DNA of 36,255 bases, taken from assembly GCA_018609945.1 (NCBI GenBank), contig JAHENO010000110.1, positions 1 through 36,255 on the forward strand, given 5' to 3'. A program made the translations under genes and the position numbers. Shown here one piece after another: positions 1 to 36,255 of the stretch (within the stretch, counting starts at the first letter, position 1; each line of letters begins with the position of its first letter). Below the pieces are notes generated by a model. It had not been told where the DNA came from, did not search any database, and was given only the letters and a program-made list of their open reading frames with translations. This stretch comes from Haloarculaceae archaeon (lineage in GTDB: Archaea; Halobacteriota; Halobacteria; Halobacteriales; Haloarculaceae).

Positions 1-1
1 C

Positions 2-214
2 GCGCTCGCCGGGTTTCTCGTCCACGACGTCCACGAAACCGTCCCGTTCATGCTGCTGGACTCATTGGAGATGATCGATGGCGACCGACTGGTCGACCTC
101 GTGGCGTACCTCGAGGAGTTCGTCCCCTACCTCGTCGTCGTGCTCCTCCCGGACCACGCCGACGCATTCGAAACTGACCAGGCCCCGTCCCACCACCGTA
201 TCGTCGACGTGTAG
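2..214 (+). CDS. C-terminal fragment of a protein resembling archaea-specific SMC-related/ATPase C-termini (5' truncated by window edge)
   Basis: Frame 2 translation ALAGFLVHDVHETVPFMLLDSLEMIDGDRLVDLVAYLEEFVPYLVVVLLPDHADAF...V* ; 'PFMLLDSLEMID' resembles an ABC/SMC Walker B-like C-terminus. Confidence 0.6.
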   Translation, partial: ALAGFLVHDVHETVPFMLLDSLEMIDGDRLVDLVAYLEEFVPYLVVVLLPDHADAFETDQAPSHHRIVDV

Positions 215-400
215 CCCCGAAAAAATATAGTATATAAATTTCTATATGTTCGTTTTATTAATTGTATTTTATTTTTTATATCCTCACTATTAGACTATTT
301 CATCCCTCTGAAGACCAATTATCGCCGTTTTGGATCGCACTGCGATATAGTTATCAATAATATATACTGTATACTTATATATTATTACCGGGGATAAATA
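215..400. other. AT-rich intergenic island with perfect inverted repeats
   Basis: Strongly AT-rich within a GC-rich window; AATAATATATA (356-366) / TATATATTATT (376-386), and ATCGCA-C-TGCGAT (334-346). Confidence 0.75.
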
Positions 401-509
401 GAAATCAGTCGCCGCGACCGAGAGTCGGGTGTGTTCGTCGGCGAAGCGTTCGCCGTCCCGGATCCCCACCGCGATGGCTACGGTCTGCTACAACGCCCGA
501 AGAGAGGGT

Positions 510-1115
510 CTATCGCCCGAACCGGCGCTGTCGCTGCTGGTAGTCACGAAGCGCCCGCAGGTAGTCTCGCCGGCGGAAGTTCTGCCAGTTGACGTCCGTG
601 AAGTACAGTTCGGAGTAGACGGACTGCCAGATCATGAAATCCGAGAGGCGTTCGGCGCCCGTCTTGATGACGAGGTCGGGGTCGGACGGGAAGACCAGCC
701 GGTCCTCGATGTCGGGTTCGGCGACCTCCGCGGGGTCGATCTCGTCGGCAGCGACGTCCTCCGCGACGGACCGCACGGCCGCGGCGAACTCCGCCTGTCC
801 GCCGAGGCCGATGCTCACCTGGATGGGTGCGTCGGCGCGTTCGTGGTCGTCGGGCCCGCGGACTGCGAGTGTGCGGGGGGCGTCGAGCGCCTCGAGGCGC
901 GACCGGAGCGACGGGACCGCCTCCTCGTCGAGGACGCTCACGTACACGACCACGCGCCCGGCCTCGAACGCGAAGGCCCACTCGAACAGGTCGGCGAGCG
1001 TCCCGTAGCCGCCATCGAGGAGGTCGCGCTCGGTGATGACGACCGCCACGGTCTCCGGGAGGTCCGCGTCGCTGGCCCGGAGGCGGGTCGCGAGGTAGGT
1101 GTCGTACAGGCCCAC
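510..1115 (-). CDS. uppS: Undecaprenyl diphosphate synthase family (cis-prenyltransferase-like) protein
   Basis: GTG start giving VGLYDTYLATRLRASDADLPETVAVVITERDLL...; C-terminal DPDLVIKTGAERLSDFMIWQSVYSELYFTDVNWQNFRRRDYLRALRDYQQRQRRFG matches the conserved cis-prenyltransferase C-terminus. Confidence 0.85.
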   Translation of the reverse strand: MGLYDTYLATRLRASDADLPETVAVVITERDLLDGGYGTLADLFEWAFAFEAGRVVVYVSVLDEEAVPSLRSRLEALDAPRTLAVRGPDDHERADAPIQVSIGLGGQAEFAAAVRSVAEDVAADEIDPAEVAEPDIEDRLVFPSDPDLVIKTGAERLSDFMIWQSVYSELYFTDVNWQNFRRRDYLRALRDYQQRQRRFGR

Positions 1116-1161
1116 GCCGTCCGGTTCGCACAGCGACGGCAAAACGGATTCGGTGTCGGCG

Positions 1162-1185
1162 GCGTATATAGGGAACACTATAAGG
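1162..1185. promoter_or_regulatory. Divergent TATA-like elements between uppS and the DUF92 gene
   Basis: TATATA at 1165-1170 and CTATAA at 1178-1183, the latter about 25-30 nt before the GTG at 1210. Confidence 0.45.
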
Positions 1186-1209
1186 CAGCGGGGCGATAGC
1201 CGCCGAGTA

Positions 1210-2553
1210 GTGACAGACAGGGTCCGGCGCGCGGCGGCGTTCGCGCTGGTCGGGTCGCTCGCGCTGGCAGTGCCGACACTCGGCGACATAGAGGGACCGG
1301 CCTTCGCGACCGTCGCGGCGGCCGGCCCGTTCCTGGCCGTCGCGGCCGCCGCGCTCGCCGTCGACGACGACAGCCTCCTCTTCGAACTGTTCGCCCGCCC
1401 CGGCGACCGCCGCGACGGCACGCTCTACGGCCTGGCGGGCTTTTCGCTCGCGGCCGCCGGCCTCTCGATTCTCAGCGTCGGGTTCGGCATGCCTGGCTAC
1501 GTGTACGTCGCGACGGTCGTGCTCGTCCCCTACGGCAACCTCGGGGGCCAGATCGTCCGGCGGTACACCGGCGAGCGCGTGCTCGTGACCGCCGGGTTCG
1601 TCACCGGCGCCTTCCTCGCCGCCAGCGGCGGTCAGCTGGTCGGGACCTGGCTGCTCGGGTCGGTCGTCCCGCTGCCGATCGTGGCCTTCCTGGCCGCCAG
1701 CGGTGCCCTCATCGGGGCGCTGTTGCGGGAAGTACTCTTCCGGCGCGACGAGCCGCTCGTGATGGCCGTCGTCGGCCTGCTGCTGTGGCTGTTTGCCGTC
1801 CTCCCCATCGGGATCACGGCCACGCGCATCGCCGTCGCGCTGGCCGTGACTGTCGCCCTCGGGTACGTCTCGTATGCCCTCGAGACTGCCTCCGTGGCGG
1901 GCATGGTGACCGGCATCCTGCTCGGGCTGTTGACGATCGTCCTCGGGGACTACGGCTGGTTCGCGATGTTGCTGGCTTTCTTCGGCGTCGGCGGGCTGGC
2001 CGCCAAGTACCGCTACGAGGACAAGCGCGCCCGCGGCATCGCCGAGGAGAACGAGGGCGCACGCGGGACGGGCAACGTCCTCGCGAACTCGCTGGTCGCG
2101 TTGCTCGCGGTGCTGGGCGCGGCCGCGAGTCCGGGCCTCGGCGTCGGGCCCCACGCGTTCCTGTTTGCCTTCGCCGGTGCTGTCAGCGCCGCACTCGCCG
2201 ACACCCTCTCGAGCGAACTCGGCGGCCTCTTCGACAATCCGCGGCTGATCACCTCCTTCGAGGTGGTCGATCCCGGCACCGACGGCGCGGTGACCTGGCA
2301 GGGCGAACTGGCCGGGAGTGCGGGCGCAGCCCTCATCGCCGCCATCGCCTTTGCTGCCTTCGGCACCGTCGACGCGACCGGCGCAGGGGTGGTCGTCGCC
2401 GCCGGCATGGTCGGCATGACCGTCGACAGCCTCCTGGGAGCGACCATCGAGGGATGGCTGGTGGGCAACCAGGGCGTCAACTTCCTGGCGACGCTGGCCG
2501 CCGCGCTCGCCGGCGTCGCGCTCGCTGTCGCGTTCGGCTTGACCGCGCTATGA
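1210..2553 (+). CDS. DUF92 (VTE6-like) multi-pass membrane protein
   Basis: GTG start at 1210, ~447 aa hydrophobic protein; C-terminal half GLLTIVLGDYGWFAMLLAFFGVGGLAAKYRYEDKR...ADTLSSELGGLFDNPRLITSFEVVDPGTDGAVTWQGELAG is the DUF92 signature region. Confidence 0.85.
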   Translation: MTDRVRRAAAFALVGSLALAVPTLGDIEGPAFATVAAAGPFLAVAAAALAVDDDSLLFELFARPGDRRDGTLYGLAGFSLAAAGLSILSVGFGMPGYVYVATVVLVPYGNLGGQIVRRYTGERVLVTAGFVTGAFLAASGGQLVGTWLLGSVVPLPIVAFLAASGALIGALLREVLFRRDEPLVMAVVGLLLWLFAVLPIGITATRIAVALAVTVALGYVSYALETASVAGMVTGILLGLLTIVLGDYGWFAMLLAFFGVGGLAAKYRYEDKRARGIAEENEGARGTGNVLANSLVALLAVLGAAASPGLGVGPHAFLFAFAGAVSAALADTLSSELGGLFDNPRLITSFEVVDPGTDGAVTWQGELAGSAGAALIAAIAFAAFGTVDATGAGVVVAAGMVGMTVDSLLGATIEGWLVGNQGVNFLATLAAALAGVALAVAFGLTAL

Positions 2554-2984
2554 TCCGCCGGGCCGAGCCCGCCGACCTGCCGCGCCTCCGGACGATTCAA
2601 CAGCAGGCGCTGGCCGAACCGTGGTCCGAACTGCTGGCGGCGGCCATCGAGGGGGCGCTCCCCGTCTACGTCGTCGACGACGGCGGCCCCGTCGGCTACG
2701 CTATCGTCGTTACCGACGGCGAGTCGGTGGCGTACGTCCCCGAACTGGCCGTGGATCCGGCCCGCCAGCGCGAGGGACACGGAACCCGGCTCCTGGTGTG
2801 GCTTCGCGAGCACCTGACCACCCAGGGGTACGAGGAACTCCGGGTGACGGTCCTGGCCGACGACGACGGCGCCCGGGCGTTCTACGCCGACCGGGGCTTC
2901 GAGGTGCTCGACCGGATCGAGGGACACTACGAGACCGGGGACGGACTGTTGCTGGCGCTGTCGCTCGAGGCGGGCGAACCGTAG
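2550..2984 (+). CDS. GNAT family N-acetyltransferase
   Basis: ATG overlaps upstream stop (ATGA); MIRRAEPADLPRLRTIQQQAL...ELAVDPARQREGHGTRLL...VLADDDGARAFYADRGFEVLDRIEGHYETGDG. Confidence 0.9.
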   Translation: MIRRAEPADLPRLRTIQQQALAEPWSELLAAAIEGALPVYVVDDGGPVGYAIVVTDGESVAYVPELAVDPARQREGHGTRLLVWLREHLTTQGYEELRVTVLADDDGARAFYADRGFEVLDRIEGHYETGDGLLLALSLEAGEP

Positions 2985-3003
2985 CGGCCCTCGGCAGGAG
3001 CGG

Positions 3004-3882
3004 TCAGTCGGTCGGGTACTCGGCGTCGAGCGGATTCCTCTCCGCAGGGTCGGCCGCCGACGTGGCCTCGGTGTCGGTGTCCTCCGCGGGGCTGACGCTC
3101 CCGGTCCGGTAGCCGTGCAGGTCCAGCGTCACGTGGTCGAACCCGAGGTCGGCGATGTGATCGCGGGCCGCCCGGACGAAGTCGGGGTCCAGCGCCACGG
3201 CGAGTTCCTCCTCCCCCACCTCGATGCGGGCCAGGCCGTCGTGGTCGCGCACGCGGAACTGCTCGAACCCCCAGGTCCGGAGCAGTCGCTCGGCCTTCTC
3301 GACGCGGGTGAGCCGTTCCTCGGTGACCTCCAGCCCCGTCGGGATGCGCGAGGACAGACAGGCCATCGAGGGTTTGTCCGCGACCGAGAGGCCGTAATGG
3401 CGGGCGATTTCACGGACCTCCTCCTTGGTGACGTCGTGTTCGAGCAGCGGCGAGTAGGCGTCGAGTTCGTCGACGGCCCGCAGTCCCGGCCGGTGGCCCT
3501 CGCCGGGGTCGGAGGCGTTCGTGCCGTCGCAGACCACCCCGATTCCGAGGTCGGCCGCGCGGTCGAACATCGCCGAGAGGCGCATCGACCGGCAGTGATA
3601 GCAGCGCTCGTCGTCGTTCCGGACGAACGCCTCGCTGTCGAGTTCGGAGAACTCCACGACGTCGTGGCGGATACCGATCTCCTCGGCGACCCGGCGGGCG
3701 TCGTCGAGTTCCTCGGCGGGGAGGGTCTCGCTTTTGGCGGTGCAGGCGACGGCGTTTTTGCCCAGGGCGTCGTGGGCGATGGCGGCGACGACGCTGGAAT
3801 CGACCCCGCCCGAGAACGCCACGAGGACGCCCTCGCGGTCGGCCAGGTCCGCCCGCGCTGCCGCCAGTTTCTCCTCGACCAT
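3004..3882 (-). CDS. larE: ATP-dependent sacrificial sulfur transferase LarE
   Basis: PP-loop VAFSGGVDSSVVAAIA, CYHCRSMRLSAM, VCDGTNASDPGEGHRPGLRA. Confidence 0.92.
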   Translation of the reverse strand: MVEEKLAAARADLADREGVLVAFSGGVDSSVVAAIAHDALGKNAVACTAKSETLPAEELDDARRVAEEIGIRHDVVEFSELDSEAFVRNDDERCYHCRSMRLSAMFDRAADLGIGVVCDGTNASDPGEGHRPGLRAVDELDAYSPLLEHDVTKEEVREIARHYGLSVADKPSMACLSSRIPTGLEVTEERLTRVEKAERLLRTWGFEQFRVRDHDGLARIEVGEEELAVALDPDFVRAARDHIADLGFDHVTLDLHGYRTGSVSPAEDTDTEATSAADPAERNPLDAEYPTD

Positions 3883-3956
3883 GGCCCCCCTTTCCGGCCC
3901 GCGAGCAAAAGGGCGTTGCCCTCGGAACGGTGTGTGTTACCCCGCTACGAGTGCCG

Positions 3957-3985
3957 AGCCCAGTCAGAAAGCCCCCGGCCGTGGG
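3957..3985 (+). repeat. Fragment (5' end) of the dispersed palindromic repeat seen at 9.37 and 22.75-23.02 kb
   Basis: CAGTCAGAAAGCCCCCGGCCG matches the 5' end of the other copies (CCAGAAAGCYCCCGGCCGCTCG). Confidence 0.6.
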
Positions 3986-4104
3986 ATGGCGCGTTTTCGC
4001 GATTCCTGTGTGACTCTTGGCTAATCTGGTGAACTCCCGAATGTGAACGACTGATCCCTGCTCGTTCCACATTCAACGGGGTCGATTCTCGTCAGTACAC
4101 ACTC

Positions 4105-4635
4105 TCAGGATGGTCCGTCCGACGGCAGCGAGGAGTCGCTTCCATAGCTCCGCTCGACAAAGAGCAGCGCGACCAGCGCGAAAATGATGATGGCGTAGGA
4201 GCCGGCAGCTAACAGGGCGTCTCCGAGCGTGGTATACTCGCTCGTCCGGAAGATGATGGCTTTCCTAACCATCGCTATGACACCGGTGTAGATGACCAGC
4301 CGGACGATTCGCCGGGTGTCGTTCTCTTCCACGTACGCGAGTACCGTTTGGTACACCTCGACAATGATCAGCAAAAGGAGCCCCGTGTCTATGAAGCCGA
4401 TGACCACAAGCGGATCGGTGATGCTACCCGACCTCACGGACTGGAGTATCTGGAGCGTCAGATCGACGACACCGATCGCGAAGAGTACGGCGAAAACGGT
4501 TGCGGCAGCCAGCTCGATCCCTTGGACGAATCGGCCCATGAGGAGCGAGTATCGTTCTGCCACCGACCCCGGGGACCCGCGCCCGACACGGTCGGACGGG
4601 GTCTCTGGAGGAGGAGACTGGTCGTCACCGGTCAT
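4105..4635 (-). CDS. PsiE-like (phosphate-starvation-inducible) membrane protein
   Basis: 176 aa, four hydrophobic segments; VGFIDTGLLLLIIVEVYQTVLAYVEENDTRRIVRLVIYTGVIAMVRKAII. Confidence 0.75.
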   Translation of the reverse strand: MTGDDQSPPPETPSDRVGRGSPGSVAERYSLLMGRFVQGIELAAATVFAVLFAIGVVDLTLQILQSVRSGSITDPLVVIGFIDTGLLLLIIVEVYQTVLAYVEENDTRRIVRLVIYTGVIAMVRKAIIFRTSEYTTLGDALLAAGSYAIIIFALVALLFVERSYGSDSSLPSDGPS

Positions 4636-4770
4636 CTATACAGGAACGTGTGTTGTGGCGGGTTAGCCGATGACTCATACACAGAGGTATACGTGTCTCA
4701 GACGCATATACGGTCGGTCGTCCAACGAATCGGTCCTTGTGTGCAGTGTCGCAGACGAAGGCTCACGCCG

Positions 4771-5220
4771 TCACACGGACGTGCACAGACAGCCCGCGGA
4801 CGACGGACACAGCTCCGAGAACTGACTCGTCTCCCGGATCGACGCAGGCACGTCCGCCCGGTCGAGTCGCTCGTATCCCAGGTCGAAGAAAAAGTCGCTG
4901 GCAGTCGTCGTCAGGAGGTACAGCCGCCGGACGCCCATCGCCGCGGCACGCTCCTCCAGCGTCTCGCATAGCGCCCGCCCGATGCCTTCCCCGCGTGCCT
5001 CCTCCTCGACGACGACCGACCGGAGCAGGGCGTCCGTCCCATAGGTCTCGATGCCGCCGATGCCGACCCGCTCGTCGCCGCGATAGCAGACGTACAGGGA
5101 AAGCGTATCGCGGTGGGGGTCGAGGTCGTCGGTGGGCAGGCCGTTTCGCCCAAGTAGCGTCTCGACGTACGGCCGGTCGGCGTCGGTCGCCGGTTCGAGG
5201 GAAAGCGTGTGGTCGGTCAT
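4771..5220 (-). CDS. arsN2: ArsN2-like GNAT acetyltransferase
   Basis: RSVVVEEEARGEGIGRALCETLE...LYLLTTTASDFFFDLGYERLDRADVPASIRETSQFSELCPSSAGCL. Confidence 0.8.
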   Translation of the reverse strand: MTDHTLSLEPATDADRPYVETLLGRNGLPTDDLDPHRDTLSLYVCYRGDERVGIGGIETYGTDALLRSVVVEEEARGEGIGRALCETLEERAAAMGVRRLYLLTTTASDFFFDLGYERLDRADVPASIRETSQFSELCPSSAGCLCTSV

Positions 5221-5226
5221 ATCCTC

Positions 5227-6393
5227 TCAGTCGATGACGGTCCCCTCGTGGAGGAGCGCGCCGCGTTCGAAGCGGTCGGCACCGAGGTCCGAAACGTCGA
5301 CGAGCGATGCCTCGCCGTCGACGACGAGTTCGGCGACCACCTGCCCGGTCGCGGGCGACTGCATGAATCCGTGCCCGGAGAAGCCGACGGCGTTGACAAA
5401 GCCGGGGCGCGTCTCTTCGATGATGGGGTGGTGGTCGGGCGTGACGGCGTAGACGCCGGCCCAGCCACGTTTGACCCGCGTCTCCGGGCCGAAGTAGCCA
5501 GCGACGTCTGCGAGCGACTCGACGACCTGTGCTGCCCAGTCCAGCGACGTCGACTCGTCGACCGTATCGGGGTCGACCTCGGGGTCCGCGTCCGCGAAGT
5601 GGCCGCCGGCGACGACGGATCCCTCGCGTTCGGGCCGGAAGTGGGCGTCGCCATCGACGTCGACGACGAAGGGCACCGACTCCGGAACCGGCTCAGCGGG
5701 GTCGAGAACGGTGAGTTGCCGGCGCCGCGGCGAGACCCGCAAATCGAGGCCAGCCATCTGGCCGACCCGACGGGCCCACGCGCCGGCGGCGTTGACCACG
5801 TAGTCGGCCGCGACGGTCCCCGCGTCCGTCTCGACGCCGGTGACTCGCTCGCCGTCGCTCTGGAGGTCGGTCACCTCGGTGCCGGTGCGGATCTCGGCCC
5901 CCGCCTCGCGGGCGGCCCCGACGAACCCCTGGAGCGCGAGGTTCGGGTCCGCGAAGCCGTCCGTCGGCGAGTAGGTGGCCCCGACGAAGTGCTCGGTCTG
6001 GAGAGCGGGACAGTGCTGGGCGGCCTCCTCGGGAGTGAGGAACTCGCTGGGGACGCCGAGGCGGTTCTGTTCGGCGACGTTCTCGCGGAACTGCTCGGCG
6101 GTGTAGTCCTCGCGGAGCAAGAACAGATAGCCCGGCCGCCGGTAGCCGATGTCGACGCCGAACTCCGCCTCGAAGTCCTCCCAGACGGCGATGCTCTCCG
6201 TCGAGAGGGCGACGCTGACCGGCGAGGAGAACTGCGCGCGGATGCCGCCGTTGGCCCGGCCCGTGTTGCCCGCCCCGACGCTTGCCCGTTCGATGACTGT
6301 CACGTCCACGCCGCGGCGTGCCAGGTAGTATGCCGACGAGAGCCCGACGATGCCGCCGCCGACGACGACCGCGTCCATACCTCCGCACGCCAC
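5227..6393 (-). CDS. FAD-dependent oxidoreductase (D-amino acid/sarcosine oxidase-like)
   Basis: DAVVVGGGIVGLSSAYYLARRGVDVTVIER Rossmann motif; C-terminal GWAGVYAVTPDHHPIIEETRPGFVNAVGFSGHGFMQSPATGQVVAEL. Confidence 0.9.
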   Translation of the reverse strand: MACGGMDAVVVGGGIVGLSSAYYLARRGVDVTVIERASVGAGNTGRANGGIRAQFSSPVSVALSTESIAVWEDFEAEFGVDIGYRRPGYLFLLREDYTAEQFRENVAEQNRLGVPSEFLTPEEAAQHCPALQTEHFVGATYSPTDGFADPNLALQGFVGAAREAGAEIRTGTEVTDLQSDGERVTGVETDAGTVAADYVVNAAGAWARRVGQMAGLDLRVSPRRRQLTVLDPAEPVPESVPFVVDVDGDAHFRPEREGSVVAGGHFADADPEVDPDTVDESTSLDWAAQVVESLADVAGYFGPETRVKRGWAGVYAVTPDHHPIIEETRPGFVNAVGFSGHGFMQSPATGQVVAELVVDGEASLVDVSDLGADRFERGALLHEGTVID

Positions 6394-6515
6394 CGTTCAG
6401 TGAAAGGCGTTTCGACGACGGGGCGGGCATTCGGGTCCAGTGACAAGACCGACCACAGGCGAGGGCAGAGGGTGGAACGCAACGCTCTTTGAGACGCGTC
6501 ATCGACTGGCGATAG

Positions 6516-7307
6516 ATGCACACCGGTATCAGCGCACGTCTCGACCGGATCGGCACGGACGGACGGTACCTGAACGTGCCGATGGACCACGGGATCACCA
6601 TCGGCGCCACGGACGGACTGCGGGACATCGAGTCGACCATCGACGCCGTGACCGCGGCGGGTGCCGACTCGGTGCTGACACAGAAGGGACTGGCAGAGCG
6701 GGTCCACCCGAACAAGAACGGCGCGGGCTACGTCATCCACCTGAACGCCTCGACGACGCTCGGGCCGGACGCGAACGACAAGCGCGTCACCGGGACCGTC
6801 CGCGAGGCCGTCCGGGCGGGCGCCGACGCCGTCTCCATCCACGTGAACGTCGGCAGCGACTCCGAACCCGAACAGATCGAGGATCTGGCCCGGGTTACCG
6901 CCGACGCGGGCGAACTGGGCGTCCCCGTCCTGGCGATGACCTACGCCCGTGGCCCCGGCATCGACGAAGGCGACGCCGAGAGCCTCGCCCACGCGGTCCG
7001 GATCGGGGAGGAACTCGGCGCCGACATCATGAAGACCGCCTACTCTGGCGACGCCGAGAGTTTCGCGCAGGTCGTCGCCGCGACCGGCCGCCCCGTCATC
7101 GCCGCCGGTGGCAGTCCCCGGAGCGACCGGGAGATGCTAGAGCAGGTCCGTGGCGTCATCGACGCCGGCGCCGCTGGCGTCTCGATGGGCCGGTCGGTCT
7201 TCCAGCACGACACCCCCGGTGCGATGACGGCAGCCGTCTCCGCCATCGTTCACGACGACGCCACCGTCGAGAGGGCACTGGCGGAACTCCAGCGGGGCGA
7301 CGCGTGA
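6516..7307 (+). CDS. DeoC/LacD/FbaB-family class I aldolase (2-amino-3,7-dideoxy-D-threo-hept-6-ulosonate synthase-like or class I FBP aldolase)
   Basis: LNVPMDHGITIGATDGLRDIESTIDAV...ADIMKTAYSGDAESFAQVV...RPVIAAGGSPRSDREMLEQVRGVIDAGAAGVSMGRSVFQ. Confidence 0.85.
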   Translation: MHTGISARLDRIGTDGRYLNVPMDHGITIGATDGLRDIESTIDAVTAAGADSVLTQKGLAERVHPNKNGAGYVIHLNASTTLGPDANDKRVTGTVREAVRAGADAVSIHVNVGSDSEPEQIEDLARVTADAGELGVPVLAMTYARGPGIDEGDAESLAHAVRIGEELGADIMKTAYSGDAESFAQVVAATGRPVIAAGGSPRSDREMLEQVRGVIDAGAAGVSMGRSVFQHDTPGAMTAAVSAIVHDDATVERALAELQRGDA

Positions 7308-8182
7308 ACGGGACTGGCGTCCCCCTCGTGACGCCGTTTTCCGAGGACGGCACGCTCGACGAGGCGGGGCTGCGGGCAGTCTGCCGGTGGGTCGTCGACG
7401 GCGGCGTCGACTTCGTCGTTCCCTGCGGGTCGAACGGCGAGGCCGAACTCATGACCGTCGAGGAACGGGCCGAGGTCGTCCGGATCGTCGCCGACGAGAT
7501 GTCGGTGCCAGTGCTCGCGGGGACGGGCCACCCCGGCCTGGCGGAGACCCGCGAGCAGATCCGGCGGGCCCGCGAGGCCGGCGCCGACGGGGCGCTGGTC
7601 GTCACCCCCTTCTATTTCTCTCACGACCAGGACGCGCTCCGGGCCTACTACGAGCGCCTGGCCGAGGAAAGCGACCTCCCGACCTACCTCTACAGCGTGC
7701 CCGCGAAGACGGGCCTTGCACTCGACCCCGAGACGGTGGCGACGCTGGCCGAGCACGACAATATTGCGGGAATGAAGGATTCGGCGGGCGACATGGTCCG
7801 CTTCGGGCGCGAGCGGCGCATGGCCGGGCCCGACTTCGACCTCTTCGTCGGCAGCGGCAGCCTCTACGCGACGGCGCTCGACGCGGGCGCCGACGGCGGC
7901 GTCATGGCGCTGGCGAACGTCGTTCCCGAACTCGCCGCCGAGGTCCACGCCCGCCACGAGGCCGGCGACCACGCGGGTGCCCGGGAGCTGTGTGCGTCGG
8001 CAGTGGAACTCAACGAGGCCATCACCAGCCGCCACGGCGTTCCCGCGGTGAAGGAAGCAATGCGCTATCGGGACGTCCCCGCGGGCAGCGTGCGCTCGCC
8101 ACTCCAGCCCCTCGACGAGGAAACCGCCCGGGAGATCCGCTCGCTCGTCGACGGGACGCTGTCGGCGGCGGGGTCCGAGTAG
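7304..8182 (+). CDS. dapA: DapA/NAL-family aldolase (4-hydroxy-tetrahydrodipicolinate synthase-like)
   Basis: GTG overlaps upstream stop; GVPLVTPFSEDGTLDEAGL...VPCGSNGEAELMTVEERAEVV...PTYLYSVPAKTGLALDPETVATLAEHDNIAGMKDSAGD. Confidence 0.85.
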   Translation: MNGTGVPLVTPFSEDGTLDEAGLRAVCRWVVDGGVDFVVPCGSNGEAELMTVEERAEVVRIVADEMSVPVLAGTGHPGLAETREQIRRAREAGADGALVVTPFYFSHDQDALRAYYERLAEESDLPTYLYSVPAKTGLALDPETVATLAEHDNIAGMKDSAGDMVRFGRERRMAGPDFDLFVGSGSLYATALDAGADGGVMALANVVPELAAEVHARHEAGDHAGARELCASAVELNEAITSRHGVPAVKEAMRYRDVPAGSVRSPLQPLDEETAREIRSLVDGTLSAAGSE

Positions 8183-8189
8183 CGGCTGT

Positions 8190-8206
8190 CGGCGGCGACG
8201 CCGCCG
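8190..8206 (+). terminator. GC hairpin downstream of the DapA-family gene
   Basis: CGGCGGC-GAC-GCCGCCG perfect stem directly after the stop at 8182. Confidence 0.35.
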
Positions 8207-8309
8207 TAGCGAGCGCGGCCGGCAGCCGTCGGTTCCACTGTGTGTCGTGTGTCACGTGTCGTGTGTTGCCACGCGAGACTTATGCGAGAGGCAATCGTCC
8301 GTGTAGTCT

Positions 8310-8657
8310 ATGACCGACGAGACATTCACAGAGCCGACCGACGCGGGCGAGGAGTGGGCCGACGTGCGGATGACCGACCCCGCAGCCGCCGAGTGGGAGG
8401 TCGACGCTGTCGTCGCCGAGGGACAGGTCGAGTACGTCGACCTCCGGATCCGGCCGGACCTCCTCGCGGATTTCGTCACCTGCCTGGTCGAGGACGTCGG
8501 CCAGGACCGCGCGGGACGGGTGCTGGCGGCCGCAGCCGAGCGGCGGGGCGTCGACCTCGGGGACCACCAGCAGGAGAGCGAGGAACCCAACGACGGCGGA
8601 GCGGACGAGGCCGAGGAACACTCCGACGGCGACGAGGCGAGCGAGAGCGAGGGTTGA
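8310..8657 (+). CDS. Small acidic haloarchaeal protein of unknown function
   Basis: 115 aa acidic ORF MTDETFTEPTDAGEEWADVRMTD...; haloarchaeal-type composition with acidic tail. Confidence 0.7.
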   Translation: MTDETFTEPTDAGEEWADVRMTDPAAAEWEVDAVVAEGQVEYVDLRIRPDLLADFVTCLVEDVGQDRAGRVLAAAAERRGVDLGDHQQESEEPNDGGADEAEEHSDGDEASESEG

Positions 8658-8663
8658 GGCGCG

Positions 8664-9287
8664 TCACTCGCCGGAATCGTCGGCCGGCCCGTTGACGACG
8701 GCCGTCTCGTACCCGTCGTCTGTGACGCCGACGGCCGCGGCACAGACGGCGTGCTCGAACTCGTGGTCGTAGAGTTCGCGGGCGGCGCCGGCGGCGTCCT
8801 CGGCCGCCAGCGGGAACGGTTCGGGGCTGTCCCGCTCGTAGGTCGCCACCAGCGTCTGGCCGTCGACCGCCTCGACGAGGAGGGCGTCCCGGCGGACGAT
8901 ACCCACGAAGGCACCGTATCCGTCGGCGGGGGCAGTGGGGTCGTCCTCGAGGCCGACGATACCGGCGATGCGGGGCGTGTCGTAGTCGTCCTTCTCGAAA
9001 TCGAGCGCGAGGAGCGGGTCCGCGAGCGCGTCCCGGGCCGGGTAGCCCAGCGCGAGTTTCTCGGCGATGGGGTCGACGTGCGAGCCGTTGCCGAGCACGG
9101 CGCCACGGTCTGTGTGGCGGATGCAATTGTAGGCGATGTAGGGGTTGTCCGTCTCCGGTGCGTCGGCGGTGGGGCCGACCGTCACGGTGCCGTCGCGGTC
9201 GACGGCGCGGCGGTTCGGGAACGACCGCGATGAGACGCGGTAGGCGCCGAGGTCGGTGTCGACGACGAGGAAGCGTCCGACGTACAT
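8664..9287 (-). CDS. purO: IMP cyclohydrolase (archaeal PurO type)
   Basis: [28 protein letters not shown]...[31 protein letters not shown]. Confidence 0.92.
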
Positions 9288-9365
9288 GCGCGAACGCTGG
9301 TCGGCGCGTGCGCATGTAGGTGTCGGTCTATGAACTGCCATCTGTGGTTTGACGGCGGCTACTGT

Positions 9366-9505
9366 GACCAGCCAGAAAGCTCCCGGCCGCTCGACCATTC
9401 CGGGGCTCGCTGCGTTACTCGGTCGCTCCGCTCCCTGCGTTACGTACGTCGCCCGGGGAGAGCCGAGCGGCCGGCCCCTTTCAGTCCCATCCCGCCAGAG
9501 GCATG
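9366..9505 (+). repeat. Dispersed palindromic element, copy A
   Basis: CCAGAAAGCTCCCGGCCGCTCGACC...GGGGCTCGCTGCG...TTACGTACGTCGCCCGGGGAGAGCCGAGCGGCCGGCCCCTTTCAGTCCCATCCCG; strong match to copy C over its length. Confidence 0.85.
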
Positions 9506-9587
9506 CCTGCCCTTCCCCGAGTCGCGCGGCCTCGTGCGGTGCGCGCTGTCTTCCAGCGAAAAGGGACTCGTGCCGGACGATTTCACA

Positions 9588-10097
9588 TCAGGCGGGGAGC
9601 GAGACAGTGCCGGCAGAGACTTCGCGCTCGGCGTCCCAGAAAACGAGTTCGGTGATCACCCACTCGATGGGATCGATTTCTCGCTCGGCGAGTCGCCGCG
9701 CGGCCGCGAGAGTGCCGCCACGGGCGACCGTCACGTGGGGAACGTAGGCGTCACCCTCGATGTCCTCGACGGGGTCGAACGCGTCGAGGAGTCGATGGTG
9801 CAGCGCCGCCAGGCCGGGACTGTCGACGGCGAGATAGACCACCGGCGAGGGGCCGGCGGCCGCCTCCGCGAAGTAGTCGACGCCGGTCACCCGCGCCTCG
9901 ACGGCCGGCGCGCCGGCGAGCGCCTCGCGGGCGCGGGCGGCCAGCCGCTGGAAGGCCGCGCGGTCGCCGCCGCCGAGCCGTTTCACGACCAGCCCGTGTG
10001 TCTCGCGGGGGCGGGCGCGAGCGGCCGGGAGGTCCCGCGCCAGTTTCGAGGCCAGCGCGGACACCTCGCCCGGGAGAGGCGCGTTCAGGCTGTACAC
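9588..10097 (-). CDS. 2'-5' RNA ligase family (2H phosphoesterase-like) protein
   Basis: GTG start VYSLNAPLPGEVSALASKLARDL...; two H-x-(V/T) motifs THGLVVKRL and PHVTVARG. Confidence 0.75.
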   Translation of the reverse strand: MYSLNAPLPGEVSALASKLARDLPAARARPRETHGLVVKRLGGGDRAAFQRLAARAREALAGAPAVEARVTGVDYFAEAAAGPSPVVYLAVDSPGLAALHHRLLDAFDPVEDIEGDAYVPHVTVARGGTLAAARRLAEREIDPIEWVITELVFWDAEREVSAGTVSLPA

Positions 10098-10175
10098 GTC
10101 CCCGGGAAGTGCCGAGAGCAGCAAAAGACCGGCGCTCGACCGGCCCCTCCCCGGCACATTGATAGCGAGCGCGGC

Positions 10176-10343
10176 GTGGTGGAGACGTACACCGGCGGGC
10201 AGTTCGACCTCCTCGACCCTCCCGAATACGGCTCGTGGGCCGGGACCCATCCCGACCTCGGGTACGACCTCGACTCCGGGGCGACCGACGCGGTCCGCGA
10301 CCGGTTCTGCTCGCGGGCCGAGGCGCTGCTCGATGGGGTGTAG
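10176..10343 (+). CDS. Candidate small protein (~55 aa)
   Basis: GTG-start ORF VVETYTGGQFDLLDPPEYGSWAGTHPDLGYDLDSGATDAVRDRFCSRAEALLDGV; low-R/P, acidic composition unlike neighbouring shadow frames. Confidence 0.4.
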   Translation: MVETYTGGQFDLLDPPEYGSWAGTHPDLGYDLDSGATDAVRDRFCSRAEALLDGV

Positions 10344-10384
10344 CGGGCGGCACGAGAGGCGCGGAAAACGGTCTAGCCGAAGTA

Positions 10385-10570
10385 TCAGATCCGGTCGAGC
10401 AGGTACAGAATGATGAGGACGATGAGAGCGAGACCGATGAGTTTCGGGAGCGGTGCGAGGATGAACTGGAGCGTCTCGACGAAGACTTCGAGCACTTCGA
10501 GCGCGAGCCAGATCACGGCGAGCACCAGGACGACCTTCAGGAGTGTCTCGACCTCTATCTTTCCGCGCAT
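10385..10570 (-). CDS. Small hydrophobic membrane protein (61 aa)
   Basis: MRGKIEVETLLKVVLVLAVIWLALEVLEVFVETLQFILAPLPKLIGLALIVLIILYLLDRI. Confidence 0.7.
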   Translation of the reverse strand: MRGKIEVETLLKVVLVLAVIWLALEVLEVFVETLQFILAPLPKLIGLALIVLIILYLLDRI

Positions 10571-10659
10571 GTGGGGGAGTCCGGAGTCGCCGGTCAAAGC
10601 CCTTCTGGCCGGTCGGGAGCAATAAACGGTTTCAGGGTCCGACGCGAACCCGGACACGA

Positions 10660-11814
10660 ATGGCGGACAGAGCAGACACCGTAGCGCTCGTCACGGTCGC
10701 GGTCCTCGTCGTTGCGACCGGCCTGTCGGGGACAGCAGCGGCCATCCAACCACCCCCGCAGGTCGACATCGACGCCGACTCCGTGTCGTTGCAGGCCGAC
10801 GTGGCCGCCGACGGGGACGCCGTCTGGAGAGTCACCTACCGGCTTCGGCTGGACGACGAGAACGCCACCCAGGCCTTCGAGGAACTCCAGGCCGACATCG
10901 AGTCGGATCCGTCGCCGTACGTCGACCCGTTCAGACAGCGCATGCAGCGCACCGTCGCCGGGGCCGAGAACGCCACCGGGCGCGAGATGGCCGTCGAGAA
11001 CGTCACCGTCGAGACGCGCCGCGAGTCCCAGCCCCAGGTCGAGTTCGGGGTCGTCACCTACCGGCTGGAGTGGACGAACTTCGCTGCCGTGGACGGCGAG
11101 ACGGTACGCGCCGGCGACGCCATCGACCGGCTGTTCCTCGATTCGCGGACGTCGTTGCGACTGACCGCACCCGACGGGTACGTCGTCGAGTCGACGGCGC
11201 CGGCCCCGACCCGAACCGAAAGTACCGAGATCGTCTGGCAGGGCCAGCGCGACTTCGACAGTGGGGAACCCCGGGTAACCTTCGTGCCGGAGGGCGAGAC
11301 GCCGGAAGGAACCCCCGCCGGCTCCGACAGCGGCGATGGGGGCGACGGCACGGACACGCCAGCCTCCGGCGAGGGCGGACTGCCAGTCGTCCCGCTGCTC
11401 GCAGTCGTCCTCGTGGTGCTGCTCGGGGGTGCCTGGGTCGTGGTTCGCCGCGGTACGGGCTCGCCGCCGGGTTCGGCTGGCGGTGACGGGACGGCCGGAA
11501 GAACCGGGACGGCAGTGGGCGCCACCGGAGACGACGAGGACGGCGGGGACGGCGGGGACACGGGCGGGGGACCACCCCCCGAGCTACTGAGCAACGAGGA
11601 GCGGGTCCTCCGGTTGCTCGAGGACAACGGCGGCCGCATGAAACAGAAGGCAGTCGCCGAGGAACTCGACTGGACCGCAGCCAAAACGAGCCAGGTCGTC
11701 GGCGACCTCCGCGAGGAGGGCGAGGTCGAGTCCTTCCGACTGGGCCGGGAGAACGTCCTCACGCTCCCGGAGGTGGACATCGACGGCGGGAGTGCCGGCG
11801 AAGACGGGGAGTAG
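10660..11814 (+). CDS. Membrane-anchored regulator: signal sequence, extracellular domain, TM helix, cytoplasmic winged HTH
   Basis: N-terminal signal segment; extracellular VWRVTYRLRLDDENATQAFEELQ...; TM LPVVPLLAVVLVVLLGGAWVVV; C-terminal LLSNEERVLRLLEDNGGRMKQKAVAEELDWTAAKTSQVVGDLREEGEVESFRLGRENVLTL. Confidence 0.88.
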   Translation: MADRADTVALVTVAVLVVATGLSGTAAAIQPPPQVDIDADSVSLQADVAADGDAVWRVTYRLRLDDENATQAFEELQADIESDPSPYVDPFRQRMQRTVAGAENATGREMAVENVTVETRRESQPQVEFGVVTYRLEWTNFAAVDGETVRAGDAIDRLFLDSRTSLRLTAPDGYVVESTAPAPTRTESTEIVWQGQRDFDSGEPRVTFVPEGETPEGTPAGSDSGDGGDGTDTPASGEGGLPVVPLLAVVLVVLLGGAWVVVRRGTGSPPGSAGGDGTAGRTGTAVGATGDDEDGGDGGDTGGGPPPELLSNEERVLRLLEDNGGRMKQKAVAEELDWTAAKTSQVVGDLREEGEVESFRLGRENVLTLPEVDIDGGSAGEDGE

Positions 11815-11905
11815 TCGGTCGCGACCGCCGGACCGACGGCCGGACACTGTTGCTCGTCGTGAAATGCGACACAAGGCACTTATTACAGCCCTCACAGACC
11901 AAATC

Positions 11906-12916
11906 ATGGAACGCGAGTGGCTGCTCGCGGGGGCCGTCGTGGCCCTCGTGGCGGTCACGGTCCTCGGTGCCGCCCTGGTCCCCGGCGCCGTTGCCGACCG
12001 CTCTGACGAGGTCGTGGAGGGTGACATCCGCCTCCAGGAGATCGTCATCACGGACGGCAGGGTCGGCGGCGAGACCGTGGAGCTGGAGACGGACGTCCGC
12101 CTGGCCCACCGGCGGGGCGTCTCCGAGAACGTCACCGTCGAGTTCCGGGCCGTCGGGCTCGAATCGGGGCTGGTGACCGACAGCAAGACTGCCGAGGTCG
12201 GACGGATCAGCGGCGACCGCGAGGTGTCCGTCCGGGAGACGCTCACCGTCGAGCGGGGCGGCGGCTACCGCGTCGAGGCCATCGTCTACCGGGACGGCCA
12301 GCGGCGGTCGACCGGTGCAAAGGAAGTCCGGGGGACCGCCGCGTTGACGCCCGCCTACGCGGACGTGCCCGTCGAGTTCCACCGGTTCGCCCGCGGCGAC
12401 TTGCCCGTAATCGAGTACAGCGTCGCCGAGGCCGGGGACAACCGGTCGACGCTGTCGGTCTCGACGTACCTGACAAACACGGGCGAGACGCGCGCCGAGG
12501 GGCTGCGGCTGGTCGTCAAGGCCAGGCAGGTCGAGTCGGGCATCGTCGCCGACGAGCGCGAGGTGACCGTCGACGGTATCGAGGCCGGGCAGACCGCCAC
12601 GCCCGAAACGTCGCTGACGGTCCCCTCACAGTACAACTACTACCTCGACGCCGTCCTCTGGAAAGATGGCGTCATCGTCGACACCGCCCGGGCGGGCGCG
12701 AGCCTCGATCCCACCGAGCGGGTCCCGACGAACACGACCGAACGGGACATCGGCCTCCAGGTCGGTGACTTCGAGCGCGGCGGTGCGGGAGACGGGGGCG
12801 GCCGGACCCCACAACCCGAGGCGACGCCCAGCGCGAGCGGCCCCGGCTTCGGCGTCGTCGCGGCCGTCCTCGCGGCCCTCGGCGCGGTCTTGCTCGCACG
12901 CACCAGGAAACCATGA
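11906..12916 (+). CDS. Secreted/cell-surface protein with PGF-CTERM sorting signal
   Basis: MEREWLLAGAVVALVAVTVLGAALVPG signal segment; C-terminal SASGPGFGVVAAVLAALGAVLLARTRKP (PGF-CTERM plus TM plus basic tail). Confidence 0.88.
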   Translation: MEREWLLAGAVVALVAVTVLGAALVPGAVADRSDEVVEGDIRLQEIVITDGRVGGETVELETDVRLAHRRGVSENVTVEFRAVGLESGLVTDSKTAEVGRISGDREVSVRETLTVERGGGYRVEAIVYRDGQRRSTGAKEVRGTAALTPAYADVPVEFHRFARGDLPVIEYSVAEAGDNRSTLSVSTYLTNTGETRAEGLRLVVKARQVESGIVADEREVTVDGIEAGQTATPETSLTVPSQYNYYLDAVLWKDGVIVDTARAGASLDPTERVPTNTTERDIGLQVGDFERGGAGDGGGRTPQPEATPSASGPGFGVVAAVLAALGAVLLARTRKP

Positions 12917-13215
12917 CCGAGACAGCCACCGACCCGGAGACAGACGAATCCAACGACACCGACGAGGACACCGAAAGCGCGCTCCCGGAGAGGATGACGG
13001 CCTACCTCATCTGGGGAACGGTCGCCGTCCTCTTTCTCGTCGGCGTGATCGCGTTCGTCGGCCTGTACAGGAGCGTCGGATCGATCATCGACATTTGGAT
13101 CGCGCCGGACTTCCGGCCGCTGTTCCGGGCGGCGTTCAACCTCGCTGTGGTGTTCGTGTGCGCGCTCGGACTGTCGGTGCTGATCCGCCGCGTAGATACT
13201 GACCGGTTCGGTTGA
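12913..13215 (+). CDS. Small two-TM membrane protein of unknown function
   Basis: 100 aa, ATGA overlap with upstream gene; MTAYLIWGTVAVLFLVGVIAFVGLY and FNLAVVFVCALGLSVLIRRV. Confidence 0.75.
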   Translation: MTETATDPETDESNDTDEDTESALPERMTAYLIWGTVAVLFLVGVIAFVGLYRSVGSIIDIWIAPDFRPLFRAAFNLAVVFVCALGLSVLIRRVDTDRFG

Positions 13216-13273
13216 CCCCGTATGGACTAATCGGCGCCAGAAACATCCCACGACCGGAGCCGCAGGACTGCGG

Positions 13274-13320
13274 CCCGTTTAATCCGGTTTAATCGGGCTT
13301 AACCGTCGGTAATCCGGGCT
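13274..13320 (+). promoter_or_regulatory. 10-bp-phased TTTAAT-like repeats upstream of the 13369 gene
   Basis: CCCGTTTAAT CCGGTTTAAT CGGGCTTAAC CGTCGGTAAT CCGGGCT at exact 10-bp periodicity, about 15 nt upstream of a TATA-like TTTATAA. Confidence 0.55.
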
Positions 13321-13331
13321 CAGCGACTGCC

Positions 13332-13339
13332 ATTTATAA
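13332..13339 (+). promoter_or_regulatory. TATA box of the 13369 gene
   Basis: CATTTATAAC located ~30 nt upstream of GTG/ATG starts at 13357/13369; near-leaderless arrangement. Confidence 0.6.
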
Positions 13340-13368
13340 CCCCTCCCGGGGGCATAGTGAGAGTTACA

Positions 13369-14244
13369 ATGCGAGCACAGACAGCACTCGTGGCACTCGC
13401 GCTGCTCCTCGCCGTGGCGGCGGTCCCCGCCGCGGGGATGGCAGCGACGGATAGCACGGTGATGGCAGACCAGCACGCGAACGAGACCGACGGCGCGGCC
13501 AACGCGACTGAAGACGCGAACGCGAGCGTCGCGCCGGGCGAACGACTGTCGGGCGTCGTGGGCGTCCAAGAGGCCGAACTCGACGGCGAAGTCGAGGGCC
13601 GCGCGTTCGGGATCAGAGTCGCCGGGGCCGCGACGAACGAGTCGCGGGCGGACGTGGTTGCCGAGCAACTCTCGGAAATCGAACAGCGCCTGAACGAGAC
13701 CGAACAGCGCAAGCAGGAACTCCAGGAAGCCCGCGAGAACGGGTCGATGAGCGAGGGCAAGTACCGCGCGGAGATGGCGAAACTGGCCGCCCAGACCGAG
13801 ACCGCGAAGGACCTGACCGACCGCTCGGAGAACGCCTCGCAGGGCCTGCCCGCGGACCTCCTCGAATCGAAGGGCATCAACGTCTCCGCGATCCAGACGC
13901 TGAAAGACCACGCCGACCAGTTGACCGGACCAGAAGTGGCCGAGATCGCCCGGAGCATCGCCGGTGAGACCGCGCCCGGTGCCGGCCCGCCCGAGGACCG
14001 CGGTCCCGGGAGCAACGCACCCGACGATGCCGGCGACGGCGACGACGCTGACGCCGACAGCGAGCGCGACGCCGGCGATCGCGGGTCGCCCGAGGATCGG
14101 AATGCCGGCGATGGCGACGCCGAGGATACCGACGACGAGGACACGGCCACCCCGACGCCGGACGACAGCGAGGCCGCAGGTGACGGTGCTGACAACGCTG
14201 GAGGCGGCAGTGGCGGTGACGGCGGCGGTGGCGGGAGCTACTGA
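13369..14244 (+). CDS. Secreted coiled-coil protein with long acidic low-complexity tail
   Basis: MRAQTALVALALLLAVAAVPAAGMAA signal peptide; EQLSEIEQRLNETEQRKQELQEARENG coiled coil; Asp/Gly-rich tail ending GGGSGGDGGGGGSY. Confidence 0.8.
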   Translation: MRAQTALVALALLLAVAAVPAAGMAATDSTVMADQHANETDGAANATEDANASVAPGERLSGVVGVQEAELDGEVEGRAFGIRVAGAATNESRADVVAEQLSEIEQRLNETEQRKQELQEARENGSMSEGKYRAEMAKLAAQTETAKDLTDRSENASQGLPADLLESKGINVSAIQTLKDHADQLTGPEVAEIARSIAGETAPGAGPPEDRGPGSNAPDDAGDGDDADADSERDAGDRGSPEDRNAGDGDAEDTDDEDTATPTPDDSEAAGDGADNAGGGSGGDGGGGGSY

Positions 14245-14307
14245 TCCCCCTCGATTGCAGTATCGGCCACAAACTACATTTCAGAGACTCACTCTATTGA
14301 CAGAGAC

Positions 14308-15084
14308 ATGACCTGGGGGAGACGACAGGCGTGTGCAGCACTCGTCGGCGCCGCATTGCTGTGTGCGGCAGTCGGGAGCGTAGCGGCCGCGCCGGCGGCA
14401 GTGACAGGAGAACAGGCACAGATGGAGGACGCGAACCCGCCGGCGTTCGTCGTCGCACTCGCCGAAGACGGCTCGGCAGCGGTGACGGTCACCTACACCT
14501 TCGACCTGAGCGACGACGCCCGGCAGGCCGCCTTCGAGGAGTTGCGCGACAACGAGACGGCCGCGGCCGCCGTCGAGGAGCGGTTCGGCCGGCAACTCGG
14601 CGCGGTCGCGAGCGACGCCGGGAACGCGACCGGCCGCGAGATGTCGATCACCGGCGTCGACGTCGCCTTCGCGACTGACGGCGAGACGGGCGTCGTGCGG
14701 CTGACGGCGACCTGGGACGGGCTGGCCGCGACCGAGGGCGACGGCCTCACCGTGACGGAACCGTTCGCCAGCGGCTTCGAGCCCGACCGGACGTTCGTCG
14801 TCACGGTCCCCGAGGGATACGCCGTCGACAGCGTCTCGCCCGAGCCGGACCGGCGCGAGAGCGGACAGCTCGCGTGGGACGCCGGCTCGGACCTGAGCGG
14901 GTTCGAACTGACCGCCACCGAGGACGCGTCGACGGACGGTAGCGACGGCGAGAGCGGGGACAGCGGAGACGGTTCGAGCGCCGACGGTACCGCGAGCGCG
15001 GGCGGGAGCGGACCTGGATTCGGCCCCGTCGTGGCGGTGCTCGCAGTTCTGGCTGTGGCCGGGCTCGCGACCAGACGGCGGTAA
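14308..15084 (+). CDS. PGF-CTERM surface protein paralogous to the extracellular domain of the 10660 gene product
   Basis: Signal segment; VTVTYTFDLSDDARQAAFEELRDNE...NATGREMSITGVDVAF...; C-terminal GSGPGFGPVVAVLAVLAVAGLATRRR. Confidence 0.88.
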   Translation: MTWGRRQACAALVGAALLCAAVGSVAAAPAAVTGEQAQMEDANPPAFVVALAEDGSAAVTVTYTFDLSDDARQAAFEELRDNETAAAAVEERFGRQLGAVASDAGNATGREMSITGVDVAFATDGETGVVRLTATWDGLAATEGDGLTVTEPFASGFEPDRTFVVTVPEGYAVDSVSPEPDRRESGQLAWDAGSDLSGFELTATEDASTDGSDGESGDSGDGSSADGTASAGGSGPGFGPVVAVLAVLAVAGLATRRR

Positions 15085-15383
15085 TCCCTCCCACACCGGC
15101 TCCTTCTCGGAAGATATTTGTATGCTACCGCGGATACTCACGGCTACATGAGTGGGATCCGCGTTCCAGGCACGCGCGCCGCCACCAGCGGGTCCCGGCG
15201 TCTTCTCCCACGAGTCCCACGACCGGGCCGTTAGGCCCGACACTACCCACTCCCCACCGCTCGTACAGGTTCGGTCCCCGGCCACCGTCCGGTTCTCGGG
15301 CGGGGACGACACGACATCCCGGACACCACACAGACACCACACACCGCACACGACACGCCCGACACACATCCGACACACCATAC

Positions 15384-16604
15384 ATGCCAGAGACAACACG
15401 CGTCGCGCTCGCCTTCTCGGGGGGGCTCGACACGACGGTCTGCGTACCACTGCTCGAAGAGGAGTACGGTTACGACGAGGTCATCGGCGTCACGGTCGAC
15501 GTCGGCCAGCCAGCCAAGGAGTTCGACGAGGCCGAGGAGACGGCCGCCGCGCTGGGGGTCGAACAGCACGTCGTCGACGCCCGCGAGGAGTTCGCGGAGC
15601 TCTGCCTGCGGTCCGTGAAGGCCAACGCCACCTACCAGGGCTATCCCCTGGGGACCGCGCTCGCCCGACCCGTCATCGCCAAGGCCATCCGGGACGTGGC
15701 CCTCGCGGAGGACTGCGACGCCCTCGCGCACGGCTGTACCGGCAAGGGCAACGACCAGTTGCGCTTCGAGGCGGTCTGGCGGGACTCGCCCCTGGAAGTC
15801 GTCGCGCCGGTCCGGGAACTCGGACTCACCCGCGAGTGGGAGAAAGCGTACGCCGAGGACCGGGGACTCCCCCTGGAGGGTGGCGACGAGGGGCGGTACA
15901 GCATCGACACGAACATCTGGAGTCGCTCCATCGAGGGCTCGGAACTCGAAGACCCCGCGACCATCCCCGAGGACGACATCTACGACTGGACCGACGACCC
16001 GAGCGGGAAAGAACCCGAGCTCGTCGAGATCGAGTTCGACGCCGGCCAGCCCGTCGCCCTCGACGGCGAGCCCGTGGGTCCGGTCGAACTGATCGAGGGG
16101 CTCAACGAGCGCGCGGGCGCCCACGGCGTCGGCCGCACGGACATGATGGAAGACCGGATGCTCGGGCTCAAAGTCAGAGAAAACTACGAACACCCCGCCG
16201 CGACTGTCCTGCTGACGGCCCACGAGGCGCTCGAACAGCTCGTGCTCACACAGGAGGAACGCCAGTTCAAACAGCAGGTCGACCAGCAGTGGGCGCTGAA
16301 GGGCTACCAGGGGCTGATCGACGCGCCGTTCGTCGACGCCCTCGAGGGATTCATCGAGACGACCAACGAACGCGTGACTGGGACCGTTACCGTCAAACTG
16401 GAGGGCGGACACTGCCGGCCGGTCGGCCGCGAGAGCGCGTACGCCGTCTACAGCGAATCCGCGGCCTCCTTCGACGAGGAGACGGTCACCGGCGCCATCA
16501 CCCAGGAGGACGCCACCGGCGTCGCGAAGTACCACGGCTTCCAGTCGCGCCTGGCGAACAGAGCCATCGAGAGTGCACGCCAGGGGGCGAACACCGACGA
16601 GTGA
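15384..16604 (+). CDS. argG: Argininosuccinate synthase
   Basis: VALAFSGGLDTTVCVPLLEEEYGYDEVIGVTVDVGQP; AHGCTGKGNDQLRFE; SIDTNIWSRSIEG. Confidence 0.95.
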   Translation: MPETTRVALAFSGGLDTTVCVPLLEEEYGYDEVIGVTVDVGQPAKEFDEAEETAAALGVEQHVVDAREEFAELCLRSVKANATYQGYPLGTALARPVIAKAIRDVALAEDCDALAHGCTGKGNDQLRFEAVWRDSPLEVVAPVRELGLTREWEKAYAEDRGLPLEGGDEGRYSIDTNIWSRSIEGSELEDPATIPEDDIYDWTDDPSGKEPELVEIEFDAGQPVALDGEPVGPVELIEGLNERAGAHGVGRTDMMEDRMLGLKVRENYEHPAATVLLTAHEALEQLVLTQEERQFKQQVDQQWALKGYQGLIDAPFVDALEGFIETTNERVTGTVTVKLEGGHCRPVGRESAYAVYSESAASFDEETVTGAITQEDATGVAKYHGFQSRLANRAIESARQGANTDE

Positions 16605-16614
16605 GAGTAAATCC

Positions 16615-18174
16615 ATGACAGGAGAGGACAGTACCGACGGAGACGGGGCCGACGACACGCCCGCCAGCGACGGCACGGACGCCGAGGCGGGCGCCGAGAG
16701 CGTCGTCCGCCGCGAGCGGTTCGCCGGCGGTCCCGCCCGCGAGTTCCTCTCCTCGCTGGCCGACGACGAGCGCATCTTCGCGGCCGACCTCGCCGTCGAC
16801 CGCGCACACGTGGTGATGCTCACAGAGCAGGACATCGTCCCCGAGGAGGACGCCGGCGCCATCCTCGCCGCACTCGACGAGGTGGAGGCGGCGGGCCACG
16901 GCGCCCTGCCCGGGGGCGAGGACGTCCACGAGGCCATCGAGACGGCAGTCATCGAGGGGATCGAGCGCGACGGCGAGGTGCTGGTCGCGGGCGTCGGCCC
17001 CGCGGGCGGGCGGATGCACACCGCCCGCTCGCGCAACGACGAGGTGGCCGCCTGCATTCGCTACCGCCTGCGCGAGGACGTCCTGGCCCTGCTGGAGACC
17101 CTCATCGAGGGCCGCGAGCGGTTGCTGGACGTCGCCAGCGAACACACGGAGACGGTGATGCCCGGGTACACGCACCGCCAGCCCGCACAGCCGACGACGG
17201 TCGCACACTGGATCTGTTCCTACGAGGGTGCGCTTGCCCGCGACACGGAGCGGCTGCTCGACGCCTACGATCGGGTGAACCGGTCGCCGCTGGGCGCGGC
17301 CGCCTTCGCCGGGACGCCCTTCGATGTCGACCGCGAACGGACCGCCGACCTGCTGGGCTTCGACGGCCTCGTCGAGAACGCGATGGACGCCGTCTCGGCG
17401 CGGGACGTCCTCGTGGAGACGACCGCGGCGGCCGCGACAGTGGGGACGACGCTGTCCGGACTCGCAGAAGACGTGGTGGCCTTCGCCAGCGATGGGCACG
17501 TCGAACTCGACGACGACTACGCCTCGACGTCCTCGATCATGCCCCAGAAGAAGAACCCGGACACGCTGGAACTGGTCCGCGGGCGGACCGGCGACGCGAC
17601 GGCCGGCCTGGACGGACTGCTGACGACGCTGAAGGGGTTGCCACGGGCGTACAACCGCGACCTCCAGCGGGCCGGTCGGCACGCCTGGGACGCCGTCGAC
17701 TCGGTGACCGAATCCGTCGAGGTGGCCGTCGGCGCCGTCGCCACGGCCGAGTGGCCCGCCGACCGCCTCGCGGCCGCCGCGGGCGAGGGCTTTGCGACCG
17801 CGACGGGCGTGGCGGACCTGCTGGCGGGCGCGGGCGTGCCCTTCCGGACGGCCCACGAGGTGGTCGCGAAAGCTGCGGCCGACGCCGAGGGCAATACTCC
17901 AACCGTGACGGAGTTGAACGCCACGGGCGAGGCCGTGCTCGGCGAACCGCTGACCGCATACGTCGACGCTGCGGCCATCGAAGCAGCCCTCGATCCCGCG
18001 GAGAACGTCGCCGCGCGCGATTCGCGGGGCGGGCCCGCCCCCGTGGCCGTCGAGACCCACCTCGACCGTGCAACCGGACGGCTCGACGCCGACGGGGAAC
18101 TGCTCGCGGAAAAGCGTCGCCTGCTGGCGGCCGCCGCCGACGAACTGGACAGAGAGGTAAATAGCCATGTCTGA
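16615..18174 (+). CDS. argH: Argininosuccinate lyase
   Basis: HTARSRNDEVAACIRYRLRED; GYTHRQPAQPTTVAHW; SSIMPQKKNPDTLELVRG. Confidence 0.95.
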   Translation: MTGEDSTDGDGADDTPASDGTDAEAGAESVVRRERFAGGPAREFLSSLADDERIFAADLAVDRAHVVMLTEQDIVPEEDAGAILAALDEVEAAGHGALPGGEDVHEAIETAVIEGIERDGEVLVAGVGPAGGRMHTARSRNDEVAACIRYRLREDVLALLETLIEGRERLLDVASEHTETVMPGYTHRQPAQPTTVAHWICSYEGALARDTERLLDAYDRVNRSPLGAAAFAGTPFDVDRERTADLLGFDGLVENAMDAVSARDVLVETTAAAATVGTTLSGLAEDVVAFASDGHVELDDDYASTSSIMPQKKNPDTLELVRGRTGDATAGLDGLLTTLKGLPRAYNRDLQRAGRHAWDAVDSVTESVEVAVGAVATAEWPADRLAAAAGEGFATATGVADLLAGAGVPFRTAHEVVAKAAADAEGNTPTVTELNATGEAVLGEPLTAYVDAAAIEAALDPAENVAARDSRGGPAPVAVETHLDRATGRLDADGELLAEKRRLLAAAADELDREVNSHV

Positions 18175-18285
18175 GCTGATCACCGAGCGCGGATGGACCG
18201 CACCGACTGCGGAGACGATCGACCGCGTCCCCGTCCGGCCGGCACCGCCAGCGCCACCATCCCCGCGAGGGGATAATATACCAGA

Positions 18286-18302
18286 AATCTGAACATCAGA
18301 TT
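18286..18302. promoter_or_regulatory. Palindrome upstream of lysW
   Basis: AATCTGA-ACA-TCAGATT perfect inverted repeat in AT-richer intergenic sequence. Confidence 0.5.
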
Positions 18303-18351
18303 CGATACGTGCCGGAATACGCCCTCAAACACGCACAGAGCCCACTCTATG

Positions 18352-18371
18352 TTATCAATTTATTCTGATAA
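18352..18371. promoter_or_regulatory. Palindrome immediately upstream of the lysW TATA-like element
   Basis: TTATCA-N8-TGATAA, ~10 bp upstream of GGTTTAAGTAG (18380-18390). Confidence 0.5.
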
Positions 18372-18414
18372 TTTCGACAGGTTTAAGTAGATACGGACAG
18401 GAGTGGATGGTACG

Positions 18415-18579
18415 ATGGCAGAATGTATCGAGTGCGGGGCGGACGTGTCCCTGCACGACGACCTGGAGACGGGAGAGATCGTCGACTGTGCCACCTGCGG
18501 CGCCGAGCTGGAAGTGATCGGGACCGACCCCGTGGAACTGGACACGGCGCCCGAACTCGAAGAAGACTGGGGTGAGTGA
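18415..18579 (+). CDS. lysW: LysW amino-group carrier protein
   Basis: MAECIECGADVSLHDDLETGEIVDCATCGAELEVIGTDPVELDTAPELEEDWGE; zinc-ribbon cysteines and conserved EDWGE C-terminus. Confidence 0.95.
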   Translation: MAECIECGADVSLHDDLETGEIVDCATCGAELEVIGTDPVELDTAPELEEDWGE

Positions 18580-18669
18580 GATGGCGAGCGGCGCAGGACG
18601 GGCACAGGGCGCCAGGTGCGGGCGGCGCTGCCCTGCGCCAGTCCCGCGCCGGACGCCCGGAGGGAGCCG

Positions 18670-19614
18670 ATGAACATCGGTATCCTCTACTCCCGGATCC
18701 GCAAGGACGAGAAACTCCTGCTGGGCGAGTTGCGCGACCGCGGCCACGAGGTCACGAAGATCGACGTCCGCCGCCAGCAGTTCGGGCTCTCGGACCCGCC
18801 CGCGGAGTTCGAGGGGCTGGACGTCGTCGTCGACCGCTGTCTGGCGACGAGCCGGAGCCTCTACACGACGAAGTTCGCACACGCCTACGGCGTGCCAGTG
18901 GTCAACGGACCGGAGACGGCGCAGGTCTGTGCCGACAAGGTCCAGAACAGCCTCGCCCTGGAGCGGGCGGGCGTCCCGACGCCGACGACGAAGGTGGCCT
19001 TCACGAAAGACGCCGCCCTCGAGATCGTCGAGGAGTTCGGCTACCCCTGCGTGCTGAAGCCGGTCATCGGCTCGTGGGGGCGCCTGATGGCGAAACTGGA
19101 CTCCCGGTCGGCCGCCGAGGCCGTCCTCGAACACAAGGAGGTGCTGGGCCACTACGAGCACAAGGTCTTCTACGTCCAGGAGTTCGTCGAGAAACCCGGC
19201 CGCGACATCCGCGTCGTCGCGACCGACGGCGAGCCCGTGGCGGCGATGGTCCGGTCCTCGGACCACTGGCTGACGAACGCCGCCCAGGGCGCCGAGGTCG
19301 CACCCTTCGAACTGGACGACCGCGCACGCGAACTGGTCGCGAAGGCCAGCGACGCCGTCGGCGGCGGCCTGCTCGGCGTCGACCTGATGGAGGTGGGCGT
19401 GAACGGCGAGGCGCCACGCGCCTCGGACAGTCGAGCGGCGGAGCCGCGAGACGGCGGCGCCGACGACTACACCGTCCACGAGGTCAACCACACCGTCGAG
19501 TTCAAGGCGCTGAACGACGCCGTCGACGTGGACGTCCCTGCGGCGGTGGTCGACTGGCTCGAATCGACGGTCGGGACGGAAGCGGACGCGACAGCGGGGG
19601 AGGTCCAGCCGTGA
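18670..19614 (+). CDS. lysX: LysW-glutamate/2-aminoadipate ligase (ATP-grasp, LysX/ArgX)
   Basis: MNIGILYSRIRKDEKLLLGELRDRGHEV...; ATP-grasp motifs YPCVLKPVIGSWGRL, DLMEV...VHEVNHTVEFK. Confidence 0.93.
   Translation: MNIGILYSRIRKDEKLLLGELRDRGHEVTKIDVRRQQFGLSDPPAEFEGLDVVVDRCLATSRSLYTTKFAHAYGVPVVNGPETAQVCADKVQNSLALERAGVPTPTTKVAFTKDAALEIVEEFGYPCVLKPVIGSWGRLMAKLDSRSAAEAVLEHKEVLGHYEHKVFYVQEFVEKPGRDIRVVATDGEPVAAMVRSSDHWLTNAAQGAEVAPFELDDRARELVAKASDAVGGGLLGVDLMEVGVNGEAPRASDSRAAEPRDGGADDYTVHEVNHTVEFKALNDAVDVDVPAAVVDWLESTVGTEADATAGEVQP
19408..19463 (+). repeat. Palindromic in-frame insertion within lysX
   Basis: GGCGCCACGCGCCTCGGACAGTCGAGCGGCGGAGCCGCGAGACGGCGGCGCC; bounded by GGCGCC, internal GCGGC-GGA-GCCGC hairpin; encodes APRASDSRAAEPRDGGA between conserved LMEV and HEVNHTVEFK. 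Confidence 0.55.
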
Positions 19615-20648
19615 CGCAGACGGCGAGTGTCGTCGGCGCCAGCGGCTTCACCGGCGGCGAACTGCTGCGCCTGCTCGATGGCCACCCCGAATTCGAACTC
19701 GCCCAGGCGACGAGTCGCTCGAAGGAGAACAAGACCGTCGGGCACGCCCACCCGAACCTCCGCCACTGCGAGTTGCGCTTTTCCCATCCCGAGGACCTCG
19801 AATCGGTGGACGTCCTGTTCGCGGCGACGCCCCACGGCGTCTCGATGGAGCGCATCGACGCCTTCCGGGACGCGGCGGGAACGGTCGTGGACCTCTCGGC
19901 GGACTTCCGCCTCGACACGGCCGAGCAGTACGAGGAGTGGTACGACGGCCACGCCCGCCCCGAGTTGCTGGAGGAGGCCGTCTACGCGCTGCCGGAACTC
20001 ACCCGCGAGGAGTTGCCCGGGGCCGACCTCATCGCCTCCGGTGGGTGTAACGCCACGGTCACCATCCTGGGCCTGCTCCCGCTGGTCGAGGACGGGATCC
20101 TCTCGGGCGACGAGCAGATCGTCGTCGACGTGAAGGTCGGCTCCAGCGAGGGCGGCGCGGGCGGCGGCGAGGCCTCCTCGCACCCCGAGCGGTCGGGCGT
20201 GGTGCGGCCCTACGCGCCGACGGGCCACCGCCACGAGGCCGAGATCGAGCAGTTCCTCGGGCTGGACGTCTCCTTTACCGTCCACGCAGTCGATATGATC
20301 CGCGGCGCGTCGGCGACGGCGCACGTCTTTCCGGGCGAACCCGTCTCGAAGGGCGACCTCTGGGGAGCCTACCGCGGGACCTACGAGGACGAACCGTTCG
20401 TGGACCTGGTCGCGGGCGGCGGCGGGGTGTATCGGTACCCCGAACCGAAGGCCGTCGCCGGGACGAACCGGGCGGAGGTCGGGTTCGAACTCGACCCGCC
20501 GAACAGGCGGCTGGTGGTCTTCGGGGCCATCGACAACATGATGAAAGGCTCTGCGGGCCAGGCGGTCCACGCCGCGAACGTCGCGCTCGGGTTCGAGGAG
20601 ACCGCCGGCCTGGGGTTCCAGGGCCTGCATCCTGTCGGAGCACCCTGA
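19611..20648 (+). CDS. argC: N-acetyl-gamma-glutamyl-phosphate reductase / [LysW]-aminoadipyl phosphate reductase
   Basis: GTG start VTQTASVVGASGFTGGELLRLLDGHPEF; ASGGCNATVTILGLLPLV; VDVKVGSSEGGAGGGEASSHPER. Confidence 0.94.
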   Translation: MTQTASVVGASGFTGGELLRLLDGHPEFELAQATSRSKENKTVGHAHPNLRHCELRFSHPEDLESVDVLFAATPHGVSMERIDAFRDAAGTVVDLSADFRLDTAEQYEEWYDGHARPELLEEAVYALPELTREELPGADLIASGGCNATVTILGLLPLVEDGILSGDEQIVVDVKVGSSEGGAGGGEASSHPERSGVVRPYAPTGHRHEAEIEQFLGLDVSFTVHAVDMIRGASATAHVFPGEPVSKGDLWGAYRGTYEDEPFVDLVAGGGGVYRYPEPKAVAGTNRAEVGFELDPPNRRLVVFGAIDNMMKGSAGQAVHAANVALGFEETAGLGFQGLHPVGAP

Positions 20649-20649
20649 C

Positions 20650-21576
20650 ATGACGGTCGTGATCAAGATCGGTGGTGCCCGCGCGGTCGACCCCGCGGGG
20701 GCGCTCGCGGACGTCGAATCGCTCGTCAGCGGTGAGGCTGGCGAAGTGGCCGACCCGGAGGGCGGCGCCGGCCCGCACGGCGTGGTCGTCACCCACGGCG
20801 GCTCGACAACCGTCGACGAGACCCTCGAACGCCTGGGGATGGAACCCGAGTACGTCGAGACCCCCTCGGGTGTCGTCGGTCGCTTCACCGACGCAGAGAC
20901 GATGGACGTCTTCGAGATGGTGATGCCCGGCCTGCTGAACACGGACCTCGTCGCCAGACTCCAGAGCCGCGGCGTCGACGCCGTCGGGCTGTCGGGCGTC
21001 GACGGGAAACTGCTGTACGGCCCCCGCAAGTCCGCGGTCCGGGTCGTCGAGGACGGCAAGCGAAAGATCCGCCGGGGCGACCACTCCGGTAGCCTCCGGG
21101 AGGTCAACGCGGACCTGCTGGAGACGCTCCTTTCGGAGGGCTACACGCCGGTGGTGAGCCCGCCCATGGCCGGCGCCGACGACGGCAAGGTGACGCCGGT
21201 CAACACGGACGCCGACCGCTCGGCGGCCGCCATCGCCGGCGAACTCGACGCGACGCTCGTGCTGTTGACGGACGTCCCCGGCATCCTCGAAGACCCCGAC
21301 GACCGCGATTCGCTCATCCGCACCGTCGAGACGCCGGCCGACTGGGAGCGCATGGAGGCGGCCGCGGAGGGCTTCATGGGTCGGAAGGTGATGGCCGTCC
21401 GCGAGGCGCTCGAGGGCGGCGCACCCGAGGTGGTGGTCGCCGACGCGAACCTGGAGCGGCCGGTCGCCACCGCACTCGAAGGTGACGGTACGCACGTCTA
21501 CCCGTCGGCGCTCGATGGCGAGGACAGTGGCGACGAGGACAGCGAGGGTGACGCGAACGGAGGTGCCGAAGCGTGA
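20650..21576 (+). CDS. argB: Acetylglutamate / [LysW]-aminoadipate kinase
   Basis: VVIKIGGARAVDPAGAL; VVTHGGSTTVDETLERLG; VNTDADRSAAAIAGELDATLVLLTDVPGI. Confidence 0.94.
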   Translation: MTVVIKIGGARAVDPAGALADVESLVSGEAGEVADPEGGAGPHGVVVTHGGSTTVDETLERLGMEPEYVETPSGVVGRFTDAETMDVFEMVMPGLLNTDLVARLQSRGVDAVGLSGVDGKLLYGPRKSAVRVVEDGKRKIRRGDHSGSLREVNADLLETLLSEGYTPVVSPPMAGADDGKVTPVNTDADRSAAAIAGELDATLVLLTDVPGILEDPDDRDSLIRTVETPADWERMEAAAEGFMGRKVMAVREALEGGAPEVVVADANLERPVATALEGDGTHVYPSALDGEDSGDEDSEGDANGGAEA

Positions 21577-22700
21577 GCGGCTTCGTCTTCTCGGAAAAGC
21601 CCATCCAGATCGTCGAGGGCGACGGTCCGTACCTCTACGACGACGGCGGGACGGAGTACCTGGACATGGGCGCCAGTTACGCCTGCGTCCCGCTGGGGCA
21701 CGGCCACGACGCGGTCCAGTCGGCGGCCGCAGACCAACTCTCGCGGCTGACCTACGTGCAGGCCTCCTATCCGGTGGCCGTCCGGACGGACCTCTACGAA
21801 CGACTCGCCGAGACGGCACCCGGCGACATCGACTACACGTGGCTGTGTAACTCCGGGACCGAAGCGAACGAGGCAGCCCTGAAGTTCGCCCGCGCGGCGA
21901 CGGGCAACTCGAAGCTCGTCGCCACCATGCAGGGCTTTCACGGCCGCACCATGGGGTCGCTCGCGACCACCTGGAAGAACAAGTACAAGAAACCCTACGA
22001 GCCCCTGATCGGTGACGTCGAGTTCGTCCCCTACGACGACCCCGACGCCATGGCAGAGGCGGTCGACGAGGAAACGGCGGGCGTCATCGTCGAACCCATC
22101 CAGGGCGAGGGCGGGATCAACCCGGCAAGCAAGGAATTCCTCCAGACTGCGCGCGTCGAGACCGCGACGAACGGCGCGGCCCTGATCTTCGACGAGGTCC
22201 AGACCGGCATGGGCCGGACCGGGACGCTGTGGGCCTCGGAGTGGGCGGACGTGATCCCCGACATGGTCACGGCCGCCAAGGGACTGGGCAACGGCCTGCC
22301 CGTCGGCGCGACGCTGTGCCGGGAGTGGATCGCCGAGAACTACGGCGACCACGCCTCGACGTTCAGCGGCGGCCCGGTCGTCTCCGCCGCGGCCGAGGCG
22401 ACCGTCTCGACCATCGTCGACGAGGACGTCCCAGCCCACGCCGCCGACGTCGGCGAGTACCTCCGTGGGCGACTGCGCGAGGAACTCGGCGAGGCGGCCC
22501 GGGAGGTCCGCGGCGAGGGACTGATGATCGGTATCGAGATCAAGCGCGGCGCCAACCGCATCCTGAAGGAGCTGGCGCTGAACCACGGGATACTGGCGCT
22601 GCCGGCCGGGCGGACCGTGGTGCGGCTGTTGCCGCCGCTGACGATCGAAAAAGCGCATGCAGATCACGTGGTCGACGCGCTCGCGGAGGTTCTAGGATGA
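21573..22700 (+). CDS. argD: Acetylornithine / [LysW]-lysine aminotransferase
   Basis: NSGTEANEAALKFARAATG; FHGRTMGSLATTWKNKYKKPYEPL; LIFDEVQTGMGRTG. Confidence 0.95.
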   Translation: MSGFVFSEKPIQIVEGDGPYLYDDGGTEYLDMGASYACVPLGHGHDAVQSAAADQLSRLTYVQASYPVAVRTDLYERLAETAPGDIDYTWLCNSGTEANEAALKFARAATGNSKLVATMQGFHGRTMGSLATTWKNKYKKPYEPLIGDVEFVPYDDPDAMAEAVDEETAGVIVEPIQGEGGINPASKEFLQTARVETATNGAALIFDEVQTGMGRTGTLWASEWADVIPDMVTAAKGLGNGLPVGATLCREWIAENYGDHASTFSGGPVVSAAAEATVSTIVDEDVPAHAADVGEYLRGRLREELGEAAREVRGEGLMIGIEIKRGANRILKELALNHGILALPAGRTVVRLLPPLTIEKAHADHVVDALAEVLG

Positions 22701-22744
22701 GTTGTGCGAGGACTCGTCATTGGAGCGGCTGTGGCGGCTACGGG

Positions 22745-22880
22745 GCCGAAGAAAGCCCCCGCGCTCTCGGCTCCCGCGACTCGCTGCGCGCTTCGCTCGC
22801 TCACTGTGCTCGCTCGCTCAGTGCTTACTTCGTCGGGGTTCACCGAGAGCGCGGCCCCTTTCAGTCCCACCCGTGTCGGC
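22745..22880 (+). repeat. Dispersed palindromic element, copy B (+ orientation)
   Basis: GAAGAAAGCCCCCGCGCTCTCGGCTCCCGCGACTCGCTGCGCG...TTCACCGAGAGCGCGGCCCCTTTCAGTCCCACCCG; GCGCTCTCGG / CCGAGAGCGC terminal stem. Confidence 0.85.
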
Positions 22881-22894
22881 TGGCCAGTCAAGCT

Positions 22895-23020
22895 ACGCGG
22901 GCGGGACTGAAAGGGGCCGGCCGGTCGATCCCTCCCGGGCGACGTAAGCACGCGACCGGAGGGAGCGCGCGCAGCGAGCCCCGGAGGGTCGAGCGGCCGG
23001 GGGCTTTCTGGCCGGATTCG
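22895..23020 (-). repeat. Dispersed palindromic element, copy C (- orientation)
   Basis: Reverse complement reads CCAGAAAGCCCCCGGCCGCTCGACCCTCCGGGGCTCGCTGCGCGCGCTCCC...GCTTACGTCGCCCGGGAGGGATCGACCGGCCGGCCCCTTTCAGTCCCGCCCG, close to copy A. Confidence 0.87.
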
Positions 23021-23061
23021 GTATCCGTGACTCCGAGAGACACAACTCCGGAGGCTAGAAC

Positions 23062-24156
23062 ATGAGCGAGGCGAGCCAGTACGCCGAGCCCCGCGAACTC
23101 CTGATCAAGCTCGTCGGCATTCCCTCGGTCACCGGGGAGGAACGGGCCTGTGCCGAGCAACTGGTCACGTTCTTCGAGGCCCACGACCGGGAGGCCCGGA
23201 TCGACGAGATGGGCAACGTCCGCGCGCCGGCCGACGACGGCGTGTTGCTGACCTCCCACATCGACACCGTTCCGGGGGACATCCCGGTACGGGTCGAATC
23301 CTGGTCGGCCGAGGAGGTCGGCTGGGGCGGCAGCGACGAGCCCGACGCCGGGACGCTGGAGGTTCTGCGGGGGCGGGGCAGCGTCGACGCCAAGGGCTGT
23401 CTGGCGTCGATGGCCGTCGTCGCCGTCCGGACGGGCGCGAGTTTCCTGGGCGTCGTCGGCGAGGAAGTCGACTCCCGGGGGAGCCGCCACGTCATCGAGA
23501 CCCGCGAGAGCGAGCCCGACGCGGTCATCAACGGCGAGCCCTCGGGCTGGGACGGCATCACGCTGGGCTACCGTGGCCTCCTCGCGGGCCGCTATGTCGC
23601 CACGAGCGAGTCGGGCCACTCCTCGCGCCCGGAGAACAACGCCATCCAGGACGCCATCGCGTGGTGGTCGGCCATCGAGTCGGAGTTCGCGACCGACGAG
23701 TGGCAGCCCGTCTTCGAGCGGGTCACGCCCAAACCCACCGACATCCGGGGCGGCCTCACCGAGGACGGCCTCTCCGTGGAGGCGACCATGGACGTCCAGT
23801 TGCGCATCCCGCCGTCGATGTCGACCGAGGAGGTCGTCGAGATCGCCGACGGCCACCTCGACGTCGCGGACCGGGTCACCTGGTACGACCGCGTCGAACC
23901 GGTGATGCAGAGTCCCCGGACGCCGGTCGCGCGGGCCTTCCGCGCCGCGATCCGCGAGGCGGGCGGCGATCCCCGGCTACTCCGGAAGACCGGCACCGCC
24001 GACATGAACGTCTTCGCGAACGCCTGGGACTGCCCGATGGTCACCTACGGCCCCGGCGACTCGGACCTGGACCACGCGCCCGACGAACACCTGCCGCTCG
24101 CCGAATACGATAAGTCGGTGGCGGTCCTCGAAGCGGCCACCGAGCGCCTGCTATGA
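23062..24156 (+). CDS. lysK: [LysW]-lysine/[LysW]-ornithine hydrolase (M20 family)
   Basis: LVGIPSVTGEERACAEQL; LLTSHIDTVPGDIPV; GRGSVDAKGCLASMAVVAV; GVVGEEVDSRGSRHV. Confidence 0.93.
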   Translation: MSEASQYAEPRELLIKLVGIPSVTGEERACAEQLVTFFEAHDREARIDEMGNVRAPADDGVLLTSHIDTVPGDIPVRVESWSAEEVGWGGSDEPDAGTLEVLRGRGSVDAKGCLASMAVVAVRTGASFLGVVGEEVDSRGSRHVIETRESEPDAVINGEPSGWDGITLGYRGLLAGRYVATSESGHSSRPENNAIQDAIAWWSAIESEFATDEWQPVFERVTPKPTDIRGGLTEDGLSVEATMDVQLRIPPSMSTEEVVEIADGHLDVADRVTWYDRVEPVMQSPRTPVARAFRAAIREAGGDPRLLRKTGTADMNVFANAWDCPMVTYGPGDSDLDHAPDEHLPLAEYDKSVAVLEAATERLL

Positions 24157-25055
24157 CCCGCAACTTCGTCGACGTCGACGACCTCACAGCCGACGAACTG
24201 CACGCCGTCCTCGACCGCGCGGCGACGATGAAGGCCGCCCACCAGGCCGGCGAGGGTGGCAAGCCGCTGCCCGACCGGACGCTGGGAATGGTCTTCGAGA
24301 AACCCTCGACGCGGACGCGCGTCTCCTTCGAGACGGGCATGACGCAGCTCGGGGGCCACGCCATCTTCCTGGGCCCCGACGACATCCATCTGGGCCACGG
24401 CGAACCCATCCGCGACACCGCTCGTGCAGTCTCCCGGTACGTCGATTTCATCATGGCGCGAGTGTTCGACCACGCCGACGTCGTCGAACTCGCGCAGTTT
24501 TCCTCAGTGCCGGTCATCAACGGCCTGACCGACGACGCCCACCCCTGTCAGACGCTCGCGGACCTGCTGACCATCCGGGAACGCTTCGGCTTCGACGCCA
24601 GCGTCGCCTGGGTCGGCGACGGCAACAACGTCTGCCAGTCGTTCGTCCTCGGGGCCGCGATGGTCGGGCTGGACCTGACCGTCGCCACGCCCGAGGGGTA
24701 CGGCGTCGACGAGGGCGTGCTCAAACGCGCCGAGGGGCTGGGCAGCCGGCCCGAACTCGCGACCGACCCCGCCGAGGCCATCGCGGGCGCCGACGTCGTC
24801 TACACCGACGTCTGGGTCAGCATGGGCCAGGAGGACGAGCGCGAGCAGAAACTCCAGGACTTCGAGGGGTTCCAGCTCACGACCGACCGCGTCGGCGACC
24901 GGACGGTGATGCACTGCCTGCCCGCCCACCGCGGCGAGGAGATCACCGACGACGTGCTGGAAAGCAACAACGCCGTCGTCTGGGACCAGGCGGAAAACCG
25001 GATGCACGCACAGAAGGGCCTGCTCGTCTGGCTCCACGAGAACGACAGCGAATAG
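24153..25055 (+). CDS. argF: Ornithine carbamoyltransferase
   Basis: FEKPSTRTRVSFETGMTQLGGHAIFL; HPCQTLADLLTI; MHCLPAHRGEEITDDVLE. Confidence 0.95.
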   Translation: MTRNFVDVDDLTADELHAVLDRAATMKAAHQAGEGGKPLPDRTLGMVFEKPSTRTRVSFETGMTQLGGHAIFLGPDDIHLGHGEPIRDTARAVSRYVDFIMARVFDHADVVELAQFSSVPVINGLTDDAHPCQTLADLLTIRERFGFDASVAWVGDGNNVCQSFVLGAAMVGLDLTVATPEGYGVDEGVLKRAEGLGSRPELATDPAEAIAGADVVYTDVWVSMGQEDEREQKLQDFEGFQLTTDRVGDRTVMHCLPAHRGEEITDDVLESNNAVVWDQAENRMHAQKGLLVWLHENDSE

Positions 25056-25211
25056 GCCAGCGTCCGGCGGAATCGCCGTGCCGCACACTTGTTTTAACCC
25101 GTTCGAGCGTGAAATCTCCAGTCGAAACGGAGGGGTTCGTGACCGGTTACCAAACGGGGAGGACAGCGGACCGAACGGGGCGCACTACCGGGTCAAAACA
25201 CCCGACAGCGG

Positions 25212-27230
25212 TCAGTTCTTCGGCTCGTCGGACTGGCCGGGGACGCCGCGGCCCTGGTAGAAGGCCCCGCCCCAGTTGCTGACCCAGATGTCCTGGTTGG
25301 CCAGATACAGTGCCGGGCCCGTCCGGAAGGTGTCGTCGGTGACCGACCACTCGCCGGCGCCGGTGTCGTACTCGATTTCGGCGTTGTAGACCGCGGCCTG
25401 GCCGAACTCGCCGCCGGCCATCGGCGGCAGGGGTGGCTCGTTCTCGCGGTCGTTGACCGACGGGGGCCGCTGTGCGCGCTGGAGGCGGCCGGTGTTGAAC
25501 GTCTCGTCGAAAAAACGGACGAACACGTCCCGCAGATCCGACCGACCGAGCACTGCCTCGGCGGCGTTGAGCCCGCCCGTGATGTCGCCAGCGTCGCGGG
25601 CCGTGATCGTGTAGACGTCGGCGTCGGTGCCCGACGCGAAGGTCCCGGCCTCGGCGTCCCACAGTTCGTCGGCCATGTATCCGACCACGTTCTCGGCCAG
25701 GTCCGACCGGTCGACGCCGTCGAGTTCGGAGGCCCACAGCAGCCCCTGGGCGACGATGCCCTGGGTGGCGGCCTGGTTGGCGGCGCCGTCGCCGACCCGG
25801 CCGTTGCCGTCGGTGGCCTCCGCGACGGCGTCTGCCAGCCCGTTGGCGTAGTCGGCGGCCATCCCGGCCAGCTCGTCGCTGCCGGCCTGGGGGCCGTAGT
25901 AGCCGACGGCACCGAGCATCTCGCCGAGGTCCCGGGTCGAGCCGGCCCCGACGATGTCGCCCGGCGCGAAGGCGTTCATCGTCGTCTTGGCCATCCCGTC
26001 GGTCAGCGTCTGGACGTTTTCGGGCGGGATGAGCGGCTCGGGGTTCTCGTAGCCGAACCACCCACCCTGGGAGAGACTCCGCAGATCAGCGAGGAACCAC
26101 AGCATCGCGCTGTGATCCAGCGGTCGTGGCGTCTCCTCGACGATGCCCTCGCCGGGCCGGAACGCCGGCGCCAGCAGCAGGTTCTCCTCGTTCAGCCGGA
26201 GGTTCCCCTCGACTAACGCGAAGGCGGTGCCGACCTGTGCGAGCGTCGACAGTACCATCGACCGGAACTCCGCGGCCAGCGAGTCGGGGAGGATGTCGAA
26301 GTGGTTCTCGAAGTTCTTCGCCCAGGTCACGCCCTTGAGGTGGGTCCAGGCCAGGGACTGCGGGCTGACCGTCATCGAGGACGCCGAGCGGTCCCACTGC
26401 AGGGTCGACGCGTCCGGCCGGCCGTCCTCGCCCTCCAGCACCGGCTGTTCGGTAAAGGAGGGGTCGCCCTCGGTGAACGGCGCCATGTTGAGATTCGGGT
26501 TCTTGATCGGCGGGCCCGGCTGGTCGGCCGCCGCGAGCATCTCCGGGAACCGCTGCTGGAAGGTCTCCTGCTGGTCCTCGGTGGCGGGGAAGAGGATCCC
26601 GTTGCCGCTCATCGCGATGTTGGTACTCATGTTGTACAGCGAGTACCAGTAGGCGTCGAACGTGGCGGCCTGCCAGCCGTACGCCTGGGACGCGCCGTCG
26701 CCACCAGCGTCGGGGTCGCCAGCGACGACGGCACCCTTCATGCCGAGGCTCCGGTGCGGGGTGCAGAAGTACATGTACATCCCCGCCTCGTCGAAGGTGT
26801 GCTCGAAAGTGGTACTGGCGTCCTCGACGGGGTCACCGCTCGAAAACGACTCCTCGCGTTCGACGACGTTGTGGGTCCCACCGTTGCCGGTCCACTCCCA
26901 GACGACCGTCGTTCCGGGGTTGACGTGGACTGCGGGCGGGTCGAATGCGAAGGCGCCGCCGTTGCCCTCGGCACCGACCGCGACGGTGACCTCGCTCTGT
27001 CCGCGCGCGTCGACCGTCCCCTCGAAGTTGTCCGTGTCCGAAAACCAGTCGCCGTAGTCGAACTCGGACGGAACCGGCGTCGGAGTCGGTGTGTCGGTCG
27101 GTGTCGGCGTGGCGGTGTCGGGCGGCGTGGCCGCTTCCCCGTCGTCGGGATTGCCGAACACACAGCCTGCGAGCGATCCGACTGCTGCGAGACCACCGAG
27201 TTGGAGGAATCGACGTCTGTTCTCTTGCAT
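25212..27230 (-). CDS. Lipoprotein with N-terminal halocyanin (blue copper) domain fused to a large C-terminal domain of unknown function
   Basis: LAGC lipobox (GSLAGCVFG) after RRRFLQ; copper-site pattern GGTHNVV...YFCTPHRSLGMKG; ~480 aa C-terminal extension without a recognised family. Confidence 0.88.
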   Translation of the reverse strand: MQENRRRFLQLGGLAAVGSLAGCVFGNPDDGEAATPPDTATPTPTDTPTPTPVPSEFDYGDWFSDTDNFEGTVDARGQSEVTVAVGAEGNGGAFAFDPPAVHVNPGTTVVWEWTGNGGTHNVVEREESFSSGDPVEDASTTFEHTFDEAGMYMYFCTPHRSLGMKGAVVAGDPDAGGDGASQAYGWQAATFDAYWYSLYNMSTNIAMSGNGILFPATEDQQETFQQRFPEMLAAADQPGPPIKNPNLNMAPFTEGDPSFTEQPVLEGEDGRPDASTLQWDRSASSMTVSPQSLAWTHLKGVTWAKNFENHFDILPDSLAAEFRSMVLSTLAQVGTAFALVEGNLRLNEENLLLAPAFRPGEGIVEETPRPLDHSAMLWFLADLRSLSQGGWFGYENPEPLIPPENVQTLTDGMAKTTMNAFAPGDIVGAGSTRDLGEMLGAVGYYGPQAGSDELAGMAADYANGLADAVAEATDGNGRVGDGAANQAATQGIVAQGLLWASELDGVDRSDLAENVVGYMADELWDAEAGTFASGTDADVYTITARDAGDITGGLNAAEAVLGRSDLRDVFVRFFDETFNTGRLQRAQRPPSVNDRENEPPLPPMAGGEFGQAAVYNAEIEYDTGAGEWSVTDDTFRTGPALYLANQDIWVSNWGGAFYQGRGVPGQSDEPKN

Positions 27231-27327
27231 GACAGGACGGCCTACTCCGGGGGTGGGAAAAGTCCTATCTCGTGCGCGCGTCCGGGGCGCACGCGTCCAG
27301 CAGGATTAATATCACCGAATGCGAGGG

Positions 27328-27336
27328 GATATAAAC
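27328..27336 (+). promoter_or_regulatory. TATA-like box upstream of the 27426 gene
   Basis: GGGGATATAAACCC about 90 nt upstream of the ATG. Confidence 0.5.
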
Positions 27337-27347
27337 CCGCTCCGCGT

Positions 27348-27376
27348 GTTCGTCCGTGTGCCACGTGCGGACGAAC
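27348..27376 (+). other. Hairpin in predicted 5' leader
   Basis: GTTCGTCCG-N11-CGGACGAAC perfect 9-bp inverted repeat between TATA and start. Confidence 0.55.
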
Positions 27377-27425
27377 GAAGACCGAAGCGAACACTGATTA
27401 CGGAGGCCACGGTATCCGGACACGA

Positions 27426-27662
27426 ATGACCGAACCGCTCGTCATCCAGGCCGGCGAGATGGGGGCCGAGGAGTTGCTGGAGACGCTCGAAGGGGGGAAC
27501 CGGGTCGTCGTCAAGACGGAGTTTCTGGGCTCCGAACACGAGGTCACGCTGCGCCACGACGGCGACACCTACTACTGTGACACGCCGACCCGCCTGCACA
27601 AACACGACTCCGCCGAGGAGATGCGGGAGTGCCTCCGGAATCAGGGATACAGCGAACGGTGA
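27426..27662 (+). CDS. Small conserved-type haloarchaeal protein of unknown function (78 aa)
   Basis: MTEPLVIQAGEMGAEELLETLEGGNRVVVKTEFLGSEHEVTLRHDGDTYYCDTPTRLHKHDSAEEMRECLRNQGYSER. Confidence 0.8.
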   Translation: MTEPLVIQAGEMGAEELLETLEGGNRVVVKTEFLGSEHEVTLRHDGDTYYCDTPTRLHKHDSAEEMRECLRNQGYSER

Positions 27663-27684
27663 CCCGCGAGTAACGCGGGTCTTT
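27662..27684 (+). terminator. Hairpin plus T-rich tract between two co-directional genes
   Basis: ACCCGCG-AGTAA-CGCGGGT followed by CTTTATT, overlapping the stop codon of the 27426 gene. Confidence 0.5.
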
Positions 27685-27711
27685 ATTCGAGCGGCGCCAC
27701 AACGGGACGAC

Positions 27712-28119
27712 ATGACGAGAGCCGATCCCTCCCCCGACCCGTCGCCGGAGCGGTTTCGCGAGCTCATGCTCGACGAGGAGCCGGAGTTCGCGGACGTGCT
27801 GACCTGTGTGTTCGGCATCCAGCGCCACGAGGCCCGAACGTACCAGGTGCTGCTCGACAACCCCGGCAGTACCGTCGAGGAGTTGGCCGACGAACTGGAT
27901 CGCGACCGGAGCAACGTCAACCGATCGCTGTCGACGCTGCGGGAGAAGGGACTGGCCGAGCGCCAGCGCCGCCTGCTCGACGGCGGCGGCCACGTCTACC
28001 AGTACGCCGCGACGCCCCTCTCGGAGGCCCGCGAGTTGATGCACGAGACGCTGGACGCGTGGGCCGAGTACGTCCACGAGCGCATCGACGAGTTCGGCGA
28101 GGACGACGCGACGCTGTAG
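27712..28119 (+). CDS. TrmB-like winged-HTH transcriptional regulator
   Basis: FADVLTCVFGIQRHEARTYQVLLDNPGSTVEELADELDRDRSNVNRSLSTLREKGLAERQRRLLDGGGHVYQYAAT. Confidence 0.85.
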   Translation: MTRADPSPDPSPERFRELMLDEEPEFADVLTCVFGIQRHEARTYQVLLDNPGSTVEELADELDRDRSNVNRSLSTLREKGLAERQRRLLDGGGHVYQYAATPLSEARELMHETLDAWAEYVHERIDEFGEDDATL

Positions 28120-28121
28120 CG

Positions 28122-29108
28122 ATGCGACTCGGTCTGACCGGCGACGTAATGCTCGGTCGGAAGGTCGACGAGTACCAGCAATCCCGCCGGCCCGAGCGCG
28201 TGTGGGGGTCGGTCCGGGACCGTCTGCGTGCGCTCGACGGACTGTTCGTCAACCTGGAGTGTGTGCTCTCGACGCGCGGCCAGCAGTGGACGCGGACGAA
28301 CCGCCCGTTTCACTTCCGGGCCGACCCGGACTGGGCCGTGCCCGCACTGACCGACGCCGGCGTCGATTTCGCGTCACTGGCCAACAACCACACCCTCGAT
28401 TTCGAGGAGGTCGCGCTCCGGGACACGCTCGACGCCTTGGACGGCGCGGACATCGCCCACGCCGGTGCCGGCGAAAGCGCCGACGGGGCGTGCGGGCCGG
28501 CGGTCGTGACCATCGACGGCGTGTCGGTCGCGGTCGTGGCGTTCACCGACAACACGCCCGAGTACGCCGCCGGTCCGGACAGCTCCGGCGTCGCGCACCT
28601 CGAGATGGACATGAGCGACTCGGACCGTGCGGTCGTGACGCGGGCGCTCGACCGGGCCCGCGAACGCGACCCGGACCTGCTGGCGGCGTCGCTGCACTGG
28701 GGGCCCAACATGGTCGCCATTCCGGACGAACGGTACCGGCGGTTCGGCCGGTGGCTCATCGAGGAGGGCGTCGACCTAGTCCACGGCCACAGCGCCCACG
28801 TCTTCCAGGGGATCGAACGCCACGACGGCGGGCTCATCCTCTACGACTGTGGCGACTTCGTCGACGACTACGCCGTCGACCGCGAGTTGCGCAACGACCG
28901 GAGTTTTCTGTTCGAACTCGGGGTGACCGACGCGGGGGACGTGGCCTCGGTCACGCTCCATCCGGTCGAGATCGACCGGTGTGCCGTCCACGAGGCCGAC
29001 GGATCGGTGGCGGCGTGGTGCCGGGAGACGATGCGCGAGCGCTCCGAACCGTTCGGGACTGCCGACGAGTACGAACGGGCGGGAGAGGCGCTCCGCCTGG
29101 CGCTGTGA
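28122..29108 (+). CDS. CapA-family (PGA_cap) metallophosphatase-like protein
   Basis: LGLTGDVMLGRKVDEY; LFVNLECVLSTRG; FASLANNHTLDF; LVHGHSAHVFQGIERHDGGLILYDCGDFVDDY. Confidence 0.9.
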   Translation: MRLGLTGDVMLGRKVDEYQQSRRPERVWGSVRDRLRALDGLFVNLECVLSTRGQQWTRTNRPFHFRADPDWAVPALTDAGVDFASLANNHTLDFEEVALRDTLDALDGADIAHAGAGESADGACGPAVVTIDGVSVAVVAFTDNTPEYAAGPDSSGVAHLEMDMSDSDRAVVTRALDRARERDPDLLAASLHWGPNMVAIPDERYRRFGRWLIEEGVDLVHGHSAHVFQGIERHDGGLILYDCGDFVDDYAVDRELRNDRSFLFELGVTDAGDVASVTLHPVEIDRCAVHEADGSVAAWCRETMRERSEPFGTADEYERAGEALRLAL

Positions 29109-29135
29109 CTCGGCGCGAGGCTGTGAGGCGAACAG

Positions 29136-29190
29136 GCGGGACAACCATCCCGCGAAGCGGCGTCCCGCACTCCCGCTGCCCGCTTCGCGG
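29136..29190. repeat. Structured intergenic element with nested inverted repeats
   Basis: GCGGGA-N6-TCCCGC (29136-29153) overlapping CCGCGAAGCGG (29150-29160) / CCGCTTCGCGG (29180-29190). Confidence 0.5.
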
Positions 29191-29309
29191 CCGTTCGTCA
29201 GCGCACGCGGGAGGGTGGCCCCGGTATCCGGTATAAACCCTCGCGGCAGGGCGGCCGGCGGGGAGCGACGACCGACCCACTTTTGCCCGACGGGTACGTT
29301 CGCCCGGTA

Positions 29310-30560
29310 ATGAGCCACCTCGAGTTCGCCGCGGAGACGCCGGCCTGCGCGTCCGACGGCGTCTGGTTGACCTGCATCGAGTGCGGGGAGACGTTCGATC
29401 CCTTCGCCGCCGTGCGCTACACCTGTGACGAGTGCGGGGGGCTACTGGAAGTGCGGTACGCCGACCTGCCGACGTGGGAGGATTTCGAGGGACGGGGCGT
29501 CTGGCGCTACGCGGACGCTCTCCCCTTCGAGGCAGGGGTCTCGCTGCCCGAGGGCGACACCCCGCTGCACGAGGTCCCGCGCATGGAGACGGCGGTGGGC
29601 GTCGAGCGGTTGCGGATCAAACACGAGGGGATGAACCCGACTGGCAGTTTCAAGGACCGCGGGATGACCGTCGGCGTCCGCGTGGCCCAGGAGGTGGGCG
29701 TCGACCGCCTCGCGTGTGCCTCGACCGGGAACACGAGCGCCGCGCTGGCAGCCTACGGCGCCCGCGCCGGTCTGGAGACGCTCGTGCTCCTCCCGAAGGG
29801 GAAAGTCGCCGCCGGCAAGGTCGCCCAGGCCAGCCTCCACGGCGCACGCATCCTCGAGGTCGACGGGAACTTCGATACCTGTCTCGACATCGTCCAGGAT
29901 CTGGCCGGGCGCGGGGAGGCCTACCTCCTGAACTCGCTGAATCCGTTCCGCCTGGAGGGCCAGAAGACGATCGGCCTCGAAATCCTGGAACAGTTCCGCC
30001 GCGAGGAGGGGGCGTACCCGGACCGGGTGGTCCTCCCCGTGGGGAACGCCGGCAACACCGCGGCGCTGTACAAGTGCTTCCGCGAACTGGTCGAGAGCGG
30101 TGCACTCGACGAGGAGGAGGTCCCCATGCTGACCGGCGTCCAGGCCGAGGGGTCGGCGCCGATGGTCGAGGCCATCGAGCGGGGCTGGGACGGCATCGAG
30201 CGCTGGGACGACGTCGAGACGCGCGCGACCGCCATCCGCATCGGCAACCCCGTGAACGCGCCCAAGGCGTTGCCGGGCATCCGCGAGACCGGCGGGACGG
30301 CCGTCGCCGTGAGCGACGACGCCATCACGGGGGCACAGCGCGACCTGGCCGAGGAGGGCGTCGGCGTCGAACCCGCCTCGGCGGCCTCGGTCGCGGGCCT
30401 GCGGAAACTCCGCGATGAGGGCGTCGTCAACGTCGACGAACGGGTGGTCTGTCTCACGACCGGCCACCTGCTCAAGGACCCGGACGCCGCCGTCGAGGCC
30501 GGCGCCGAACCGGAACCGGTCCCGGGCACCACCGAGGGCGTCCTCGACCACCTCGCGTAA
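29310..30560 (+). CDS. thrC: Threonine synthase
   Basis: N-terminal CIECGETFDP...YTCDECGGLL zinc-ribbon; HEGMNPTGSFKDRGMTVGV; ASTGNTSAALAAYGARAG; LPVGNAGNTAALYKCFRE. Confidence 0.93.
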   Translation: MSHLEFAAETPACASDGVWLTCIECGETFDPFAAVRYTCDECGGLLEVRYADLPTWEDFEGRGVWRYADALPFEAGVSLPEGDTPLHEVPRMETAVGVERLRIKHEGMNPTGSFKDRGMTVGVRVAQEVGVDRLACASTGNTSAALAAYGARAGLETLVLLPKGKVAAGKVAQASLHGARILEVDGNFDTCLDIVQDLAGRGEAYLLNSLNPFRLEGQKTIGLEILEQFRREEGAYPDRVVLPVGNAGNTAALYKCFRELVESGALDEEEVPMLTGVQAEGSAPMVEAIERGWDGIERWDDVETRATAIRIGNPVNAPKALPGIRETGGTAVAVSDDAITGAQRDLAEEGVGVEPASAASVAGLRKLRDEGVVNVDERVVCLTTGHLLKDPDAAVEAGAEPEPVPGTTEGVLDHLA

Positions 30561-30574
30561 CGGTCCCAGTGTGG

Positions 30575-30592
30575 ACGCGCCTCGCGGCGCGT
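30575..30592. terminator. Possible bidirectional terminator hairpin between convergent thrC and serA
   Basis: ACGCGCC-TCGC-GGCGCGT perfect stem. Confidence 0.4.
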
Positions 30593-30638
30593 GGCCGGAT
30601 CGACGCCGACGGGTACCTCCGGCTCACCGGGTGACCGG

Positions 30639-32228
30639 TCAGTCGTCCTCGACCAGCGAGATGTACTTCGTCTCGGTGATGTTTGGGTGCTCGTCGAGGC
30701 GCTCCAGGACGTCGTCGGTGACCGGGTCGTCGAGTGTATACACCGAGAGCGCCTCGCCGCCGATGGTCTCGCGGCCGTTGAACATGCCCGCGATGTTGAT
30801 GTCGTGTTCCCCGAAGACTGTGCCGATGAAGCCGATGACGCCGGGGACGTCCTCGTTGCGGGCGACGAGCATGTGACCGTAGGGGACGGCGTCGACGCGG
30901 AACCCGTCGATGCGCACGATGCGCGGGTCGTCGCCGGCGAACTGCGTGCCACAGACGCTGACGTCCTCGCCGTTGGCCGAGACCCGCACGGTCACGAGCG
31001 ACTGGAAGTCCTCGGCCCGGCGGGTCTTCGTCTCGGAGACGTCGATGCCCCGCTCGTCGGCGATCCGGGGCGCGTTGACCGCGTTGACCTGCCACTCCAG
31101 TGGCTCGAAGACGCCCTTCAGTGCCGAGGCGGTGACGAGTTCGACGTCCTCCTCGGCGATGGCGCCGGCGTACTCGACCTCGACGCGCTCGAAGCGGTCG
31201 TCGAACAGCTGGACGGCAATCTTGCCGGCGGTCTCCGCGAGGTCGATGTACGGGCGGATGGTCCGGTAGGCGCTCTCCTCGACAGACGGCGCGTTGAGGG
31301 CGTTCGTGACCGGCTCGCCCTCGAAGGCCGCGAGAACCTGCTCGGCGATGGAGGTGGCGACATTCTCCTGTGCGGCCTCCGTCGAGGCGCCCAGGTGGGG
31401 CGTGACGACGACGTCGTCGACGTCGAGTAAGGGATTGTCGGGCGAGACGGGCTCGTCCTCGAAGACGTCGACGGCCGCACCCCGCAGGACGCCGTCCTCG
31501 ACGGCCGCGGCGAGGGCCGCCTCGTCGACGATCCCGCCGCGGGCGCAGTTGATCACGTAGCCGTCCTCGATCTGGGCGAGTTCCTCCTCGCCGATCATGT
31601 GGGCCGTCTCCTCGGTCAGGGGGGTGTGGATCGAGAGGAAGTCCGCCCGCTCCAGACACTCCCGGAGGTCGTCGACCAGCTGTGCGCCGAGCTGGTCGGC
31701 CCGCTCCTCGCTGATGTAGGGATCGAAGGCGACGACGTCCATTCCCAGCCCGCCGAGCCGCTTGGCGACCTCCTGACCGACGCGGCCAAAGCCGACCACG
31801 CCCAGCGTCTTGTTGTTGATCTCGGTCCCGAGAAAGGCGCCCTTGGCCCACTCGCCGTCCCGGAGGCGGTCGTGGGCCTGGGGGATCGAGCGGGCGGTCG
31901 CGAAGGTCATCCCGACGGTGTGTTCGGCGGCCGCCCGGACGTTCCCCGCAGGGGCGTTGGCGACGACGACCCCGTGGTCGGTCGCGGCGTCGATGTCGAT
32001 GTTGTCGACGCCGATGCCGGCCCGGCCGACGATCACCAGGTCGGGCGCGGCCTCGAAGACGCTCTCCGTGACCTCCGTGCCCGACCGGACCAGCAGGCCG
32101 TCTGCGTCGGCGACCGCCGCCAGGAGTTCCTCACCGGCGACGCCGTAGGCCGTCTCGACCTCGTGACCGGCCTCCCGCAGTCGGGCGATACCCGCGTCTG
32201 CGATGGGGTCCGTGACGAGTACCTTCAT
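30639..32228 (-). CDS. serA: D-3-phosphoglycerate dehydrogenase
   Basis: MKVLVTDPIADAGIARLREAGHEV; GRAGIGVDNIDIDAATDHGVVVANAPAGN; LGVVGFGRVGQEVAKRL; C-terminal ACT domain DVPGVIGFIGTVFGEHDINIAGM. Confidence 0.95.
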   Translation of the reverse strand: MKVLVTDPIADAGIARLREAGHEVETAYGVAGEELLAAVADADGLLVRSGTEVTESVFEAAPDLVIVGRAGIGVDNIDIDAATDHGVVVANAPAGNVRAAAEHTVGMTFATARSIPQAHDRLRDGEWAKGAFLGTEINNKTLGVVGFGRVGQEVAKRLGGLGMDVVAFDPYISEERADQLGAQLVDDLRECLERADFLSIHTPLTEETAHMIGEEELAQIEDGYVINCARGGIVDEAALAAAVEDGVLRGAAVDVFEDEPVSPDNPLLDVDDVVVTPHLGASTEAAQENVATSIAEQVLAAFEGEPVTNALNAPSVEESAYRTIRPYIDLAETAGKIAVQLFDDRFERVEVEYAGAIAEEDVELVTASALKGVFEPLEWQVNAVNAPRIADERGIDVSETKTRRAEDFQSLVTVRVSANGEDVSVCGTQFAGDDPRIVRIDGFRVDAVPYGHMLVARNEDVPGVIGFIGTVFGEHDINIAGMFNGRETIGGEALSVYTLDDPVTDDVLERLDEHPNITETKYISLVEDD

Positions 32229-32339
32229 GCACGGGGGATACGGGGGGGCGGCTATAACCCTTGTTTTCTCGGGACAGCAGGCAAACCGCGAGACCGGACG
32301 GCAGTCCGTGCACCAGCGGGCGTCCCGGCCGTCAGGCCC

Positions 32340-32507
32340 TCATCGCCACGCGGGCAACGAGGCGGCGTCGGCCAGTGGAACTGTGACGTAGGCGTCGTCG
32401 CGGGTCACGTCCGCGATGACGAAGCGCTCGGTCTGTCCGTCCTCGACTGCGCCCATGACTTCCGCGTCCGCGTCCACTTCCCTGCCGACGACAGCGTCCG
32501 GCTCCAT
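32340..32507 (-). CDS. Small acidic haloarchaeal protein (55 aa)
   Basis: MEPDAVVGREVDADAEVMGAVEDGQTERFVIADVTRDDAYVTVPLADAASLPAWR; TATA-like element upstream on the minus strand. Confidence 0.7.
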   Translation of the reverse strand: MEPDAVVGREVDADAEVMGAVEDGQTERFVIADVTRDDAYVTVPLADAASLPAWR

Positions 32508-32688
32508 GTGTGTGAATATGTAACAACCACACATAAAGCCTCCGGAAACCACCTGCGCCAACCGCCCGAAAGCGCTGGCTCGGCGTGTGACACACGTCAG
32601 ACGCGCGCGAGACAGTCACCGATCGGTTCGGCCCGGGAGGGGGAGAAGTGTAAGGACTTAGTATTTGGGGCGTGGAGTAGCGGGCACT

Positions 32689-33537
32689 ATGGACGTTGCA
32701 GACGTCATGACGCCCCGGGAGGATGTCGTCACCGTCGAGATACCGGGTACGCGCGACGACGTTCTCGAGTATCTCCAGGACAGGGCGTTCTCCTCGGTCC
32801 CCGTCGTCAAGCGGACCGACGAGGGCGAAGTATACAGGGGCATCGTCTCGCGGGACGCACTGATCGAACGGCCCGACGAGGACCAGCTCGCGTTGCTGGC
32901 CGAGGAGGTGCCGACGACGACTGCCGACACGGAGCTGTCGGCCGTCGCCGAACTGATGATCACCGAGGGGGAACGGCGCGTCCCCGTCGTCGACGGCGAA
33001 CTGGTGGGAATCGTCACCGTGACGGACCTGGTCCGGGCCATCGCGAGCGGCGAGTTGGGCGGCGAGACGGCCGTCGGCGAACTCGCCGCCACGGAGGTCA
33101 ACGCCGTCTACGTCGAGACGCCCCTGCCGGTCGCCGAGCGGGAGCTGTCCTACGCGGGCGACCCCTACGCCGTGGTGCTGGCAGAGGACGGCGAGATGAC
33201 CGGCATCCTCACCGAGGTCGACATCATCGCGGAGGCCCGCGTCGTCGAGGGCGAGGCCGACACCGGCGAGTCCATCGCCGACGACGACGACGACTGGAAG
33301 TGGGAGAGCGTCAAGGCCGTCGGGAACAGCTACATGCCCACCCGGAACGTCGAGATACCCACGGGACCGGTCGCGGACTTCATGACCACCTCCGTGGTGA
33401 CCGTCGGCACCCGACGGGCAGCCCAAGACGCCGCGCAGTTGATGCTCGAACACGACATCGAGCAGATTCCCGTGGTCAGCGGCGGCGAGCTCGTCGGCAT
33501 CGTCCGCGACATGGACCTGCTGAGGGGCGCTGTATGA
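32689..33537 (+). CDS. Four-CBS-domain protein
   Basis: MDVADVMTPREDVVTVEIPGTRDDVLEYLQDR...; repeated (V/I)PVV(D/S)GGELVGIV motifs; final DFMTTSVVTVGTRRAAQDAAQLMLEHDIEQIPVV. Confidence 0.9.
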   Translation: MDVADVMTPREDVVTVEIPGTRDDVLEYLQDRAFSSVPVVKRTDEGEVYRGIVSRDALIERPDEDQLALLAEEVPTTTADTELSAVAELMITEGERRVPVVDGELVGIVTVTDLVRAIASGELGGETAVGELAATEVNAVYVETPLPVAERELSYAGDPYAVVLAEDGEMTGILTEVDIIAEARVVEGEADTGESIADDDDDWKWESVKAVGNSYMPTRNVEIPTGPVADFMTTSVVTVGTRRAAQDAAQLMLEHDIEQIPVVSGGELVGIVRDMDLLRGAV

Positions 33538-35270
33538 CCGAGGAGGGCGCTCGCCTGTCGGAACTGGCCAAACGGCGTGGCTTCTTTTTCCGGACGGCGG
33601 CGGCCTACGGCGGCGTGGCCGGCTTCTACACCTACGGCCCGCAGGGTGCCACGCTCAAGGACAACGTCGAGGCCGCCTGGCGGGACCGCTTCGTGACCCG
33701 CGAGGGCCACATGGAGGTCTCCTCGCCGGACGTGATGCCCGAGGCCGTCTTCGAGGCCTCGGGGCACCTCGATGGCTTCGACGACATGCTCGTCGACTGC
33801 CCCGAGTGTGGCGCGAGCCACCGCGCCGACCACCTCGTCGAGGACGCGACCGACGTCGCCGACGCCGAGTCCATGTCCCCCCAGGCAGTGGGCGAACTCA
33901 TCGCCGAACACGACATCGCCTGTCCCGCCTGTGGCGTCGCGCTCGCGGGCGAACCCGTCGAGGAGTTCAACCTCATGTTCGAGACGACCATCGGGCCCGG
34001 ATCGGGGTCCGCGGGCTATCTGCGGCCCGAGACCGCCCAGGGCATCTTCGTCGAGTTCCCCCAGCTCGCCGAGTACGCCCGCAACCAGCTACCCTTCGGC
34101 GTCGCACAGATCGGCGACGCCTACCGCAACGAGATCAGCCCGCGGAAGGGGCTGGTCCGTGTGCGGGCGTTCACGCAGGCCGAACTCGAACACTTCGTGG
34201 ATCCCGAAGAGGACGAGCCGCCCATCGAGCGCGTCGCCGACGTGACGCTGCCGCTGTACTCCGCACAGGCCCAGCAACACGGCGGCGAGGTTCGGGAACT
34301 GACCGTCGGTGAGGCCATCGAGGAGGGCGTCGTGGCCAACGACTGGATCGCCTACTACCTGGGCGTCGCGACGCCGTGGTACGAGCGGATCGGCGTCGAC
34401 ATGGACCGCTTTCGCTACCGCCAGCACCTCCCCGGGGAACTGGCCCACTACGCCGCCGACTGCTGGGACGCCGAAACCGAGGTCGACGGCGACTGGATCG
34501 AGGCCACGGGCTTCGCCACCCGGGCCGACTACGACCTCGCGAAACACGCCGAGCACTCCGGCGAGGACTACTCGGTGTTCAAACAGTACGACGAACCCAT
34601 CGCGGTCGAGCGGCCGACGGTCGACCCGGACATGAGCGTCCTGGGACCGGAGTTCGGGGGCGCAGCCGGGGAGGTCGCCGACGCCCTCCGGTCGCTGGCC
34701 GAGCGCGATCCCGACGCCTTCGACGGCCAGGAGGTAACTGTCGAGGTCGACGACACGGCCCACACGGTACCCGTCGAGGCGACCGGCTTCGGGATCGAGG
34801 AAGTCACCGAGTCCGGCGAGCACGTCCGGCCCCACGTCATCGAGCCCTCCTTCGGCGTGGGTCGGCTCGTGTACACGGTGCTGGCACACTGCTACGAGAC
34901 GGACCTTGTCGACGGGGACGAGCGAACGTACCTCGCGCTCCCGCCCGAGATCGCGCCCACGACCGTCGGCGTCTTCCCGCTGATGGACAAGGACGGCCTC
35001 GGCGAGCGCGCCCGCGATGTCGAACGCGAGTTGCGGGCGGCGGGGCTGGCGGTCGCCTACGACGACTCGGGGGCCATCGGCCGGCGGTACCGCCGCCAGG
35101 ACGAGGTCGGGACGCCCTTCTGCGTGACCGTCGACTACGACACCCTCGACGACCACACCGTCACCGTCCGCGACCGGGACAGCACGGACCAGAAACGTGT
35201 CGCCATTGAGGGCCTGCCCGGGACGCTCCGGTCGCTCCGGGACGGCGACCTGGCGTTCGCGGACCTCTAG
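33534..35270 (+). CDS. glyS: Glycine--tRNA ligase (class II)
   Basis: LAKRRGFFFRTAAAYGGVAGFYTYGPQGATLKDN; FNLMFETTIGPGSGSAGYLRPETAQGIFVEF; RNEISPRKGLVRVRAFTQAELEHFVDP; VIEPSFGVGRLVYTVL. Confidence 0.95.
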   Translation: MTEEGARLSELAKRRGFFFRTAAAYGGVAGFYTYGPQGATLKDNVEAAWRDRFVTREGHMEVSSPDVMPEAVFEASGHLDGFDDMLVDCPECGASHRADHLVEDATDVADAESMSPQAVGELIAEHDIACPACGVALAGEPVEEFNLMFETTIGPGSGSAGYLRPETAQGIFVEFPQLAEYARNQLPFGVAQIGDAYRNEISPRKGLVRVRAFTQAELEHFVDPEEDEPPIERVADVTLPLYSAQAQQHGGEVRELTVGEAIEEGVVANDWIAYYLGVATPWYERIGVDMDRFRYRQHLPGELAHYAADCWDAETEVDGDWIEATGFATRADYDLAKHAEHSGEDYSVFKQYDEPIAVERPTVDPDMSVLGPEFGGAAGEVADALRSLAERDPDAFDGQEVTVEVDDTAHTVPVEATGFGIEEVTESGEHVRPHVIEPSFGVGRLVYTVLAHCYETDLVDGDERTYLALPPEIAPTTVGVFPLMDKDGLGERARDVERELRAAGLAVAYDDSGAIGRRYRRQDEVGTPFCVTVDYDTLDDHTVTVRDRDSTDQKRVAIEGLPGTLRSLRDGDLAFADL

Positions 35271-35305
35271 TCGATGGCGCGTCCCCGCCCGGAGCGTGAC
35301 CGCTG

Positions 35306-35932
35306 ATGGCCGACACAGGATCGGACGGCGAACCGATCGCGCGTGCCCGGGAGACGCTGGGCCGCGACGAGGTGGTCCGCCGGCTCGTCCACGCCAGCGG
35401 GACCGCCCTGCCGGCGCTGTACCTGCTCGGGCTGGCGACCTGGCTGCAGGTGACCGTCCTCTTCGCCGTGGGTGCAGTCGTTGCGCTCGTCCTGGAGGCG
35501 GTGCGCCTGATCGTTGGGCTGGACTGGCGGATCTACGACCGACTCACCCGGGAGTACGAGCAGGACAACCTCGCGGGCTACGCGCTCTACTTCCTCTCGA
35601 GTGCGCCCGTCGCGGCCGTGTTCGAGCCACGGGTCGCGGTGCCGGCCATCCTCATGCTGACGATCGCCGACCCGGTCAGCGGCCTGCTCGGGTCGGCCAG
35701 CGCCGACTCGGTCAAGGACGGGTGGGTCCTGCTGGCGGTCTTCGGCGTCGCGACGGGGCTGGCGGCCCCGTTCGTCCCGCCGGCCGCCGCGGTGCTGGGC
35801 GGGTTCGCCGCGACCGTCGCCGACGGCGTCAAGCCCGTCGTGTTCGGCTACGTCCTCGACGACAACCTCACCATCCCGCCAGCAGCAGCGGTGGCGATGA
35901 CCGTCGGACTGCAGTTCCCGCTGGTGGGCTGA
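35306..35932 (+). CDS. Dolichol/phytol kinase-like (cytidylyltransferase-fold) membrane protein
   Basis: EVVRRLVHASGTALPALYLLG; AIMLTIADPVSGLLGSA; GGFAATVADGVKPVVFGYVLDDNLTIPPAAAVAM resembles SEC59/VTE5 family motifs. Confidence 0.8.
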   Translation: MADTGSDGEPIARARETLGRDEVVRRLVHASGTALPALYLLGLATWLQVTVLFAVGAVVALVLEAVRLIVGLDWRIYDRLTREYEQDNLAGYALYFLSSAPVAAVFEPRVAVPAILMLTIADPVSGLLGSASADSVKDGWVLLAVFGVATGLAAPFVPPAAAVLGGFAATVADGVKPVVFGYVLDDNLTIPPAAAVAMTVGLQFPLVG

Positions 35933-35969
35933 GGGTAGCTTTACGTCTGAAGAGATGGATTGTAGCTCT

Positions 35970-36081
35970 CCCTAATCAAATACCAGATTTGATGGGTTTC
36001 TCTGATAATGACTGCTGTAGTTCATTACCGGATCGACCGCCCGACATCGTGCGGTCGACCTGGAAAATAGCTACAGCAGTC
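35970..36081. repeat. AT-richer intergenic element with several perfect inverted repeats
   Basis: ATCAAAT-ACCAG-ATTTGAT (35975-35993); outer GACTGCTGTAG (36010-36020)/CTACAGCAGTC (36071-36081) enclosing TCGACCGC (36033-36040)/GCGGTCGA (36051-36058). Confidence 0.7.
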
Positions 36082-36143
36082 TTTATGATACCGTGCGAGG
36101 TGTAGGGTGTGTATTCAGCACGCACCCCGTCAGCCAGGGCCAG

Positions 36144-36254
36144 TCAGAGTTCTTCGCTGACGTGTTCCCAGACCGAGCACCAATCTTCGACGGCGATGAA
36201 CCCCTCGACCCTCGCACAGGCACCCCACGTGTCACCGTTCTTATCCGGGATAAA
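36144..36254 (-). CDS. C-terminal fragment of an unknown protein (truncated by window end)
   Basis: Minus-strand translation FIPDKNGDTWGACARVEGFIAVEDWCSVWEHVSEEL*. Confidence 0.5.
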   Translation of the reverse strand, partial: FIPDKNGDTWGACARVEGFIAVEDWCSVWEHVSEEL

Positions 36255-36255
36255 C

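What the first reader, a model, noticed from the sequence alone, without database searches (positions are those of the whole stretch)
9366..9505. Dispersed repeat family with compensatory changes in its terminal stem
Copy A (9366-9505), B (22745-22880) and C (22895-23020, minus) share AGAAAGCYCCC at the 5' end, a GGGGCTCGCTGCG-like core, TTACGTCGCCCGGG, and GGCCCCTTTCAGTCCC at the 3' end. The outer stem differs but remains paired: CGGCCGCTCG/CGAGCGGCCG in A and GCGCTCTCGG/CCGAGAGCGC in B. In C it is imperfect: GGCCGCTCGACCCTCC against GGAGGGATCGACCGGCC. Covariation of this kind suggests selection for a folded structure (RNA, or a DNA cruciform needed for mobilisation).
Basis: partly seen in the sequence, partly recalled or inferred. 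Interest (0 to 1): 0.85.

Follow-up and report, generated by a model that had tools for sequence, protein, structure and literature searches.

The report
Mobile repeat with covarying folded core
Salt-loving archaea carry a widespread family of small, gene-less jumping DNA elements whose core keeps the same folded shape although its letters change in matching pairs; the jumping is shown by comparing genomes, but what the folded core does is still unknown.

Summary
The window is part of a haloarchaeal draft genome. Copies A, B and C belong to a ~116-nt stem-loop family found in 250 of 300 genomes (67 of 79 genera) sampled from the class; in a phylum-wide sample no match was listed outside the window's own order. 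Covariation is real: 22 of 30 pairs show double changes, and the 13 strongest covarying column pairs are all structural, above every value of a tree-based null. The core is carried by 210-460-bp transposase-free units. Some have the ends of archaeal IS6-type insertion sequences and 8-bp target duplications, and one has empty sites in relatives. The B/C pair interrupts argD-argE, nearly adjacent in 28 relatives that lack it. It is an IS6-type MITE family (known kind) with a structured core absent from Rfam. Core function is unproven, and the window copies' own ends are no longer recognisable.

The parts
9374..9492 (-). copy A, structured core (folded strand is the minus strand: 5'-GGATGGGACTGAAAGGGGCC...GGGAGCTTTCT-3')
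   Evidence: covariance model R1, 106.8 bits, E 6e-18; RNA fold z -2.7
22750..22872 (-). copy B, structured core, left arm of the tail-to-tail pair
   Evidence: R1 114.4 bits, E 2e-19; fold z -3.4
22899..23009 (+). copy C, structured core, right arm of the tail-to-tail pair
   Evidence: R1 85.5 bits, E 5e-14; fold z -3.1
22869..22902 (.). 34-nt spacer between the two feet of B and C; inverted in the congener G001
   Evidence: 32/34 identical to G001 when inverted, 20/34 direct
22701..23061 (.). insert between argD-like aminotransferase (21573-22700) and argE/lysK-like M20 peptidase (23062-24156); holds B, C and flanks
   Evidence: gap of -1 to 124 nt and no core in 28 family genomes; core present only in G000 and G001; Pfam
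9597..9611 (-). possible right terminal repeat of unit A, GGCACTGTCTCGCTC (12/15 to the IS6-type consensus); no left partner or target duplication recognised
   Evidence: weak

Best explanation
A, B and C are the structured cores of a haloarchaea-wide family of miniature transposable elements (MITEs). The units encode no transposase. Intact ones end in terminal inverted repeats of the archaeal IS6-type insertion sequences (GGYMSTGTYYAGWTA), make 8-bp target duplications and lie in intergenic DNA. They are therefore most likely moved in trans by IS6-type DDE transposases: the end match, target duplications and empty sites are shown; the enzyme itself is inferred. Each unit carries one core (~215 bp) or two tail-to-tail cores (~320-460 bp); the window's B/C pair is of the second form and A is a lone core. 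The core folds on its bottom strand (5'-GGGYGGGACUGAAAGGGGC[P1]...[P1']GGGGGCUUUC-3') into a long hairpin: an invariant GAAAG/CUUUC helix, a GGG/GGG internal loop, an 11-13-bp stem of almost free sequence, and inner helices interrupted by conserved internal loops (a tandem-GA-like and an AA/GCA loop). The folded bottom strand appears to be kept by selection, as RNA read from intergenic transcription or as single-stranded DNA; which of the two, and for what use, is inferred and open.
For: Structure: 22 of 30 pairs with double changes; 96.5% of cells paired against 76% when shuffled and at most 50% when slid. The top 13 covarying column pairs are all structural and exceed every value of a tree-based null. 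There are 109 distinct 12-nt outer arms among 144 copies. Strand: G.T 91 against A.C 23 cells; 58 against 20 parsimony events; 88 against 26 in 110 further copies. Mobility: IS6-type ISs in relatives have the same ends. Of 17 units with both ends at 13/15 or better, 8 have 7-8 of 8 matching target duplications, against 0.85% in shuffled pairs. There are six related units in one genome, five with clear ends, and exact duplications in L250 and L252. The L191 insert of 340 bp lies at CTAGCGAG; the site is uninterrupted in G009 and about 20 other genomes. B/C interrupts argD-argE only in G000 and G001. Intergenic: 1 of 91 copies overlaps a predicted gene.
Against: The window copies themselves have no recognisable terminal repeats, apart from one 12/15 end at A. 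Of 162 copies, only 40 have an IS6-type end of 13/15 or better within 110 bp. Four of the copy-rich genomes (G030, G064, G093, G102) and G000 have no convincing IS6-type transposase match, although some of these assemblies are drafts or incomplete. No orientation bias relative to co-directional neighbours (26 against 20) speaks against a simple mRNA leader role. Part of the covariation could be mutational: the B/C spacer has been inverted. Unpaired control columns also show a C>T excess. Most training copies were chosen by their exact foot, so the invariance of the foot and of helix 1 is partly by construction; relaxes this.
Confidence: 0.72

Rival explanations
1. The paired changes are made by mutation, not kept by selection: during replication the palindromic arms template-switch, so a change in one arm is copied into the other. 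The core is then a neutral palindrome hitch-hiking in a MITE.
For: The 34-nt spacer between the arms of B/C is inverted between G000 and G001 while the arms are collinear, a typical trace of switching between inverted repeats. Nested ~54-bp double hairpins with perfect, freely varying stems occur inside many cores. Stems stay paired in copies whose ends are not recognisable (0.935 against 0.883).
Against: Arm copying should leave G-T and A-C mismatches equally often, but both routes to G-T exceed those to A-C (C>T 44.8 against G>A 14.5; A>G 9.4 against T>C 2.1 events; the unpaired control is only partly skewed). The GGG/GGG loop stays open in at least 102 of 110 copies outside the training set although copying would close it. 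Inner helices broken by asymmetric conserved loops also covary.
Confidence: 0.25
2. The core is a functional non-coding RNA family that uses MITEs only as a vehicle; copies act after transcription, in trans or on read-through transcripts.
For: RNA-like features: wobble tolerance on one strand, conserved internal loops, presence in 83% of sampled Halobacteria genomes.
Against: No expression evidence could be obtained; no Rfam match even at relaxed threshold; no promoter identified; no orientation bias to neighbouring genes.
Confidence: 0.35
3. The core acts as DNA: the bottom strand extrudes or is exposed as single-stranded DNA, possibly with a potassium-stabilised G-quadruplex from GGG-Y-GGG and the facing GGG tracts, and serves host protein binding or transposition.
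For: Four conserved G tracts on the folded strand (GGG-Y-GGG foot in about 85 of 110 copies and GGG/GGG loop in at least 102 of 110); G-T is also the least harmful mismatch in DNA (own knowledge); G-quadruplexes are reported in Haloferax (PMC12873603).
Against: IS6-type ISs lack the core, so transposition does not seem to require it; quadruplex formation was not testable here.
Confidence: 0.3
4. A PATE or IS605-type end, or a REP/BIME-like element mobilised by an HUH (Y1) transposase.
For: Palindromic core; tail-to-tail pairs resemble BIMEs; haloarchaeal PATEs are common (PMC3119063).
Against: Units have terminal inverted repeats and 8-bp target duplications, which PATEs and IS605-type elements lack by definition (PMC3119063); the core is about 116 nt, whereas REPs are 20-40 bp (PMC3733652).
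Confidence: 0.05

Closest known systems
Archaeal IS6-type MITEs (ISFinder lists MITEHarch3 in the IS6 family; PMC6807381)
   Same: terminal repeats of IS6-type ISs, 8-bp duplications, no transposase, archaeal host
   Different: the sequence of MITEHarch3 was not available here, so identity with this family is untested; no covarying core or single/tail-to-tail architecture for IS6-type MITEs was found in the papers searched
SMR-A small mobile repeats of Haloquadratum (HqIRS42/43/55; PMC3119063)
   Same: about 110 bp, prominent inverted repeats, many copies, enigmatic mobilisation
   Different: SMRs have no target duplication and insert into palindromes of PATEs; within a type they are commonly >95% identical, whereas this core varies freely in its stem. 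The nested ~54-bp double hairpins seen here resemble SMRs in habit more than the core does
PATEs (palindrome-associated transposable elements; PMC3119063)
   Same: non-coding, palindromic, numerous in haloarchaea
   Different: PATEs have no terminal inverted repeats and no target duplications and derive from IS605-type elements
REP/BIME elements
   Same: intergenic palindromes that occur in inverted pairs
   Different: much shorter; tied to TnpA-REP (own knowledge); no such tag or enzyme was found here

Membership tests
IS6-type MITE | terminal inverted repeats shared with a transposase-bearing IS | tested here: met
   IS6-type loci L207, L208, L211, L213, L209 have GGCACTGTCTAGTTT, GGTCGTGTTTAGTT, GGTAGTGTTTAGTTTGG and GTAGTGTTCAGATAAGG; units have the same ends. 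Family level only.
IS6-type MITE | 8-bp target-site duplication | tested here: met
   8 of 17 two-ended units with >=7/8, against 0.85% null; L250, L252 and L191 exact
IS6-type MITE | no transposase gene, under ~500 bp | tested here: met
   unit lengths 211-458 bp
IS6-type MITE | insertion polymorphism (occupied and empty sites) | tested here: met
   L191/L307; argD-argE
IS6-type MITE | recognisable ends and duplications in the three window copies | tested here: inconclusive
   B/C flanks score at background; A has one end at 12/15
IS6-type MITE | cognate transposase present in the same genome | tested here: inconclusive
   present in G017, G022, G049; weak or absent in G000, G030, G064, G093, G102
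PATE / IS605-type | no terminal inverted repeats, no target duplication | tested here: not met
   both present in intact units
known RNA family (Rfam 15) | match at gathering score | tested here: not met
   none in the window, none convincing at relaxed threshold
functional non-coding RNA | compensatory covariation | tested here: met
functional non-coding RNA | expression from the folded strand | not testable with these tools
   no RNA data available
REP/BIME | association with TnpA-REP | not tested
   IS6-type ends already explain mobility

The most novel reading that the evidence does not exclude
The core is a new class of functional structured nucleic acid (RNA, or single-stranded DNA with a hairpin-coupled G-quadruplex), spread through haloarchaea by MITEs and kept by selection on its shape while its main stem is nearly free to change, so that each genome holds many same-shaped but sequence-distinct copies.
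Probability: 0.35. Interest if true: 0.85.

Novelty: new variant of a known kind. Interest (0 to 1): 0.6.

Why it matters
A MITE interior normally decays; here it keeps a complex fold across most of a class of archaea. Either the fold does something, which would make it one of the most widespread uncharacterised structured elements in haloarchaea and testable in Haloferax volcanii, or palindrome-driven mutation can imitate textbook covariation, which would be a warning for RNA discovery by covariation. The wobble-asymmetry test and the orthologous G000/G001 pair make the two readings separable.

Tried and rejected
Rfam at gathering and relaxed thresholds: nothing. PATE/IS605 and REP/BIME: contradicted by terminal repeats and target duplications. 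IS110 bridge RNA, suggested by an ISHvo9 transposase about 390 bp from the pHV4 copy: no recurrent transposase family near the cores, dropped. Gene-cassette recombination sites (attC-like): no cassettes between cores, dropped on anatomy. Cis-acting mRNA leader: no orientation bias. Intrinsic terminator: no U tract, dropped on sequence. First attempt at an empty site in genus g57: flanks too diverged, uninformative. 'Empty' cores (GAAAGCCCCCGGCCCCTTTCAGTCCC and the like; L010, L024, L029, L047) were first taken as insertion targets; they are as well explained by deletion between short repeats and were not pursued.

Full report
Observation. The three copies are present as described. A covariance model built from 88 relatives finds exactly three cores in the window: A 9492-9374 (minus), B 22872-22750 (minus) and C 22899-23009 (plus), with 107, 114 and 86 bits. 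The only error in the description is that B lacks TTACGTCGCCCGGG. The window is contig C110 of a 2.93-Mb haloarchaeal draft genome. That genome has 33 blastn matches to A and 20 exact copies of the 15-nt foot, with none for the reversed control. In the family, 89 of 151 genomes have exact feet, up to 127 per genome.

Distribution. With the covariance model, 250 of 300 genomes sampled from the class have matches (67 of 79 genera, at most 12 candidates scored per genome). In a phylum-wide sample of 249 genomes the 39 positives all lie in the window's own order. Copies also lie on plasmids, including Haloferax volcanii pHV4. They are intergenic: 1 of 91 copies overlaps a predicted gene, and divergent contexts outnumber convergent ones 35 to 9 (my own gene caller, approximate).

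Structure and covariation. It gives 30 consensus pairs, 22 with double changes. Cells paired are 96.5%, against 76.2% on shuffling and at most 49.6% when partners are slid; the covariation score is 0.504 against 0.141. A test modelled on R-scape, with substitutions redistributed on a FastTree tree, puts 13 structural pairs at the top, all above the maximum of 20 null alignments. The main stem is nearly free in sequence: 109 distinct 12-nt arms in 144 copies, with mutual information of about 0.4-1.25 bits on the diagonal at varying positions and mostly below 0.2 off it. The three window copies fold better than dinucleotide shuffles (z from -2.7 to -4.7, both strands).

Which strand, and is it selection? 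On the bottom strand G.T cells outnumber A.C 91 to 23. By parsimony, 58 losses of Watson-Crick pairing go to G.T and 20 to A.C. Both routes contribute: C>T 44.8 against G>A 14.5, and A>G 9.4 against T>C 2.1. In unpaired columns the per-base rates are C>T 0.068 and G>A 0.037, A>G 0.042 and T>C 0.083, so mutational skew can explain only part of it. In 110 copies not in the training alignment the counts are 88 to 26, and the GGG/GGG internal loop is intact in at least 102. This favours selection on the folded bottom strand, as RNA or single-stranded DNA. It is not proof: the model used to find these copies was trained on that strand.

Mobility. In the QS_9_67_17 and QH_7_66_36 genomes the core is the middle of a ~215-bp unit with inverted ends GGTAGTGTTCAGnTAA. 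IS6-type insertion sequences of related genomes, found with PF13610, have the same ends. Units from several genera show such ends with 7-8 of 8 matching target duplications; among 17 units with two good ends, 8 reach 7/8, against 0.85% by chance. One genome (G347) holds six related units, five of them with clear ends, with exact duplications in L250 and L252. At the nuoCD/msrA junction of G017 (gene names from my reading of the translated ends, not tested) a 340-bp unit lies between CTAGCGAG repeats; the joined flanks match without interruption in G009 (90%) and about 20 further relatives. IS6-type insertion sequences themselves carry no core. Supply of the transposase in trans is inferred.

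The window copies. B and C form a tail-to-tail pair between an aminotransferase (argD-like) and an M20 peptidase (argE/lysK-like), followed by an ornithine carbamoyltransferase-family gene. In 28 other family genomes the two genes are separated by -1 to 124 nt without a core. Only the congener G001 has the pair, as a common insertion. Comparing G000 with G001 at this locus, the arms are mostly identical but the 34-nt spacer is inverted: 32/34 identical when inverted, 20/34 direct. Recombination or template switching between the facing feet thus occurs, and a mutational contribution to arm complementarity must be taken seriously. Terminal repeats are not recognisable around B/C, and only one possible end (12/15) is seen at A. 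Membership of the window copies in the IS6-type class therefore rests on homology of the core, not on their own ends.

What it most likely is. An IS6-type MITE family (known kind; ISFinder lists MITEHarch3 in the IS6 family, PMC6807381) with a conserved, covarying structured core in single or tail-to-tail form that was not found in Rfam or in the papers searched. Identity as a mobile unit: about 0.85. Selection on the folded bottom strand: about 0.7. Function as RNA about 0.35, as DNA structure about 0.3, neutral palindrome about 0.25. A possible quadruplex of the four conserved G tracts is only a suggestion.

Caveats. Most training copies were collected by their exact foot, so invariance of the foot and of helix 1 is partly by construction. 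Gene contexts rest on a simple frame-composition caller. E-values of the model are rough. The literature held is open-access only, so an earlier description in a subscription journal or in ISFinder cannot be excluded.

Noticed in passing
L252 against L249; also L040, L074, L075, L199, L203: About 54-bp double-hairpin inserts with perfect but freely varying stems lie inside the cores; two independent clean inserts are visible between near-identical units of one genome. They resemble small mobile repeats that target palindromes.
   Followed up: partly
window 22869-22902 against L338: The spacer of the tail-to-tail pair is inverted between two congeneric genomes while the arms are collinear (32/34 identical when inverted).
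   Followed up: yes
L043, L049, L051, L064, L066, L122, L128, L133, L137: A second conserved module, CCTCCCCAGCCGAYTCG-hairpin-CATCCCTCGCGCG-hairpin-CCAGCGCGCGCC, often follows the top-strand foot (10 of 15 motif hits), so some units carry a larger structured region.
   Followed up: partly
L009, L013, L023, L027, L031: In the window's genome the 5' half AGAAAGCCCCCGGCCGCTC is repeated about 63-66 bp upstream of full cores, a tandem of half-units.
   Followed up: no
window 3966-3981: A lone 5' fragment AGAAAGCCCCCGGCCG without a 3' foot lies between predicted genes.
   Followed up: no
L161, L164, L165, L172, L178, L096, L115, L133: Subfamilies keep the foot and main stem but have a different apical part (ACATATC...GATAGGGG), as if the inner half had been exchanged.
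   Followed up: no
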